Shown: positions 1-64,000 of the stretch, piece after piece
How the letters are laid out: the number at the start of each line of letters is the position of its first letter
Position numbering within the stretch: position 1 is the stretch's first letter
Assembly (NCBI GenBank): GCA_947475295.1
Contig: CANJLF010000008.1
Coordinates: 1 to 64,000, forward strand
Reading direction: 5' to 3'
Length of the DNA: 64,000 nt
Origin: Fidelibacterota bacterium
GTDB taxonomy: Bacteria > Pseudomonadota > Alphaproteobacteria > Rhodospirillales > Rhodospirillaceae
Translations under genes and position numbers: made by a program
The notes under the pieces: generated by a model
What the model was told of the DNA's origin: nothing
Databases searched by the model: none
What the model saw: only the letters and a program-made list of their open reading frames with translations

Positions 1-304
1 GGCTAACGATGGATACTTGGGCAAAATCCTGTCGCATTAGGGCATTAAGGACAAATGCTTCGTTCCTCCCCCAGCTTTTATGGGCGGAGATGGTATCCCG
101 GTAGCGTTCCATCAATTGCTTCAGGGTTACAGAGCGTAGCCTGGCCTGATTTTCTGGTAGGCCCTGGCGTTGAACTTGGCCCTCCCTGTCCCTTGCCCAC
201 TTCTGGGCATCCTCCTTTAGGGTAAAGCTCCTGCTTATTGGCCTATGCCCGGCTAAGCGGACCTGAGCCTCCCACTTACTTTTTCTGCGGCGAAAACTTG
301 CCAT
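1..304 (-). CDS. tyrosine recombinase / phage-type integrase, N-terminal part (runs off window)
   Basis: An open frame of 101 codons starts with ATG at 304 and leaves the window at position 1. It opens MASFRRRKSKWEAQVRLAG, the basic amino-terminal beta-strand DNA-binding segment typical of phage integrases. A KEDAQKWARDREGQ helix and a SAM-like core-binding region (VTLKQLMERYRD, then HKSWGRNEAF) follow. The catalytic R/HxxR/Y domain lies outside the window, so activity cannot be judged. A ribosome site GAGGAA sits 5 nt before the ATG. The gene reads away from tRNA-Pro, 98 nt from its 3' end, the usual place for an integrase of a tRNA-integrated island or prophage. Base composition looks more AT-rich than the housekeeping genes to the right. 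Confidence 0.8.
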   Translation of the reverse strand, partial: MASFRRRKSKWEAQVRLAGHRPISRSFTLKEDAQKWARDREGQVQRQGLPENQARLRSVTLKQLMERYRDTISAHKSWGRNEAFVLNALMRQDFAQVSIVS

Positions 305-402
305 GTTCGTTCCTCACTCCGTCTAGAGTGTGGATACAGGCAACGGATATGAGTGAAGCCTGGGATAAATCCATCTAAGTCATTAACCTAGAAGGATTAA
401 AT

Positions 403-480
<78 letters not shown>

Positions 481-601
481 CCTTTGCTCGGACGGGGATT
501 TTCGCATTGGGGCCCCGGCCGAAGCGGCGCGCACTATAGACAGCGCATGGCGGCAAAACAACCGGCACTTCAGCCCGCTAAATTCTTATATTTTAGGCTG
601 T

Positions 602-1072
602 TTAGGCGGCTCGAAGAGCGTTGCGCAGGTCGTCGCGTAAGGTCTTCAGTTCCGACAGCAGCCGCACAGCTTCATCCCTGGCCAGCCCCATGGGCAAGTC
701 GGCCACGGACAGCCCTTCGGGCGCCGCCTCTTCGGGGGCGGCGCGGGCGCCGGTCTCGCGCAGGAGCTTCTGCACACCCTTTATGGTCAGTCCATCTGTG
801 TACAAGAGCGTCCGGATGCGCTTCAGCAACGTGACGTCTTCTGGCCTGTAGTAGCGCCGGCCGCCGCCGCGTTTGAGCGGGCGGATCTGGGTGAACTTGG
901 TTTCCCAAAATCGGAGGACATGCTGGGGCACGTTCAAGTCGTCGGCGACTTCACTGATGGTCCGAAAGGCAGCTTCCGATTTGGCGGGGCGGCGCGCTTC
1001 TCCGGACCTTGTATCAGCTAGGCTGGACTCGTCGGTGTCGTTGAGATCATCGGAGGTCACGGTCTTGAGCAC
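602..1072 (-). CDS. MerR-family transcriptional regulator
   Basis: The 156-residue protein has a MerR-type winged helix-turn-helix at about residues 37-105 ([10 protein letters not shown], then LRFWETKF and the [12 protein letters not shown] wing). A short, Ala/Glu-rich carboxy-terminal tail follows, with no metal-binding cysteines, so it is not a mercury sensor. It lies 13 nt downstream of ihfA on the same strand; this ihfA-MerR pairing is common in Alphaproteobacteria. The start used is GTG at 1072; a start further in is possible because the first 35 residues look unstructured. Its target genes cannot be inferred. Confidence 0.85.
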
Positions 1073-1085
1073 CCGCTGGGCTTAA

Positions 1086-1400
1086 TCAGGGCGTGGTCGC
1101 ACGGGTCGAGTGGCCCTGGCGGATTCGGCCTTTGAGCAGCTGAGAAGGCCGGAAAACCAGCACCTTACGGGGCAGAATCGGCACCTCTTCCCCGGTCTTG
1201 GGGTTGCGGCCAATCCTCTGGCCCTTCTGGCGCACGGAAAAGCTCCCAAAGGAGGAGATTTTTACGGTTTCGCCTTTGAGGAGCGCCTGGGTGATCTCAC
1301 CTAGCACCATCTCCAGCAAATCCGCCGACTCATTCCGGGAAAGGCCCACCTCTTGATAGATGGCCTCGCTCAACTGAGCCCGGGTAATTGTTTCTCCCAT
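1086..1400 (-). CDS. ihfA: integration host factor subunit alpha
   Basis: The 104-residue DNA-bending protein is of the HU/IHF family. It shows the family layout: amino-terminal helices ([19 protein letters not shown]), the central strand region [13 protein letters not shown], and the minor-groove arm ending in [12 protein letters not shown] with the conserved intercalating Pro. It would pair with IhfB, encoded elsewhere, to bend DNA in recombination, replication and sigma-54 promoters. The ATG at 1400 is preceded by GGAGAG at 8-nt spacing, and a sigma-70-like promoter lies just upstream. The merR gene follows 13 nt after its stop. Confidence 0.95.
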
Positions 1401-1436
1401 CTTCGCGCTCTCCTGCCGAAGTCGCGTGAGTTCAAG

Positions 1437-1466
1437 AGCTTAGCCCGTTCCGCCCAAATTCGTCAA
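1437..1466 (-). promoter_or_regulatory. predicted sigma-70-type promoter of ihfA
   Basis: On the minus strand, TTGACG (1461-1466) and TAAGCT (1437-1442) are separated by 18 bp. This gives a predicted start about 30 nt upstream of the ihfA ATG. It lies in the 181-bp gap between fabH and ihfA, so ihfA-merR can be transcribed apart from fabH. Confidence 0.5.
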
Positions 1467-1581
1467 TACAGGTTATCTATGTGTAGCAATGATTTAGAGG
1501 ATGCATGCCCCGGTTCAACCTGAGCGTTGTGATTAACCAGGGCGTAGACCTTGTGTGGCGCGGTTTTGCGGACGAAACGTC

Positions 1582-2556
1582 CTACATGCGGACGAGCGCG
1601 GAACCCCAGGTAAAGCCGCCGCCCATGGCCTCCATCAGCACCAAATTGCCCGGTTTGATGCGTCCATCAGCCACGCCCGAGGCCAAAGCCAAGGGAATCG
1701 AAGCGGCTGAGGTATTGGCATGGCGGTCGACGGTGACGATGACTTTGGCAGGGTCGAGACCCAGCTTGTGCGCTGTGCCGTCGAGGATGCGCTTATTGGC
1801 CTGATGCGGGACCAGCCAGTCCACATCATCGATGGAGACGTTATTGGCGGCCAAAGCTTCATGCACGGCATCGGCTAAATTGACGACCGCGTGACGGAAG
1901 ACTTCCTTGCCCTTCATGCGGATATAGCCGGCGGTTTGCGTCGTCGATGGTCCGCCGTCGCAATAGAGCATGTCGTGGTGGCGCCCGTCGGAATGTAAAT
2001 GCGTCGAGAGCACACCGCGATCGCCGGTGGTGCCTTTGCCCTCTTCCACGCCGAGCACGACCGCGCCCGCGCCGTCGCCGAACAACACGCAAGTGGCGCG
2101 GTCGGTCCAATCCAGAATCCTCGAGAATACTTCAGCGCCGATAAGCACGGCGCATTTTGCCTGGCCGGCCTTCATGAAGTTGTCGGCGACCGCGACGCCG
2201 TAGACAAAACCCGAACATACCGCCTGGATATCGAAGGACGGCACACCGGGGCGGCCGAGGGCGGCTTGCACGCGCGCGGCGGTGGCTGGAAATGTCTGGT
2301 CGGGCGTCGCGGTGGCGACGATAAACAGATCAACGTCCTTGCCGTCGCGGCCGGCGGCGGCCAGTGCCTGGGTCGCCGCGGCAATAGCCAGGTCGGAGGT
2401 TTTTTCATTGTCGGCGGCGATATGGCGCTCGCGGATGCCGGAGCGTTCGACGATCCATTCGTCGGATGTGTCGACTTTTTTAGCGAGATCGGCGTTGGTC
2501 AGGATTTTCTCGGGCAGATACGATCCGACGCCTTGAATCACGGAACGAATGATCAT
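1582..2556 (-). CDS. fabH: beta-ketoacyl-ACP synthase III
   Basis: The 324-residue thiolase-fold enzyme starts type II fatty-acid synthesis by condensing acetyl-CoA with malonyl-ACP in the cytoplasm. The Cys-His-Asn triad is visible: Cys114 in DIQAVCSGF, His in VPHQANKRI and Asn in RHANTSAAS. Length fits the family. Its ATG overlaps the plsX stop by 4 nt (ATGA), so it is translationally coupled to phospholipid precursor synthesis. plsX-fabH downstream of rpmF and yceD is a widely conserved bacterial order. Confidence 0.97.
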
Positions 2557-3626
2557 CGCGGCGCGGTCTCCACGATCGCTTCGGCGAGTTCAACAGCCTG
2601 TTCCGATTGCTCGGCGGCGATGCGCGCCAACTCTTCGCCGATCCGGGTATTGAGGTCGCGCGCGATCATGTCCACGGCCACGCCGATGGCATTCGCGAAG
2701 CCGACCGCGTCGGTGCCGCCATGACTTTTCACCACCACTCCGTTGAGACCCACAAACAGGGCACCGTTATAGCGGCGGGCGTCGAGCCGCGCCATAACTT
2801 GCGAGAGGACGGGCTTTGCGAAGATCATACCGAACTTTGCCAGCCAGGAACTACGGATGGCGGTCTTAAGAAACTCAGAGAACATCTTTGCCGTGCCTTC
2901 GGCGGTTTTCAACGCGACATTTCCGGTAAACCCATCGGTCACGACCACATCGACCGTGCCTTTGGTAATGTCGTCGCCTTCAACGAAACCCTTGAACTCC
3001 ATATCAAGGTGGGAACTGCGCAGCACTTGGGCCGCGTCGCGCAGCGCATCGGTGCCCTTCACATCTTCCGATCCGATATTAAGGAGGCCGACGCTGGGGC
3101 GCTCAAGACCGAGAATGGCACGGGCGAAGCATTCACCCATGACGGCGAACTCCACCAGATTGCGCGCGTCGCACTGAGAATTCGCGCCGAGATCCAACAT
3201 CACCGTCTCCCCGACGCGGGTCGGGAACAAGGAACAGATCGCCGGGCGGTCGATGCCGGGCAACGTCCGCATGATGATTTTCGCCATAGCCATGAGCGCG
3301 CCGGTATTGCCGGCCGAGACCACGCCGGCAGCCTTCCCGTTCTTAACGGCTTCGATGGCTTTCCACATGCTCGACTGGCGGCCCTGGCGAATGGCTTGGC
3401 TGGGCTTGGTGTCGCCGGTGATGATTTGATCGGTGTGGTGGATGGTGCAGCAGGCGGCCAGAGCTTTGTCGCCGAGCAACAGTGGTTTCAATTTGGCTTC
3501 GTCGCCAAACAAAAGGAAATGGGCGGTGGGATAGCGTTCGCGCGCCAGCGCCGCGCCCCGAACGACGATTTGTGGGGCGTAGTCGCCGCCCATGGCATCC
3601 AGCGAGAGGGTGAAGGCCGCGCTCAC
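2553..3626 (-). CDS. plsX: phosphate acyltransferase PlsX
   Basis: The 357-residue protein converts acyl-ACP to acyl-phosphate, the first step of the PlsX/PlsY route to phosphatidic acid. The amino terminus [12 protein letters not shown] is the family signature. The Rossmann-like core with [20 protein letters not shown] and [15 protein letters not shown] is intact, and length is normal. It overlaps fabH by 4 nt. A 176-bp gap separates it from rpmF. That gap holds a GCGCGCG/CGCGCGC hairpin and an upstream TATAAT box, so plsX-fabH may have their own promoter. Confidence 0.97.
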
Positions 3627-3784
3627 AATAATCCCGACCAGTTAAGCCGCACCGCGAGGCGGCACAATCGCCGCTTCACGTGTCCCCCGACCGCGGGAGA
3701 ATCGTCTCACGCGGCGACCCCCGCGGCGGAAGGCCGCATCTTTAATATCGCGCGCGTTTACCGCGCGCGGGTCACATTTAGACT

Positions 3785-3813
3785 ATTATATGACGAGCGG
3801 GGCTAGGCAACAG
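3785..3813 (-). promoter_or_regulatory. possible promoter of plsX-fabH
   Basis: Minus-strand TATAAT (3785-3790) is a perfect -10 hexamer just after the rpmF stop. A -35 match is poor (a TGTTGC-like hexamer near 3807-3812, about 16 bp away). Offered only as a candidate for separate transcription of plsX-fabH. Confidence 0.3.
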
Positions 3814-3991
3814 CCTCGGACTCAGAGGCAACTTCACGACCATCGTAATAGCCGCAGGAAGTGCACAGATGGTGTGGGCGCTTCAGTTCGCCGCAATTCG
3901 GGCATTCCTGATGGGCTCCGGTCGTCAGAGCGTGATGCGAGCGACGCATATCGCGGCGCGACTTGGAAACTTTCTTCTTAGGAACCGCCAT
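3803..3991 (-). CDS. rpmF: 50S ribosomal protein L32
   Basis: The 62-residue protein opens [20 protein letters not shown], the L32 signature. It then has [20 protein letters not shown], two CxxC pairs that form the zinc ribbon. The intact cysteines mark this as the zinc-binding (C+) form rather than a zinc-independent paralogue. It sits between yceD and plsX, the conserved order across many bacteria. Confidence 0.97.
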
Positions 3992-4110
3992 GGACGTGAT
4001 CTTTCGTGGTGACGTGGTCGGGAGCCCGGATTCCTCTCGGCGAGGAACCAGGGAGCCGGAAAGCGCGACTAGATAGCGAAAAACCCCCCCGGAAGCAAGG
4101 ACGCTCGTCC

Positions 4111-4749
4111 CTACCCCTTTCCGCCCTTAGGCCCCGGAGTCTTAGGGGTTTTCTTAAGTTTAGCCAGGGCGGCGAAGGGGCTGGCAGGGGTAATTTCGGC
4201 CTTTTCGGGCTCCAGGCCCCAGGCTTCGGGCTTAAAGGCCGCCCCGGGGGCCCGGGGATAGGGGTTCAGCGCCAAGGCCAGGTGAGCGACCGCCACCTCG
4301 CCTAAGTCGATTCGCCCGCCTTTCGCCACCTCCGGAGGATCGTCCAGATCGACCTCGACGATCTCTTCTTCATCCCCGCGCGCCTTGGCTTTCGCGCGTT
4401 TGACCTTTTCCTTGGCCGCCCGCTCCTCGGTGATGAAACGCGCGCTGATGGCGTCACTGACCGTTGCCGGTACTGGGACCAGAGTAACCACACAGGTCTG
4501 GACCACCGCGGCATCGACCTGTCCCGTCACTTTGATGAAGCCGCCGGCGGCCGGTTTCACGTCCACCGTGGCCGTCAGTGTTTTGATGTCCTGCAGATCT
4601 AGACGTTTTGCGACCCGCGCCCGCTCGGCGGCGGAGGCCTTGATGCTGTAGCTCTTGCCGGACGGCGCCAACGACGTGACATCGAGCGGAAAGGAAAACT
4701 CCGGCGCAATATCCTGGTGGGGATCTCGTGACGGATCATCAACCGGCAT
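4111..4749 (-). CDS. YceD/DUF177 family protein
   Basis: The 212-residue protein has the DUF177 layout: an amino-terminal beta region ([10 protein letters not shown], then [17 protein letters not shown]), the central segment [16 protein letters not shown], an acidic stretch and PYPRAPG near the end. In this family the central region usually carries a CxxC pair; here only one Cys is seen, as in other alphaproteobacterial members. YceD homologues are co-transcribed with rpmF, and in some organisms affect 23S rRNA accumulation. The carboxy end is a basic [14 protein letters not shown] tail. Its start overlaps the end of the upstream bc1 chaperone gene by 11 nt. Confidence 0.85.
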
Positions 4750-5296
4750 GGCTCGCTCCCGTCACGGGGACATTCAAATTGACGTTGCCCGCGATGATTT
4801 CCGCGACACTTTCTCCCGCGACGTGATGCGCAGCGCGGCGCAAGTAATCTGCCATGCGCGTGATCTGATCCGCATTGGCTTGTGTGTGGCGATAAAGATT
4901 ATCCTTGAGCGCCTCGATCAAAGCCGAGGCCTCGCCGTCCAGGCCGGCCTCGTAGGCCTGAGCCCGACCGAACATCGCTTTGGCCATGCGCTTGATGTGA
5001 TGCTTGAGGCCCATGTCACCGACGCCCATTTCGCGCAGAGAACGATCCATGTCGCTGAACAGCAATTCCAGCAGCGCCTTACCTGTAACGTCGGCGTGGA
5101 CGCCCTCGCCTCGCAAGCGCCGCAGCACCAGCATGGCGTGAATCACGACCATATCAAAACGTCCGTTGACCGTATCCGGCACCGCGAGCCCGGCATAAAA
5201 GACCGGGTCACGCGCCTTCGCCACCACCGTCCCATAGAGCCGTAAGGTGGCTTCCGGAGCAGGCTCGAAGCGACGGAAAAATTTGGCGAAAAACAT
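4739..5296 (-). CDS. ubiquinol-cytochrome c chaperone (CBP3 family)
   Basis: The 185-residue protein matches the CBP3/UQCC1 family, which assists cytochrome b assembly in the bc1 complex. Visible motifs are LYGTVVAKARDPVFYAGLAVPD, shared with mitochondrial CBP3, then VIHAMLVLRRLRGEG and SLREMGVGDMGLKHHIKRMA. ATG 5296 (MFFAKFFRRFEP) is preferred over the longer frame opened at 5368, because homologues start just before the FFRR segment. It precedes yceD in the same minus-strand unit and is divergent from bamE. This fits a respiring bacterium with a bc1 complex. Confidence 0.88.
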   Translation of the reverse strand: MFFAKFFRRFEPAPEATLRLYGTVVAKARDPVFYAGLAVPDTVNGRFDMVVIHAMLVLRRLRGEGVHADVTGKALLELLFSDMDRSLREMGVGDMGLKHHIKRMAKAMFGRAQAYEAGLDGEASALIEALKDNLYRHTQANADQITRMADYLRRAAHHVAGESVAEIIAGNVNLNVPVTGASHAG

Positions 5297-5382
5297 GACA
5301 GGAACTTTGCTGGAATGAATTGTGGCGGCGCTCAGTTTAGGCGGTTTTCGTCGTTGGGGGCTGGGCATCCGCCGCGAGGTGA

Positions 5383-5388
5383 TATAAT
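5383..5388 (+). promoter_or_regulatory. -10 element of bamE promoter
   Basis: A perfect TATAAT lies 10 nt before the bamE ATG in the divergent gap with the CBP3 gene. No clear -35 is seen at 16-18 bp, and with a start near 5395 the message would be almost leaderless. Confidence 0.35.
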
Positions 5389-5398
5389 ACGTCAGTCC

Positions 5399-5881
5399 AT
5401 GAAGACCAGAAATAAACCGTTGGGCCTGCCAACCGCCGCCATCCTGGCGCTGGCGGCTGTATTATTGTCGGGCTGCGCCAAGGATATAGAGGCGCGCGGC
5501 AACCTGCCCACGCCCGAAGCCCTGGCCAAGCTGGCGCCCGGCGAGCAAACCCGCCAAGACGTCCAAGGCATCTTGGGAACGCCCGCCACCACGGCGGTCT
5601 TCGACCAGGAGAACTGGTACTACATCAGCGCCCACACCACGCAGTACGCCTTCTATCCTAACCACGAGCTGGACCGCACGATCTATGTGGTCAGCTTCGA
5701 TCCGCGCGGGATTTTGTCGGGCGTGCGCAAGCTCAACCTCGAGGATGGTCAGAACATCACGCCCGAGGAACGCTCGACGCCCACCATGGGCCGCGAAGTC
5801 AGCATTATCGAGCAGCTGCTTGGCAACGTCGGCCGCATGGGCGCACCGGGCCAAACCGGTCCCGGCGCGCCGCCGAGGTAA
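5399..5881 (+). CDS. bamE: outer-membrane protein assembly factor BamE (SmpA/OmlA)
   Basis: The 160-residue lipoprotein has a short basic start (MKTRNKPLG), a hydrophobic stretch and the lipobox LLSG-C, with Cys about residue 25. The BamE fold follows: LAKLAPGEQTRQDVQGILGTP is the SmpA helix-turn-helix signature, and ENWYYISAHTTQ a core strand. ATG 5399 is chosen over an in-frame upstream ATG at 5315 because it puts the signal peptide at the amino terminus. The product supports beta-barrel insertion by the BAM complex, which has added interest given the TonB receptors further on. A strong terminator follows. Confidence 0.92.
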   Translation: MKTRNKPLGLPTAAILALAAVLLSGCAKDIEARGNLPTPEALAKLAPGEQTRQDVQGILGTPATTAVFDQENWYYISAHTTQYAFYPNHELDRTIYVVSFDPRGILSGVRKLNLEDGQNITPEERSTPTMGREVSIIEQLLGNVGRMGAPGQTGPGAPPR

Positions 5882-5920
5882 CGCCTCAAGTTGTTTTGAG
5901 CTTCACAGCAAAACGCCAAA

Positions 5921-5954
5921 GCGGCTGATCCAAAATGGATCAGCCGCCTTTTTT
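5921..5954 (+). terminator. rho-independent terminator of bamE
   Basis: A perfect 11-bp stem GCGGCTGATCC/GGATCAGCCGC with loop AAAAT (5932-5936) is followed by CCTTTTTT. It is 40 nt after the bamE stop. Confidence 0.9.
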
Positions 5955-5959
5955 GAATC

Positions 5960-6009
5960 AGGCCGCGATCTGCCGCAAAAGCGGTTCCCACTTTTGCTGA
6001 TCGCGGCCT
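5960..6009. repeat. compound palindrome, REP-like intergenic element
   Basis: Outer arms AGGCCGCGATC (5960-5970) and GATCGCGGCCT (5999-6009) are perfectly complementary. An inner CCGC-AAAA-GCGG hairpin and the sequence GCGGTTCCCACTTTTGC lie between them. It sits between the convergent ends of bamE and hppA. It resembles palindromic intergenic repeats that recur in alphaproteobacterial genomes (recalled, not searched). No second copy was noticed in this window. Confidence 0.5.
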
Positions 6010-6051
6010 AGTCCGAAAGACCGGGGCGTTCTTCTTTTCAGCGTGCGGCTC

Positions 6052-8127
6052 TTAGGCGGCGAGCACCGCCAGCAGCAGCAAGGCGACGATGTTGATGATT
6101 TTGATCATCGGGTTCACGGCCGGACCGGCGGTGTCCTTGTACGGATCACCGACGGTATCGCCGGTCACCGCCGCCTTGTGAGCGTCGGAACCTTTGCCGC
6201 CGTAATGGCCGTCTTCGATGTACTTCTTGGCGTTGTCCCAAGCGCCGCCGCCCGAGGTCATCGAGATCGCGACGAACAGGCCCGTGACGATGGTGCCGAG
6301 CAGCATGGCGCCCAGCGCGGTGAAGGCTTCCGCCTGATTGGCGACGGCCTTGACCACGTAGTACAGCACGATCGGCGACAGAACCGGCAGCAGTGACGGC
6401 AGGATCATTTCCTTGATCGCGGCTTTGGTCAGCATGTCGACGGCGCGGCCGTAGTCGGGCTTTGCGGTGCCTTCCATGATGCCGGGGATTTCCTTGAATT
6501 GCCGGCGCACTTCGTTCACCACCGCACCGGCCGCACGGCCGACGGCCTGCATGCCCATGGCGCCGAACAGGTACGGCAGCAAGCCGCCGATGAACAGGCC
6601 AACCACGACAAACGGATTCTCGAGGCTGAACTGAATGTCGAGGTTACCGAAGTAGTGTTTCAAGTCCGCAGTGTAGGATGAGAATAGCACCACCGCCGCT
6701 AGACCGGCTGAACCAATGGCGTAGCCCTTGGTCACGGCTTTGGTGGTGTTGCCGACCGCATCGAGCGCGTCGGTGACAACGCGCACTTCCGGCGGCAGAT
6801 GCGACATTTCGGCGATACCGCCGGCGTTGTCAGTCACCGGACCGTAAGCATCGAGCGCCACAACGATGCCGGCCAGCGCCAGCATGGTGGTCGCGGCAAC
6901 CGCGAGGCCGAAGATACCGGCCGTGAGGTAAGCCACGATGATGCCGGCGCAGATCACCAGCACGGGCAGAGCGGTCGCTTCCATTGAGATCGCGAGACCC
7001 TGGATGATGTTGGTGCCGTGACCCGTGGTTGAAGCAGCTGCGACCGATTGCACGGGACGGAAGTTGGTCCCGGTGTAGTACTCGGTGATCCAGATGATCA
7101 GGCCGGTGACGACCAATCCCACAAAGGAGCACTTGATCAGATCCATGGAACTGATGAGGCGGCCCTCAGCGGTCGTCAGTCCGTCACCGAACACCTGCTG
7201 GGTCACCACTACAATCAGAATCGCCGAGATGACGGCGGTGACGATAAAGCCGCGATAAAGCGCGGCCATGATCTTGCCGCTGGAGCCGATGCCCGAGAAG
7301 AACGTGCCGATGATGGAGGCGATGATGCAAACCGCGCCGATGACCAGCGGATAAAGCATCGCGCCTACAACCTGGGAGTCCGTGAAATACAGCGAGCCCA
7401 GGTACATGGTGGCGACAATCGTCACGGCGTAAGTTTCGAACAAGTCCGCGGCCATGCCGGCGCAGTCGCCGACGTTGTCACCAACGTTGTCGGCGATGAC
7501 GGCCGGGTTGCGCGGATCATCTTCAGGGATACCGGCTTCGACTTTGCCGACCAGGTCGGCGCCGACGTCGGCGCCCTTGGTGAAAATACCGCCGCCGAGG
7601 CGGGCGAAGATCGAGATCAAGGAAGCGCCGAAGCTGAGCGCGATGAGGCCCCAGACGATGTCACGCAGTTCCATGCCGCGCGCCGTCAGCACAAAGAAGT
7701 AACCGGCGACGCCGAGCAGGCCCAAGCCCACCACCAGCATGCCGGTGATGGCGCCGGCCTGGAAAGCCACCGCGTGCGCTTGCTTCAAGCCGCCGTTCAT
7801 GGCGGCCGCTGCCGTGCGTACGTTGGCGCGCACTGAGACGTTCATGCCGACATAGCCGGCCAGGCCCGAGAGGACAGCGCCGATGACGAAGCCAACCGCC
7901 ACTGTCACGCCGAGCGTGGCCCCGAGAATAATCGCCACCACCACACCGACAGCGCCGATGGTCGTGTACTGGCGATTGAGATAGGCGCCCGCACCTTCCT
8001 GAATGGCGGCGGCAATTTCCTGCATACGGGCATTGCCAGCCGGCATCTTAACGATGCGCGTGATGCCGAAGATGCCGTAAAGAACCGCCAGCACGCCGCA
8101 GGCGATGATGAGTGTTTGCAAGGTCAT
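6052..8127 (-). CDS. hppA: K+-independent, proton-pumping membrane pyrophosphatase
   Basis: The 691-residue polytopic protein hydrolyses pyrophosphate in the inner membrane and pumps H+. Family motifs include [20 protein letters not shown] and [20 protein letters not shown], which bind Mg-PPi, and the terminal [15 protein letters not shown]. The cation-site motif reads [10 protein letters not shown] with Lys, the hallmark of the K+-independent class (Ala in K+-dependent enzymes). About 16 hydrophobic segments fit the fold. An SD-like GGGG lies 5 nt before the ATG. Its 203-bp leader holds a 23-bp palindrome and a terminator for the gene upstream, so it is probably transcribed alone. Confidence 0.96.
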
Positions 8128-8151
8128 GTTTACCCCGTTGTGATTCTTGTA

Positions 8152-8174
8152 TTTGCCTCTGTCACAGAGGCAAA
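8152..8174. promoter_or_regulatory. 23-bp perfect palindrome in the hppA leader
   Basis: TTTGCCTCTGT and ACAGAGGCAAA flank a single C (8163). The sequence runs straight into a second perfect palindrome, CAAATTAATTTG (8171-8182). It lies 25-47 nt before the hppA ATG. It could be an operator or, in RNA, a 5' stem-loop; which one cannot be told from sequence. Confidence 0.5.
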
Positions 8175-8201
8175 TTAATTTGCGATTTCAAAGGCTTATT
8201 T

Positions 8202-8233
8202 AAAAACTTCCGCCGACCCCTCGAAAACGGCGG
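8202..8233 (-). terminator. probable terminator after the FliL-like gene
   Basis: On the minus strand CCGCCG (8228-8233) pairs with CGGCGG (8210-8215), and AAGTTTTT follows. It is about 100 nt after the stop of the FliL-like gene and before hppA. Confidence 0.6.
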
Positions 8234-8330
8234 GAGAGTGCCAGAACCCTCGCCCGGGCGCAACAAAGGAGTGCGCTGCATATTAAGCCTGGGCGCAGGG
8301 ATCCTAACGGCCTCCGGCAACCCGAGAGAC

Positions 8331-8843
8331 CTACTGTACCCGCCCGTTGCTCTGCTCGAAGGCGTTGGTCAGCAGCACGCCCTGGATGTGATCGCCATAA
8401 ACGGCCTTGGCGTGTTTCAAAAGCCGGGCCTTGATTTCGACCACATCCAGCATGTCATGATTGGTAAAATAGTTCTGAAAGTACGGCACGAGACCCCGGA
8501 TCACCCCGTCCTGGAATTTGACGAGGTCGGCCTTCACGAGTTTCTCGTCTTCTTTGTTTGTGGCTATGATCCGGCCGATCAGCAGTACGCGGCGCTGGGC
8601 CTGACCGTTAATGATCACGGGGATAACCATGTCGTCCATCTTGATCAGCGTGTAAGCCGCGGGCGGCGGCTTGAACTTGGTCTTCTCGCTCAATTCCATA
8701 GCGGCCTTTTCGGCCGCCGAAAGCGGCTTCTCGGGCATCGGCGGATTGAACGGGTTGGGAACGATGCCCAGCATGATCAGCCCACCGAAGCCGCCACCGG
8801 CCACCAGGATCAGCACGAGGATAATGACAATCGCCCTTTTCAT
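8331..8843 (-). CDS. FliL-like membrane-anchored protein
   Basis: The 170-residue protein opens with a single membrane segment (MKRAIVIILVLILVAGGGFGGLIML). A Pro-rich linker follows, then a periplasmic region YTLIKMDDMVIPVIINGQ and LVKADLVKFQDGVIRGLVPYF that resembles the FliL fold, seen in the flagellar stator-associated protein. The FliL match is by fold pattern only. No other flagellar gene is adjacent; motB is 18 kb away. It may instead be a general stomatin-like FliL relative. It lies 43 nt downstream of thiL on the same strand. Confidence 0.5.
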   Translation of the reverse strand: MKRAIVIILVLILVAGGGFGGLIMLGIVPNPFNPPMPEKPLSAAEKAAMELSEKTKFKPPPAAYTLIKMDDMVIPVIINGQAQRRVLLIGRIIATNKEDEKLVKADLVKFQDGVIRGLVPYFQNYFTNHDMLDVVEIKARLLKHAKAVYGDHIQGVLLTNAFEQSNGRVQ

Positions 8844-8886
8844 GGGGCCGATTAGACCACATTTCCGTCGGCGCCGTTAAGCCGGA

Positions 8887-9888
8887 TTAGCGGTGGCTGT
8901 AACCGGCCTTGGCCGGCGTTACGGCTTGACCGTCCGAAAGCACGGTGACGCCGCCTTCCCCACCGTGTTCCGCCCGGTGGACGAGGCCAATAACCGTGAG
9001 GGGAAGCCTAAGCTCGGCGGCTAACCTTAACAGGTCGGCACGCCGGTCAGGCGGAAGGGTGAACGCCAGTTCATAGTCGTCGCCGCCGGCCAGCACGTCG
9101 TCCCAGATTCGCGCGTCGTTCGCGACAGCAACCCGCGCGGCAGGCGACAGCGGAACCGCTTCACGCTCGATCGTCGCCGTGACACCCGAGGCTTTGCACA
9201 GATGTCCCACGTCAGCTGTGAGCCCATCTGAAACATCGAGGCACGCCGTCGCCAAACCGGCCAAGGCGCGGCCCGCTTTGAGGCGCGGTTGCGGAATGCG
9301 GTAGCGGTCTATGACGTACTCCGCCAAAGCCGCCGGCAATTGAACGGCAGCATTCAAGCAGGCCAATCCGATAGCCCCATCGCCTATCGTGCCGGTGACG
9401 CAGAGGACATCGCCAGCCTGCGCGCCGCTTCGCAGCAGCGCTTTGCCTTTCTCGACTTCGCCGAAGGCCGTGATGGTGATCGTCAATGGACCCGGTCCAC
9501 TTGTCGTGTCGCCGCCCAGAAGCGGCACGCCGAATTCCTTCACATCCGCGCCGAGACCGGCGGCATAACGCTCCAAATAGGCGTCAGCGATTGCATCGTT
9601 GAGACTGAGCGCATGCAGGAACCCGATGGGCCGGGCGCTTTTTGCAGCAAGGTCGGAGAGATTGACACGCAGCGCTTTGCGCGCGATTTGGTCCGGCGGA
9701 TCGTCCTTGCGAAAATGAACGCCGGCGATCAGCGTATCGGTGGTCGTGACCAGTTGGTATCCGGGCGCGACATCGATCAACGCCGCGTCGTCGGCAAGAC
9801 CCAGCGCGCCAGGCGCTCCGCGTGTCAGTGGCAGGAACAAGTCCGCGATCAATTGGAATTCACCGCGACGTGTTCCGTTCGCGGTCAT
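8887..9888 (-). CDS. thiL: thiamine-monophosphate kinase
   Basis: The 333-residue enzyme phosphorylates thiamine monophosphate to the cofactor TPP. It has the AIR-synthase-like fold: GEFQLIADLFLPL, LADDAALIDV, TTTDTLIAGVHF (metal binding), LSDLAAKSARPIGFLHALSL, PLLGGDTTSGPG, and DVSDGLTADVGHLCKASGV. Its ATG overlaps the nusB stop by 4 nt, so nusB-thiL are coupled, a common alphaproteobacterial pair after ribH. Confidence 0.95.
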   Translation of the reverse strand: MTANGTRRGEFQLIADLFLPLTRGAPGALGLADDAALIDVAPGYQLVTTTDTLIAGVHFRKDDPPDQIARKALRVNLSDLAAKSARPIGFLHALSLNDAIADAYLERYAAGLGADVKEFGVPLLGGDTTSGPGPLTITITAFGEVEKGKALLRSGAQAGDVLCVTGTIGDGAIGLACLNAAVQLPAALAEYVIDRYRIPQPRLKAGRALAGLATACLDVSDGLTADVGHLCKASGVTATIEREAVPLSPAARVAVANDARIWDDVLAGGDDYELAFTLPPDRRADLLRLAAELRLPLTVIGLVHRAEHGGEGGVTVLSDGQAVTPAKAGYSHR

Positions 9889-10397
9889 GGCACGCGGCCA
9901 AGAACTTTTGCGATGCGATCCAGCACCGCATTGACCATACGCGGCTCGGAACCGGCGTAAAACGCATGCGCCACGTCGATGAATTCCGAAACCGTTGCGC
10001 CGCCGGGAATATCAGTGCGCGTCAACAGTTCAGCGACACCGGCGCGCAAGATCGCGCGCACAGTCATCTCAAGGCGTTCCCAGGGCCACTCCGGCGACAG
10101 GGCGCCCTTGATGATGTCATCGACTTCGGTCTCGCGTGTCTGCACGGCGCGCACCAAGCCGATGAACAATTCGCTGTCCAATGTGGTCAGTGCGTGTGTG
10201 GTTTCCTGGGCGGTGTCAGCGTCTTCCGTCACCGCCAAGCCGCCGACGCGCCCGATGAGGAAATCCTTGATGACCTGTTCGGGCTGATTCTGGCTGGCTT
10301 CGATTTGGTACAATGCCTGCACGACTGCGAGGCGCGCGGAACTGCGTTCCAGCATGGCGGTCTTTTCGCGCTCGGGTACTGAAGGGGTAGCTGTCAT
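9885..10397 (-). CDS. nusB: transcription antitermination factor NusB
   Basis: The 170-residue all-helical RNA-binding protein has the core ARLAVVQALYQIEASQ at about 23-38, the central PEWPWERLEMTVRAILRAGVAELL and the carboxy-terminal NAVLDRIAKVLGR. It acts with NusE (S10) on boxA RNA in rRNA antitermination. ATG 10397 (MTATPSVPEREK) is taken rather than longer frames; no strong ribosome site helps to decide. It is downstream of ribH and overlaps thiL. Confidence 0.93.
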   Translation of the reverse strand: MTATPSVPEREKTAMLERSSARLAVVQALYQIEASQNQPEQVIKDFLIGRVGGLAVTEDADTAQETTHALTTLDSELFIGLVRAVQTRETEVDDIIKGALSPEWPWERLEMTVRAILRAGVAELLTRTDIPGGATVSEFIDVAHAFYAGSEPRMVNAVLDRIAKVLGRVP

Positions 10398-10501
10398 AAG
10401 GCCAGCAGTCTCCATAACGCAGGCAAAAGGCCGGTATCGGCCGCAGTCCAGACCAGTCAAAGAGCAAATGGAAAGTGTCGCCGAATACCAAAGTGGTGGT
10501 C

Positions 10502-10951
10502 TTATAGCCCGAAGCGGTGCTTAAGCTCAATGAGACGTAAGCAGGCCCGCGCCGCCCGGCCGCCGGCGTCGCCACGCGCCGGGTCGGCGCGGTCTTGCGC
10601 CAGCTCCCAGGTCGGGCAGGTCAGAATGCCGTTGCCCGCCGGCGCCTTGAGATCGAGCGCGACCCGCTGCACGCCGCTCATGGATTCAGCGCTGACATAT
10701 TCATAGTGGTCGGTCTCGCCTTTGACCGCGCAGCCCAAGGCGACAAAGCCATCATAACGCTCGCCGGACGTGCGGTCCGGGCTCATGCCGAACAGCGCCG
10801 CCGCCGGCAATTCCAGAATGCCCGGCACGGTGACCACATCGAATTTGGCATTGGCCGCGGTCAGAACCGCCTTCGCGCCCTTCAAAAGAGCGTCGGAGAT
10901 TTCGTCGTAAAAGCGCGCTTCGACAATTAGGATACGGGGAGCAATGGTCAT
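10502..10951 (-). CDS. ribH: 6,7-dimethyl-8-ribityllumazine synthase
   Basis: The 149-residue protein makes the lumazine precursor of riboflavin. It shows the ligand-binding PGILELPAA and the catalytic-His segment ALGCAVKGETDHYEYVS. The carboxy-terminal RAARACLRLIEL helix is also present. It is separated from ribB, ribE and ribD by a 5-kb block of unrelated genes, although in many relatives ribB and ribH are adjacent. nusB follows. Confidence 0.95.
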   Translation of the reverse strand: MTIAPRILIVEARFYDEISDALLKGAKAVLTAANAKFDVVTVPGILELPAAALFGMSPDRTSGERYDGFVALGCAVKGETDHYEYVSAESMSGVQRVALDLKAPAGNGILTCPTWELAQDRADPARGDAGGRAARACLRLIELKHRFGL

Positions 10952-10957
10952 GAGGAT

Positions 10958-11200
10958 TTACTTCTTATCTGCATTGCGTCTGACAAAGATCATAAACCCC
11001 ATGATCTCGACGGCTGCAACGACAAAGGCGCCGTTGCGGCCGGCGGCTTCGTCGGCGCCCAGGGTTTGGGCAAAGCTGACCGATGCCCCCAGCAGACCTA
11101 AAAATGCAACGATACTGGCCCAGCCTTGCCACGTCTGCGGCGCATAGCCGAAACCGATCTTTTTGCGTCGGAACCAGGGTTTAGAGGCAGCGTTCATCAT
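10958..11200 (-). CDS. small two-helix membrane protein
   Basis: About 80 residues. A basic, aromatic start (KPWFRRKKIGFGYAPQTWQGW) leads into two membrane segments, ASIVAFLGLLGASVSFA and GAFVVAAVEIMGFMIFV, and a basic end RRNADKK. The motif FRRKKIGFG...TWQGW is shared by small conserved membrane proteins of unknown role. Its stop is 6 nt before the ribH ATG, so the two are probably co-transcribed. ATG 11200 or 11197 is likely; an in-frame ATG also exists at 11212. Confidence 0.6.
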   Translation of the reverse strand: MMNAASKPWFRRKKIGFGYAPQTWQGWASIVAFLGLLGASVSFAQTLGADEAAGRNGAFVVAAVEIMGFMIFVRRNADKK

Positions 11201-11362
11201 GCTGGAAATCATGGACCAAATGGCCGGCGGCGGCAACTTAGCGGTGTCATTGCGGCAAATCTGATGTATAGCCTCCCTTATCCGGCTCCCCTGCCCGGCT
11301 TTCGCGCCCTTTGGGCCGGCCGCCTCATTCGCTGCGCCCCATACTAAGGTGTACCCCTCCAC

Positions 11363-13459
11363 GTGGCTTTTCCTCCGACGAGTCCCCCCTTTACCCGCGC
11401 GCTGACCGAGCGCGACTACAATGAAGCCACTCCGGTGCAAGCTGCTGTGCTGGCCGCCGAGGCCGCCGAGCGTGACCTGTTGGTTTCCGCGCAGACCGGT
11501 TCGGGAAAAACCGTCGCCTACGGCCTCGCGCTGGCCTCGACCTTGTTGGGCGACGCCGAGAGTCTCGGCCGGCCCGCGGAACCGCTGGCGCTGATCGTCG
11601 CCCCTACGCGCGAACTGGCGCTTCAAGTCCATCGCGAGCTGGCCTGGCTGTATAAATACGCCAATGCGCGCGTTGTCTCCTGTGTCGGCGGCATGGATCC
11701 GCGCGCCGAGAAGCGCCAGCTGGCCGACGGTTGCCACATCGTCGTCGGTACGCCGGGACGCCTGCGCGATCACCTGGAGCGCGGCAATCTGCGCATCGCC
11801 AGCCTCAAGGCCGTGGTGCTCGACGAAGCCGATGAGATGCTCGACCTGGGCTTCCGCGAAGATCTGGAATTCATTCTCGAGAACACGCCCAAGGAACGTC
11901 GCACGCTAATGTTCTCGGCCACCTTGCCGCGCGAGATCGTAACCCTGGCGAAAAACTATCAGCGTGACGCTTTCCGCATCGCCGCCTCAGGCACCGAGCG
12001 CGCACACGCCGATATCGAATACCGCGCCATGCGCATTGCCGGAAACGATACCGAACACGCCGTCGTCAACGTGTTGCGCTATTTTGAATCGCCCGGCGCT
12101 TTGGTGTTCTGCAATACGCGCGAGTCCGTACGGCATTTGCATGCCATCTTGTTGGAACGCGGGTTCTCGGTCGTGACCTTGTCGGGCGAACTGAGCCAGA
12201 GTGAACGCAATCACGCGCTGCAAGCTTTGCGCGACGGCCGCGCGCGGGTTTGCGTGGCCACCGACGTGGCGGCGCGCGGCATTGACCTTCCGAATTTGGG
12301 TTTAGTGATTCACGTCGATCTACCCAACGACGCCGAAACCTTACAGCATCGCAGCGGTCGCACCGGCCGCGCGGGCCGTAAAGGCGTCAGCGTCTTGCTG
12401 ATCCCGCCGGCAAAGCGCCGCCGTGCTGAATCACTCCTGTCCATCGCCCGCATTCAGGCGATCTGGGCCGGTCCGCCCACCGCCGACGATATCCGCAAGC
12501 TCGATCAGGAACGTTTGCTGCAAAGCCCGCTGCTCACGGAGCCCAGCCAGGAAGATGATTTGGCCATGGCCAAGGTGCTTCTCGGCCAGCGCAGCGCTGA
12601 GGAAGTCGCCACGGCGTTGGTGCGCGTCTATCGCGCGCAGCTTCCGGCGGCCGAGGAGGTCTCCGATCCCGGCGGCCCACCGCCGCGCCAGGACTATGCC
12701 CGCAACAAACACGAGCGCGGCCCTGCAAGCTCAGGCGAGCCCCGCGCTGGCTTCAATGCGCCGGAGAACACCGTGTGGTTTCGGCTCAGCGTTGGCCGTT
12801 CAAAAAATGCCGATCCCAAATGGCTGATTCCCGAAATCTGCCGCCAGGGCGAAATTACCAAACGCGAGATCGGTTCGATCCGCATTTTCGATCACGAAAC
12901 CAAATTCGAAGTCGATGCCAAAGTCGCTGACAAATTCGCCGAACTCATCCAACGTCCTTCCAAGGGCGGCGTTTTCATCGGCCCCACCGAAGCGCCGACG
13001 GGCGGCAGCGGTGGACGCGGTCCGCGCAAGCCTTATCCGCCGAAAGATCGAGAAGGCGGCGGCAAGAAAGTCTGGGAGCGGAAAGCTCCCGCAGAAACCG
13101 AAACCGCGCCACCGCGCGACGATCGCCCAAAACACGAGGGAAAACCCTACGCCGGCAAGCCTCACCGCGAGAAAACGTTTGGTGACCAAAAATTCGGCGG
13201 CAAGTCTTATGGCGGAAAGCCGCAAGGCGGAAAACCCTATCGCGGCAAGCCGTACGCCGGAAAGTCGCCAGAGGGGAAACCTTACGAGGGAAAAACTCAT
13301 GAGGGGAAACCCTATGAAGGCAAACATCGCGAAGGCCAATCTCGCGACGGAAAGCCCCACGAAGGCAAACCCTATAAAGGCAAGCCGTCCGGCGGCAAAT
13401 TTGCCAAACCCTGGAGCACGAACAAGAAGCCGCCCAAGGGGAAAAAGGGTCCGCGCTGA
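11363..13459 (+). CDS. DEAD-box RNA helicase with DbpA/CsdA-type RNA-binding domain and GKPY-repeat tail
   Basis: The 698-residue helicase has all core motifs: Q-motif TERDYNEATPVQ, Walker A AQTGSGKT (43-50), PTRELA, GG, TPGRLRD, DEAD (154-157), SAT, and ATDVAARGID with HRSGRTGRAG. A DbpA-like RNA-binding fold (NTVWFRLSVGRS to HETKFEVDAKVADKFAELI) follows at about 470-535. The last 130 residues are a very basic, Gly-rich array of GGKPY/YEGKP/YAGKP units that probably binds RNA or drives condensate formation. The start is GTG at 11363 with a weak ribosome site. A cold-shock or ribosome-assembly role is likely from family knowledge. Confidence 0.93.
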   Translation: MAFPPTSPPFTRALTERDYNEATPVQAAVLAAEAAERDLLVSAQTGSGKTVAYGLALASTLLGDAESLGRPAEPLALIVAPTRELALQVHRELAWLYKYANARVVSCVGGMDPRAEKRQLADGCHIVVGTPGRLRDHLERGNLRIASLKAVVLDEADEMLDLGFREDLEFILENTPKERRTLMFSATLPREIVTLAKNYQRDAFRIAASGTERAHADIEYRAMRIAGNDTEHAVVNVLRYFESPGALVFCNTRESVRHLHAILLERGFSVVTLSGELSQSERNHALQALRDGRARVCVATDVAARGIDLPNLGLVIHVDLPNDAETLQHRSGRTGRAGRKGVSVLLIPPAKRRRAESLLSIARIQAIWAGPPTADDIRKLDQERLLQSPLLTEPSQEDDLAMAKVLLGQRSAEEVATALVRVYRAQLPAAEEVSDPGGPPPRQDYARNKHERGPASSGEPRAGFNAPENTVWFRLSVGRSKNADPKWLIPEICRQGEITKREIGSIRIFDHETKFEVDAKVADKFAELIQRPSKGGVFIGPTEAPTGGSGGRGPRKPYPPKDREGGGKKVWERKAPAETETAPPRDDRPKHEGKPYAGKPHREKTFGDQKFGGKSYGGKPQGGKPYRGKPYAGKSPEGKPYEGKTHEGKPYEGKHREGQSRDGKPHEGKPYKGKPSGGKFAKPWSTNKKPPKGKKGPR

Positions 13460-13464
13460 TCGCC

Positions 13465-14223
13465 ATGCCCCGCGCGCGCCAAAAGCCCCTCCTTAAATCA
13501 CGCGGCAAAACCCGCTACGCCTCGAAATGGGGCGCGATCAAACTGCTCTATAGGAAGTCCGGCACGCTGACCTATGTTCAACGCGGCGGCAACCAAAGCG
13601 CGGTCGATCGCAACGGTGTGAGCCTCGATACCTATGTCCATGCGATTTACGGACTGGCGCGGCAAAAACCCGCGAAGACCGTTCTGATGATCGGCTGCGG
13701 CGGCGGCACACTCGGCAAAATGATGTCCAAGGACGACAAGCACGTCACGATTGTCGATATCGACAAAGCCTCATTCAAGCTAGCGCGCGCGCATTTCGGA
13801 TTGCCGAAAAGTATTCGCTGTCACGTCGGTGACGGCCTCGCCTTCATGCAAGCCACACGCCGGAGGTTCGATGCCGTGATCGTCGACGCCTTCATTGGCG
13901 AGAAAATCCCGGCCCACATGACCGGCGACGACTTCTGCAAAGCCGCGCGCCGCTGCTTGAAACCGCGCGGCTGCTTGTTCATGAACGTCTGCCTCAACGA
14001 CAAGGCCGATCTCACCGCCGATAATTTAGCGGGGCGATTTACGGCAACCGGGTGGACGACAAAAATTCTCGATCAGCGCGGCACCGCGCGAAACGCGATT
14101 GTCGCAGCCGGCAACGTCAAGGGCTTGCGAAAGCCCCGGCTGGTGCATGTGCCGCAGACAGAAGTCGCGCGTATCAGACGAGAGCTTGGCGGTATGCGCT
14201 TCAGACGCCGCCGCGCGCGGTAA
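13465..14223 (+). CDS. spermidine-synthase-like methyltransferase-fold protein
   Basis: The 252-residue protein opens with a very basic stretch. A Rossmann core follows: VLMIGCGGGTLGKMM (nucleotide/SAM loop), VTIVDIDKASFKLAR (acidic residue ending strand 2), GDGLAFMQATRRRFDAVIVDAFIG, and CLKPRGCLFMNV. This is the spermidine synthase/SAM-dependent methyltransferase superfamily. The gatekeeping residues of true spermidine synthases are not convincing and no SpeD partner is near, so the substrate is unknown. The carboxy tail is Arg-rich (MRFRRRRAR). It starts 6 nt after the helicase stop and is probably co-transcribed. Confidence 0.75.
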   Translation: MPRARQKPLLKSRGKTRYASKWGAIKLLYRKSGTLTYVQRGGNQSAVDRNGVSLDTYVHAIYGLARQKPAKTVLMIGCGGGTLGKMMSKDDKHVTIVDIDKASFKLARAHFGLPKSIRCHVGDGLAFMQATRRRFDAVIVDAFIGEKIPAHMTGDDFCKAARRCLKPRGCLFMNVCLNDKADLTADNLAGRFTATGWTTKILDQRGTARNAIVAAGNVKGLRKPRLVHVPQTEVARIRRELGGMRFRRRRAR

Positions 14224-14288
14224 ACGCGCGCGATTCAAATAAAGGCGGCCCTCCGCCGCCGCGCGCTCAAAAGTTAAGCCATCAAAAA

Positions 14289-15071
14289 TTAAGAGGGGGA
14301 GACCACCTTCACGGCCTCGGCCGGCAACGGTGGGCGCGCTTCCAGGCTCGCGATCTCGAGAATCAGCTTCTGAAGGATCAGGCGGTTGAAGTCGTCGAGC
14401 TTCTTGACCGCGAGCGTGAACGAGCCGCGGCCGCCGGTGACGTTCTCGCTGTAATACTTGTCGAGATCGGGCGGAATAGCTTCGCGGAATTTCGCGCGCT
14501 CATTCATCACCGGAAGACCGTTGATGGTCACGCCGGCCTTGACGGCCATGTCACGGGACTCTTTTACGGGCCGCCCGTATTCGCTGTAGCCGTCGCCGGA
14601 AATATCGATCACGCGCCGGATGGTGTTGAAGCCGCTGGTCTTGATCATATCGACGGCAAAATCGATTCCGCCGCTGATGGAGGTTGTGCTGCCCGGCTTG
14701 TAGGGCGCCTTCTCAAGTTCGTCGGCGAAGGCTTTGGCGCTGGCGGCGTCGGAGATTACGCGCCAGTTCACGAGCACGCGCTGGTCGGTGGGGCTCGCCC
14801 ATTCGAGGAAAGCAACCGCGATGCGGCCATTGAGTCCGCCACGAATGGCATCGGCGACCTTGGGATCGCGCATGGCCGCGATATATCCGGCGCGCTGAAT
14901 TCCTGCCTCGCCTTCATCGACGCTGGCCGAAACGTCGACCGCCAGAACCAGCGCGACATCAACCTGCTGGCCGGCTGGGGCCTGAGGCTGCGCGGCGCCT
15001 ACTGGTCCGACAGCGACCGGCAGAACAGCGAGGCTCAAAGCCGCGCCGATTAGTCCCAACCAAAAACGCAT
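14289..15071 (-). CDS. DUF1194 / von Willebrand factor A-like secreted protein
   Basis: The 260-residue protein has an amino-terminal signal peptide (LIGAALSLAVLPVAVGPVGAA). A VWA-type fold follows, with the MIDAS motif DVSASVD in VALVLAVDVSASVDEGEA and DISGDGYSEYGRPVKESRD matching DUF1194. MIDAS-bearing proteins bind divalent metal and usually mediate protein contacts. ATG 15071 has a GAGGAG ribosome site; GTG 15074 is an alternative. It converges with the methyltransferase-like gene. No neighbouring MoxR ATPase is present, so its partner is unknown. Confidence 0.8.
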   Translation of the reverse strand: MRFWLGLIGAALSLAVLPVAVGPVGAAQPQAPAGQQVDVALVLAVDVSASVDEGEAGIQRAGYIAAMRDPKVADAIRGGLNGRIAVAFLEWASPTDQRVLVNWRVISDAASAKAFADELEKAPYKPGSTTSISGGIDFAVDMIKTSGFNTIRRVIDISGDGYSEYGRPVKESRDMAVKAGVTINGLPVMNERAKFREAIPPDLDKYYSENVTGGRGSFTLAVKKLDDFNRLILQKLILEIASLEARPPLPAEAVKVVSPS

Positions 15072-15395
15072 CACGCACGCTCTCCTCGATCACATTAATT
15101 GGCCGCCGCAGCCCAAGGCCGCAAGCCTGCCCCACGATGCGGGACACTCTAGGTATTTTAATGGCGGATAAAAGTAACAAAATTTAAAGGCACGCAACCG
15201 CGCGCGCTCCCGACGGCATCCTGCGTGGAAATACTCCGCTCATGCAACGCTGGAGTTTGCGGCCGGAATATAAATTCGCGTTTACAATGCCTTAGCGGCC
15301 CGCCCGTACGCGCCAGCGCGGTAAAAAAAGTTGAATTCTCCGGGACCCGCCGTTATCTAGCCCAGCTTAAAATCAGAACACTTTCTGGGAGTCGC
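15072..15395. other. 324-bp intergenic region between DUF1194 and cytochrome c genes
   Basis: No convincing gene was found. It holds divergent promoter space and a run of A/T-rich sequence near 15155-15190. The only ATG frame seen (15241) has 17 codons and no supporting features. Near the right end is the cytochrome c promoter listed separately. Confidence 0.5.
15331..15359 (+). promoter_or_regulatory. predicted promoter of the cytochrome c gene
   Basis: TTGAAT (15331-15336) and TATCTA (15354-15359) are spaced 17 bp apart, placing a start near 15366, about 30 nt before the ATG. Confidence 0.5.
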
Positions 15396-15809
15396 ATGTT
15401 GGTACCGATTAGTATGTTTCGCTTAGTCGCCAGCCTCGCCGTCGTTGCGCCGCTCACCGCCCTCGCCGCATCCGCACACAAGGGCGATCCGGCTGCCGGC
15501 AAGATCATGTATACCGACTGCGCCGGTTGCCACGCATTCAACACCAACAAGGTCGGACCCAAGCATTGCGGCGTTGTCGGACGCAAAGCCGCGAGCGTTT
15601 CCGACTTCGCGGATTACTCCGAAGCCCTTAGCCAGTCCGGGCTGGTGTGGGACGAAAAGACGCTGAGCAAATATCTCGAGAACCCCATGGCCTTTCTGCC
15701 AGACACCACCATGGAATACGGCGGCGTCCCCGACGAGGAATCGCGCCTCGACCTCATCGCATACATGAGACAGATGAGCGCCGACCCGAAGGTCTGCCCA
15801 AAAAAGTAG
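15396..15809 (+). CDS. class I c-type cytochrome (cytochrome c2-like), periplasmic
   Basis: The 137-residue precursor has a signal peptide (MFRLVASLAVVAPLTALAASAH). One haem attachment site, CAGCH, follows, then GPKHCGVVGRKAAS and a distal axial Met in DTTMEYGG. YSEALSQSGLVWDEKTLSKYLENP is the usual cytochrome c2/c550 helix pattern. It probably carries electrons from the bc1 complex to an oxidase. ATG 15396 is chosen because GGGAG lies 5 nt upstream; ATG 15414 is also possible. An extra Cys in PKHCG is unusual for this loop. Confidence 0.9.
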   Translation: MLVPISMFRLVASLAVVAPLTALAASAHKGDPAAGKIMYTDCAGCHAFNTNKVGPKHCGVVGRKAASVSDFADYSEALSQSGLVWDEKTLSKYLENPMAFLPDTTMEYGGVPDEESRLDLIAYMRQMSADPKVCPKK

Positions 15810-15823
15810 CCGGAAAAAATAAG

Positions 15824-16228
15824 CTAGGCCTGCGCCGCTTTTTCCGCGCCGCCGCGGCGCAGCACCCACAGCAGCGCCAACACGAAACCTTTGCAGCGCG
15901 GCAGCAGGATCAGCGTGAGTAACAGGCCTAAGGACGGCCAGCCCACCATCTCTACCCACACCGGGATGTCATAGTGCCGCTGAACGTACCAAACGTTGCC
16001 GAACAGCAAGTGCCCGACAATGATGATCGTGAGCCACGGCGGCATGTCGTCGGCCGGCAGATGGCCCAAGGCTTCACCGCATTCAGCGCAATTCGGAACG
16101 ACCTTGAGATAGCGGCGCAGCAAAGCACCTTTGCCGCAATTCGGGCAGTGTCCCATCGTGCCGCGCCAAAGTGCGAGCAAGGTGCCGGGACCTCTCTTGG
16201 GAATAACGTGCTCAGAAGCCAGCGTCAT
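15824..16228 (-). CDS. DUF983 zinc-ribbon membrane protein
   Basis: The 134-residue protein has two CxxC pairs (GHCPNCGKG and NCAECGEALG) that form a zinc ribbon. The conserved ADDMPPWLTIIIVGHLL follows, leading into two membrane segments (IIIVGHLLFGNVWYV and GWPSLGLLLTLILLP). This is the DUF983 family found beside cytochrome oxidase or riboflavin genes in Alphaproteobacteria; its function is unknown. ATG 16228 is 4 nt downstream of the ribB stop, so it is likely the last gene of the riboflavin operon. Confidence 0.85.
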   Translation of the reverse strand: MTLASEHVIPKRGPGTLLALWRGTMGHCPNCGKGALLRRYLKVVPNCAECGEALGHLPADDMPPWLTIIIVGHLLFGNVWYVQRHYDIPVWVEMVGWPSLGLLLTLILLPRCKGFVLALLWVLRRGGAEKAAQA

Positions 16229-16232
16229 GGAC

Positions 16233-17366
16233 TCACCCAACTTTGATAGGCCGCTGCTCCGCCACATGCAGCCCGTAGCCTTCAAGGCCGACAATGACCT
16301 TGGAGGTGTTGGTGAGCACAATCATGTTTTTAACGCCCAGGTCGACCAGAATCTGCGCCCCGACACCGTAGTCGACGAGTCGCGAAGTATGCTCTTCTCC
16401 CCGAGCCTTGGCGCGGATGCGTTCAGCAATGCGCCCGGGTGTGCCGTCACGGAACAGCACGATCACGCCGCGCCCGAAGTCCGCCACCATCTTCATGGCG
16501 TTGTGCAATTCGCCGCTGCGCACCGACTGCGCATCGGCCAGCAGATCGGGCAGGATGTTGACGTGGTGCATGCGCACCATCACCGGAGCCTCGACGTTGA
16601 CCGCGCCTTTAACCAGAACGATGTGTTCTTCGCCGGTCACGGCATCGACATAAACCCGCATCAGCCAGTTGCCGCCGATCTTTGACTCGAACGGCGCCTC
16701 GGCGGCCATGCTCACCAAGCGTTCTTTACGCCGCCGGTATTCGATCAGATCGGCGATGGTGGCGATCTTCAGGCCATGCAGCTGCGCGAATTTGATGAGG
16801 TCCGGCATGCGCGCCATGGTGCCGTCGTCGTTCATGATCTCGCAGATCACGCCGGCCGGAATAAGGCCGGCAAGACGCGCCACGTCCACGGCCGCTTCGG
16901 TATGGCCGGCGCGCACAAGCACGCCGCCGTCCTTGGCCATCAGCGGGAACACGTGCCCCGGGGTGGCGAGATCCGCCGGGCCCGATGCCGGATCGATGGC
17001 CACGGCAATGGTGCGCGCCCGGTCGGCGGCTGAGATGCCGGTGGTAACGCCTGTCCGCGCCTCGATGCTGGTCGTGAAGGCCGTCGAAAGCCGTGATTGG
17101 TTGTGCGCCGGCATCAGCGGCAGGCGCAAATGTTCCGTGCGCTGGCGCGTCATGGACAGGCAGATCAGGCCGCGGCCGTGCTTGGCCATGAAGTTCACGG
17201 CTTCGGGTGTCGCCATTTGCGCGGGGATGATCAGGTCGCCCTCGTTCTCGCGGCCCTCGTCATCCACCAGGATGAACATGCGTCCATTGCGCGCGTCGTC
17301 GAGAATCTCCTCGATCGAAGACAGGAAATCGGCGTGGTCGGCTTTGTCGCGCGCGGTATCAGGCAC
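16233..17366 (-). CDS. ribB: 3,4-dihydroxy-2-butanone-4-phosphate synthase with degenerate GTP cyclohydrolase II domain (RibBX type)
   Basis: The 377-residue fusion makes the four-carbon riboflavin precursor from ribulose 5-phosphate. Residues about 15-215 are an intact DHBP synthase: DDEGRENEGDL, HGRGLICL, RTGVTTGISAADR, TPGHVFPL, and RAGHTEAAVDVARLAG. The carboxy half is GTP cyclohydrolase II-like but has lost the zinc site. The usual HSECLTGD...LRCDCG segment reads MRVYVDAVTG and contains no Cys, so this half should not hydrolyse GTP. Such RibBX proteins are known in Alphaproteobacteria, and a separate RibA must exist elsewhere. It follows ribE by 9 nt. Confidence 0.92.
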   Translation of the reverse strand: MPDTARDKADHADFLSSIEEILDDARNGRMFILVDDEGRENEGDLIIPAQMATPEAVNFMAKHGRGLICLSMTRQRTEHLRLPLMPAHNQSRLSTAFTTSIEARTGVTTGISAADRARTIAVAIDPASGPADLATPGHVFPLMAKDGGVLVRAGHTEAAVDVARLAGLIPAGVICEIMNDDGTMARMPDLIKFAQLHGLKIATIADLIEYRRRKERLVSMAAEAPFESKIGGNWLMRVYVDAVTGEEHIVLVKGAVNVEAPVMVRMHHVNILPDLLADAQSVRSGELHNAMKMVADFGRGVIVLFRDGTPGRIAERIRAKARGEEHTSRLVDYGVGAQILVDLGVKNMIVLTNTSKVIVGLEGYGLHVAEQRPIKVG

Positions 17367-17375
17367 GGGGTCTGC

Positions 17376-17966
17376 TCATTTGAATTCGTTGAGACGCGCA
17401 ACATAGCGCGCCAGGGTGTCGATTTCCATGTTGAGACGGCTGCCGACCTTCAAGCCGCCGAAGGTCGTGACCGCCAGCGTATGGGGAATGATGTTGACGC
17501 CGAAGCTCAAAGCATCGACCTCGTTCACCGTCAGCGATACGCCGTCGAGGCAGACCGAGCCTTTGGCGGCGACAAACTTGGCAAGCTTCGTGGGCGGCGC
17601 GATGGTATAGCGCTTGGAGCCGGCCTCATCGCGGATGGCGGTGACACTGGCCGTGCCGTCCACATGACCCAGCACGAGATGGCCGCCTAACTCGTCGCCG
17701 ACTTTTAACGGCCGCTCCAGATTCACTTTGTCGCCGGCTTTCCAGGCGCCCAGCGTGGTTTTATCGAGGGTCTCCTGCGAGGCATCGGCGGCGAACCAAT
17801 CGGGGCCTTTTTCGACTATCGTCAGGCAACATCCATTGCAGGCTATGGAAGCCCCGATATCCACGGTTTTCAGATCATAGGCCGTCTTCAGCCGGAACCG
17901 CTTTGCCGCCTGGCCTGGAGTGACCTCGGCGATGGTAGCAAGGTCGGTAATGATGCCTGTGAACAT
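17376..17966 (-). CDS. ribE: riboflavin synthase, alpha subunit type
   Basis: The 196-residue enzyme joins two lumazine molecules into riboflavin. It is an internal duplication of two beta-barrels: MFTGIITDLATI with IACNGCCLTIVEK in the first, and VCLDGVSLTVNEVD with NIIPHTLAVTTF in the second. GHLVLGHVDGTASV lies between. All segments are intact and length is typical. It sits between ribD and ribB with gaps of 9-14 nt, so one operon is clear. Confidence 0.96.
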   Translation of the reverse strand: MFTGIITDLATIAEVTPGQAAKRFRLKTAYDLKTVDIGASIACNGCCLTIVEKGPDWFAADASQETLDKTTLGAWKAGDKVNLERPLKVGDELGGHLVLGHVDGTASVTAIRDEAGSKRYTIAPPTKLAKFVAAKGSVCLDGVSLTVNEVDALSFGVNIIPHTLAVTTFGGLKVGSRLNMEIDTLARYVARLNEFK

Positions 17967-17980
17967 GGGTCGAGCCAGCC

Positions 17981-19069
17981 TTAAAGCCTCTCACGGACCA
18001 GCATATCGAGGGTATCGGCCCCGAATACAAGGGTTTCAAGGCGCCGGAAGGCGGGTACGGCGCCTAAATGGAGGGTTTTCAAGGGGCCCACGGCCGCAAT
18101 GCCGTCGCCGCCGATGATGCCAGAGGCCCTGAACCAGGCGACGACATCGATCAGATCGGCTTTCAAAAAAGCCGCGGCCACCTCGCCGCCGCCTTCAACC
18201 AGCACGCGGGTTAGTCCACGTTCGGCCAGGACGCGGGCGATCTCACCGTCCCGGGCGGTGATGATATCGACGCCTTCAGCGGCCAAGGCTTCTGCCTTGG
18301 GGCCGACTTCGGCGGTCACGACCCAAGTCGGGATATCGCGCGCGGTTTTCACAAGCTGCGAGGTGATCGGCAGACGCAAACGCCGGTCCAGCACGATGCG
18401 CACCTTGGGCCGCCCGGCGTATCCCGGAAGCCTGCAGGTCAGAAGCGGATCGTCGGCCAGCGCCGTGCCCGAGCCGATCAAAATGGCGTCAAAGCGGGCG
18501 CGCAGGGCCTGCACCGCCTGACGGGCATCGGGTCCGGTGATCCATTTGCTGTCGCCATTGGACAAAGCGATGCGCCCATCCAAGCTGGCGGCGGCTTTGA
18601 GGGTGAACAGCGGGCGGTTTTGACTGATGCGCAGGAAAAATCCGGCGTTGAGCCGTATGGCGGCGCCCTGCTCGATGCCTTGGTCGACTTGTATTCCGGC
18701 GGCCTTGAGCTTGGCGATGCCCTGGCCCGAGACGCGCGGATCAGGATCAAAGGTGCCGACCACGACGCGGGCGATGCCGGCGGCGATCAAAGCATCGGCG
18801 CAAGGCGGCGTCTTGCCGTGATGGCTGCAGGGTTCCAGGGTGACATAGGCCGTCGCCCCATTGGCGGCGGTGCCGGCGCGTTTTAGAGCTTCGGTTTCGG
18901 CATGGGGACGTCCGCCCGACTGGGTCCACCCACGTCCGACGATGTTTCCGTCTCTGACAATGATGCAGCCCACGGTCGGATTGGGCCAGGTGTCGCCAAG
19001 GTTACGGGCCGCCAGGGACACGGCCGCCAGCATGTAGGCGGCGTCCGAAGAAGCCGAGGCCTTGGACAT
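17981..19069 (-). CDS. ribD: bifunctional pyrimidine deaminase / reductase RibD
   Basis: The 362-residue two-domain enzyme carries out the second and third steps of riboflavin synthesis. The deaminase zinc site is seen as GGRPHAETEAL and TLEPCSHHGKTPPCADAL within the first 100 residues. The reductase half carries RFDAILIGSGTALADDPLLTCRLPG, VRIVLDRRLRLP and the NADPH-side VLVEGGGEVAAAFL. Its ATG overlaps the nrdR stop as TAATG, so it is coupled to nrdR. Confidence 0.96.
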   Translation of the reverse strand: MSKASASSDAAYMLAAVSLAARNLGDTWPNPTVGCIIVRDGNIVGRGWTQSGGRPHAETEALKRAGTAANGATAYVTLEPCSHHGKTPPCADALIAAGIARVVVGTFDPDPRVSGQGIAKLKAAGIQVDQGIEQGAAIRLNAGFFLRISQNRPLFTLKAAASLDGRIALSNGDSKWITGPDARQAVQALRARFDAILIGSGTALADDPLLTCRLPGYAGRPKVRIVLDRRLRLPITSQLVKTARDIPTWVVTAEVGPKAEALAAEGVDIITARDGEIARVLAERGLTRVLVEGGGEVAAAFLKADLIDVVAWFRASGIIGGDGIAAVGPLKTLHLGAVPAFRRLETLVFGADTLDMLVRERL

Positions 19070-19542
19070 TACCCCTCTTGATCGGCTGCAGGTGGTTCGG
19101 CTAAATTCTCAACAAAACTCTCGAAATCTTTGATTTCACGGAAGTTTTTGTAGACCGAAGCAAAACGGATATAGGCCACTTTATCAAGGCCCTGCAAGGC
19201 TTCCATAACCATCTCGCCGATGACGCTGGACGGTATATCGGACTCGCCCATGCTCTCTAACCGGCGCTGGATGCTGTTGACGACGCGCTCGATACGCTCC
19301 TCGTCCACGGGCCGTTTGCGGCAGGCGGTGGTGATGGAGCGCGCGATCTTGTCGCGGTCGAAAGGCAGCCGCTGGCCGCCCTTTTTGACCACGGTCAGTT
19401 CGCGCAATTGAATCCGCTCGAAGGTCGTAAAGCGCGCGGCGCAGGCCGGACACGAGCGGCGGCGGCGGATGGCGGAGTTATCGTCCGTCGGCCGCGAATC
19501 CTTCACCTGGGTATCCATATGTCCGCAATAAGGACAGCGCAT
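19069..19542 (-). CDS. nrdR: transcriptional repressor NrdR
   Basis: The 157-residue protein has an amino-terminal zinc ribbon ([17 protein letters not shown] and [12 protein letters not shown], cysteines 3, 6, 31, 34). An ATP-cone follows ([20 protein letters not shown] to [14 protein letters not shown]). It represses ribonucleotide reductase genes in response to dATP/ATP. The glyA-nrdR-rib order is standard in Alphaproteobacteria. No NrdR box was sought systematically. Confidence 0.97.
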
Positions 19543-19595
19543 CTACCAAATCCCCTTACCCTATTATTCCCCGTGGAACCCCTTGTGACCCCAAT

Positions 19596-20879
19596 TTATT
19601 GATAAATCGGAAACCGGCGACACAAATTCTGGACTCGACCCCGTACATCCTGCTCCACGGCGGCGGTTTGGCCCGGATTGGCCGCCTGGGCGTCCATGAC
19701 CTCACAGATCCATTCCCCGATCTGGCGGAACTCAGCCTTGCCGAAGCCGCGGGTCGTGGCGGCCGGTGTTCCGAGGCGAACACCTGAAGTCACGGTGGGC
19801 TTTTCAGGGTCAAAGGGGATGCCGTTCTTGTTGCAGGTCATGCCGGCGCGCTCGAGCAGATGTTCGACCACATTGCCGGTGAGTTTTTTGCGCCGCAGAT
19901 CGACCAACATCAGATGCGTGTCGGTACCACCAGCGACAATGTCGAGGCCGCCCTTACGCAAGGTCTCGGCCAATTCCTTGGCGTTATCGACCACGGCCTG
20001 GGCATAGACCTTGAACTCCGGTTTCAGGGCTTCGCCGAAAGCCACGGCCTTACCGGCGATCACGTGCATGAGCGGGCCGCCTTGAAGACCCGGGAAAATC
20101 GCCGAGTTGATCTTCTTACCCATGTCCTCGTTGTTGGACAGGATCATGCCGCCGCGCGGACCGCGCAGCGTTTTGTGTGTCGTGGTGGTGACCACATGGG
20201 CATGGGGCAACGGGCTCGGATGAACCCCTGCGGCAACCAAGCCGGCGAAGTGCGCCATGTCCACCATCAGGAACGCCCCGACGGAGTCAGCAATGGCGCG
20301 GAAGGCTTTGAAGTCGATCACGCGCGAATAGGCCGAACCGCCGCAGATAATAAGCTTGGGCTTATGCTCTTTAGCCAGGCTTTCGACCTGATCCATATCG
20401 ATGTGGCCGTCCTGTTGGCGGACACCGTAGCGGATCGGATTAAACCACTTGCCCGACATGCTTGGTGCCGCGCCGTGCGTGAGGTGGCCGCCCGAAGCCA
20501 AGTCCATGCCCATGATCGTATCGCCCGGCTTTACCAGCGCCAGGAACACAGCTTCATTGGCTTGGCAGCCGGCGTGGGGCTGGACGTTGACATAGGCGCA
20601 GTTGAACAGCTTTTTGGCGCGCTCGATGGCCAGGTTCTCGGCGATATCGACGAACTCGCAGCCGCCGTAGTAGCGCTTGCCGGGATAGCCTTCGGCGTAT
20701 TTGTTGGTCAGCACGCTGCCCACGGCTTCCAGCACCGCGCGGCTGACGATGTTTTCCGAGGCGATCAACTCGATCTGCGACTGCTGGCGGTCCAATTCCT
20801 TGGTGATGGATTCCATTACCGCCGGATCGGCGTCGGCCAGGCTTTTACTGAAGAAAGCGGAAGATACGGGGCGGTCCAT
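19596..20879 (-). CDS. glyA: serine hydroxymethyltransferase
   Basis: The 427-residue PLP enzyme interconverts serine and glycine and supplies one-carbon units. It shows [43 protein letters not shown], and the PLP-lysine segment [16 protein letters not shown]. The ATG at 20879 ([10 protein letters not shown]) is chosen because the frame upstream is not SHMT-like and overlaps rpiB. It starts 19 nt after rpiB. Confidence 0.97.
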
Positions 20880-20898
20880 AATGCGCTGATGTCCTCTG

Positions 20899-21354
20899 TT
20901 AGCCGAGTTTTTCCACACGGCGAGCATGCCGCCCGCCTTCGAATTCGGTTGCGAAAAAGGTCTTAAGAATATCGTGGGCCTTGGCCGGCGGCGTGAAACG
21001 CGCGCCCAGGGCCAGCACATTGGCGTTGTTGTGCTCACGCGCGAGCTTGGCGGTGGTTTCGTCGCCCACCAACGCCGCGCGCAGGCCCGCATGGCGGTTG
21101 ACCGCGATGGAAATGCCGATGCCGCTGCCGCAGATCGCGACACCGGCTTTAGCTTTGCCGTCGGTGATGGCCTTGGCGAGCGCGCGGCCGAAATCGGGAT
21201 AATCGACGGACTCCGTCGTGGCGGGGCCCAGATCCAGAACCTTAAAGCCCAGCTGCGCGAGGTCGGTTTTAAGCGCCGCCTTCAACTCCACGCCAGCGTG
21301 GTCGCTGGCAATTGCGACAGTCTCTCCGGCCTGGGCTAACAGCTTTTCCGACAT
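20899..21354 (-). CDS. rpiB: ribose-5-phosphate isomerase B
   Basis: The 151-residue enzyme interconverts ribose 5-phosphate and ribulose 5-phosphate. Key parts are [15 protein letters not shown], the catalytic Cys segment [18 protein letters not shown], and [14 protein letters not shown] 21354 ([11 protein letters not shown]) is preferred; the longer frame to 21429 has no family support. RpiB before glyA is frequent in Alphaproteobacteria. The product could also feed ribB with ribulose 5-phosphate. Confidence 0.95.
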
Positions 21355-21469
21355 CGCAATAAAACTGTCCTGTAAGTGTGTTACGAGCGAGGGGATACCA
21401 CATATCGCTGGCCCCTGCCAATGACACACAAGAACTTGGATTTATTAGGTAATTCGGGCGACTTGAACG

Positions 21470-21679
21470 CTATTGCGCGGCCTTCTTGCGCAACGCCGCC
21501 TTAAGCTTGCGCAGCGCGTTCATTTTCAGCGAGTACGGGCTGGTGTGAGCCGAGCCGACCACACAGACTTCGACGTTACTGACGGGATCCAAAGCCGACA
21601 CTTTGACGGCATTGCCCATGACCTTGACCTCGAACAGCACTTCGCCCAGTTCGGGGTCCATGGCGGGGTCATTGTTCAT
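21470..21679 (-). CDS. small conserved alphaproteobacterial protein (DUF6898-like)
   Basis: About 69 residues from ATG 21679, with a longer in-frame GTG at 21715. The pattern GEVLFEVKVMGNAVKVSALDP, VEVCVVGSAHTSPYSLKMNALRKLKAALRK matches small conserved proteins that lie near glyA/rpiB in this class. Their function is unknown. A minus-strand TATAAT at 21728-21733 lies just upstream, in the gap shared with the divergent penicillin acylase gene. Confidence 0.65.
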   Translation of the reverse strand: MNNDPAMDPELGEVLFEVKVMGNAVKVSALDPVSNVEVCVVGSAHTSPYSLKMNALRKLKAALRKKAAQ

Positions 21680-21754
21680 GAATGCTGACTTGATGTCCGA
21701 GATGTACGCGACCACTCTCAGCCGGAATTATACCACAGCCGAAGGGGCGAGACG

Positions 21755-24142
21755 ATGAAAGCCGCGCGGTTTCTCGCAAAGACGATTGCGGTCTTGGTCA
21801 TCGGCGCCGCCTTGATCTTGGGAGCTTTGTGGATTTCCGCGCACCGCGCCCTGCCGACGCTGGACGGCGAGCTGGCTGTGGCCGGTTTGGCCGCGCCCGT
21901 GACCATTGCCCGCGATGCCCACGGCATTCCGCTGATCTCAGCCCAATCCGAAGATGATGCCTACTTCGCGCTGGGCTACGTCCACGCCCAGGATCGTCTG
22001 CTGCAGATGGAACTCATGCGCCGCCAGGGCCAGGGGCGCCTCGCGGAGTTGATCGGCATTCACGGCGTCGGCGCCGACACGTTCATGCGCACGCTCGGCG
22101 TCTACAAACGCGCCGAGGAAGATTTGCGCGGCCTTGATCCCGCCACCCAGCGCGTCCTCGAACGCTATGCCGCCGGAGTCAATGTGTGGCTGGCGGAAGG
22201 CCACCCCCTGCCCGTCGAGTTTCAAATGCTGTTTATCAAGCCCGAGCCGTGGAAGCCGGCGGACTCCCTGGTCTGGCAAAAGCTCATGGGCCTGCAGCTT
22301 TCCGGTAATTGGGACAATGAATTGTTCCAGGCGGCGCTGATCGCCAAACTCGGTGCTGCAAAAGCCGCCGCGCTGACGCCGGACCCGAAGCCTGGCGATC
22401 CCGTGACTATGTCGCAGCACGCGAGCCTCTACGGCGATCTCGATCTTGATTTCGGTCTTGGGCGCCTGCAAACCGCCATGACCGATGTGATTCAGCCGAC
22501 CTCGGCCTCCAACGCCTGGGTCATCGACGGCGCCCATACGCAGTCCGGCAAACCCATCGTCGCCAACGATCCGCATCTGGGTTTTCAAATGCCGATCATC
22601 TGGTACTACGCCGGCATCGACACGCCGACAGTGAAACTCTTCGGCGCGACCGTGCCGGGCGTGCCCTTCCACCTGCTCGGGCACAATGAACATGTGGCCT
22701 GGGGCATCACCACGCCCGAGAGCGACACCAGCGATCTGTTCATCGAGCAGCCCACGGCCGACGGAAAATCCTACGACACGCCCGACGGACCGAAGCCCTT
22801 CGACAGCCGCACCGAGATTATCAATGTGAGATTCTCGAAACCGGTGGCCGTCACCGTGCGCGAAACCCGCCATGGTCCTGTGGTCAGCGACATCCTCGAC
22901 GCCGACGAAGTCCCGCCCGATGTCGTCACCGGACGCCACGTGCTGGCTTTGTCGGCGGCGCTGTTTCAGCCGGGTGACCGCACCGGCGACGGCGTCTACC
23001 GCATGAACCGGGCAACCAGCGCGGCGGAGTTTGTCGACGCCATCAAGCTGTTTCACGCGCCCGAGCAGAACATGATGTTCGCCGACACCAACGGCGCCGT
23101 CGGCTATTACGCGCCGGGCCGCGTGCCGATCCGCAAAAGCGGCGACGGCAGCGTGCCGGTGCCCGGCTGGACCGGCGACTACGATTGGAGTGGATGGATT
23201 CCTTTCGAAAGCCTTCCTCACGAGCTCGCTCCAGCGGACGGCATCCTCATCAACGCCAACAACAAAATGGTGCGCGAGGACTATCCATTCCTCATCGCCG
23301 CCCATTGGGTGGAGGCCTATCGCGCGGCCCGCATCGAAGAGTTGGTGCGTACCGGCACGGCGGCGACGCCGGCCAGTACAAAATCCGTGCAACAGGATGT
23401 GGTCTCAGGCATGGCGCCGGAAATGTTGCCGCTCTTGCTTGCGCGCTTTTCGCCGCAGACCGACCGGCACCGCGCGATTGTCGACATGCTGAAGGCCTGG
23501 GACGGCGGCATGGGGCGCGAGCGTCCCGAGCCGCTGATCTTCGCGCTGTGGATGGAGAAACTGAAAGACCGCATCCTTGCCGACGACCTCGGCGAGCTTA
23601 ATCGCCGGTTCGGCGGCTTGCGGCCCGAAGTGCTGCGCCGCTTTCTCACCGAAGATGCCGCCTGGTGCGACGATCAGCGCACGCCGCAGAGTGAGACCTG
23701 CGCGCAGCAAGTGGCGGGGGCCTTTGGTGATGTCATGGTCTGGCTCGATGAGCACAAGCTCGGCGATGCCGCCACGGTCCAGTGGGGCGATTTTCACAAA
23801 GCGAGCTTCGGGCATCTCTTGTTCCAGAATTTCCCCGGCGTCACGACGCTGGGCGGACGATACCTGGCCAGCAGCGGCGACAACTACACCATCAACCGTG
23901 GTTCGTTCACTTCATCTGCCGCCCGCGTGCCCTTCCGCCATGTCCATGGCGCGAGCCTGCGCGCGGTCTACGACCTCGCTGATCTGGCTCATTCCCAATT
24001 CGCCCTGGCCGGCGGCCAATCGGGAAACATGGCCTCGCCCTACTACGGCGACCTCTTGGAGTCCTGGCGCGATGGGAATTATTTCGAGGCGCCTACGGCC
24101 TCCGGGGCCGCGCATAAACTGACATTACGGCCCGCAAAGTAG
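21755..24142 (+). CDS. penicillin acylase family Ntn-hydrolase
   Basis: The 795-residue precursor opens with a membrane or signal segment (FLAKTIAVLVIGAALILGALW). The alpha region HAQDRLLQMELMRRQGQGRLAELIG follows. The autocleavage and nucleophile site is at S252 in TSASNAWVIDG, then the beta chain with NDPHLGFQMP, HNEHVAWGIT and NANNKMV. Members cleave amide bonds of beta-lactams or acyl-homoserine lactones after self-processing, normally in the periplasm. The substrate cannot be read from sequence. It is divergent from the small DUF6898-like gene and converges with the FtsX-type permease gene. Confidence 0.92.
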   Translation: MKAARFLAKTIAVLVIGAALILGALWISAHRALPTLDGELAVAGLAAPVTIARDAHGIPLISAQSEDDAYFALGYVHAQDRLLQMELMRRQGQGRLAELIGIHGVGADTFMRTLGVYKRAEEDLRGLDPATQRVLERYAAGVNVWLAEGHPLPVEFQMLFIKPEPWKPADSLVWQKLMGLQLSGNWDNELFQAALIAKLGAAKAAALTPDPKPGDPVTMSQHASLYGDLDLDFGLGRLQTAMTDVIQPTSASNAWVIDGAHTQSGKPIVANDPHLGFQMPIIWYYAGIDTPTVKLFGATVPGVPFHLLGHNEHVAWGITTPESDTSDLFIEQPTADGKSYDTPDGPKPFDSRTEIINVRFSKPVAVTVRETRHGPVVSDILDADEVPPDVVTGRHVLALSAALFQPGDRTGDGVYRMNRATSAAEFVDAIKLFHAPEQNMMFADTNGAVGYYAPGRVPIRKSGDGSVPVPGWTGDYDWSGWIPFESLPHELAPADGILINANNKMVREDYPFLIAAHWVEAYRAARIEELVRTGTAATPASTKSVQQDVVSGMAPEMLPLLLARFSPQTDRHRAIVDMLKAWDGGMGRERPEPLIFALWMEKLKDRILADDLGELNRRFGGLRPEVLRRFLTEDAAWCDDQRTPQSETCAQQVAGAFGDVMVWLDEHKLGDAATVQWGDFHKASFGHLLFQNFPGVTTLGGRYLASSGDNYTINRGSFTSSAARVPFRHVHGASLRAVYDLADLAHSQFALAGGQSGNMASPYYGDLLESWRDGNYFEAPTASGAAHKLTLRPAK

Positions 24143-24152
24143 CGCGGGATTT

Positions 24153-26588
24153 TTATTCGTACCGCAGCGCCGCGACCGGCTGCGCGCGGGCGACAAGCAG
24201 AGCGCGACCGGCGACGGTGAGCGCGGCAATCACCAATGCGATTGCGGTCGCGGCTGGGAAAGTCCACAGGCCCATATCAACGCGGTCGACAAAGCCCTCG
24301 CGCCAGCGCTGCATGAAGAAGTAGGCGACAGGCCAGGCGATCAAACTGGCCCACAGCACCGGTTTGGTGAAATCCCACATGAGGAGGCGGAGAATATCGA
24401 GCGTGCGCGCACCCAAAGCTTTGCGCACGCCGATCTCCTTGGTGCGCTGCTCGGCGGCGAAAGACGCAAGGCCATAGAGGCCGAGGGCCGCGACAAACAC
24501 GGCCACTCCGGCAAAGCCGGCAATGGTCTGCGTTAGGCGAATCATGTCGCGGTAAAGATCCTCAATAGATTGATCGACAAAAACCCGAATGATTGGCCGA
24601 GGTGTGCCGCTTTGCTTCCATAGCGCATCGATGGCTACCAGAGTTTCGGGCATCTGCCGTCCGTCCAGCTTGAGATTCAAGGTGACGTGCCGGGACTCAT
24701 TGACCCAGTAAATCTGCGGTGAGGTCGTTTGACGCACGTCGCCGCGAATTTGAGCATAGTCCGGTACCACGCCGATGACTTCGGACGACCCGCTTTCGAT
24801 GCCTGACAAGAAATTGAAGCCGCGCGGCGTCCATTGCACGAGTTCCCCGACCGCGCTTTCGACCGTTGCAAAGCCCAGAGCGCGGCGTAAAGAGTCATTG
24901 ATCACAACCGCTTTTGGGAAGTCGGTTTTCCGCTCGGCGGGTATGACGTCGCTGCCAAAGTCGCGCGAGAAGAAGCGCCCCGCGAGAGGTTTGAGTCCGA
25001 ACAGCTCGAAGTAGCCCACATCAACAATCGATTCGCCCGGGCTGACGACTGTGCCATCCGGCTTCGCGATATTGGCTGGAAAGCCGGGGCGCCAAAGCTC
25101 TCGACTTGAACAAGCGCTGGCGCGTACACTTGGCAGTGCCCGCGCTTGGCTGGCGAACCCACCGCTGCAAGACGTATTCTGCACCAGCAAGATTTGGTCC
25201 TTGTTGAACCGGAGCCCTTCGTTCATGCCGTAATACGCTTGGCGGTAGATGTTAAAAGCGACCAGCGCCAACACGATGAGCACCGCGAACTGAAGGGCCA
25301 CGAGCACCTGCCGTCCGGCTCCGCCTGTCGATGACTTGCTGACGTGGCCTTTCAGAACCGACGCAGGGGAAAACCTTGTTAAAAGAGCCGCGGGATAGAG
25401 GCCTGCGATAGCGCCTACGATCAGCGTGCCGCCGACAATCGCGCCCAACAGGCCGAAGTCTCTAGCGGGGTTTAAGGTGATGCCGTGTTGCAGGAAAGCG
25501 TTGAATGGCGGTAGCGCTACTTCGGCAATTCCAATCGCCAGCACCATGCCCGAAACCGCGTAAAGAATGGACTCCCCAACAAACTGCAACAGCAGTTGCC
25601 GGCGTACCGCACCCGAGGTCTTACGTACACCGACTTCGACCGCGCGGCGCATCACCCGTGCTGCTGTGAGGTTTACGAAGTTGATGCCGGCGATGATCAC
25701 AATCAACCCCGCAATCAGCAGCGCACGAATGGCCGTGGAAATACTTCCCGGTGGCTTCATCTGCGCCATGCGATCGCCTTCGCCGATCAGATGGATGGAC
25801 TTAAGGGGCGTGGCTAAATCCAAATAAAATGGATATGTCGTTCTTTGGTATTCGGGATGCCGTTGGTTAAAACCATCAAGACCCTGCTGCAATGCTGCGC
25901 CCGATGCACTAGGTGCGAGCCGCACATAAGTGAAGGCCGAGGACGTGGGGATGCTTTCGTCGCGAAAATGCCGGGGCGTTAACGATGAGCGGCCAGAGGC
26001 AATGAGGTTCATTCCAAAATGCGTATTGGACGGCCAGTCCTCCATGACCGCCGTTACACGCATAGGCGCCTGACGGCTTAGCTCCAGGATCTCCCCCAAG
26101 GGCGTGTCGCGTCCGAAGTATTTGCGTGCGACGCTGCGGGTGATCACGATGCTGTCCGGCGCGTCGAAGGCGGTAGCCGCGTCGCCGGCGATCAGCGGGA
26201 AAGGAAGAACATCAAACAGATTGGTATCGGCCCAGTAAACCTTCTCCAAAAACTCGATATCGCCATGATGAACGCTGCGCGCTCCATCGTCTTCAGCGAA
26301 GCGCGTGACGGCGTCGATCTCGGGGAATTCCTGCTTCAGCTGGGCGGCAGCGCCGAGGGGGATGATATCGGAGTAGATTTTCTGTCCCCCTAGGAGGGCG
26401 TACGCCGAAATGCGGTAAATGCGTTCATGCCCAGGCACCCATGTGTCGTAGTTGAATTCGTCGCGCACAAAGAGTGCGATCAGCAGAGCGGCTGCAAAGC
26501 CAATAGCAAGCCCGGCAATATTGATGGCGGCATAGAGCCTGTTCCGCACCAGATTACGCAGCGCGGCGGCGAGATAGTTCCGGAACAT
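24153..26588 (-). CDS. ABC transporter permease with two MacB-PCD/FtsX modules
   Basis: The 811-residue protein opens MFRNYLAAALRNLVRNRLYA, the stereotyped start of MacB-like permeases. It has a first membrane helix, a periplasmic core domain (residues about 45-245), an FtsX block of three helices (about 275-420), then a second core domain and a second FtsX block. No ATPase gene is adjacent, so a partner must come from elsewhere. AGGAGG ends only 1 nt before the ATG, unusually close. Upstream is a palindrome that may be an operator. The class typically exports or transduces peptides or stress signals; the substrate is unknown. Confidence 0.88.
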   Translation of the reverse strand: MFRNYLAAALRNLVRNRLYAAINIAGLAIGFAAALLIALFVRDEFNYDTWVPGHERIYRISAYALLGGQKIYSDIIPLGAAAQLKQEFPEIDAVTRFAEDDGARSVHHGDIEFLEKVYWADTNLFDVLPFPLIAGDAATAFDAPDSIVITRSVARKYFGRDTPLGEILELSRQAPMRVTAVMEDWPSNTHFGMNLIASGRSSLTPRHFRDESIPTSSAFTYVRLAPSASGAALQQGLDGFNQRHPEYQRTTYPFYLDLATPLKSIHLIGEGDRMAQMKPPGSISTAIRALLIAGLIVIIAGINFVNLTAARVMRRAVEVGVRKTSGAVRRQLLLQFVGESILYAVSGMVLAIGIAEVALPPFNAFLQHGITLNPARDFGLLGAIVGGTLIVGAIAGLYPAALLTRFSPASVLKGHVSKSSTGGAGRQVLVALQFAVLIVLALVAFNIYRQAYYGMNEGLRFNKDQILLVQNTSCSGGFASQARALPSVRASACSSRELWRPGFPANIAKPDGTVVSPGESIVDVGYFELFGLKPLAGRFFSRDFGSDVIPAERKTDFPKAVVINDSLRRALGFATVESAVGELVQWTPRGFNFLSGIESGSSEVIGVVPDYAQIRGDVRQTTSPQIYWVNESRHVTLNLKLDGRQMPETLVAIDALWKQSGTPRPIIRVFVDQSIEDLYRDMIRLTQTIAGFAGVAVFVAALGLYGLASFAAEQRTKEIGVRKALGARTLDILRLLMWDFTKPVLWASLIAWPVAYFFMQRWREGFVDRVDMGLWTFPAATAIALVIAALTVAGRALLVARAQPVAALRYE

Positions 26589-26639
26589 GCCTCCTGTCCT
26601 CCCCGCTTGGCGCTACCGGCGCCCTGTTACACCATGTCA

Positions 26640-26660
26640 CATGTTACTAGTCGTAACATG
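26640..26660. promoter_or_regulatory. palindromic operator candidate in the permease-motB gap
   Basis: CATGTTAC (26640-26647), a 5-nt spacer and GTAACATG (26653-26660) form a perfect inverted repeat. An extra TGTTAC lies at 26625-26630. It sits 50 nt upstream of the minus-strand permease ATG. ATGT...ACAT arms resemble PadR-type operators, which often control such permeases, but no PadR gene is in the window. Confidence 0.45.
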
Positions 26661-26761
26661 GGCCATACCGGCTATCAATGGCCTCGCCGCCCCAGAATAC
26701 GACCATGAATACGGCCACAAAACCTTGCCTTAAGCCTAAACCGCCGCCTTCTTGTGAGCCG

Positions 26762-26777
26762 TTAAGCGAAGGTTTAC
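26762..26777. promoter_or_regulatory. possible CtrA-like box upstream of motB
   Basis: TTAA-N7-TTTAC departs from the CtrA consensus TTAA-N7-TTAAC by one base. It is about 80 nt upstream of the motB ATG. CtrA controls motility genes in many Alphaproteobacteria. A single weak match could arise by chance. Confidence 0.25.
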
Positions 26778-26854
26778 ATTATTCGTCAATGATTTGGGGT
26801 TGGCTGCCCAGACTCGGGCGAGCCATTCGGTCATTTGGGCGGGCGTCACAGCGT

Positions 26855-27865
26855 ATGGCAGAGAGACCAGACTTCGGCGGCGCGGGTGGGGAAGGCAAAG
26901 CCCCCATCATTATCAAGCGCGTCAAGAAAGGCCACGAAGGCCACCACGGCGGCGCGTGGAAAGTCGCCTATGCCGACTTCGTGACCGCCATGATGGCGTT
27001 CTTCCTGCTGCTGTGGCTTTTGAACGCCGTCACCGAACAGCAGCTTAACGGCGTCGCCGATTATTTCACGCCCATCGCCGCTTCGACCCGCGAAAGCGGC
27101 GCCGGCGGCATGCTCGGCGGTCAAACCGTCGGCGAAGGGGCTTCGCAGTCGCGGACCGGCGCTACGGCGGCCGTGGTGCTGCCGCCGCCGTCCATCGGCT
27201 CCGGCGGCTCGGAGATGACCGATCCCAATGAAAGCACGAGCAGCGACGACACCGCCGTGCAGGCCGCTCAGGAAGCCAAAGAACAAAGGCAATTCGAGCA
27301 GGTCCAACAGGAACTGAAGCAGACCATCAGCGGCGTGCCCGATCTGGCGCCCATGGCCAACAGCCTGATGGTCGACAACACGCCGGAAGGCGTCCGTATC
27401 CAGATCATGGATCAGGATAAGGTCGATATGTTCGCGCCCGGCAGCGCCAACCTTTTCCCGCGCAGCAAAGAATTGCTGGCCCAGGTCGCCAAGGTCGTCC
27501 GCAAGATGCCCAACAAGATCAGCATCACCGGCCATACCGATCCGTCCAATGCTGTCGACCCTTCGGGCTATACCAATTGGGAGTTGTCCTCGGACCGCGC
27601 GCTAGCCACCCGCCGCGCGCTGCTAGAGGGCGGCATGGACGACCGCCAGATCAATAAAGTAACCGGCGTCTCCGACCGCGAACCTATTGATAAAGGCCAA
27701 ATCCGTTCGCCGCGTAACCGGCGTGTCTCGATTGTTCTGCTGCGCGCCGATAACACCAAGACGGAAGACTTCGACCGCCTGCCGCGCTTCTTGGAAAAGT
27801 CCAGCGCGACGCAGCCGACCAATGCCGCCACCGGCGAAAACCTCGCGCCCGCTCCAAAGCCCTGA
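26855..27865 (+). CDS. motB: flagellar motor stator protein MotB
   Basis: The 336-residue stator protein has a basic start (IIIKRVKKGHEGHHGG). A single membrane helix with the proton-channel Asp follows (AYADFVTAMMAFFLLLWLLNA), then a flexible, Ser/Gly-rich linker. The carboxy-terminal OmpA-like peptidoglycan-binding domain has ISITGHTDPSNAVDPSGY, ELSSDRALATRRALLEGG and NRRVSIVLL. ATG 26855 is chosen because the upstream frame carries no homology. No motA is beside it; MotA must lie elsewhere. The protein anchors the stator to the cell wall. Confidence 0.92.
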   Translation: MAERPDFGGAGGEGKAPIIIKRVKKGHEGHHGGAWKVAYADFVTAMMAFFLLLWLLNAVTEQQLNGVADYFTPIAASTRESGAGGMLGGQTVGEGASQSRTGATAAVVLPPPSIGSGGSEMTDPNESTSSDDTAVQAAQEAKEQRQFEQVQQELKQTISGVPDLAPMANSLMVDNTPEGVRIQIMDQDKVDMFAPGSANLFPRSKELLAQVAKVVRKMPNKISITGHTDPSNAVDPSGYTNWELSSDRALATRRALLEGGMDDRQINKVTGVSDREPIDKGQIRSPRNRRVSIVLLRADNTKTEDFDRLPRFLEKSSATQPTNAATGENLAPAPKP

Positions 27866-27953
27866 CGGCCAAGACCCTGACTAATAGCCGCAATTATGAC
27901 GACGAGTTGGGCTTGCCAGAGCGCCCCTCGACCGCCATTCTAAGCGCTTAGTC

Positions 27954-28718
27954 ATGGACCAGACGCCACTCAAACGCCCGCAGTTCTTTTTCACCACGGC
28001 CCCGCTGCCGTGTCCCTATCTGCCTGACCGCCTGGAGCGCAAACTGGTCACCGAACTCTCCGGGACCGGCGCGGAAACGTTGCATGAAGCCTTGGCCCGC
28101 TCTGGCTTTCGCCGCAGCCACTCGATTGCCTATGCGCCCGCCTGCCCCGGCTGCAAAGCCTGCGTGACGGTGCGTGTTGTCGCCAAGGATTTCAAACGCC
28201 GCCGGTCCCTGACCCGGCAGTGGAAGCAAAACCAGGACCTGATCGCGATCAGGGTTCCGGCGCGGGCCACCACCGAGCAATACGAATTGTTCGCGCGCTA
28301 TCAGCAGTCGCGCCACGCCGGCAGCGACATGGCTCTGATGGGTTTCTACGAATACAGCGCCATGGTCGAGGACAGCCCCATCGACACCTTCCTGGTGGAA
28401 TACCGGGATCGTGCGGGTGTGTTGACCGCCGTCTGCCTGACCGACCGCACCAGCGACGGCCTTTCGGCGGTTTACAGTTTCTTTGAAGCCAACGGTGCGC
28501 GCGACGGCCTCGGCAACTACGTCGTGTTGTGGCTGATCGAACAAGCGCGCAGATTGAGTCTGCCTTACGTCTATCTGGGCTATTGGATCAGCGACAGCGC
28601 CAAGATGGCCTATAAAGCCCGTTTTCAGCCCTTGGAAACCTTGGGCGCCGGCGGCTGGGCTCCGCTTGTCGTGTCTTCGGCGCCCGTTGCCGCTCCCCAA
28701 TTGGCCGGCGTTTTGTAA
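27954..28718 (+). CDS. bpt: aspartate/glutamate leucyltransferase (N-end rule)
   Basis: The 254-residue member of the Ate1/Bpt family adds Leu to proteins with amino-terminal Asp or Glu, marking them for ClpS/ClpAP. Visible are the amino-terminal domain (FFFTTAPLPCPYLPDRLERKLVTEL, GFRRSHSIAYAPACPGCKACVTVRV) and the GNAT-like half (YSFFEANGARDGLGNYVVLWLI, YVYLGYWI). The Cys cluster is intact. A terminator follows the stop. Confidence 0.93.
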   Translation: MDQTPLKRPQFFFTTAPLPCPYLPDRLERKLVTELSGTGAETLHEALARSGFRRSHSIAYAPACPGCKACVTVRVVAKDFKRRRSLTRQWKQNQDLIAIRVPARATTEQYELFARYQQSRHAGSDMALMGFYEYSAMVEDSPIDTFLVEYRDRAGVLTAVCLTDRTSDGLSAVYSFFEANGARDGLGNYVVLWLIEQARRLSLPYVYLGYWISDSAKMAYKARFQPLETLGAGGWAPLVVSSAPVAAPQLAGVL

Positions 28719-28735
28719 CGCCCGCAATTAGACAC

Positions 28736-28772
28736 GCCGCCCCCTTGTATAAGAGGGCAGCGGCTATTTTTC
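28736..28772 (+). terminator. terminator of bpt
   Basis: GCCGC...CCTT-GTAT-AAG...GCGGC forms a hairpin with some internal mismatch and is followed by TATTTTT. It is 17 nt after the bpt stop. Confidence 0.7.
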
Positions 28773-28800
28773 CTTGTGTAACCACCTAAAAACGATTTGA

Positions 28801-28974
28801 GTGTGCCCGGTTTTAAATCGGGCTGGGGCTCCCTTGCAAACCACGAGCCGGATTGAATCTATAGTCCGTTATGGAATGATAGCGCTTGGGGTCTACCTCG
28901 TAGCCGCCAGCGTGATTCTATATCTGCAGGTCGCGCGCGCGCGACGCCCAAGATTGGGTTTCCCACACCCATAA
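28801..28974 (+). pseudogene. out-of-frame amino-terminal piece of the CHASE3 kinase
   Basis: In the frame one step away from the kinase below, GTG 28801 (or ATG 28876) opens a segment RIESIVRYGMIALGVYLVAA-SVILYLQ. This is a good first membrane helix, but the frame then hits TAA at 28972. The downstream frame, read back before its GTG, supplies RARDAQDWVSHTHNVRYALQ, which is how CHASE3 domains continue. The two frames meet in a (CG)6 tract at 28932-28943. One additional CG unit would join them into one protein. Confidence 0.7.
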
Positions 28975-28975
28975 C

Positions 28976-30238
28976 GTGCGCTACGCGCTCCAGGACTCAT
29001 TGGCGCTTCTGATTGACGCTGAGTCCGCCCAGCGCGGCTATCTGCTGACCAAAAGCAATACCTACCTGGCGGCCTACTTCGCCTCGCTTAGCCAGCTGCA
29101 CAGCCATATCAAGGACGTGCAGGATCTTGTCAGCGGCAATCCCACGCAGCATTCGCACGCCCAGGAACTGGGCCGGGTGATCGACGCCAAGATCGAAGAG
29201 CTCAAAGGCGATATGAGTGCGATCAAGGATATGGACGCCGCAACCGCCATCGAGAGTTACCACTCGGGCGAAGCGCACGCGACCGCCAACGAAATCCGCA
29301 CCGCCGTCGATAAAATGATTGAGGAAGAAGAACAGCTTTTTGAACTGCGCGCCATCGACATGGAGAATATGACGCGCCTGACGGTCATGCTGTTCGTCGC
29401 CCTCTTGGTGCTTTTCGCGGGCGTGATGGCGGGGTACTTCGTTCTGACGAACCGCAACATGGCGCTGCGCAATTCCATGATGGCGAAGCTGGTGGCCGCC
29501 AACGCCGAAACCGAACGCGCGGATAAATTCAAAGGCGATCTATTGAACTACCTGGGCCGCGTGCTGTATGAGCCGCTCAGCCGCGTGACCACCAGCACCG
29601 ATCTTTTATTGCTGCGCGCCGATAACGCCTTGCAGGAAAACGACCACAAGATCGTCACCGAAATTCGCGCCAACGTGCGCTTCCTCTTGTCCCTCGCCGC
29701 CAATTTTCCGCATATCGGCCGCTTGCAGGCCGGCAAAGCCCTGCAACTCGAGGAAGACGACATCGATCTCGGGGACATCGTGCGCGATGTCGCCGGCATT
29801 GTCGCCATTCCGGCGGCCAAAGCCGGAATAAACTTGCGTCACACCCTGCCCTTCGGTCGCGCTTTGATCCGCTGCGACAAACAAAAGCTGAAGCAAATTC
29901 TGCTGAACCTGCTCGACAACGCCGTGAAGCATACGCCGTCGGGCGGCAGCATCGAACTTTCGGCGGCGAAAATCAGCACCGGAGACCTCACCGTGACCGT
30001 GCAAGACACCGGCTCCGGGATTTCACCGGATCGACTGCGGCAGGTGATGATCCCCTTCGCTCAGATCGAGGACATGTCGGCGCGTGGCGAACAGGGCATC
30101 GGACTGGGTCTGCCCATGGCGCTGGGTTTCGCCCAGGCGCACGGCGGAAAGCTGGAGCTCTTTAGCGACGGGCACGGCACCACGGCGGTATTGACCTTGC
30201 CCGCCAGCCGCGTCATCCGGGTCTTCGATTTAGCTTAG
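28976..30238 (+). CDS. CHASE3-domain sensor kinase lacking the phospho-acceptor His (5' part out of frame)
   Basis: From GTG 28976 the 420-residue product has most of a CHASE3 sensor (ALLIDAESAQRGYLLT), a membrane helix (LTVMLFVALLVLFAGVMAGYFVL) and a dimerisation region. There the expected SHELRTPL-like motif reads GRVLYEPL, so Arg stands where the acceptor His should be. The ATPase lobe looks complete: N-box LNLLDNAVKHTP, G1 DTGSGISP, and G2 GEQGIGLGLPMAL. The first membrane helix is in another frame. Without it the sensor would be anchored by one helix only. It ends 3 nt into the convergent receptor gene. No response regulator is adjacent. Confidence 0.75.
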   Translation: MRYALQDSLALLIDAESAQRGYLLTKSNTYLAAYFASLSQLHSHIKDVQDLVSGNPTQHSHAQELGRVIDAKIEELKGDMSAIKDMDAATAIESYHSGEAHATANEIRTAVDKMIEEEEQLFELRAIDMENMTRLTVMLFVALLVLFAGVMAGYFVLTNRNMALRNSMMAKLVAANAETERADKFKGDLLNYLGRVLYEPLSRVTTSTDLLLLRADNALQENDHKIVTEIRANVRFLLSLAANFPHIGRLQAGKALQLEEDDIDLGDIVRDVAGIVAIPAAKAGINLRHTLPFGRALIRCDKQKLKQILLNLLDNAVKHTPSGGSIELSAAKISTGDLTVTVQDTGSGISPDRLRQVMIPFAQIEDMSARGEQGIGLGLPMALGFAQAHGGKLELFSDGHGTTAVLTLPASRVIRVFDLA

Positions 30239-32184
30239 AAATCCCCCGATAGCCTGACCATGTAGGTCCGATGGCCATTGGGGGAAAAGCGCCCCGAATT
30301 GCCGTCGACCGTCCAACTCCATGCATTAAAGACGTTGTCTACAAACAGGCGGGCCGCGAGGCGCGTCGAGCCAACATTAAATGGATATCGCGCACCGAGA
30401 CCAAAGGTCGTCAGCGTCGGCACTTTGAATGTGTTTGTGCGATTGGCGTCGCTCCCGGTCTCCGAATTCATCTGGAACTCGCCGATCACGCCGTGCATCC
30501 ATTGCGGGGCGTATTGCGCATTCAACCTTATGGTAAGAGGCGGCAGGCCTGGTTCGATGCTGCCAATCGTACCGTTAGCGACCGTCAGGCCCGAGACCTT
30601 GCCATTGATGTAGACCGCGCCGGCAACCAGCGTAACGCTGGGGATCGGTTTACCAGTGAGGGAGAATTCGACACCGGTGTGCTTGAGGTCGCCGACAACG
30701 GTGTAGAGGTTGGCCGCATCGCGGTCGTAGTAGGGCTTTTTGATCTCGAAAGCGCCGACCATCAAGTTGAGGCCCGGCATAATCGCATAGCGAATACCGG
30801 CATCAACTTGAGACGTTACCCGCGCCTGCAAAGGCTCGCCGGCGTTGGCTGTGCCGTCAGGCGCCGTACCAAATTCCTCGATCCCACGCGCATAGCTGCC
30901 ATAGACGACAAAATCGCGCGAGACGTAATAGGCCGCCGTGGCGTTCAAAAGCCAAGGCTCGCTGCGGGTGGAATTGGCAACTGCGTTTTCCTTGCCGAAG
31001 GAGCGGTCGTAATAACTCCGCTGCACACCGACGCTGGCTTCGCCAATATTGGCCCACTGCAGGCCATAGGAAACGCCCGGTGTGTATTGTTTGACAACAT
31101 CCTTATCGCGCACGCCGTAGGTATAACGCGGATAGGGTTGAGGATTGTTCGCCCCGATCTGGGATGTGCCAAAACTCACCGATGTTCCGCCGCCAAACGT
31201 ACGGGTCACATCGCGGCCCCGCACGGCAAGATCAATCGTATGGCGGAATTGGCCGGTGGTATAAACGCCTGTGGCCCGCACCTCGCCCGAATATGACAGC
31301 GTGCGGTGGCTAGGATATTTCAGCACGCTGAGGGTGCCGGTGCCGTTCGCCTGGACGCCGCGATAATTGACGACATAGTTGGTGGAGCGGTCGAGCTCGG
31401 AGCTGAACACACCGCCGCGCACGATCCAGTTATCGAAGGGCCGCACGCGCACGATCAGGCCGCTGGAGACTTCATCTTGATTGCGATCAGCCCATTGCTG
31501 GCTGAAGAACACACTGCGATCAAATTTCGGCGGCAAGTAATCGCCGGCTGTATAGATGAACGGCACGACCTCGTCGTTATCTGTACGCTGGATATAATGG
31601 AACGGAATCACGTCAATCGCATCGGTCGGACGCCAACGCGCGAGCACACCGAGATTCCAGCGATTGAGCGGCCCACCGGCCTGGGCGCGCGACGCCGCGG
31701 CCGGAAACCCCCCGACGTAAAAACCGAGGTCGTCGGTGATCGGGCCCGAAGCCGTCACGAATAGGTTATTGGGGCCCGTCGGGCGGCTCATTTCCAGGTT
31801 ACCCGTGAACACCGTCCGGTTCTCCGAAGGCATCGGCAACGAGATATCGGAAATGCCGGTGGGCGCGACAAAGGGATAGGACTGCGCCGACAAGCCGACG
31901 CGCATCGTGCTGCCGCGCATCATGGCGCGACCGAGGAATGCCTGCTGGTCGAAATACAAGCCTTCGATGCGAACATTGCCGGCCGACTGCGGGTTGAATC
32001 CACGTGCGCTGTTGGCGTTATAAAGTCCGACGTTGTCGTTGCCGACCCGGGTGCCGAAGGCATCGTTGGCGGCCGCCACAGCATTGTCATCGGCGGTCTG
32101 GGCTGAAGCGCCAGCCACAAGGAGACAAGACGCCGTGGACGCGAGCATGGCGGCGCGCCAGAAGCGAGAACAACGAATTTTCAA
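30235..32184 (-). CDS. TonB-dependent receptor, paralogue 1 of the tandem array
   Basis: The 649-residue outer-membrane receptor has a signal peptide (RFWRAAMLASTASCLLVAGASAQ) and a plug beginning DAFGTRVGNDNVGLY, ARGFNPQSAGNVRIEGLYFDQQ. A beta-barrel with repeated YPRYTYGVRDKDVV and SYGLQWAN motifs follows, ending VRLSGDF with the usual terminal Phe. No classical TonB box is obvious. TTG 32184 is preferred over ATG 32247: GGGGGA lies 4 nt before it, and the same position starts paralogues 2 and 4. Closest relative in the array is paralogue 2. It has its own leader module. The substrate is unknown. Confidence 0.88.
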   Translation of the reverse strand: MKIRCSRFWRAAMLASTASCLLVAGASAQTADDNAVAAANDAFGTRVGNDNVGLYNANSARGFNPQSAGNVRIEGLYFDQQAFLGRAMMRGSTMRVGLSAQSYPFVAPTGISDISLPMPSENRTVFTGNLEMSRPTGPNNLFVTASGPITDDLGFYVGGFPAAASRAQAGGPLNRWNLGVLARWRPTDAIDVIPFHYIQRTDNDEVVPFIYTAGDYLPPKFDRSVFFSQQWADRNQDEVSSGLIVRVRPFDNWIVRGGVFSSELDRSTNYVVNYRGVQANGTGTLSVLKYPSHRTLSYSGEVRATGVYTTGQFRHTIDLAVRGRDVTRTFGGGTSVSFGTSQIGANNPQPYPRYTYGVRDKDVVKQYTPGVSYGLQWANIGEASVGVQRSYYDRSFGKENAVANSTRSEPWLLNATAAYYVSRDFVVYGSYARGIEEFGTAPDGTANAGEPLQARVTSQVDAGIRYAIMPGLNLMVGAFEIKKPYYDRDAANLYTVVGDLKHTGVEFSLTGKPIPSVTLVAGAVYINGKVSGLTVANGTIGSIEPGLPPLTIRLNAQYAPQWMHGVIGEFQMNSETGSDANRTNTFKVPTLTTFGLGARYPFNVGSTRLAARLFVDNVFNAWSWTVDGNSGRFSPNGHRTYMVRLSGDF

Positions 32185-32310
32185 ATGATCCCCCAGATAG
32201 GGCAAATGCACCTCAAGACCGACGAACAGGTCCCGCGATGCATACAAAACGCCCCTCGCCGGGGCGTTTGATCATATTATGGGAATGTAATGCCTTCGGC
32301 CAGAGCCGAA
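32185..32310 (-). promoter_or_regulatory. conserved leader/promoter module of receptor 1
   Basis: On the minus strand, in order: TTCGGC-TCTG-GCCGAA hairpin (32295-32310), overlapping TGGCCG (32297-32302); 17 bp; TAATAT (32274-32279); a perfect AAACGCCCC/GGGGCGTTT hairpin with T run (32247-32269); a TGCATCGCGGGACC box; and the SD and TTG start. The same order recurs before receptors 2 and 4. The hairpin with its T run could act as a terminator or attenuator, or cap the 5' end. Confidence 0.6.
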
Positions 32311-32348
32311 CACCAGGCAGCGCATCACAGCCGCGTGAATGCTGTTGC

Positions 32349-34298
32349 TTAAAAGTCCACCGACAGTCTGGCTTGATAATTGCGCGGGCCGCTGGGAGAA
32401 AAGCGGCCCGAGTTACCGTCCACTGTCCAATTCCAGGCATTGAGGACGTTATCCACGAACAGACGCGCCGATACCCGCACGGAGCCCACTCTAAATGGAT
32501 AACGCGCGCCGATGCCGAAGGTCGTGACGGTCGGCACCTTGAACGTGTTGGTGCGGTTTGCGAAACTCGCGGTCTCGGAGTTCATCTGAAACTCGCCGAC
32601 GACGCCGCCCATCCATGTCGGACGATATTGCACATTGAAGCGCACGGTGTAGGGCGGCAAACCCGGCTCGGTGCTGCCGATCGTGCCGCTGGTCACCGGT
32701 AGGCCCGAGACTTTGCCTTTGATGTAGACCGCGCCGGCAACCACGGTAAGGCTGGATGTTGGTTTTCCGGTGAGCGAAAACTCCACGCCCGTATGTTTAA
32801 GGTCGCCGACCACCGTGTAAAGGTTGGTCGCATCCCGGTCATAATAGGGCTTCTTGATCTCGAACGCGGCCATGACCAAGTTGAGGCCTGGGATGATGGT
32901 GTACCGGATGCCGGCATCGATCTGCGAGGTTACGCGGGCCTGCAAAGGCTCGCCGGCGTTGGCCGTGCCGTCGGGAGCCGTGCCGAATTCCTCGATCCCG
33001 CGTGAATAGCTGCCGTAGGCGACAAGATCGCGCGACACGTAGTAGGCCAACGTGGCGTTATAAAGCCAGGGCTGGCTGCGCGTGGAATTAGCAACCGCGT
33101 TTTCCTTGCCGAAGGACCTGTCGTAATAGCTTCGCTGCAGGCCGAGACTCATCTCGCCGACATTGGCCCACTGCAGGGCGTAGGAAACGCCCGGCGTGTA
33201 TTGCTCGACGACGTCCTTGTCGCGCACGCCGTAGGTATAACGCGGATACGGCTGGGGATCGGAGACGCCGAGTTTATGCGTGCCGAAATTTATCGACGTG
33301 CCGCCGCCGAAGGTGCGGCTCACATTTCGTCCGCGCACGGCAAGATCAAGCGTATGGCGGAACTGGCCGACGCTATAAACGCCCGTAGCACGCACTTCGC
33401 CCGAATACGACCGCGTGAGATGAGAAGGATATTTTAGGACGCTGAGTGTGGCGGAGCCGTTCGGCTGAACGTTCCGGTAGTTGACGACATAGTTGGTCGA
33501 GCGATCAAGCTCGGAGCTGAACAGGCCGGCGCGTAGCATCCAATTGTCGAAAGGCCGCGTGCGCAACAACAGGCCGTAGTTGATTTCATCTAAGGCGCGG
33601 TCCGCCCACTCCTGTCCCAAGAACACGCTGCGATCGAATTTCGGCGGCACGTAGTCGCCCGCTGTATAGATGGACGCTCCGACCTCATCGTTCTGACCGC
33701 GCTGGATAAAAGCGAACGGGATCGCCTCAATCGTATCGGTCGGTCGCCAACGCAGGATGCCGCCCACACTCCAGCGATCGACTTCCGAACCCCTTTGGGC
33801 GCGCGACGCCCCATACGGTATTAACCCGACATACCAGCCGAGATCTTCCGTGGCCGGACCGGAAGCGGTAGCGTAGAGATAATTGGAACCGGTCGGGCGG
33901 CTAAAATCGCCGCTGACGCTGTAGATGGTGTGATCCTCCGCGGGCATCGACATTGAAATATCGGCAATGCCGGTCGGCGCCGCAAAGGGGTAGGACTGCG
34001 CCGACAAACCGACGCGCATGGTGGTACTGCGTATCATGGCGCGCCCCAGGTGCGCCTGCTGGTCGAAATACAAACCTTCGACGCGAATATTGCCGGCCGA
34101 CGTCGGATTGAAACCGCGGGCATTGTCACTACTGTAAAGGCCGACGTTATCGTTGCCGACCTTGGTGCCGAAGGCGTCGTTGGCTGCCGCGACGGCGTTT
34201 TCGTCGGTGGTCTGGGCTGAAGCCACGGCCACAAAGAGCCACGGCGCGACGGACGCGAGGATGGCGGCGCGGAAGATGCGAGCACAATGAGTTTTCAA
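32349..34298 (-). CDS. TonB-dependent receptor, paralogue 2 of the tandem array
   Basis: 649 residues from TTG 34298, with GGGGAA 4 nt upstream. The long frame reaches back to 34547, but the extra part overlaps paralogue 3 and has no signal peptide. Signal segment: RIFRAAILASVAPWLFVAVASAQ. Plug: DAFGTKVGNDNVGLY, ARGFNPTSAGNIRVEGLYFDQQ. It shares long near-identical runs with paralogue 1, such as the QRSYYDRSFGKENAVANSTR loop. It differs most at about residues 130-190, where the outer loops begin. It ends with RLSVDF. Outer-membrane import of an iron complex or other scarce nutrient is the family role. Confidence 0.88.
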   Translation of the reverse strand: MKTHCARIFRAAILASVAPWLFVAVASAQTTDENAVAAANDAFGTKVGNDNVGLYSSDNARGFNPTSAGNIRVEGLYFDQQAHLGRAMIRSTTMRVGLSAQSYPFAAPTGIADISMSMPAEDHTIYSVSGDFSRPTGSNYLYATASGPATEDLGWYVGLIPYGASRAQRGSEVDRWSVGGILRWRPTDTIEAIPFAFIQRGQNDEVGASIYTAGDYVPPKFDRSVFLGQEWADRALDEINYGLLLRTRPFDNWMLRAGLFSSELDRSTNYVVNYRNVQPNGSATLSVLKYPSHLTRSYSGEVRATGVYSVGQFRHTLDLAVRGRNVSRTFGGGTSINFGTHKLGVSDPQPYPRYTYGVRDKDVVEQYTPGVSYALQWANVGEMSLGLQRSYYDRSFGKENAVANSTRSQPWLYNATLAYYVSRDLVAYGSYSRGIEEFGTAPDGTANAGEPLQARVTSQIDAGIRYTIIPGLNLVMAAFEIKKPYYDRDATNLYTVVGDLKHTGVEFSLTGKPTSSLTVVAGAVYIKGKVSGLPVTSGTIGSTEPGLPPYTVRFNVQYRPTWMGGVVGEFQMNSETASFANRTNTFKVPTVTTFGIGARYPFRVGSVRVSARLFVDNVLNAWNWTVDGNSGRFSPSGPRNYQARLSVDF

Positions 34299-34424
34299 AA
34301 GGTTCCCCAGATAAGGCAAATGCACCTCACGACCGTCGACCGGGTCCAGTGATGCACCCAAAACGCCCCTCCCCGGGGAGTTCACGGATATTAAAGGAAT
34401 ATTGTGCCTTCGGCCAGAGCCGAA
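34299..34424 (-). promoter_or_regulatory. conserved leader/promoter module of receptor 2
   Basis: The same parts as before receptor 1: TTCGGC-TCTG-GCCGAA (34409-34424) overlapping TGGCCG (34411-34416), 17 bp, TAATAT (34388-34393). The palindrome CTCCCCGGGGAG (34369-34380) and GGGGCGTTTT follow, then a TGCATCACTGGACC box. Arms of the GC hairpin have changed relative to copy 1. Confidence 0.6.
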
Positions 34425-34465
34425 AGCACGAGGCAGCACGTCACAGTCGCGTGAAGGGCTGCGGC

Positions 34466-36430
34466 TCAAAAATCTACCGCCAGCCGCGTCTGATAGAGGC
34501 GCTGGCTGCTGGGGGCAAAACGCCCCGAGTTGCCGTCGACGGTCCATTTGAATGTGCCAAAGATGTTGTCGATGAACACGCGCGCCGACAACCGGGTCGT
34601 ACCGATCTTAAAGGGGTAACGTGCACCGACGCTAAAGGTGGTCAGCGTCGGCACCTTGAACGTGTTGGTGCGATTTGCGTAGTTCGCGGTTTCGGAGTTC
34701 ATCTGGAACTCGCCAACAACGCCCTTCATCCATGCCGGACCGTATTGCGCGTTCAAGCGTATGGAGTAAGGCGGCAGGCCCGGTTCGGTGCTGCCAATCG
34801 TGCCGTTGTTCACGGGCAGGCCAGATACTTTGCCTTTGACGTAGACCGCGCCGGCAACAATCGTGAGGCTGGTAATGGGCTTGCCCGTGAGCGAAAACTC
34901 AAAGCCGCTATGCTTGAGATCGCCGACAACAGTGTAAAGATTGGTCGCGTCGCGGTCGTAATAGGGCTTGCTGATCTGGAAAGCGCCCAGCATCAAGTTA
35001 AGGCCCGGCATAATGGTGTAACGAATACCAGCATCGATTTGCGAAGTGACGCGCGCCTGCAAAGGTTCGCCCGCATTGAGAGTCCCGTCGGGCGCGGTGC
35101 CGAACTCCTCTACCCCGCGCGCATAACTGCCATAGACGATAAAACTGCGCGACACGTAATAGGCAATGGTACCGTTATAAAGCCAGGGTTTGCTGCTGGT
35201 GGAAGTGGGCGCAGCGCCCAACTTGCCATAGGACCGGTCGTAAAAAGCCTTCTGCAGTCCGATGCTCATCTCGCCGACGTTGGCCCACTGCAAGCCGTAG
35301 GAAATCCCCGGCGTGTATTGCGTGACGACATCCTTGTCACGCACGCCATAGGTATAGCGCGGATAAGGCTGTAGCGCCGTCACGCCGACTTTGTGCGTAC
35401 CGAAATTCACCGAGGTGCCGCCGCCAAAGGTGCGGCTCACATCGCGGCCGCGCGCGGCGATATTGAGAGTATGGCGAAGTACGCCGCCCGTATAAACGCC
35501 TGTGGCCCGCACCTCACCCGAATAGGACTGCGTCAGGTGCGACGGATATTTCAGAACGCTGAGCGTGCCGGTACCGTCCGGCTGGATGTTGCGGTAGTTG
35601 ACGACGTAATTGGTTGAGCGATCCAATCTGGAAGAAAACGTGCCGCTCCGAAGCTCCCAGTTGTCGGAAAGGCGCGCCCGCAACAACAGCCCATAGGTGC
35701 TTTCGTCTTGGGCGCGGTCGGCCCATTCCTGCCCGAAAAACACGCCGCGATTATATTTCGGCGGCGCATAGTCGCCCGCCGTGTAAATCGACGGCGTGAC
35801 TTCGTCGTTTTCAGTGCGCTGAAGAAAGAAAAACGGGATCGCCTCAAACCAGTCAGTCGGACGCCACCGCAGGACTGAACCGATATTAAACCGTTCGCCA
35901 TTCGAGCCACCCTGGGAGTGCGGCTGCGAATTCGGCAAAGCGTTGATGAGCCATCCGAGTTTGTCGTTGATGGGAAACGAAACGCCGACAAATTCGGAAT
36001 TGATACCTGTCGGGCGGGCGACATCACCGGTCACGCTAAAGGTCATGTGATCCTCTGCCGGCATCGGCAGAAATGTGTCAGAAATCCCGGTCGGCGCGGC
36101 AAAAGGATAGGATTGCGCCGATAGACCGACGCGCATGGTGGAGCTACGCAGAATCACGCGACCAATAAAGGATTGCTGATCGAAATAGAGACCTTCATAG
36201 CGAATGTTTCCAGCCAATTGCGGACTGAACCCACGCGCGTTGTTAGCGCTATAAAGTCCGATGTTATCGTTGCCGACCCTGGTGCCGAAGGCGTCTTCAG
36301 CCGCGGCGACGGCATTTTCATCGGAGGTCTGGGCAGCAGCGTCAGCCACAACCAGCCAAGCCGCCGCCGAAGCCAGTATCGCGGTGCGAAAAAAGCGCGC
36401 GCGGTAATTTTTTAAATGGTCCACTGACAC
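34466..36430 (-). CDS. TonB-dependent receptor, paralogue 3 of the tandem array
   Basis: About 654 residues from GTG 36430, or 652 from GTG 36424. The position that is TTG in paralogues 1, 2 and 4 is TTA (36415) here, so the start has moved a few codons upstream, where GGAG gives a ribosome site. Signal segment RFFRTAILASAAAWLVVADAAAQ; plug DAFGTRVGNDNIGLY, ARGFSPQLAGNIRYEGLYFDQQ; end RLAVDF. In the loop that paralogues 1 and 2 fill with GKENAVANSTR it has GKLGAAPTSTSS. It follows paralogue 4 by 10 nt and has no leader module, so the two form one transcript. Confidence 0.88.
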   Translation of the reverse strand: MSVDHLKNYRARFFRTAILASAAAWLVVADAAAQTSDENAVAAAEDAFGTRVGNDNIGLYSANNARGFSPQLAGNIRYEGLYFDQQSFIGRVILRSSTMRVGLSAQSYPFAAPTGISDTFLPMPAEDHMTFSVTGDVARPTGINSEFVGVSFPINDKLGWLINALPNSQPHSQGGSNGERFNIGSVLRWRPTDWFEAIPFFFLQRTENDEVTPSIYTAGDYAPPKYNRGVFFGQEWADRAQDESTYGLLLRARLSDNWELRSGTFSSRLDRSTNYVVNYRNIQPDGTGTLSVLKYPSHLTQSYSGEVRATGVYTGGVLRHTLNIAARGRDVSRTFGGGTSVNFGTHKVGVTALQPYPRYTYGVRDKDVVTQYTPGISYGLQWANVGEMSIGLQKAFYDRSYGKLGAAPTSTSSKPWLYNGTIAYYVSRSFIVYGSYARGVEEFGTAPDGTLNAGEPLQARVTSQIDAGIRYTIMPGLNLMLGAFQISKPYYDRDATNLYTVVGDLKHSGFEFSLTGKPITSLTIVAGAVYVKGKVSGLPVNNGTIGSTEPGLPPYSIRLNAQYGPAWMKGVVGEFQMNSETANYANRTNTFKVPTLTTFSVGARYPFKIGTTRLSARVFIDNIFGTFKWTVDGNSGRFAPSSQRLYQTRLAVDF

Positions 36431-36440
36431 GACACTCCGC

Positions 36441-38390
36441 CTAAAAATCCGCTGTGATTCTGGCTTGATAAAGGCGCTGGCCGCTTGGCGCAAAACGCCC
36501 CGAGTTGCCGTCTACCGTCCACGTCCAGGCATTGAAAATATTGTCCACAAAAAACCGCACCTGCGCCCGTGTCGTGCCCACGCGGAATGGATAGCGTGCC
36601 CCAATGCCGAAGGTGGTCGCTGTCGGCACCTTGAACGTGTTGGTGCGATTTGCGTAACTCGCGGTCTCGGAGTTCGCCTGGAATTCAGCGACGACTCCCT
36701 TAAACATCTGCGGGCCGTATTGCACGTTTAGCCGCACGGTGTAAGGCGCCAGGCCGGGCTCGGTAGAACCAATGGTGCCGTTGTTCACGGGCAGCCCCGC
36801 GACTTTACCTTTCACATAGACCGCTCCGGCCACCAACGTGACGCTGGGGATGGGTTTGCCGGTGAGCGAGAACTCCACACCGGTATGCTTCAAGTCGCCG
36901 ACAACGGTGTACACGTTAGCCGCATCCCGGTCGTAGTAGGGCTTTTTGATTTGGAAAGCGCCCAGCACCAAGTTGAAACCCGGGCTGATGGTGTAACGAA
37001 TACCGGCATCGATCTGCGAGGTGACGCGCGCCTGCAAGGGCTCGCCTGCATTCGCTGTGCCGTCGGGGGCCGTACCGAATTCCTCGATGCCGCGCGCATA
37101 ACTGCCGTACACGACAAAGCTGCGCGAAATGTAGTAGGCGAGCGTACCGTTATAGAGCCAGGGTTGGCTGCTGGTCGATGTGCGCACCCCGCCCTGCTTG
37201 CCGAAAGTACGGTCGTAATAACTCCGCTGCAGTCCGACGCTGGCTTCGCCGACATTGGCCCACTGCAAGCCATAGGAAATTCCCGGGGTGTATTGCTTGA
37301 CGAGATCCTGATCGCGTACGCCGTAGGTATAACGCGGATAGGGCTGTGGCGCCCACACGCCGATCGGGTTCGAGCCGAAGCTAATCGATGTGCCACCGCC
37401 GAAGGTGCGGTCCACATCGCGGCCGCGCACGGCGAGATCAATCGTGTGACGGAACTGGCCGGTGGTATAAATGCCCGTGGCGCGCACTTCACCTGAATAA
37501 GACAGCGTCAGGTGATTAGGATACTTCAACACACTCAGTGTGGCGTTGCCGTTCGGCTGAACGTTGCGGTAGTTGACGACATAATTGGTTGAGCGATTGA
37601 TCTCGGAGCTGAAGAACGCGCTGCGCAGCATCCAGTTGTCGGAAGGCCTTACGCGCACCAACATGCCGTAGGTGTTGTCCTGCTGGGCGCGATCGGCCCA
37701 TTCCTGCCCGAAGAAGACGCTGCGGTCGAATTTCGGCGGCAAGTAGTCGCCGGCCGTATAGATCGAGGGCCCGACTTCGTCGTTCTTGGATTTCTGCTTG
37801 TAACCGAAGGGAATCACCTCAAGCCAATCAGTCGGCTTCCAATGAAAGACGGTGCCGAAATTATAGCGGTAGCCGTGGGCATTGCCTTGGAAGTGCGGCA
37901 AAGACAGCGGCAAGCCGCCGATAATCCAGCCAAGTTTATCGGTGATCGGAACGGAAGCGCTCAGGTACAAGTTGGTAAGGCCGGTCGGGCGGCTGACATC
38001 GCTTTGCACGGTGTAGGCGGAATGTCCTTCCACCGGCAGTGTCAGGGTAATATCGGAAATGCCGGTCGGCGCCGCGAAAGGATAGGACTGCGCCGACAGG
38101 CCGACGCGCATCGTACTGCCGCGAATGATGATGCGGCCCATGAAGGCTTGCTGGTCGAAATACAATCCTTCGAAACGGATATTGCCGGCCAATGCCGGAT
38201 TAAACCCGCGCGCGCTGGCGCTGCTGTAAAGTCCGACGTTGTCATTACCGACCTTGGTGCCGAAGGCGTCGTCGGCTGACGTGGCGGCGTTGTCATCGAC
38301 GGCCTGGGCCCAAGCGTCGGCCGTCATCAGCCAAGACGCCGCGGAAACGAGCAACGCGGCGCGGAAAACAACAGAACAACGATTTTTCAA
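36441..38390 (-). CDS. TonB-dependent receptor, paralogue 4 (first gene of the tandem array)
   Basis: 649 residues from TTG 38390; a GTG seven codons upstream (38411) is an alternative. Signal segment VVFRAALLVSAASWLMTADAWAQ; plug DAFGTKVGNDNVGLY, ARGFNPALAGNIRFEGLYFDQQ; end RITADF. The region about 130-200 is the most divergent among the four (GYRYNFGTVFHWKPTDWLEV). The leader upstream is about 167 nt from the predicted start, longer than in copies 1 and 2, and holds a second GCGCCC/GGGCGC hairpin (about 38427-38443). Being first in the array, it is probably the lead gene of a two-gene unit with paralogue 3. Confidence 0.88.
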   Translation of the reverse strand: MKNRCSVVFRAALLVSAASWLMTADAWAQAVDDNAATSADDAFGTKVGNDNVGLYSSASARGFNPALAGNIRFEGLYFDQQAFMGRIIIRGSTMRVGLSAQSYPFAAPTGISDITLTLPVEGHSAYTVQSDVSRPTGLTNLYLSASVPITDKLGWIIGGLPLSLPHFQGNAHGYRYNFGTVFHWKPTDWLEVIPFGYKQKSKNDEVGPSIYTAGDYLPPKFDRSVFFGQEWADRAQQDNTYGMLVRVRPSDNWMLRSAFFSSEINRSTNYVVNYRNVQPNGNATLSVLKYPNHLTLSYSGEVRATGIYTTGQFRHTIDLAVRGRDVDRTFGGGTSISFGSNPIGVWAPQPYPRYTYGVRDQDLVKQYTPGISYGLQWANVGEASVGLQRSYYDRTFGKQGGVRTSTSSQPWLYNGTLAYYISRSFVVYGSYARGIEEFGTAPDGTANAGEPLQARVTSQIDAGIRYTISPGFNLVLGAFQIKKPYYDRDAANVYTVVGDLKHTGVEFSLTGKPIPSVTLVAGAVYVKGKVAGLPVNNGTIGSTEPGLAPYTVRLNVQYGPQMFKGVVAEFQANSETASYANRTNTFKVPTATTFGIGARYPFRVGTTRAQVRFFVDNIFNAWTWTVDGNSGRFAPSGQRLYQARITADF

Positions 38391-38592
38391 AACAACACCC
38401 AAACAAGACACAGCACATCGCCACCCGCGCCCTAAGGGGCGCGTCCTAGACCAAGCCGCAGGACTTGGGGGTAAGTGGTACCATTAAATAAATGCAGCTA
38501 CAGGTCGTATCCAGGACCCGCGATGCACACACGAAAAGCCCCTCCCCAGGGGTGTGTAACAGAATATTACGGGACTACGAGGCCTTCGGCCA
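38391..38592 (-). promoter_or_regulatory. conserved leader/promoter module of receptor 4
   Basis: Contains TGGCCGAAGGC (TGGCCG at 38587-38592), 17 bp, TAATAT (38564-38569), then a CACACCCC...GGGGCTTTTCGTGTG hairpin and a TGCATCGCGGGTCC box. The full TTCGGC/GCCGAA stem is eroded in this copy (GCGCTGGCCGAA), but spacing is unchanged. Confidence 0.6.
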
Positions 38593-38666
38593 GCGCTGAA
38601 AATTCTGGCCAAAGCGTTGCACGACCGTGTAGTTTGCAGTGCAAGAACGCTCGTTTTGGGGGATTT

Positions 38667-38843
38667 ATGCCTGGGACCCTGACAAAAATTATGTCAATCG
38701 CCGCCGCGGCTTTCCTGCTGGCGGCCTGCACCGACGCGTCCACCCTGCTCGCCGGCGCGGCCAAGGGTTTTTGCAGCCACAGCGGCACTAGCCCATGCAC
38801 GCGCCCGCCGCCGGGCTATTCGTCCACAACGCCGCCCCGCTAA
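38667..38843 (+). CDS. small putative lipoprotein
   Basis: A 58-residue protein opens MPGTLTKIMSIAAAAFLLAAC, a lipoprotein signal peptide with lipobox LLAA-C at residue 21. The remaining 37 residues contain two more Cys (FCSHSG, SPCTRPP) and end PPPGYSSTTPPR. The ribosome site GGGGGA is 3 nt before ATG 38667. It is divergent from receptor 4 and converges with parC. I do not recognise the mature part. Confidence 0.6.
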   Translation: MPGTLTKIMSIAAAAFLLAACTDASTLLAGAAKGFCSHSGTSPCTRPPPGYSSTTPPR

Positions 38844-38853
38844 TGCGACACTG

Positions 38854-41148
38854 CTAGCCGCTAAAGGGCCGGTCCTCGCGGGAGAATCCCTTGGGCGGCA
38901 AGCGCCCCGCCTGGGCCCGTTCGCCGATCCAATCCTTGAGGTCGGTTTCGGTGCGCTCGCGGTCACCCGACTTCCAGACGAGGCCTTCCTTCAGATTGAA
39001 AACCTTGGCGTCGGCGGTTCCGCCGTCCTTATAGCGTTGCAGAATGACGCCGCGGCCGCGCGCCATTTCCGGGACTTCCTTGAGCGGGAAGATCAAGAGC
39101 TTGCGATTGTCGCCGATGACCGCGACGGAATCCGCCGGCTTGCCGGTCAGGAGGTCGGCGCCGGTGCCCGATGTTCCGGGGATCGGCGTGCATACGCGCC
39201 CCTTCTCGCCCTCGGCCAGGTTCATGGACTGCTTGCCGTTTTTGGTCTGGGCGAAAACCTGCTCGGCGGCGACCACGAAACCGCGACCGACGCTGGAAAC
39301 CACCAGAAATTTCTGTTCACGCGCGTAAACCCACATGCCGACAATGTCGGCATCGTTGGGCAGATCGACCAAAAGGCGGATAGGTTCGCCAAAGCCGCGC
39401 CCCTGCGGCAGACGGTCCACACCGATGGTGTAGAAACGCCCGTCGGAGCCGAACAGCAGCATCTTGTCCGTGGATTGCGCCTTCACCGCCACCTGAAAAG
39501 CGTCGCCTTCCTTGAATTTAGTTTCGCCGCCGCCGGTCACCACGTCGTCCTTGTGGCCCTTCAGGGCCCTGATCCAGCCCTTGGCGGAGAGGACCACGGT
39601 CACCGGCTCTTTCTCGATCATCGATTCAATCGCCACGATGACGGCGGTGGGCGCATCGCTCAGCGCCGTACGGCGTTTGCCGAGTGCGGTCTTCTGACCA
39701 AATTTTTCCTTGGCCAGCTTGAGTTGCTCGGCGATGGCCTTCCACCGCTTGTCTTCGTCCTTGAGCAGCGCACTGAGTTCTTTCTTCTCGTCCGAGAGGT
39801 TTTTGTGCTCGGTCTTGATCTCGAACTCTTCCAGCTTGCGCAAGGACCGCAGGCGCATGTTAAGGATGCCCTCGGCCTGCACGTCGCTAAGATTAAAGCG
39901 CTTCATCAATTTCGGTTTGGGCTCGTCCTCCGTGCGGATGATCTTGATGACCGCATCGAGGTTGAGATAGGCGATCAGGTAACCGTCGAGCATCTCCAGC
40001 CGGTGCACAATCTGCGCCATGCGGTGCTTTGACCGGCGCACCAGCACCACCTGGCGATGATCAAGATAGGCCTGCAGCACCGCGCGCAAGTCCAGGACCT
40101 TGGGAATGCCGTCGGCATCCAGCACATTCATGTTGATGCTGAAGCGGATTTCCAGATCGGTCTGACGGAAAAGCTGTTCCATCAATTGCTCGGCATCGAC
40201 CGTGCGCGACTTAGGCTCTAGCACGATCCTGAGATCGTCCGTGGACTCGTCGCGAATATCGGCCAGGAACGGCAATTTCTTTTCATCCATCAGCGCGGCG
40301 ATGCGCTCGATCAGCTTGGCCTTCTGGACCTGGTAGGGAATTTCGGTGATGGCGATTTGGTATTGGCCGCGCTCGAGTTTTTCTTCGTCCCATTTGGCGC
40401 GCAGGCGCAGCGATCCGCGGCCCGTGCGATAGGCTTCGACGATGGTGTTGCGGTTTTCCACAAGCACGCCGCCGGTGGGAAAATCGGGACCGGGGATCAT
40501 GTCCACCAGGGTCGCAATCTGCGCCTTGGGCGTCTTGATGAGATGCAGCAGCGCATCGCATAGCTCGCCGACGTTATGCGGCGGAATATTGGTCGCCATG
40601 CCGACCGCGATGCCCGACGAGCCGTTGGCCAGCAGATTGGGCACGCCCGCCGGCATGACCACCGGCTCGCTCTCCTCGCCGTCGTAGGTCGGGCGCAGAT
40701 CGACGGCGTCGTCGTCCAGGCCGTCCATAATGGCCTGGGCAAAATGCGTCAGTTTAGCTTCGGTGTAGCGCATGGCGGCGGCGTTATCGCCGTCGATGTT
40801 GCCGAAATTCCCCTGCCCCTCCACCAGCGGATAGCGCACGGCGAATTCCTGGGCGAGACGCACCATGGCGTCGTAGATCGAGGCATCGCCGTGAGGATGG
40901 TATTTGCCCATGACGTCGCCGACGACGCGGGCGCATTTCTTGAAGCCGCCGGCCGGGTCCAGCTTCAGCTGGCGCATGGCGTAGAGCAAGCGGCGGTGCA
41001 CCGGCTTCAGGCCGTCGCGCACATCGGGCAATGACCGCGACACAATCGTCGACAGCGCATATGCCAAATAGCGCTCGCCCAAGGCCTCGGCCAAAGGGGT
41101 TTCGCGGATGGTCTCAGCGCGCTGGGGGACTACGGGTTTTTTAGCCAT
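38854..41148 (-). CDS. parC: DNA topoisomerase IV subunit A
   Basis: The 764-residue enzyme decatenates daughter chromosomes with ParE. It has [21 protein letters not shown], the helix [19 protein letters not shown], and the catalytic Tyr in [14 protein letters not shown] coiled-coil tower ([20 protein letters not shown]) and a carboxy-terminal beta-pinwheel follow. In the quinolone-resistance region the residue aligned with E. coli Ser80 is Ala and that with Glu84 is Asp, as in other Alphaproteobacteria. Length and position after recO fit ParC rather than GyrA. Confidence 0.95.
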
Positions 41149-41217
41149 AACAACTCAGGTCAGATGAATCGGCGCAGCATAGTCAGCCTAGCCGAAAAAG
41201 CTATACCGGATAGTGTT

Positions 41218-41955
41218 TTAAGACTTGAACCTATCGACGAATCGCGCGCGGGAGGCAGGCTCCTGTCGGCTATGCGGGCGGAATACGTGGGTCTCGAAGA
41301 AGTGGCCGGTGAGCGCCAAGCCTTGCGCGATATCGGCGGCGCTAACGTTGTCGGTGGATACCGCCGCGTTCTCCTCGCGCAGAAAGGCCGGCAGCGCCAG
41401 CATGCGGTCAATGTAAGGCGCCGCGGCCCCACTTGAGACCGCGCGGCCCGAGCGCGGCGAGACATAAGTGAGGTCGTAACGTGTGCCGGTCGCCGCGCAG
41501 ATCGTAAGGTCAAGGCCGTAGCCCATGTCGCGCAGCAGCGCCAATTCCCACAGCACATAGTGGGCTTCCCAGCCCGGCATGCTGAGATGTTCCAGCAGAT
41601 GCAACGTGTGGCGGTAGACCTCCGCATGGGGTTCGCGCTCGGGCAAGGTGGTCTCTGCCATGGCGCAAAGCGCTGAGAGCCCCGCCAGAACATTGGCGTC
41701 GGTCATGGCGTCGGCGGCGAAGGGGCGCAAACCCTCGACCGTGAATGTGCCGAGGTGTTCGTCGAGCCGGGCCCGCCACCAGGCTTTCACCAGATTACCG
41801 GGCTGCAGCAGGCTGCGTCCGCGCTTGCCGCTGCCGCCCTTGACGATGCCGGCATGGCGGCCTTGAGTTGGCGTCAACAGCGTGATGATGGCGTCGTGCT
41901 CGCCGAAGCGCCGCACCGCCAGAATGATGCCCTGATCTTCCCAGCTTATGGCCAT
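41218..41955 (-). CDS. recO: DNA repair protein RecO
   Basis: The 245-residue recombination mediator loads RecA in the RecFOR pathway. The amino-terminal OB-fold is seen in WEDQGIILAVRRFGEHDAIITLLT and GRHAGIVKGGSGKRGRSLLQPGN. A helical carboxy half has GWEAHYVLWELALLRDMGYGLDL. No CxxC zinc knuckle is visible, as in many Gram-negative RecO proteins. Its ATG overlaps the stop of the small membrane gene upstream. The era-recO order is conserved. Confidence 0.95.
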   Translation of the reverse strand: MAISWEDQGIILAVRRFGEHDAIITLLTPTQGRHAGIVKGGSGKRGRSLLQPGNLVKAWWRARLDEHLGTFTVEGLRPFAADAMTDANVLAGLSALCAMAETTLPEREPHAEVYRHTLHLLEHLSMPGWEAHYVLWELALLRDMGYGLDLTICAATGTRYDLTYVSPRSGRAVSSGAAAPYIDRMLALPAFLREENAAVSTDNVSAADIAQGLALTGHFFETHVFRPHSRQEPASRARFVDRFKS

Positions 41956-42128
41956 TAATTATTGAAGCGCAGGAAAACCACCGCCAGACCCATGATGGCG
42001 CCGGCGACGCCCACGAACATCATCACATAGTCGGGCCAAGTGGTTGGGATGTTCTGACCGCGCCGGATCGCAAGGAAACCCAGCGCGACGACACCCAGAA
42101 TGAAAGCACTCACCCCGAAAATTCTCAA
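41955..42128 (-). CDS. small two-helix membrane protein between era and recO
   Basis: 57 residues from TTG 42128 (MRIFGVSAFILGVVALGFLA), with helix 2 in DYVMMFVGVAGAIMGLAVVFL. A longer frame with a start at 42215 would overlap the end of era by 25 nt and adds an unconvincing basic stretch, so the short form is preferred. Its stop overlaps the recO ATG (TAATG). Function is unknown. Confidence 0.55.
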   Translation of the reverse strand: MRIFGVSAFILGVVALGFLAIRRGQNIPTTWPDYVMMFVGVAGAIMGLAVVFLRFNN

Positions 42129-42190
42129 AGCCCGCCCGCCTGCGTCACAGCTTCGTGAAAGGTCCAAGTCATGCCGCAATAAGAACGGAA

Positions 42191-43135
42191 TCAGGCGTTG
42201 AAGTCGAGCCCCCACGCGGCATAGAGGCTCCGGTCTTCGTTCCAGCGCTCGTTAACCTTCACGTGCAGGAATAAGTGCACGCGCCGGCCCAAGAGATTTT
42301 CGAGCTCCAGGCGAGAGGCCGCCCCTATTGTCTTAATGCGCTGCCCGCCGTTGCCTAAAACGATCGGCCGGTGGGTTTCCCGGCTGACATAAATCACCTG
42401 TTCTATGCGCGCGCTGCCGTCGGGCTTTTCCTCCCAACGCTCGGTTTCGACGGCGCAGGAATAAGGCAATTCCTCGCGCAGGTTGAGAAACAGCTTCTCG
42501 CGGGTGATTTCGGCGGCCAGGAGCCGCGCCGGCATGTCGGAGACTTCGTCCTCGGGAAACAGCCATGGCCCGGGCGGCATCAGCTTCGCCAAATGATCGC
42601 GCAGCTGTTCCAGCCCGTCGCCCGTCAGCGCCGAGATCATAAAAATTTCATCGAAAACGCCGGTGGCGCTGATGCGCGCCGTAAGGTCGAGCAGTTTGCC
42701 CTTCTCGACGATGTCCACTTTATTGAGCGCCAGCAGGGCCCGCCGGCCCGAGGTTTTAATATCGGCGATGATCCGGTCGGTGTCCCCGTCGGCATCCGCG
42801 TGTTTTCCGGCCTTGAGCGCGTCCACAACCAGCAGCACCACTTCGGCGTCGGCGGCCCCGGCCCAGGCGGCCGCCACCATGGCGCGCTCCAGGCGCTTCT
42901 TGGGCTGAAAAATCCCCGGCGTGTCGGCGAAAATCACCTGCGTCGCGCCGAACATGGCGATGCCGCGCACGATCGTACGGGTAGTCTGGACGCGCGGCGA
43001 GACAATGCTGACCTTTGTACCGACGAGCGCATTGACCAGCGTCGATTTACCGGCGTTAGGCGCACCGATAACCGCGACAAAGCCGCAACGCATCTGGGAT
43101 GCGGGGGTCTCGGGTTGAGGTGTGTCGTCGTTCAC
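42191..43135 (-). CDS. era: GTPase Era
   Basis: The 314-residue ribosome-assembly GTPase binds the 3' end of 16S rRNA. G1 GAPNAGKST, G2 TTRTIVRG, G3 DTPGIF and G4 NKVD are all present. The KH domain ends with VNERWNEDRSLYAAWGLD. A short extra amino-terminal tail (MNDDTPQPETPASQM) precedes the G domain. The start overlaps the rnc stop by 4 nt. Confidence 0.97.
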   Translation of the reverse strand: MNDDTPQPETPASQMRCGFVAVIGAPNAGKSTLVNALVGTKVSIVSPRVQTTRTIVRGIAMFGATQVIFADTPGIFQPKKRLERAMVAAAWAGAADAEVVLLVVDALKAGKHADADGDTDRIIADIKTSGRRALLALNKVDIVEKGKLLDLTARISATGVFDEIFMISALTGDGLEQLRDHLAKLMPPGPWLFPEDEVSDMPARLLAAEITREKLFLNLREELPYSCAVETERWEEKPDGSARIEQVIYVSRETHRPIVLGNGGQRIKTIGAASRLELENLLGRRVHLFLHVKVNERWNEDRSLYAAWGLDFNA

Positions 43136-43836
43136 GCGGATGGTTCCAATACTTTTACCAGAAGCGCCGTGGCGGCGGCCTGGGTGGCCAGGCGCTTGGT
43201 GCGCCCCTGCCCTTGGGTTTCAGGGTAACCTTCAATCTTCACCGCCATGGTGAAGGCCGGCGCATGGGCCGGACCGGACGCCTCGATCACGCGATAGACT
43301 GGCAGCGGCAGGCCACGCGCCTGGGCCCATTCTTGCAGAGCCGTCTTAGCATCTTTCGGCGGCACGATCTCGGCATGCATCAAAGGCGCCCAATGGACGG
43401 AGATGAATGTCGAAGCCGCCGCCAGGCCACCGTCGAGATACAGCGCGCCGATGACGGCTTCGCAGGCATCGGCCAGCACGGCCGTTTCCGCCGTATCGGC
43501 CCGCTGGCCGCGCGCGACTTTAACGTACTCCGGCAATCCAAAGGCCGCCGCGACCCGGGCCAAGGTCGGCGCACTGACCAGCGCCGCGAGACGCGGTGCG
43601 AGCGCACCTTCGTTCTCAGCGGGAAAACTTTTCAGCAAAGCATCAGCGATCACAAGGCCCAGCACGCGGTCGCCCAGAAATTCCAGGCGCTCGTTGCCTT
43701 CGGCGTCGGAGATGGGCGGGCTGTCTTTGCGCTGTGCGCCGAGCGCGCCGCGATGGGTCAGGGCCTGACTGAGAATATCCGGATCGCTGAAACGGTGTCC
43801 CAAGACTTGTTCTAAGGGATGCCGTTTATCAGCCAT
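43132..43836 (-). CDS. rnc: ribonuclease III
   Basis: The 234-residue double-strand RNA endonuclease matures rRNA. The catalytic signature is NERLEFLGDRVLGLVIAD; a second acidic cluster is DACEAVIGALYLDGG. The carboxy-terminal dsRNA-binding domain includes DAKTALQEWAQ and KRLATQAAATALL. It lies between lepB (18 nt away) and era (4-nt overlap), the universal lepB-rnc-era order. Confidence 0.97.
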   Translation of the reverse strand: MADKRHPLEQVLGHRFSDPDILSQALTHRGALGAQRKDSPPISDAEGNERLEFLGDRVLGLVIADALLKSFPAENEGALAPRLAALVSAPTLARVAAAFGLPEYVKVARGQRADTAETAVLADACEAVIGALYLDGGLAAASTFISVHWAPLMHAEIVPPKDAKTALQEWAQARGLPLPVYRVIEASGPAHAPAFTMAVKIEGYPETQGQGRTKRLATQAAATALLVKVLEPSA

Positions 43837-43854
43837 GGAAGGATCGTCCCACGC

Positions 43855-44595
43855 TCAATGAATTCCGTTGAAGAGACGGTTGAAGCGGATGGCGAAAGGC
43901 CACTTCCAGATTTCCCAAATCGAGGCGCTGCCGTCGGTAGAGAAGAATAGTATTTCGGCGCGGCCCACCAGGTTTTCCGCCGGCACATATCCTACATCGG
44001 CGCGGCTATCGACGGAGTTGTCGCGGTTGTCACCCATCATGAAGAAGTGGTCCGGGGGCACCATGAATTCGCGGGTGTTGTCGAGGCGGCGGTTGTCGCC
44101 CTCTTCGAGGATGAAATGCTCCAGGCCGCCGGGCAGTATTTCCTTGTAACGCGTGGGGCGGCGCACGTTGCCGTCGGTGTCGCGGTAGACGAACTCATCG
44201 ACCTTTTCGCGCTCGATCAATTGCCCGTTGATGAACAGCCGCCCGTCCTGCATGCGGATGGTGTCGCCGGGCAGGCCGATCAGGCGCTTGATATAGTCGG
44301 TCTTGTTGTCCGACGGCAGCTTGAACACGATCACGTCGCCGCGGTCCGGCGTACTCATCATGACGCGGCCCGAGAACGGGATCAGACTGAAGGGCACCGA
44401 GTGCTTGCTGTAGCCGTAGGAATACTTGGAGACGAACAGGTAGTCGCCCACCAGCAGCGTCGGGATCATGGAACCGGACGGGATGTTGAAGGGCTCGAAC
44501 AGCAACGTGCGAATGACCAGCGCGACGATGAGGGTGTAGAACACCGTCCACGCGGTTTCGCCGAAGCCTTCTTGTTTTTTGACGGGCGTGGAAAT
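43855..44595 (-). CDS. lepB: signal peptidase I, start codon not standard
   Basis: The membrane-bound Ser/Lys protease removes signal peptides. Catalytic Ser is in FNIPSGSMIPTLLVGDYLF, Lys in YIKRLIGLPGD; GRMQD-type loop, ERFMVPPDHFFMMGDNRDNSVDSR-like box and the final domain are intact. The first GTG in frame (44544) would give 229 residues but cuts off KKQEGFGETAWT, which alphaproteobacterial LepB proteins have before the first helix. Reading back to the stop at 44695-44697 there is no ATG, GTG or TTG. ATT at 44595 is the best placed alternative. The upstream neighbour is the response regulator, not acpS. Confidence 0.85.
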   Translation of the reverse strand: MSTPVKKQEGFGETAWTVFYTLIVALVIRTLLFEPFNIPSGSMIPTLLVGDYLFVSKYSYGYSKHSVPFSLIPFSGRVMMSTPDRGDVIVFKLPSDNKTDYIKRLIGLPGDTIRMQDGRLFINGQLIEREKVDEFVYRDTDGNVRRPTRYKEILPGGLEHFILEEGDNRRLDNTREFMVPPDHFFMMGDNRDNSVDSRADVGYVPAENLVGRAEILFFSTDGSASIWEIWKWPFAIRFNRLFNGIH

Positions 44596-44777
44596 GGCTG
44601 CTAATCCGGGTTTGAGCGTGGGGGCAAGGACTTGCGGCCTAACCTGCCGCCCCGCTTTTTGGCGAGTGTGGCGGGATGAAGCCAGCGCCGCCCTCTAAAG
44701 TCAAGGGAATCAGCCAAAATCGGGCTGGTAACAGGCCATTAATTCGCGATCCTTATGGGCCCATGAGCGCCTAAAAC

Positions 44778-45212
44778 TCAGAGGCCTTGGGCCTTGGCAG
44801 AGTGGTCGGTATTTTTGAGAACCGCAGCGATACGGACTTTCAGGTCCGCCACGGTCACCGGTTTAACCAGATAGCCATCGACGTTGAGCTCCTTGGCAAC
44901 CTTCACAGTCTCGGGCTTAGCGTCGGCGGTCAGGAAGATCACCGGAATATTTCGCACCCAATCGACCTTGGTCGCGCGGACCATTCTCAAGAACTGGCGC
45001 CCGTCCACGGGCTGCATGTGGATGTCGCACAGCACCAGCGTCGGCCGGGTCCGCGCGATCTCGGTCAGGCCGGCCTTGCCGTCGCTGGCTTCCATGACTT
45101 TAAAAATGCCGATCTGGCGCAGCATGCCGCGGATCATGGCGCGGGTGTGCTCTTCGTCCTCGACAATGAGAACCTTGACCTCGTCGTAGGAGATTTTGCG
45201 CTCGTCAGCCAC
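44778..45212 (-). CDS. single-domain response regulator (CheY-like)
   Basis: The 144-residue receiver domain has no output domain. Acidic pocket VLIVEDEEHTR, phospho-acceptor Asp63 in LCDIHMQPVDG, Thr in FLTADAKPETVK, and Lys in GYLVKPVTVADL are all present. It starts 6 nt after the stop of the hybrid kinase and is probably its co-expressed partner. Its output could be another kinase or the motor; nothing here decides. Confidence 0.9.
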   Translation of the reverse strand: MADERKISYDEVKVLIVEDEEHTRAMIRGMLRQIGIFKVMEASDGKAGLTEIARTRPTLVLCDIHMQPVDGRQFLRMVRATKVDWVRNIPVIFLTADAKPETVKVAKELNVDGYLVKPVTVADLKVRIAAVLKNTDHSAKAQGL

Positions 45213-45218
45213 CGGCCC

Positions 45219-47714
45219 TTATGCCCCTGCCGTGATCGGCGCGACTGCTTGCGCCAGTTCTTCCGCCGTCATTTCCAGGCCACCCGCGAACAACTGTGCC
45301 GTTTCCGGGTCGCCTTGATCAAGGTAATCCTGCACCTCGGCGGCTAATTCGCCCAGCCTGACAGCGCCAAGTGATAGAGCCGCGCCCTTCAGCGCATGGG
45401 CATGGTGGCGCGCCAGGGACCAATCAGCCGCGTCCATGGCGGCTGCTACGGCGTTAGCCATACGCCGGGAGTCGCCGACAAAATTGACCAGGAACGCGCG
45501 GGCTTCGGCTCCCAAAGTGCCGAAGGTGTCTTTGAGCCGCACCGGGTTGAAGATCAGTGGGTCGATCTCCCAGACGGATGTCGCCTTCTCGGCTTGCAGC
45601 TTCTGCGGCCGGCGCAAGGCCGCGGCCGCCGGCAGCCATTTTTCCAAGGCCGCCACCAGCAGTTTGGACTCGATAGGTTTGGTGAGGTAACCGTCCATGC
45701 CTTCTTGCAGGCAGCGCTGCGCGGTGCCCGGTAAAGCGTCGGCCGTCAGTGCGATAATCGGCAATCTTCGACCGCGGCCCTCCTCGCCACGTCTGATCGC
45801 GGCGGTCAGCTCGAAGCCATCCATCTCGGGCATGTGAAAGTCGGTCAGCAGCAGGCCGTGGACACCGGCCTGATATTTTTCGAGCGCTTCACGCCCATTG
45901 CTGGCCATTTCGAGCGCTTCACGCCCATTGCTGGCCATTTCGAGCGCATAGCCCAGTTTGCCGAGCATGCGCGTGATCACGACCTGATTGGTGACATTGT
46001 CCTCGGCGACCAGGATCAGCGCGCCCGCCGCGCGTGCTTCGTCGACCGTCGGCGGATCGAACTTTTGATCCGACGGTGCGCCGGTGCGGTCGGTCAGGCT
46101 GCCGCGGCCCAGGGCGGCGGCGATGACCTGGCGCAGGCGGGCGCGGCGCAGGGGCAGCGTCACCGCCGCCAGGAATCCGGCGCGATCGCTCTCGCTCAGC
46201 GTTGAGGCCAGACTACGCGGCGCAGCGAGAACCACGGCCACAGCCAAAGCCAAAGCTTTGAGCCGCCCTTGATTGGCGATCTCCTGGCCGACGACCAGCG
46301 CGCGGGCATCGCCGCCCTGGCCGGAAACAATCGCCATGCCGCCCGTCGATAGCACGCGCGCGACAACATCGTCCTCGTATCCTAGATGCGTGCAGTCTCG
46401 GATACCGGCAGCGGACAATATGGCGTCGAGGGCCGCGCGCGTCGGGCCGTGGAAACCGACCGCCGTCACGCGCGCATCGGCGATATCCACGCGGGCGGCA
46501 TCGGTTTGTTCGGCCGCCGGCAAGGGCAACTCAACCCAGAACGTCGATCCCTTCCCCGCCTCAGACTGAACGCCGATACGACCCTGCATCAGCTTGCACA
46601 GGCGTTGCGATATCGATAAGCCCAATCCAGTGCCGCCGTAGCGGCGCGAGGTCGAGACATCGGCCTGCTCGAAGGCTTTGAACAGGCGGCCCTGTTGCTC
46701 GGGTGTCAGGCCGATACCGGTATCGACGACCTCGAAGCGGATCACGTTCGATGATGCGGCGAAGACATGCAGAGTCACGCCGCCACTCTCTGTGAACTTA
46801 ACGCCATTGCCCAATAGATTGATCAGCACCTGGCGGATGCGGGTCGGATCGCCCACCACCATTTCGGGTGTCTCCGGTTCAATCACAATTGCCAGCGTGA
46901 TGCCTTTCTCCTCGGCACGCTGACAGACCAGTTCGCCCGCACTTTCGGCAACCTCGACCAAAGAAAATGGCGTCTCTTCGATATCGAGCTTACCGGCCTC
47001 GATCTTCGAAAAATCGAGAATATCGTTGATGATAGTCAGCAGCGCCGCTGCCGAGCCCCTGATCACCGCCGACATGCTGCGCTGATCTTCTGACAGCTCG
47101 GTTTGATCTAGCATCTCGGCCATGGACATGACGCCATTCATGGGCGTGCGGATCTCGTGACTCATCATGGCAAGGAAGGACGACTTGGCCCGCGTCGCTT
47201 CCTCGGCTTCCTCCTTGGCTTTAGCCAAAGCCCCGGCGATACGCCGGCGCCACTCGATGAATGCCAACAGAAACAGCACCGCGGTAAAGATCAGAATTTC
47301 GAGGGACGCGCCGCGGACGATCTCTACATAAGAGTTCGCCGTCGGCATCGCCGTCACCAGCGCGAAAGGCAGCACCGACAGACCCTGGACCGCGATATGG
47401 GAACTGCCCAGGACGGCCGTCTCGGCCTGATTTCCAATTCGGTCCGGCGCCAGTAAGGGCGTGGAGGCAATGCCGGCCGGGAGTTCCACCTTGTCGTCGG
47501 AATTGACGCGGTTGGAGTACCCGATAACGCGCTTGTCGGCGTCGATCAGATAGACACCGCCGTAAACCTTGGGGAATTTCGCCAGCACGCCGTCGATATA
47601 GCTGAGCGTAAAATCGAGCGCGACGATTCCCCGGAATTGATTGGCAGTGTAGACCGGCCGGCCAATGGAAATCATCAGGCCTTGGCCGAAGTCGTCCTCG
47701 TAAACGTTGGTCAC
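45219..47714 (-). CDS. hybrid sensor kinase, carboxy-terminal part after an in-frame stop
   Basis: From GTG 47714, 831 residues: the end of a Cache-type sensor (GLMISIGRPVYTANQFRGIVALD), a membrane helix (about 138-156), and a dimerisation domain with His186 in MMSHEIRTPMNG. A complete ATPase domain (INDILDFSKIEAGK, LINLLGNGVKF, GGTGLGLSIS) follows, then a degenerate first receiver without an acceptor Asp and a full receiver (ILVAEDNVTNQ, LLLTDFHMPEMDG). An HPt domain has His in ARHHAHALKGAA. It continues, in the same frame, the upstream piece that ends at TAA 47796-47798. The full receiver contains a 30-bp tandem duplication. Confidence 0.85.
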   Translation of the reverse strand: MTNVYEDDFGQGLMISIGRPVYTANQFRGIVALDFTLSYIDGVLAKFPKVYGGVYLIDADKRVIGYSNRVNSDDKVELPAGIASTPLLAPDRIGNQAETAVLGSSHIAVQGLSVLPFALVTAMPTANSYVEIVRGASLEILIFTAVLFLLAFIEWRRRIAGALAKAKEEAEEATRAKSSFLAMMSHEIRTPMNGVMSMAEMLDQTELSEDQRSMSAVIRGSAAALLTIINDILDFSKIEAGKLDIEETPFSLVEVAESAGELVCQRAEEKGITLAIVIEPETPEMVVGDPTRIRQVLINLLGNGVKFTESGGVTLHVFAASSNVIRFEVVDTGIGLTPEQQGRLFKAFEQADVSTSRRYGGTGLGLSISQRLCKLMQGRIGVQSEAGKGSTFWVELPLPAAEQTDAARVDIADARVTAVGFHGPTRAALDAILSAAGIRDCTHLGYEDDVVARVLSTGGMAIVSGQGGDARALVVGQEIANQGRLKALALAVAVVLAAPRSLASTLSESDRAGFLAAVTLPLRRARLRQVIAAALGRGSLTDRTGAPSDQKFDPPTVDEARAAGALILVAEDNVTNQVVITRMLGKLGYALEMASNGREALEMASNGREALEKYQAGVHGLLLTDFHMPEMDGFELTAAIRRGEEGRGRRLPIIALTADALPGTAQRCLQEGMDGYLTKPIESKLLVAALEKWLPAAAALRRPQKLQAEKATSVWEIDPLIFNPVRLKDTFGTLGAEARAFLVNFVGDSRRMANAVAAAMDAADWSLARHHAHALKGAALSLGAVRLGELAAEVQDYLDQGDPETAQLFAGGLEMTAEELAQAVAPITAGA
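45881..45940. repeat. perfect 30-bp tandem duplication within the hybrid kinase gene
   Basis: The 30-bp unit CGAGCGCTTC ACGCCCATTG CTGGCCATTT occurs twice without mismatch, followed by a partial third start (CGAGCGC). In protein this repeats EMASNGREAL, so the receiver gains 10 residues near its second helix. Lack of any difference suggests a recent event. Confidence 0.95.
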
Positions 47715-47795
47715 ATAAGGCGAGCGGCTGGGGTTCTCCTCCGGCGTACCGAAGACGAAGTACTCTTGCTTGAGGTCATTTTCCTTGTAGGAAAA

Positions 47796-48314
47796 TTAGC
47801 TCGAGAGCCGAAATGGAAATACGTGTTCGAAATGCCGCGCCGAGACATAGTAGGTCCAGGCGGCATTGGGCAGCTCGGTCAGAACCTGACGGAAAATCGA
47901 CCGCAGCGAGATGGCGGTTTCCAACTCAAAAGCAAAATCGGCATCGGCAATATTTAGCGTGCCGTGACCCGTGAGATTGCCGGTCTCCTGCCGGGAAATT
48001 CCCGGCGGCAATTCATCCATATTGTAGTTGCCTTCGGAGTCCTGCTTCAGCGCCAGCAGCAGGCGCGACGGTTGCGGGGCCTTAGGGCGCTCGGCCAGTT
48101 CATTTTGCATCGTGGTTTGCAGCAGCTCGACAAAGGTCTGCGCCATCTGCATAGATTGGGTAAGTTCACCGCGGATGGAATCCAGCGCCGCTAGTCTCAC
48201 CAAGGCCTGCTCGTCGGCAACACGGCCAAGTTTGGTCGCGAGGAACCAGCCGGATACTACCAGGGCCGCGGCATAAAATACCAGGAAGCCGAGCCGCCCG
48301 AGATGTTGCTTCAC
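47796..48314 (-). CDS. hybrid sensor kinase, amino-terminal sensor part ending at an in-frame TAA
   Basis: 172 residues from GTG 48314, which avoids overlap with acpS (an ATG at 48347 is also open). It holds the first membrane helix (LGFLVFYAAALVVSGWFLATKL) and most of a Cache-type periplasmic sensor, up to FEHVFPFRLSS. It then meets TAA at 47796-47798. The codons after the stop, in the same frame, read FSYKENDLKQEYFVFGTPEEN, a natural continuation of the sensor. So the gene once spanned about 45219-48314 and is broken by one stop. Alone this piece would be an anchored sensor without a kinase. Confidence 0.75.
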   Translation of the reverse strand: MKQHLGRLGFLVFYAAALVVSGWFLATKLGRVADEQALVRLAALDSIRGELTQSMQMAQTFVELLQTTMQNELAERPKAPQPSRLLLALKQDSEGNYNMDELPPGISRQETGNLTGHGTLNIADADFAFELETAISLRSIFRQVLTELPNAAWTYYVSARHFEHVFPFRLSS

Positions 48315-48336
48315 GTTATGTCCCACGACGCCTTGA

Positions 48337-48753
48337 CTACGCCGCATCGGGAACGGCGGTGATAATCACCAGGGCTTCGGCCATGGGGTATTCGTCGGTG
48401 ATCGTAAGATCAACCTGCGCCCGCATGCCTTTCGGAGTCATCTCCAGTAGCCGGGCCGCCGCACCGCCGGTCATGACCACCGTGGGCTTCCCGCTCGGCA
48501 GATTGACCACGCCCAGGTCGCGCCAGAAAATGCCGTCGCGAAAACCGGTGCCCAGCGCTTTGGAGGCGGCTTCCTTGGCGGCGTAACGCTTAGCAAACGT
48601 CGCGGCGTAGCTATTGCCCGCGCCGCGCCGCCGCTCGGCTTTCATTTGCTCGGTTTCCGTGAAGATGCGCTGGATAAAACGATCGCCGAAACGCGCCAGA
48701 GTTTTTTCAATGCGGCGGATATCGATCAGGTCACTGCCGATACCGAGGATCAT
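48337..48753 (-). CDS. acpS: holo-[acyl-carrier-protein] synthase
   Basis: The 138-residue enzyme transfers phosphopantetheine from CoA to apo-ACP. Signatures are [19 protein letters not shown] (metal-binding Asp), RRIFTETE-like segment [11 protein letters not shown], and [18 protein letters not shown]. Its start overlaps the pdxJ stop by 4 nt. In relatives acpS is followed directly by lepB; here the kinase and regulator lie between. Confidence 0.96.
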
Positions 48754-49502
48754 GCACGCACCGGTGTAATGGCCCGCGCATGATCCATGGCGGCGCGCAT
48801 CCGCCGGATGGCCGCATCGAAGCCGGTAAAGATCGCCTCGCCCACCAGGAAGTGTCCGATGTTCAACTCCGCGATGGTCGGAATGGCCGCCACCGGCTCG
48901 ACCGTGTCATAGCCGAGGCCGTGGCCGGCATGACACTCCAGGCCAATGCGCGCGGCATGGGCGGCGGCAGTCTGCAGGCGTTGAAGATGGCGCTCACGCT
49001 CCGCGCCCGGCGGCGCCTCGCAATAGGCTCCGGTATGCAACTCGACCACCGGCGCGCCGAGACTTTTAGAGGCATCCAACTGCCGGGGCTCGGCCTCGAT
49101 GAACATCGAGACGCGGATGCCGGCGCCAACAAGCTCGCGCACAAATGGCGCCAGGTGATTGTGCCCGGCCGCCACGTCGAGCCCGCCTTCGGTGGTGCGC
49201 TCTTGACGCTTTTCAGGCACCAGACACACCGCGTGGGGCTTGTGGCGCAGCGCGATGGCGAGCATCTCCTTGGTCGCGGCCATTTCGAGATTGAGCGGAA
49301 CTTTAAGTTCCGCCATCAGGCGTTCGATGTCGTGATCGGAAATATGCCGACGATCCTCGCGCAAATGGGCGGTGATACCGTCGGCGCCGGCGGCGGCGGC
49401 CATCAATGCCGCGCGCACCGGATCGGGGTGCAAGCCGCCGCGGGCGTTGCGCACGGTCGCCACGTGATCCACGTTCACGCCGAGCCTTAGATATGCACTC
49501 AT
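48750..49502 (-). CDS. pdxJ: pyridoxine 5'-phosphate synthase
   Basis: The 250-residue TIM barrel makes pyridoxine phosphate from deoxyxylulose phosphate and an aminoacetone phosphate. [61 protein letters not shown], and [11 protein letters not shown] are all as in the family. ATG 49502 is used; the frame extends to 50060 but that part overlaps the DUF2062 gene. The start overlaps the DUF2062 stop by 4 nt. Confidence 0.97.
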
Positions 49503-50107
49503 ACGTCGGCGCCCGCCGGAGGAAACGGAGGATGCGCGACGCCGGCCTTGCGCTGCAGGCGAAGGATCTTGCGCGCCTGTACGGTCTTCAGCACTGGGAT
49601 CATCGCGAAATAAGCCACTGTCCCCGCCACGATAGTCATTGGAATACTGCCCACGATCATCGGCCAAAATATAGGCCATACGCGATCGAGAAACATCTGC
49701 ATATCCAAGTTCAAGGTCGCTTCGGTGAGTCCTTTGAACATTTGGATGAAGTTCGGCGGATGACCTTTGAGATCTACGCCCATCATCCACGCGCCGAGAT
49801 AATAAGCGCCGAACCATAGGGGCGGCGCGGTCCAGGGATTGGCCGCCTGGGCACCCATGACGGCCGCGAAAACATTCCCACGGATCGCCCAGGCCATCAG
49901 CCCGGCGGTGACGATGTGCGTGCCGTAAAACGGGGTCATTGCTATGCCCACCCCGCAGGCAAAACCGGCGGCGATACTGGACGGCGTGCCGGGTATGCGC
50001 TGCAGCCGATGCCACAGATAGGCGCCCGTCCGCCGCCAGCCCATGCGCGGCCACAACCATTGGCGCAACTTCGTCGGGAAAGACAACTTATGTCGGCGCT
50101 GAAACAT
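49499..50107 (-). CDS. DUF2062 membrane protein
   Basis: The 202-residue protein has the DUF2062 core [32 protein letters not shown] and [21 protein letters not shown]. Three to four membrane segments are seen, the last at [18 protein letters not shown]. Basic ends suggest both termini are cytoplasmic. The family is common beside pdxJ in Alphaproteobacteria; no biochemical role is established. It is coupled to pdxJ by a 4-nt overlap. Confidence 0.85.
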
Positions 50108-50180
50108 GGCGATGATATTGCCCGCGCGGGCGAAGGGCGCAAGAGGAAAGCCGAAATTACGCCCTCATCCGGCCGCTTAT

Positions 50181-52349
50181 TTAGCGCCGCGCCCGTTCCA
50201 CCGAATTGATGGCAGGGGTCGCGCGCAGCGCGGCAATGATATTGGTCAGGTGTTTGACGCCCCGCACCTCAATGTCGAGGCTCATTTCGAAAAAATCCTT
50301 CGAGCGCTTGGAAATCTTGAGATTCGAGATATTCCCGAAGTTGCGCGCGATCACCGTCGACAGCGCGCCCAAGCTGCCGGGCTCGTTGGCGACCACAAGA
50401 TTGACGCGCCCGATGTGCGCGTCCTTATCCTTATCCGCATCCCAGGATAGATCCACCCAGCGGTCCGGCAGATCGGTGTAACTCTCCAACTGCTCGCAGT
50501 CGACGGTGTGGACTTCGATACCGCGTCCCTCTGTGACGATGCCGATGATGCGGTCGCCGGGCAGAGGATGGCAACATTCGGCCACATGCACGGCCATACC
50601 GGGCGTGAGGCCCTTGATCGCGATGGCGCTGCTGGCTTCATGGGTCTGCTTGAGCCGTGCTTGCGAGAGATTGACGACATTGTTCTCGCCGCCATCGAGG
50701 CGCGCCCCGGGGTAAACCGCCACCAAGACTTCGCGGCCGACCAGACGTCCCTCGCCGACCTTGGCATAGAGGTCATCCAGCGCGTCCACACCGAATTTCT
50801 CCAGGACACCATTCAGCCCCTTGTCGCTTAGGGCGAGACCTTCCTTGCTGAAGGTCTTTTCCAGAATCTCATGGCCGAGTTTCAGATACTCCGCATGCGC
50901 GTCGTCGCGCACACGCCGGCGTACGTGGGCGCGCGCCTTGCCGGTGACGACAAAGCCTTCCCACTCCGGCGAAGGTTTTTGCGCCGACGACGTCACGACT
51001 TCAACCTGGTCGCCGTTCTGAAGCGCCGTGCGTAAGGGCACGATGCGGCCGTTGACCTTGGCACCGACACAGGTGTTGCCTACTTCCGTATGCACGGCAT
51101 AGGCAAAGTCCACAGGTGAAGCGCCGCGCGGCAAGGCAATCAGATCGCCCTTGGGCGTGAAGCAGAACACCTGGTCGTGAAACATCTCGAGCTTCGTGTG
51201 TTCCAAAAACTCCTGCGGCGACTGGGCATGCTCAAGAATATCGACCAATTCGCGCAGCCATGAGTACTGGCGGCCCTCGATGGATTTGACGGCGGGTTCT
51301 TCGCCAAACAAATCCGAGTCCTTGTAGCGCCAGTGCGCCGCCACACCGAGTTCCGCCACTTCATGCATTTGATGGGTGCGGATTTGAATCTCGATGCGGT
51401 GCCGCTGCGGGCCGATGATCGACGTGTGCAGCGAGCGGTAGCCGTTGCGCTTCGGTGTTGAGATGTAATCCTTGAAGCGCCCGGGGATTGTTGGATAGCT
51501 GGTATGAATGACGCCGAGCACGCGGTAGCAGTCTTCGGGCTTGTCGACCATGACGCGGAAGGCCATGATGTCCGAGAGTTGTTCGAAGCTCACATCCTTG
51601 ATCTGCATCTTGCGCCAGATCGAATAGGCGGTCTTCTCGCGCCCCGAGATGTAACCTTCGATGCCGGCTTTGCGCATGACCTGGTCAAGCTCGTCCATGA
51701 TCTTCACGACCAACTCGCCGCCGTGCAGTTCCAGGAACCGCAGGCGTGCCAGAATCGAGGCGCGCGCGTCGGAATGCAGTTCAGCGAAGGCCAGGTCTTC
51801 GAGCTCGGTTTTGACTTCCTGCATGCCGATACGCTCGGCCAGCGGCGCGTAGATTTCCATGGTCTCCATGGCGATGGCGCGGCGCTTGGCGGGATCGGTG
51901 ATGAAGTTCAGCGTCCGCATATTGTGCAAGCGATCGGCCAGCTTCACCAAAAGGACGCGGATATCGGCGGACATGGCGAGCACAAACTTGCGGAAGTTCT
52001 CGGCCTGTTTTTCCTCCATGTTCTGGATTTGTAGGCGCGCGAGTTTGGTGACGCCATCCACCAGCCGCGCCACCTCGTCTCCGAACAGATCGCGCACATT
52101 CTCAAGCGTCGCTTGAGTATCCTCGACAATATCGTGCAACAGCGCCGTGACGATCGAGGCGGTGTCGAGCTTGTAGTTGGTCAGGATGCCCGCGACCTCG
52201 ATGGGGTGCGAGAAATAGGGATCACCCGAAGCGCGCTTCTGCAGGCCATGCATCTTCATGGCGTAAACGTAGGCGCGGTTGATGGCGTCCTCGTCGGCGT
52301 CGGGGTCGTAGGATTTGACCCGCTCGACCAGTTCGAACTGACGCATCAT
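50181..52349 (-). CDS. rsh: (p)ppGpp synthetase/hydrolase (RelA/SpoT homologue, long type)
   Basis: The 722-residue bifunctional alarmone enzyme has an amino-terminal HD hydrolase domain (RASGDPYFSHPIEVAG, LLHDIVEDTQ) with His-Asp intact. The synthetase has GRFKDYISTPKRNGYRSLHT and EIQIRTHQMHEVAELGVAAHW. TGS (VFCFTPKGDLIALPRGASPVDFAYAVHT), a helical region and a carboxy-terminal ACT domain follow. As usual for this class it is probably the only long RSH protein in the cell. It is followed by DUF2062-pdxJ and preceded by rpoZ (130 nt). Confidence 0.96.
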   Translation of the reverse strand: MMRQFELVERVKSYDPDADEDAINRAYVYAMKMHGLQKRASGDPYFSHPIEVAGILTNYKLDTASIVTALLHDIVEDTQATLENVRDLFGDEVARLVDGVTKLARLQIQNMEEKQAENFRKFVLAMSADIRVLLVKLADRLHNMRTLNFITDPAKRRAIAMETMEIYAPLAERIGMQEVKTELEDLAFAELHSDARASILARLRFLELHGGELVVKIMDELDQVMRKAGIEGYISGREKTAYSIWRKMQIKDVSFEQLSDIMAFRVMVDKPEDCYRVLGVIHTSYPTIPGRFKDYISTPKRNGYRSLHTSIIGPQRHRIEIQIRTHQMHEVAELGVAAHWRYKDSDLFGEEPAVKSIEGRQYSWLRELVDILEHAQSPQEFLEHTKLEMFHDQVFCFTPKGDLIALPRGASPVDFAYAVHTEVGNTCVGAKVNGRIVPLRTALQNGDQVEVVTSSAQKPSPEWEGFVVTGKARAHVRRRVRDDAHAEYLKLGHEILEKTFSKEGLALSDKGLNGVLEKFGVDALDDLYAKVGEGRLVGREVLVAVYPGARLDGGENNVVNLSQARLKQTHEASSAIAIKGLTPGMAVHVAECCHPLPGDRIIGIVTEGRGIEVHTVDCEQLESYTDLPDRWVDLSWDADKDKDAHIGRVNLVVANEPGSLGALSTVIARNFGNISNLKISKRSKDFFEMSLDIEVRGVKHLTNIIAALRATPAINSVERARR

Positions 52350-52479
52350 GGCGTCGCACTCCTAGACGGAGGCAGACTTAAGGCGGTGATGGCAGGCGAG
52401 TGAAAGGGATGACGCGGCGGATGTGAGGGATCGGCGCAGCGCTCGGATGTCGTGATCTGTACGAGCGTGCTTCTGGCCA

Positions 52480-52920
52480 TTACCCCTTGGTGTCTTCCGC
52501 GTCGACGTCTTCGTAGGAAACCTTGGGATGAGTTCCAGCCGCCGGGGCCTTCGGCTCTTCTTCCTCTTCTTCGCTGTCTTCAATGGACATGCCGGCGGCG
52601 GCGGCGACGGTTTCGCTCATCTGGCTGGCGATGCCGGCGAATTCAGGGTTCGAGGCCATGGCGTCAAAGCCGTCTTCTTCCGGCTCGTCGACTTCCACAT
52701 GGCGCTGCAGGCCCTGGATGATGCTGTTGTAAAGATCGTCCGGGCTGACCTTTTCGTCGGCGATTTCGCGTAAGGCGACGACCGGGTTTTTGTCGTTGTC
52801 GCGGTCCAGGCGCGGCTCGGCGCCGGCGGAGATTTCACGCGAGCGCTGCGCCGCGACCATGACCAGCTGGAACCGGTTGGTGACCTTTTCGACGCAATCT
52901 TCGACCGTTACGCGGGCCAT
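52480..52920 (-). CDS. rpoZ: RNA polymerase omega subunit
   Basis: 146 residues. The amino terminus [20 protein letters not shown] and [11 protein letters not shown] are the omega signature. The family needs only about 90 residues; here a long acidic tail follows, with a run of Glu ([12 protein letters not shown]), as in other Alphaproteobacteria. ATG 52920 has AAGGA 8 nt upstream. rpoZ before rsh is conserved; omega also helps form a ppGpp-binding site in some bacteria. Confidence 0.96.
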
Positions 52921-53060
52921 GAGATAATCCTTACGTTGCTTTAGGTTAGAGTGCGCGGATTCGGCGGAAGGGTCAACCGCCCCACCCCGTTCCCCATGTA
53001 CATAGGAACAGGCGCCAAGCTCCGGAAGTGGCGCTTCTTTACGCCGTATTGGCACCTAGC

Positions 53061-53558
53061 TCAAGAGGGCGGCTCAAGGAGGCGGATAAGTTGTCCGCGA
53101 TCCAACCCGTCAATCATTGCTGCAGGCGTCACTCCCGCTACGGGATGCCGCCAGGCTGGGGCGATGTCCGCCAGCGGCAAAAGGACAAAAGCGCGCTCGT
53201 GTAGCCGCGGGTGCGGCAGGATCGGAGCGTGGTCCTTTTGGATCAACTCGTCATAAGCCAGTAGGTCCAGATCCAAAGTCCTTGCGGCATTGGGGGCATG
53301 GCGCAGGCGGCCGAAGTCGGCCTCGATCTGATGCAGCAAGGCCAGCAGTTCGGCCGGGCCCAGCTGGGTTGCCACCTGGACCACGCCATTAACGAACCAG
53401 GGCTGGTCCGAGGCCGGCACCGGGGCGGACTCATACCACGGGGAGCGGGCGACAACGGTGACCCCGGCTGCTTCAAGGCGAGCCAGGGCGGCCGCGAAGG
53501 TCGCCACGGGAGCGCCCGCGCTGCTGGGGAGATTGCCGCCAAGACCGATCAAGAGCAT
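53061..53558 (-). CDS. folK: 2-amino-4-hydroxy-6-hydroxymethyldihydropteridine pyrophosphokinase
   Basis: The 165-residue folate-pathway kinase transfers pyrophosphate from ATP to the pterin. It shows LIGLGGNLPSS, SPWYESAPVPASDQPWFVNGV, the metal-binding RTLDLDLLAYDELI and LPHPRLHERAFVLLPLADIAP. Length is typical. It precedes rpoZ by 140 nt. folB and folP are not adjacent. Confidence 0.95.
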   Translation of the reverse strand: MLLIGLGGNLPSSAGAPVATFAAALARLEAAGVTVVARSPWYESAPVPASDQPWFVNGVVQVATQLGPAELLALLHQIEADFGRLRHAPNAARTLDLDLLAYDELIQKDHAPILPHPRLHERAFVLLPLADIAPAWRHPVAGVTPAAMIDGLDRGQLIRLLEPPS

Positions 53559-53699
53559 GGCCGTCTATAGCGTCGTTTTCGGCCATGACATAGCCGTTTT
53601 GTGAGTTAACTTTTAACTTTAGATGTAGCGCTTACAGTATTGTTTTGTATAAATACAAATAACATATCTCCCTCTTCTCCCAGCCCACACAAGGATAAG

Positions 53700-54350
53700 A
53701 TGGCAAAACCCGCCGAGCCCGCCTTCAAAGGCCCGCCCAAAAACTGCGGCCTATGCCCACGATTGGCGGAGTTCCGCGACGATAACCGGGCCCAATTTCC
53801 CGATTGGCACAACGGCGCTGTCCCAGCCTTTGGATCCTTGGACGCCAGCCTCCTGGTGGTGGGCCTGGCGCCGGGCCTTCGCGGGGCCAACCGCACCGGA
53901 CGGCCCTTTACTGGCGACTACGCCGGGGAGCTGCTTTATCCCAGCCTTCTCAAGTATGGCCGGGCGCGCGGCACCTACCGGGCCGAAGTCGACGACGGCC
54001 TGGAACTGGTGGACTGCCGCATCACCAACGCCGTACGCTGCGTGCCACCGGCCAATAAACCGACGCCTCTGGAGCAAAAGACCTGCCGAAGTTTCCTGGT
54101 GGCCGAAATCGCCGCCATGCCCCGCCTGCGGTCGATTTTGGTCCTGGGCGGTATTGCCCACAACGCCGTCATGACCACCTTGGGTTTACGTAAGGTCTTG
54201 TTTCCGTTCAAACATGGCGCGACACATCGTTTCGATAAGAAACTATCAATAACTGACAGTTACCATTGTTCACGTTACAACCTGAACACAGGGGTTCTGA
54301 CCGAACCCATGTTTCACGAGGCCCTGGAACGGGCGATATCTGCAACCTAA
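53700..54350 (+). CDS. uracil-DNA glycosylase, family 5 (UdgB-like), iron-sulfur type
   Basis: The 216-residue base-excision repair enzyme has an Fe-S Cys pair in NCGLCPRLAEFRD. The active-site loop is GLAPGLRGANRTGRPFTGD, where Ala stands at the position of the usual catalytic Asp/Asn, a family 5 trait. TNAVRCVPPANKP and KTCRSFL supply the other cluster Cys. The SD is AAGGA 4 nt before ATG 53700; the frame extends back to 53640 but without homology. It is divergent from folK and continues into the acetyltransferase 12 nt later. Confidence 0.9.
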   Translation: MAKPAEPAFKGPPKNCGLCPRLAEFRDDNRAQFPDWHNGAVPAFGSLDASLLVVGLAPGLRGANRTGRPFTGDYAGELLYPSLLKYGRARGTYRAEVDDGLELVDCRITNAVRCVPPANKPTPLEQKTCRSFLVAEIAAMPRLRSILVLGGIAHNAVMTTLGLRKVLFPFKHGATHRFDKKLSITDSYHCSRYNLNTGVLTEPMFHEALERAISAT

Positions 54351-54362
54351 GAGTTTGTTTGG

Positions 54363-55145
54363 ATGGACCGCGCGACGATATTAAAGGCCTTTGAGGCGAA
54401 CCTGTGGGACCGGGCGTCCTTCCTTGCTAAATCGCGAAAAGACGCCGAAATCCAGGACTCACCGGATTTGCTGGTGGTGGATTCCGGCCTGCCCGCCAAG
54501 TCTTTGAACACCATCGGCCGCTCCACCCTGCATCCCCGCTTCGCCACCGACCGCATCGAAGCGGCAGTCAAACGCTTCCGCGCCAAGTCGTCGCCCTTCA
54601 CCTGGATCCTGGGGCCGCTTTCGGGTCACGGCACCACTGAACCGGCGCTGAAGGATCTGGGCCTCGCCTGCCCAGAGGAAGAATGGATCATGGCCATGCA
54701 GCTCGACGGCGCGGTGCCGGGCAACCTGCCTTCGGGTTTTGACATCAAGCGCGTCGCTACCACGGCCCAGGTCGAGCATTTCGCCGACGTCCTGGCCGCG
54801 ACCACCACCCCGCCCGACGAGAACATCAAAACCTTCTTTGCCGACACCAAGGAAGCCGTCATAGCCCCGGCATCACCACTCCGACTCTATGTCGGCTATA
54901 GCGGCGCCGAACCGGTGGCCGTGCTGGAAGCTTTCAATGCCCACAGCATCATCAGCTTCTACGCCATGGCGGCTTTGGCCAGCACGCGCGGCAAAGGCTA
55001 TGCGGCGGCGCTGCTCATCAATGCCTTGCGGGAAGCGAAAAAGGTCGGTGTGAGATTGGCCTGCCTGCAAACCCCTGAAGCCGGCCGCGCGCTCTACGAA
55101 CGCATCGGCTTCAAGCCCGTCGGCCGCATCGCGGCGTATTCCTAA
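54363..55145 (+). CDS. GNAT-family acetyltransferase
   Basis: 260 residues. The carboxy half holds the GNAT core: AEPVAVLEAFNAHSIISFYAMA, the acetyl-CoA loop STRGKGYAAALLINALREAKK, and CLQTPEAGRALYERIGFKPVGRIAAY. The first 120 residues carry no motif I recognise but resemble the amino half of two-domain GNAT proteins. The substrate is unknown. It is 12 nt after the glycosylase and probably in the same transcript. Confidence 0.85.
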   Translation: MDRATILKAFEANLWDRASFLAKSRKDAEIQDSPDLLVVDSGLPAKSLNTIGRSTLHPRFATDRIEAAVKRFRAKSSPFTWILGPLSGHGTTEPALKDLGLACPEEEWIMAMQLDGAVPGNLPSGFDIKRVATTAQVEHFADVLAATTTPPDENIKTFFADTKEAVIAPASPLRLYVGYSGAEPVAVLEAFNAHSIISFYAMAALASTRGKGYAAALLINALREAKKVGVRLACLQTPEAGRALYERIGFKPVGRIAAYS

Positions 55146-55147
55146 AC

Positions 55148-55720
55148 TTATTTTGCGCCAATCGCCTGATCGATGGCAGCCTTGATCTCGGGCGCGTCGG
55201 GCACGACTTTGGTCGGGAATGACGCCACCAAATCGCCTTTGGCGTCGATCAGGTACTTGTGGAAGTTCCACTTCGGCGCCTTGTCGGGGCCCAAGACATC
55301 CAGCGCCCACTTGTAAAACGGATGGATGTCGCCGCCTTGGACGGAAACTTTCGCCGCCAATGGAAAATCGACGTCGTATTTGGATTCACAGAACTGCTTG
55401 ATCTCGGCATTGCTGCCCGGCTCCTGGCCGCCGAAATTGTTGGCCGGCACGCCAAGCACCACCAGGCCCTTGTTTTTGTATTCCCTGTAGATGTGCTCGA
55501 GGCCTTCGTACTGCGGCGTGAAACCGCAGAAAGACGCCGTATTCACCACCAGCACGGCCTTGCCCTTGTACTTCGACATGGGCAGCGGTCCGCCGTCGAT
55601 GCTTTCGAAGCTGAAGTCGTGAGCGTTCTTGGCCATGGCGGGACCCCCAAATCCGGCGAGGAGCAAGCCTGTGGCAAGAGCGACGGCGCCCGCAAGCTTC
55701 ATAAAAGTCGCTCTAACCAT
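55148..55720 (-). CDS. glutathione peroxidase family protein, exported
   Basis: 190 residues with a signal peptide (MKLAGAVALATGLLLAGFGGPAMA). The catalytic tetrad is present: Cys in VNTASFCGFTPQYEGLE, Gln in VPANNFGGQEPGS, Trp and Asn in APKWNFHKYL. The Cys rather than selenocysteine form is typical of bacteria. It overlaps the upstream molybdopterin gene by 8 nt, so co-expression is likely. Export to the periplasm suggests defence against lipid or other peroxides there, using thioredoxin-like electron donors. Confidence 0.9.
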   Translation of the reverse strand: MVRATFMKLAGAVALATGLLLAGFGGPAMAKNAHDFSFESIDGGPLPMSKYKGKAVLVVNTASFCGFTPQYEGLEHIYREYKNKGLVVLGVPANNFGGQEPGSNAEIKQFCESKYDVDFPLAAKVSVQGGDIHPFYKWALDVLGPDKAPKWNFHKYLIDAKGDLVASFPTKVVPDAPEIKAAIDQAIGAK

Positions 55721-56378
55721 AACGCTCTTCCTTCCAGGGATTGCCGCGCATGTGGTAGCCCCGCGCTTCCCAATAGCCCGGCTGGTCCCGGTCCAGAAAG
55801 GTGATGTGGCGGATCCACTTGGCGCTCTTCCAAAAATAGAGATGCGGGACGACCAAACGCGCCGGCCCGCCGTGCGCGCGGTCAAGGGGTTTGCCTTGCC
55901 AAGTATGAGCGATGAAAACATCGTCGCGATCCACGTCGGCCAAAGGGATATTGGTCGAATATCCGTCGTAACTTTTTACCATTAGGACCTTGGCCGACGG
56001 TAGGGGTTTTACTTGGTGCAGGAACGTACGCATGGCCACACCGGCCCATTTGTTGTCGTAGCGTGACCAGGTTGTGACGCAGTGAATATCGTTAAAATAG
56101 CTTACCTGGGGCTGAGACATGAATGCGGCCCAGTCCCATTTTATTGGATTGGCCACCTGCCCGGCCACCGATAAGCCCCACTCCGCTTGGCTTAGATTGG
56201 GCTGGAGCCCAAGGTCGAGCACCGGGAAATCCGTTGTGACACGCTGGCCGGGTGGGCGACGGACTTGGGCCGGGTCGGCCGAAGTGCCGGTCAGGCCGCG
56301 GCCCTCTTTTGCCCACTGCTCCTTGGTGTGAATCAGCTTGGCGTTCACATCTTCGTGAGGCTCGCCATCGTCGGCCAT
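55713..56378 (-). CDS. molybdopterin-dependent oxidoreductase, sulfite-oxidase fold
   Basis: 221 residues. WGLSVAGQVANPIKWDWAAF, the Mo-ligand Cys in DIHCVTTWSRYDNKWAGV, YDGYSTNIPLADVDRDDVFI, and GGPARLVVPHLYFWKSAKWI are all features of the sulfite-oxidase-like molybdopterin domain. There is no signal peptide or Tat motif, unlike MsrP/YedY, so it is probably cytoplasmic. The substrate is not known. ATG 56378 has a GGAGCG ribosome site. It sits between smpB (14 nt) and the peroxidase (8-nt overlap). Confidence 0.88.
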   Translation of the reverse strand: MADDGEPHEDVNAKLIHTKEQWAKEGRGLTGTSADPAQVRRPPGQRVTTDFPVLDLGLQPNLSQAEWGLSVAGQVANPIKWDWAAFMSQPQVSYFNDIHCVTTWSRYDNKWAGVAMRTFLHQVKPLPSAKVLMVKSYDGYSTNIPLADVDRDDVFIAHTWQGKPLDRAHGGPARLVVPHLYFWKSAKWIRHITFLDRDQPGYWEARGYHMRGNPWKEERYG

Positions 56379-56392
56379 AGCGCCTCGCTCCT

Positions 56393-56863
56393 TTAGCCTT
56401 TGGCCCGCATCACCCGGGCTTGCTCGCGTTGCCATTCGCGTTTCTTGATGTCGTCGCGGCGGTCGACGTGGGTTTTGCCCTTGGCGAGGCCGAGCTGGAC
56501 CTTTGCATTGCCGCGGTCGTTGAAATAGAGGCTGAGCGGCACCACGGTCATGCCCTTGCGCCCGATCGCGGCCATGAGCCGGTCGATCTCTTTCTTATGC
56601 AGCAGGAGCTTTCTCTTGCGGCGTTCTTCGTGCTGAAAGTGGCTGGCGCCTTCGTAAGCCGGAATATGCACATTGATCAGATAAAGTTCGCCGCCTTCGA
56701 CCTGGGCGAAAGCCTCGATCAAGGTGCAGCGCCCTAAGCGCAGCGACTTTACCTCGCTGCCGGTCAGCATGATGCCGGCTTCGAGCGTGTCTTCGATGGC
56801 ATAGTCGTGACGCGCCTTGCGGTTCTGCGCCACGGTTCCATGAGAGATGAGGGCTTTTGCCAT
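56393..56863 (-). CDS. smpB: SsrA-binding protein SmpB
   Basis: The 156-residue partner of tmRNA rescues stalled ribosomes. It has ARHDYAIEDTLEAGIMLTGSEVKSLR, CTLIEAFAQVEGGELYLINVHIPAYE, and the carboxy-terminal GLAKGKTHVDRRDDIKKREW tail that mimics codon-anticodon pairing. The ssrA RNA gene is not in this window. It follows dapA by 24 nt, as in many relatives. Confidence 0.97.
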   Translation of the reverse strand: MAKALISHGTVAQNRKARHDYAIEDTLEAGIMLTGSEVKSLRLGRCTLIEAFAQVEGGELYLINVHIPAYEGASHFQHEERRKRKLLLHKKEIDRLMAAIGRKGMTVVPLSLYFNDRGNAKVQLGLAKGKTHVDRRDDIKKREWQREQARVMRAKG

Positions 56864-56887
56864 CCGCCTGTTTATTTCAACAATGCC

Positions 56888-57763
56888 CTAGTTCAGCAGT
56901 CCGGCGGCGCGCATGGCTTCTTCGATCCTGGCCTTGCTCTTAATCTTGAGCGGCGCGAGCGGCAACCGCGTATCCGGCGCGCACTTACCGAGCAGGCTGG
57001 CCGCGAATTTCACCGGCCCCGGATTGGTCTCGACGAACATCGCTTCATGCAGCGGCGCGAGAATGTCGCGCACGCGGAAGGCATCCTCGTAGGTGCCGAG
57101 GTGCCAGGAGTCCTGCAGCTGCGCGCACAGATGCGGCGCAACGTTAGCGGTCACGGAAATGCACCCCTTGCCGCCTTGAGCAAGGAACGCCACGGAGGTT
57201 CCGTCCTCGCCCGAGAGCTGGCAAAACTTCTCGCCGACCAGTTGCAGCATCTTCTGCGGGCGGGTGAGATCGTTGGTCGCGTCCTTCACACCGACGATAT
57301 TGTCGTGCTCGGCCAGCTTGGCCATGGTCTCGACCGACATGTCGATCACGCAGCGCGCCGGGATATTATAAATGATGATCGGAATATCGACGGCATTGGC
57401 GATGGCGAGGTAATGCAGCACCAGGCCTTCCTGAGTCGGCTTGTTGTAATAGGGCGTCACAACCAGGACGGCATCGGCGCCGGCTTCCTTGGCGTGTTTG
57501 GTGAAATCGATGGCCTCGCTGGTCGAATTGGACCCCGCGCCGGCAATCACCGGCACCCGCCCGTCGGCGGCCTCGACGCACAGCTCGACCACGCGCTTGT
57601 GCTCGGCATGGGTCAGGGTCGGGGATTCGCCGGTCGTGCCGCAGGGCACAAGACCGTGGGAGCCCTGCTCGATCTGCCAGTTGACGAAGTCCTGGAATGC
57701 CTGCTCGTCGACTTTGCCCTTTCTGAAGGGCGTAATAAGGGCGGTAAGAGAACCGCGAAACAT
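56888..57763 (-). CDS. dapA: 4-hydroxy-tetrahydrodipicolinate synthase
   Basis: The 291-residue aldolase-type enzyme commits aspartate semialdehyde and pyruvate to lysine/diaminopimelate. Catalytic Tyr is in VTPYYNKPTQEG, Schiff-base Lys in NIVGVKDATNDLTRP, and substrate loop in CGTTGESPTLT. ATG 57763 is 7 nt after AGGAG, which fixes the start over an ATG at 57778. It is divergent from the transglycosylase gene. Confidence 0.97.
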   Translation of the reverse strand: MFRGSLTALITPFRKGKVDEQAFQDFVNWQIEQGSHGLVPCGTTGESPTLTHAEHKRVVELCVEAADGRVPVIAGAGSNSTSEAIDFTKHAKEAGADAVLVVTPYYNKPTQEGLVLHYLAIANAVDIPIIIYNIPARCVIDMSVETMAKLAEHDNIVGVKDATNDLTRPQKMLQLVGEKFCQLSGEDGTSVAFLAQGGKGCISVTANVAPHLCAQLQDSWHLGTYEDAFRVRDILAPLHEAMFVETNPGPVKFAASLLGKCAPDTRLPLAPLKIKSKARIEEAMRAAGLLN

Positions 57764-57900
57764 AGGATACTCCTGCATTGAACGGCGCCGGTGTATAAAG
57801 GCCGGCGCCGGCGGACAGTACCACAGGGCGGGGGCGCTACAAGAACCGGCCCCGAGAAGACAGATTTTCAAGATAGCGTATAGTGGTACTCCAGGTTTGT

Positions 57901-60072
57901 ATGACGAAGCGATTGGCCGAAACGATCTTCCCGAGGGGCCGGCAGGGGCGCAAGACGCCGGCCGGCGTTGTCGTTTTGGCCGTGCTCATGACAGCTTTGC
58001 CCGTGTTGGCCGCCGAGACCGCCGCCGTTTCCGCGAACCCGCCGCCGGGGATGATTTTGCCCGAGCGCAAACCGCCGGTTCCCGCCAGGAAGGCGCCACA
58101 AGAGTCCGCCCCAGATACGGCGGCGCCTGCAGCCGCACCATCTCTGCCGGCTGTGACGGTAACCGCCCCACCCCCGCCCGTATTGACGACGCGGGAAAAG
58201 ACCATTTTGAACGAGGCCATCAAGGCCGCCGTCAAGCACAACTGGCCCAAGGCCCGTTCGACCATCGCCACCGCGCGCAGTCCGCTTTTGTCGAAGATCA
58301 TCGAGTGGGCCTATCTGCGCGACCCGGGGCCCCATGCCGGCTTCACCGAACGCACCGCCTTCCTGGTGGCCAATCCGAAGTGGCCGGCGGCTAACGACAT
58401 CCGCCGCCGCGCCGAGGACGCCATCGACGACTCCATCTCGTCGTCCACCCTCACCGCCTGGTTCGCGGCCAATCCGCCGCTGTCGACCGCCGGCAAAGCC
58501 GCTTATGCCCGTGCGCTCGCCGCCCAGGGCAACACCGACCAGGCCCATGCCATCGCGCGCGACGCCTGGGTCAACGGCTATTTCAACAAAGACGACGAAC
58601 GCGATTTCCTGCGTGAATTCAGATCGGTTCTGACACCCGATGATCATTGGGCGCGCATCGACCGCATTCTGTATGAGGAGCAGACCTCGGCGGCCCAGCG
58701 CCTTCTTTCTTATGTGGACACCGGACACGCCGCAGTGGCTCAGGCGCGCATCGCGCTGATCGGCTCGGCGCGCACCGCCGAGGGCGCCATCGCCGCCGTG
58801 CCGGCCGCGCTGCAGAACGATCCCGGCCTGTTGTACGACCGCGTCCGCTGGCGGCGCACGCGCGACAACGAGGATGGCGCGCGCCAGCTGGTGCCGCCCT
58901 TCGAACTCGGCGGCCCGCGTCCCGACCTGTGGTGGCGCGAGCGCAATGCGCTGGCCCGCGACGCGCTGGCTGAGGGCAACATCACCGAAGCCTACGCCCT
59001 GGCCAAGCATCACGGCAGCATCGATGCACTCAGCGTCTCGGAAGCCGAGTGGCTGGCGGGATGGATCGCGCTGCGCTTTTTGAAGGACGGCGAAGCCGCG
59101 CTGGCGCATTTTGAGAAGGTCTACGATTCCGTACAGACCCCGCCGAGCTTGGCGCGCGGCGCTTATTGGACGGGGCGCACGACGGAATTCCTGGGCCGCC
59201 CCGATCTCGCCGCCGAATGGTATCAGCGCGCCGCGGCTTACGTGACGACCTATTACGGCCAGTTGGCGCTCGCGCGCCTGAAGAGCGACACAGTCCCGCA
59301 GCTGCCGCAAGATCCGGACCCCACCGCCGAAGAGCGTGCGGCCTTCAACGCCGATGAACTGACCAGGGCCTTGCGCGCGCTGATGGATGTGGACGCCAAA
59401 TCCTATCAACGCGCCTTCGCCCAGGCCATGTCTGAGAACTCCGCGTCGGCCGCCGAACGCCAGATGACCGCCGAACTGGTCAACCGGCTTTCACGGATTG
59501 ATCTTGGAGTCGTCGTCGCCCGACAAGCCGCGCGCGATAAAATCACGTTGGTGCAATACGGCTGGCCGACACCGGCCTATGCCTATCCCGCTTTGCCGGA
59601 AAAGGCCTTTATCCTCGCCATTACGAGACAAGAGAGTAATTTCGACGTCGCCGCGCTGAGCAGCGCCGGCGCACGCGGCCTCATGCAGCTGATGCCGCCG
59701 ACGGCGCGGGGCCTCGCCAAAGCCACTAAACAACCTTATGCGGAAAAGCGCCTGACCACCGACGGCGCCTACAACATGCGCCTCGGCTCGGTCTATCTGA
59801 ACAGCCTGCTTGCGAACTTCGACGGATCCTATGTGCTGGCGGCGGCGGCCTATAACGCCGGGCCGGGACGCCCGCGCCAGTGGATCAAGCAATTCGGCGA
59901 TCCGCGCGATCCATCCGTCGATGCCATCGACTGGGTCGAGCAGATTCCCTTCGCCGAGACCCGCTCTTATGTTCAGCGGATCATGGAGAATCTCATGATC
60001 TACCGCGCGGTGCTCGACGGCACGACTCAGGTTCCAAAAACGCTTGAGACGGAGCTGGCGCGGCACCAGTAG
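57901..60072 (+). CDS. soluble lytic murein transglycosylase (Slt-type)
   Basis: 723 residues: a signal or membrane segment (AGVVVLAVLMTALPVLA), a Pro/Ala linker, and a long alpha-helical superhelical domain (about 90-540). A carboxy-terminal SLT domain has the catalytic Glu in AITRQESNFDVAALSSAGARG, then MQLMPPTARGLA, AAAYNAGPGRPRQW and ETRSYVQRIMENL. It cleaves peptidoglycan strands in the periplasm. ATG 57901 has AGGT 4 nt upstream; GTG 57883 is in frame. A terminator follows. Confidence 0.93.
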   Translation: MTKRLAETIFPRGRQGRKTPAGVVVLAVLMTALPVLAAETAAVSANPPPGMILPERKPPVPARKAPQESAPDTAAPAAAPSLPAVTVTAPPPPVLTTREKTILNEAIKAAVKHNWPKARSTIATARSPLLSKIIEWAYLRDPGPHAGFTERTAFLVANPKWPAANDIRRRAEDAIDDSISSSTLTAWFAANPPLSTAGKAAYARALAAQGNTDQAHAIARDAWVNGYFNKDDERDFLREFRSVLTPDDHWARIDRILYEEQTSAAQRLLSYVDTGHAAVAQARIALIGSARTAEGAIAAVPAALQNDPGLLYDRVRWRRTRDNEDGARQLVPPFELGGPRPDLWWRERNALARDALAEGNITEAYALAKHHGSIDALSVSEAEWLAGWIALRFLKDGEAALAHFEKVYDSVQTPPSLARGAYWTGRTTEFLGRPDLAAEWYQRAAAYVTTYYGQLALARLKSDTVPQLPQDPDPTAEERAAFNADELTRALRALMDVDAKSYQRAFAQAMSENSASAAERQMTAELVNRLSRIDLGVVVARQAARDKITLVQYGWPTPAYAYPALPEKAFILAITRQESNFDVAALSSAGARGLMQLMPPTARGLAKATKQPYAEKRLTTDGAYNMRLGSVYLNSLLANFDGSYVLAAAAYNAGPGRPRQWIKQFGDPRDPSVDAIDWVEQIPFAETRSYVQRIMENLMIYRAVLDGTTQVPKTLETELARHQ

Positions 60073-60097
60073 CGCGCCCAACAAAAATGGCCCAAAT

Positions 60098-60132
60098 AAA
60101 AAAGGCCGGCGTTTCCACCGGCCCTTTTAAAA
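60098..60132. terminator. bidirectional terminator between transglycosylase and bactofilin genes
   Basis: GGCCGG (60104-60109), loop CGTTTCCA, CCGGCC (60118-60123). An A run lies on the left (AAATAAAAAA) and CTTTTAAAA on the right, so it can serve both converging units. Confidence 0.75.
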
Positions 60133-60148
60133 TTCCTGCGCCTGTTTC

Positions 60149-60640
60149 TTAGGTCGCCGCGATGGCCGCTTTCGGCATGCCGCCGACGCGCGCGCCGCCG
60201 ATCATGGCCCGCTCGGGCGGCTGACGCGGCACCTCAACAACCGGCGCCGGCGCGGCCTCGGTGATGCGCTTGCAATGGCCTTCCATGTAAGCACCGGGCT
60301 CGATGGCAAGGCTTTCGTGCTCGACGTCGCCGGACATGCGCGCGGTCGAGGCGAGAAAAACGCTTTTTGCGCGGATCATGCCTTTGATTGCGCCGTGCAT
60401 GCGCACCGTCTGCGCCACGACTTCACCGACAACAGAACCCTTCACGCCGACAATCAACGCCTTGCACTTGATATCGCCATTCACAACGCCATCAACTTGA
60501 ATTTCGCCGCCGGAATTGAGGTTGCCCTCGATCGACAGATCGGCGCTGATGATGGACGGAACCGCCTTCACGGAAAGGTCGGCACGCTGCTCCTGCGCGT
60601 GGCCATTGCCGTTGCTGGCTTTATTGCTTTTTGAAAACAT
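60149..60640 (-). CDS. bactofilin family cytoskeletal protein
   Basis: 163 residues. The central beta-helix repeats every 6-7 residues (IISADLSIEGNLNSGGEIQVDG, VNGDIKCKALIVGVKGSVVGEV, VRMHGAIKGMIRAKSVFL). Disordered ends flank it: Asn/Gly/His-rich at the front, Pro-rich behind. Bactofilins polymerise without nucleotide and anchor cell-wall enzymes. ATG 60640 lies inside the last codons of the M23 gene (20-nt overlap), so the two are coupled. Confidence 0.92.
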   Translation of the reverse strand: MFSKSNKASNGNGHAQEQRADLSVKAVPSIISADLSIEGNLNSGGEIQVDGVVNGDIKCKALIVGVKGSVVGEVVAQTVRMHGAIKGMIRAKSVFLASTARMSGDVEHESLAIEPGAYMEGHCKRITEAAPAPVVEVPRQPPERAMIGGARVGGMPKAAIAAT

Positions 60641-62066
60641 CACTACCGGCTTTCATAAACTTCAACGGATTCACGTGCTGACCGTTGCTGATCACTTCGT
60701 AGTGCACGTGGGGGCCGGTACACCGGCCGCTGCAGCCGATCTGTCCGAGGACAGTGCCGCGCTCAACTTTATCGCCTTCTTGGACTTTGATGCGCGCCAT
60801 ATGGCCGTATCGTGTGAGCAGCCCCATGCCATGGTCGATTTCAACCATGCGACCATAGCTTCCATCCCAACCGGCGTGAACTACTTTTCCCTCGCCGGGG
60901 CTGACCACCGAGGCCTTGTATGGCGCGCCGAGATCAAGCCCAAGATGTTGTGATGTCTGACCCGTGAACGGGTCGCTGCGAACACCGAAGCTGCTGTTGA
61001 TTTCGAAATTCTTGACCGGGGCATCGAGCGGCAGGCGCACGATCAGGCCTTGCAAGTCCTGAAGCCGATCAACATTGGCGTTTAATTGATTGAGCGATTC
61101 CTGCAGCGGGCCCGAATCCTTGGAGGCTTTATCGAGCGGAATGAACGGACCGCCCTGCCCGCCGCGAGCCTTCTGGCGTTTGGCCAAAAGGTCGATATCA
61201 AGACCGGTGACGCTGAGCGACGCTTCAATGTCGGAGATCTTCGTCTCGGTGACTTCGGAGAAGCGATGATAGAGCAGCAGTTGGTTGCTCTCCATCTCGC
61301 GGATCTGATTTTCCAGCGCGCCGACTTTTTGCGACAGACCTTCACGCTCGGTCAGCGCCATGTCGCGCTGGAGGACAACCTGACGGAGTTCCAAGCTGTC
61401 GGTGGCGATGAAGGGTGTCTTCTGATGGTGGCCGACGACGTCAACCATGGAATCTTCCAGGTCGGCGAGTTCGTTGAGAAGGTTTTTGCGTTCCTGATCG
61501 GCATGGCCGCGGTCGAGTTTGGCTTTGCTGAGAACCAGATCGACATCGCCGCTGTCGCCGCTGAGCGCGCCGGCCGAATCGATCAAGGCATCCTTGGCGC
61601 GGCTTTTGAGTTTTGCGACCAAACCGGTTTTCTTCTCGGCGGTGGCGTTCAGTTCGGCGGCTTTGCTCTTGAGCAATTCGGCTTCGCGGTCGACCAGCGT
61701 CAGTGAACGTTGATAGTTGTTTTCAAGGTCTTTTGTGAGGTCGGCCACGCGCTCCTTGTATATCGACACCTGGGCGAGCAGTTGCTCGTAGCCCATGCGC
61801 GCGTCTTTGATTTCGGTGTTCTTGGCTTGGATACGCTCGCTGTGGTTCATGGCCAGGCCGGAGCTGAACAGCGTCCAGGTGCCGATGGCCATACTGACCG
61901 TTACAAGAACGGCCTGGCGGTTGGTGGACAGCCGAAGCGTCCGCATGCGCTCGCCTGAACGGACAATCAGCTGCCGTTCGGGAAAGAACCGTTGCAGTAG
62001 TTTTTGAACTCGGTTCAGCCCGCGATCTAACGGGTCAAACTTCGAGTGTTGTTTTCCTGAGAACAC
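60621..62066 (-). CDS. M23 family metallopeptidase with coiled coil
   Basis: 481 residues from GTG 62066, chosen because GAGGGG lies 5 nt upstream and relatives include the basic cytoplasmic segment (LLQRFFPERQLIVRSGER). One membrane helix (AVLVTVSMAIGTWTLFSSGLAM), a long periplasmic coiled coil (about 90-300), and a LytM domain with zinc ligands in SQHLGLDLGAPY and GPHVHYEVIS follow. The catalytic site is complete, so it can cut peptidoglycan cross-links. The bactofilin downstream is the expected scaffold; M23-bactofilin pairs shape cells in several bacteria. Confidence 0.92.
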   Translation of the reverse strand: MFSGKQHSKFDPLDRGLNRVQKLLQRFFPERQLIVRSGERMRTLRLSTNRQAVLVTVSMAIGTWTLFSSGLAMNHSERIQAKNTEIKDARMGYEQLLAQVSIYKERVADLTKDLENNYQRSLTLVDREAELLKSKAAELNATAEKKTGLVAKLKSRAKDALIDSAGALSGDSGDVDLVLSKAKLDRGHADQERKNLLNELADLEDSMVDVVGHHQKTPFIATDSLELRQVVLQRDMALTEREGLSQKVGALENQIREMESNQLLLYHRFSEVTETKISDIEASLSVTGLDIDLLAKRQKARGGQGGPFIPLDKASKDSGPLQESLNQLNANVDRLQDLQGLIVRLPLDAPVKNFEINSSFGVRSDPFTGQTSQHLGLDLGAPYKASVVSPGEGKVVHAGWDGSYGRMVEIDHGMGLLTRYGHMARIKVQEGDKVERGTVLGQIGCSGRCTGPHVHYEVISNGQHVNPLKFMKAGSDVFKKQ

Positions 62067-62475
62067 GCAGTCCCCTCTTACTGAATACTTGTGACACCCG
62101 TTCAGTAATCGCCCAGGGTTTAGTATTTTTTTTCCCCCAGGTTTCGGCACCCGCATTTCCCTTGATGAAAATCCCTTAAAGTTGGGACCGCACCACGTTC
62201 TTTTGCAACGCACAACCTTCGCCGCATCCGCCGGAAGTCAAATCGGTCCGTCTGGACGCCGCGCTCGGGCCGTGAGCTGTGACGCTCGGGAAGAGCAAGC
62301 AACCGGCCTCATCCTGTCGATTCTACCCCGGAAATTCAAAGAGAAAGTAAAAACCTAAATTATCATTTATAATCAATACAATAGGATGGTTTTGAAAGTC
62401 CTTTTGCGATGTTCTCTCAATACCTTAATGTGGCGGAACGTCCGGTACACCCAGTCCGAGCCCCGCCGCGAAGCC
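62067..62475. other. 409-bp divergent intergenic region (M23 gene / pgpA)
   Basis: No convincing coding frame; the frame open from 62386 before the pgpA start has no homology signal. An AT-rich core (62340-62400) contains TATAAT at 62368-62373, a candidate -10 for pgpA with no clear -35. On the other side, an 8-T run at 62126-62134 lies upstream of the M23 start. No RNA gene was recognised. Confidence 0.5.
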
Positions 62476-63045
62476 ATGTCCTTGAAATCTGAGCACTCTT
62501 CTTCGCCTTCAGCCCCTGCCTTTGAACCTCTGGTTCTACAGAACGGCTGGCGGATCGGCGGGCCCGACTGGCGCAAACCCTGGCCCTCGGGGCTGATGTT
62601 TCTCACCTGGTTCGGGGCGGGCTTTTCCTTTCACGCACCGGGCACGATGGGCTCCCTCAACGCCATTCCTATGGCGGCCTTGATCGCCTGGCTCGCCGGC
62701 AGCAATGCCCTGGCCCTTGCCTCTTTTGTTCCGTTCGGGCTCGGCATGTTCTTCACGGCGCGCTACTTGCGCAAAGAGCCGGGCGACCTGGATCCGCAAT
62801 GGATTGTCATCGACGAGGTCGTCGGCCTGTGGATCACGCTCTCAGTCGTGCCTCTGAACGTCATCTGGTACGTCATCGGCTTCGGCCTGTTCCGCCTCGC
62901 CGACATCTACAAGCCCTGGCCGGTCATTTGGGCCGATCAGAATCTGCCGGGCGCCTGGGGCATAATGCTGGACGATGTGCTCGCGGGTCTGTATGCCGCT
63001 GGGGTGCTGTTGGGCCTGCAATATCTGTGGACCACTTACTTTTAG
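62476..63045 (+). CDS. pgpA: phosphatidylglycerophosphatase A
   Basis: 189 residues. The family motif FGAGFSFHAPGTMGSLNAIPMA and PQWIVIDEVVGLWITL (acidic metal site) are present, with FGLFRLADIYKPWPVIWADQ and LDDVLAGLYAAGVL near the end. Four membrane segments fit. It removes the phosphate from phosphatidylglycerol phosphate in the inner membrane. ATG 62476 gives a compact start (MSLKSEHSSS). Only 15 nt separate it from pncC. Confidence 0.93.
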   Translation: MSLKSEHSSSPSAPAFEPLVLQNGWRIGGPDWRKPWPSGLMFLTWFGAGFSFHAPGTMGSLNAIPMAALIAWLAGSNALALASFVPFGLGMFFTARYLRKEPGDLDPQWIVIDEVVGLWITLSVVPLNVIWYVIGFGLFRLADIYKPWPVIWADQNLPGAWGIMLDDVLAGLYAAGVLLGLQYLWTTYF

Positions 63046-63060
63046 ATTCCTCGTGTCTCA

Positions 63061-63579
63061 ATGCCGGTTCTGAACGACCTTCCTCCCGACCTCGTCGATT
63101 TGGCGAAGGAAGTCTTGAGCGCGGCGAGAGCGCAGAAAAAACGCATCGTTACCGCTGAATCCTGCACCGGCGGTTTGTTGGGCGGCTGCCTGACCGCCAA
63201 TGCCGGCTCCTCCGACGTCATGGACTGCGGCTTCATCACCTATTCCAACGAATCAAAGTCGCGGCTGCTGGGTGTGCCGCGCGATGCTATCGCCAGCATG
63301 GGCGCGGTCAGCGATCTGGTGGCCTCGGCCATGGCGGAAGGCGCCCTCGCCCAAACCGACGCCGACATGGCGGTGTCGATCACCGGCATCGCCGGCCCCG
63401 GCGGCGGCACGAAGGAAAAACCCGTGGGCTTGGTCTATATGGCGCTGGCCCAGACCAACCGCGACGCACTCGTGAAGCGCTACGTCTTCGCCGGCACGCG
63501 CAGCGACATCCGCCGCGCGGCGGTGGGCGCGGCCATGGAGCTGTTGCTGGGAAGCTTGAAGGAAGACGCTAACACTTAG
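63061..63579 (+). CDS. pncC: nicotinamide-nucleotide amidohydrolase (CinA carboxy-terminal domain)
   Basis: The 172-residue stand-alone CinA_C domain has RIVTAESCTGGLLGGCL (catalytic Ser), CGFITYSNESKSRLLGVP, and SITGIAGPGGGTKEKPVGLVY. It deamidates nicotinamide mononucleotide in pyridine nucleotide salvage. The amino-terminal CinA domain is absent, as usual for short alphaproteobacterial forms. It overlaps the convergent RatA-like gene by 11 nt. Confidence 0.95.
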   Translation: MPVLNDLPPDLVDLAKEVLSAARAQKKRIVTAESCTGGLLGGCLTANAGSSDVMDCGFITYSNESKSRLLGVPRDAIASMGAVSDLVASAMAEGALAQTDADMAVSITGIAGPGGGTKEKPVGLVYMALAQTNRDALVKRYVFAGTRSDIRRAAVGAAMELLLGSLKEDANT

Positions 63580-64000
63580 GCGCCCCATAGAGCCTGCCGG
63601 CGCGGGTTTCAAAGGCCGACACCATCCTGTGAACAGCCTCTTCAAACAGCATCCCGATGAGCGACTGCAGCAGCTTCGATTTAAACTCGAAGGACAGGAA
63701 GAATGATATCGCCGTCCCGCCGCCCTCGGCGGCTGCGAATTTCCATTCGTTGGTGAGATGGGCGAAAGGGCCATTGAGATATTCGACCGTGATCTCTTCA
63801 ATGGGTTTCAGCGTCACGCGCGACGCAAAACGCTCGCGCACCATTTTGAAACCCACCGCCAGGTCAGCGGTCAATGATGTCGGGGATTCGCGCTTGGTGA
63901 TGCGGCAGGCCACACACCACGGCAGGAATTCGGGGTAACGCTCGACGTCGGCGACGAGATTGTAAATCTGCTCCGGCGTGTACGGCAGTACCCGGGTTTC
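63569..64000 (-). CDS. RatA/COQ10 family START-like protein, amino end cut by the window edge
   Basis: An open frame continues to the last base, giving at least 143 residues (ETRVLPYTPEQIYNLVADVE at the edge). VERYPEFLPWCVACRITKRE, VTLKPIEEITVEYLNGPFAHL and FEFKSKLLQSLIGMLFEEA are typical of the COQ10/RatA family. In Alphaproteobacteria these proteins are mainly ubiquinone-binding helpers of respiration; RatA toxin activity was described in E. coli only. The start codon lies just outside the window. Confidence 0.88.
   Translation of the reverse strand, partial: ETRVLPYTPEQIYNLVADVERYPEFLPWCVACRITKRESPTSLTADLAVGFKMVRERFASRVTLKPIEEITVEYLNGPFAHLTNEWKFAAAEGGGTAISFFLSFEFKSKLLQSLIGMLFEEAVHRMVSAFETRAGRLYGAPKC

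Follow-up and report, generated by a model that had tools for sequence, protein, structure and literature searches.

The window, the 64,000-nucleotide stretch of DNA analyzed, encodes four tandem TonB-dependent receptors (r1 to r4), and three of them are preceded by copies of one promoter-leader module. This array-specific module is real, is under selection and belongs to a known kind of element. It is present in three copies and nowhere else in the genome, its conservation exceeds that of synonymous sites and lies in the boxes and stems, and its frame recurs in a sister species. With a probability of roughly 55%, each copy represents a core promoter with an overlapping, probable regulator site, followed by a structured 5' leader, the whole having been duplicated together with the genes and co-regulating the array. 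Selection has kept the same module before three of the four receptors, which points to joint switching of the copies.

From the sequence we infer a start site, a sigma factor, a regulator and a role for the RNA, as follows. Tandem gene duplication would have generated the units r4-r3, r2 and r1, each with its own copy of the module. RNA polymerase carrying the main sigma factor would read TGGCCG and TAATAT, and one regulator would bind the invariant 12 bp CTGGCCGAAGGC, which extend from the -35 into the spacer, thereby setting all three units together. The transcript would begin ~7 nt past TAATAT. Hairpin 1 would come first, at the 5' terminus or close to it, and hairpin 2 next. The hairpins may stabilize the mRNA or dock a trans-acting factor, in either case acting after transcription.

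In oligotrophic freshwater bacteria, similar outer-membrane receptors are numerous, and to our knowledge it is mostly unknown whether such copies are expressed jointly or one at a time. An array-wide module whose RNA part appears to have been swapped between species under a steady promoter frame offers a concrete handle on the expression of receptor copies.

Organization of the receptor array

The array lies on the minus strand of a 2.7-Mb genome from a freshwater alphaproteobacterium and is transcribed in the order r4-r3-r2-r1. It comprises r4 (36441-38390, TTG start at 38390), r3 (34466-36430), r2 (32349-34298) and r1 (30235-32184), the last being a TonB-dependent receptor of the siderophore type. 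As originally predicted, r3 lacks the module and follows r4 by 10 nt; these two features imply that r4 and r3 probably form a single transcription unit. The four proteins share 70-76% pairwise amino acid identity and are tandem duplicates, and the third codon positions of their genes are 57-61% identical, indicating that the duplicates are old. Their scores against the NCBIfam siderophore receptor model TIGR01783 (92-110 bits) were strong but divergent, below the curated cut-off of 223.5. The PDB match was FemA (E 2e-24), and a Pfam search with the receptor proteins returned no match. The receptor family has expanded throughout the genus: 11 members are encoded here, and other genomes have as many as 19.

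By sequence, the plug domain of the receptors (30235-38390) looks short, with ~50 residues between the signal peptide and the motif ARGFNP..AGN.R.EGLYFDQQ, and these residues include a TonB-box-like stretch, DENAVTSAEDAFG. The predicted structure of r4 had a mean pLDDT of 52, too poor to judge this domain. The ParC protein encoded beside the array has its nearest relatives, in a plasmid collection, among alphaproteobacteria (57-58%). Public assemblies of the lineage (L074, L075) carry the label 'Candidatus Marinimicrobia', which, set against the alphaproteobacterial ParC, is probably wrong.

Promoter elements and the candidate regulator site

The pattern TGGCCG-N17-TAATAT was found exactly, on the minus strand, at 32274-32302, 34388-34416 and 38564-38592, upstream of r1, r2 and r4, respectively. 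This agrees with the original prediction of three modules with an identical 17-bp spacing. The genome-wide search called for at that time returned the three array copies in the whole 2.7-Mb genome and no additional site at one mismatch, while the reversed pattern, used as a control, gave 10 chance matches. The module is therefore no generic promoter of this genome.

In r1, the promoter region (32274-32310) consists of the palindrome TTCGGC-TCTG-GCCGAA, the invariant block CTGGCCGAAGGC and the 17-bp spacer, with the -35-like TGGCCG at 32297-32302 and the -10-like TAATAT at 32274-32279. The corresponding region of r2 (34388-34429) contains a palindrome at 34404-34429, TGGCCG at 34411-34416 and TAATAT at 34388-34393, and that of r4 (38564-38601) contains an imperfect palindrome, TGGCCG at 38587-38592 and TAATAT at 38564-38569. 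The upstream repeat TTCGGC/GCCGAA had been described as perfect in two copies. It is perfect in r1 (32295-32310) and lies inside a nearly perfect 11-bp arm in r2, while the r4 copy is imperfect (TTCAGC).

TGGCCG had been considered a poor -35, so that an activator or an alternative sigma factor appeared likely. That judgment holds by the E. coli rule. In Caulobacter, RpoD promoters follow the consensus TTGaCgS at -35 and GCtANAWC at -10 (PMC8144410), and by this consensus, derived from Caulobacter rather than from the host, TGGCCG matches four of the six positions of TTGaCg; TAATAT matches four of the six positions of TATAAT. Because of the -35 match, an alternative sigma factor would not be needed. 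A dedicated regulator is still plausible, since CTGGCCGAAGGC, which takes in the -35 together with the first half of the spacer, is invariant at all 12 positions in r1, r2 and r4. The conserved 15-mer of the -35 block has many near matches across the genome.

The part common to all three copies differs in extent from that first described: it begins with the upstream palindrome and ends with a second stem-loop (~38492-38601 in r4). For r1 and r2, the likeness extends over the entire intergenic region. The distance from the module to the TTG start is 21 nt in both r1 and r2 versus ~101 nt in r4, where ~100 nt of extra leader (38391-38491), unrelated to that of r1 and r2, follow hairpin 2. The module thus tolerates different distances to the ribosome site, an argument against the idea that all copies serve to mask this site.

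Searches for further copies were negative. A covariance model of the module detected just the three copies in 19 genomes of the genus, and none of the six best weak matches elsewhere, all of which were checked, lay at a receptor. Comparison of the leader DNA with 73 genomes of the family found no relative, and a de novo motif search in 77 receptor leaders yielded no convincing common motif.

Leader hairpins

Hairpin 1 of r1 (32247-32269), AAACGCCCC-GGCGA-GGGGCGTTT, lies where the transcript presumably begins. It is a perfect stem of 9 GC-rich base pairs followed by TTTT, and it is perfect in this copy only. In r2 (34366-34378, CCCC-GGGGA-GGGG) and r4 (38539-38552, CCCC-TGGGGA-GGGG; located by the terminator scan and by folding), the top of the hairpin is retained, as it is in r1, with 4-5 bp of CCCC/GGGG and a G-rich loop, and the lower stem contains mismatches. 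The GC-rich hairpin with a T run, originally ascribed to each copy, is thus fully realized in r1, but not in r2 and r4.

This hairpin had been proposed to act as an attenuator, which would stop transcription early unless a signal prevented it. The r1 stem with its TTTT is of the expected form, and a simple terminator scan picked out the r4 copy. The scan reported neither the r1 nor the r2 copy, however, and its terminator count was no higher than in shuffled sequences. Furthermore, the run comprises just four T, a stable stem with a T run does not persist across the copies because the lower stem has decayed in r2 and r4, and hairpin 1 would lie ~10-35 nt past the presumed start, so that the terminated transcript would end within ~35 nt. 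We therefore regard attenuation as very improbable.

The TGCATC box of the original prediction is present in all three copies, in the form TGCATC-N-C-N-GG-N-CC. It constitutes the 5' arm of a second stem-loop that had been missed. In r1 (32206-32243, by folding), hairpin 2 is formed by ATGCATC...GGTGCAT with an inner stem of CGGGACC/GGTCTTG; in r2 (34320-34357), by GTGCATC...GGTGCAT with two mismatches in the inner stem; and in r4 (38492-38528, by folding), by GTGCATC...GCTGCAT. Compared with shuffled sequences, hairpin 2 gave z -2.7 in r1 (with the SD region included) and z -2.1 in r4. For the whole leader, we obtained z -4.7 in r1 and z -0.8 in r2, the latter no better than shuffles. Compensatory changes in the stems showed no excess over shuffles; a covariation test is uninformative with just three sequences. 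None of the three leaders, nor of six relatives' leaders, reached the gathering score of any of 4227 Rfam families, searched at gathering and relaxed thresholds.

The same box could also start a short open reading frame, with a Shine-Dalgarno sequence in hairpin 1 and a stop overlapping the receptor start, coupling a leader peptide to receptor translation. In r1 and r2, a 20-codon frame does begin at (A/G)TGCATC after GAGGGG/GGAGGGG, and its TGA overlaps the receptor TTG. The r4 frame from this box stops after 14 codons, ~100 nt before the receptor start, and the differences between r1 and r2 at codon positions 1, 2 and 3 number 6, 3 and 2, the opposite of coding constraint. Such coupling appears very improbable. 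More generally, a coding cause of the leader conservation, either a short frame or an N-terminal extension, was rejected, as the substitutions are not coding-like.

Conservation beyond plain duplication

The intergenic DNA of r1 and r2 is 81% identical (135 of 167 aligned bases), versus 59% at the fourfold sites of the two genes, which indicates that the leader has been kept by selection on nucleotides. An ancestral constitutive promoter and 5' UTR might instead have been copied recently, or homogenized by gene conversion, without any special control. The receptors are tandem duplicates forming one clade, and other neighboring receptor pairs of the genus also have common leaders (L041/L042, L045/L046 and L118/L122). 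Additionally, the fourfold identity of r1 and r2 is raised to 74% in the first 90 codons, compared with 45% in the last 90, so that the likeness may be due in part to local gene conversion. Against this stands the age of the genes, whose third positions have diverged far more than the r1/r2 leader.

The pattern of three-way invariance among r1, r2 and r4 bears on the same question. TAATAT is invariant at 6/6 positions, in contrast to the spacer outside CTGGCCGAAGGC, with 4/12, and the start region, with 2/12. For hairpin 1, the value is 12/14, and the arms of hairpin 2 retain 20 of 30 positions versus 2 of 8 in its loop. In r4, the boxes and stems have thus been retained while the spacer, the start region and the loop have not, unlike what conversion tracts would leave. 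Such alternation of conserved and variable parts is consistent with promoter boxes and with stems whose loops vary freely. Judged by these comparisons, the module is conserved above the neutral expectation, more than a leftover of duplication, and we consider plain duplication or conversion a possible but rather unlikely account.

A promoter frame shared with a sister species

The syntenic locus of a sister species (genome G016) contains a parC 90% identical to that beside the array and two receptors, A and B, with a CHASE3 kinase on the receptors' other side. This histidine kinase gene is located between parC and the receptors in G016 (L171, C7:40000-59000) and on the far side in the window (28976-30238), a difference that points to rearrangement at the array. 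A regulator conserved with the array had been suggested as a check; none was shown to travel with it, the CHASE3 kinase adjoining it in both species on opposite sides. The receptor tree, (B,(A,(r1-r4))), was fully supported and placed r1-r4 in one clade.

The leaders of A and B resemble each other over 62 nt at 82%, versus a fourfold identity of 45% between the two genes. They differ from the leaders in the window and fold well (z -4.0 and -3.8), with GGAG/GGGG in the apical loop and, in this comparison of two sequences, four pairs altered on both sides. By eye, we noted two alternative, switch-like pairings in these leaders (L041, L042), namely GACCAC/GTGGTC or GCGGTGGTC with the downstream GACCACCGC (L042).

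The promoter frame CTGGY-N19-TAAYAT is common to r1, r2, r4, A and B. Among 85 receptor leaders, these five alone contain it, and only at this gap; as the pattern was chosen after the five leaders had been viewed, the result is suggestive rather than a blind test. In 344 kb of background from the window's own genome, the three matches were the window's own copies. The presence of the frame in both species implies that it predates their split and that one of the lineages acquired a new RNA part, the leaders remaining alike within each array. A broader view, which we put forward as speculation and hold to be rather improbable, is that each TonB-receptor array of the genus has its own hairpin module, a fast-evolving regulatory RNA that is alike within an array but exchanged from species to species while the promoter frame stays constant, and that a trans-acting RNA or protein would read together with the all-G ribosome site.

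Elsewhere in the genus, the frame occurs in unrelated places, several of which are ends of an IS3-like element, one of them beside a DDE transposase. The leader of receptor B (L042) resembles outward IS3-like ends in related genomes (L196, L201, L204, L207); for three ends, none of 300 shuffles reached the score. The second receptor of the sister species may possibly have captured a mobile-element promoter. An IS3-like end as the origin of the window's promoters was rejected because the alignment lent it no support, the likeness exceeding shuffles for the B leader and not for those of the window.

All-G ribosome-binding sites

The ribosome-binding site of r1 is GGGGG (32190-32194), 5 nt before the TTG start; that of r2 is GGGG (34305-34308), and that of r4 is GGG. 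The family's 85 receptor genes in 20 genomes include 63 with a run of at least four G at this position (at least five in 47/85) and 64 that start with TTG or GTG. Among 196 other long ORFs of the window's own genome, GGGGG preceded a candidate start in 9, against 8 for a CCCCC control; receptor starts were picked partly by the G run, which favors the receptors, while for the control ORFs every candidate start counted. On this sequence evidence, an all-G ribosome site and TTG/GTG starts are a signature of the receptor family, and they suggest a common translational control.

C-rich sRNAs might pair with the G-rich loop of hairpin 1 and with the all-G ribosome site, thereby co-regulating the receptors. 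In Caulobacter crescentus, the alpha-R8 sRNAs (CrfA/SisA-D) target TonB-receptor mRNAs (PMC12559287), and RusT likewise targets TonB-receptor mRNAs in Caulobacter (PMC11005374); in Xanthomonas, the C-rich sX13 targets mRNAs with G-rich starts (PMC3771888). The family-wide G runs, set beside the control-level frequency in other ORFs, are in line with such targeting, as are the presence of hfq in the genome and the apical loops of the sister leaders. Opposing observations are that the r4 site is only GGG and that the all-G site characterizes the whole family, independently of the module. Furthermore, no such sRNA was found with the Rfam models ar9 and ar15, which had no match in the genome and whose controls were equally silent. 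Regulation by CsrA/Rsm is not indicated, as a csrA search (PF02599) with positive controls gave no match in the ~97% complete genome. We regard the sRNA reading as a tentative and, on balance, unlikely alternative to the promoter-leader module with its own regulator site.

Comparison with known systems

The module resembles an ordinary alphaproteobacterial RpoD promoter, as described in Caulobacter (PMC8144410), in having two hexamers 17 bp apart and a -35 with the partial match given above. It differs in its TAATAT, where the Caulobacter -10 is GCtANAWC, and in its invariant 12-bp block, which extends past the -35 into the spacer beyond what a core promoter needs. Like the cis-regulatory leaders and riboswitches of Rfam, it precedes a transport gene and contains conserved hairpins, but it matches none of those families.

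Among RNA-based systems, sX13 of Xanthomonas (PMC3771888) offers a parallel in the at least four G at the ribosome site of many regulated mRNAs, although it comes from another bacterial class. In CrfA/SisA-D and RusT of Caulobacter (PMC12559287, PMC11005374), several TonB-receptor genes of an oligotrophic freshwater alphaproteobacterium are likewise jointly controlled through their 5' leaders. The array described here differs from them in that its module extends to the promoter and is limited to a single tandem array, and in that the trans-acting RNA would be a putative one.
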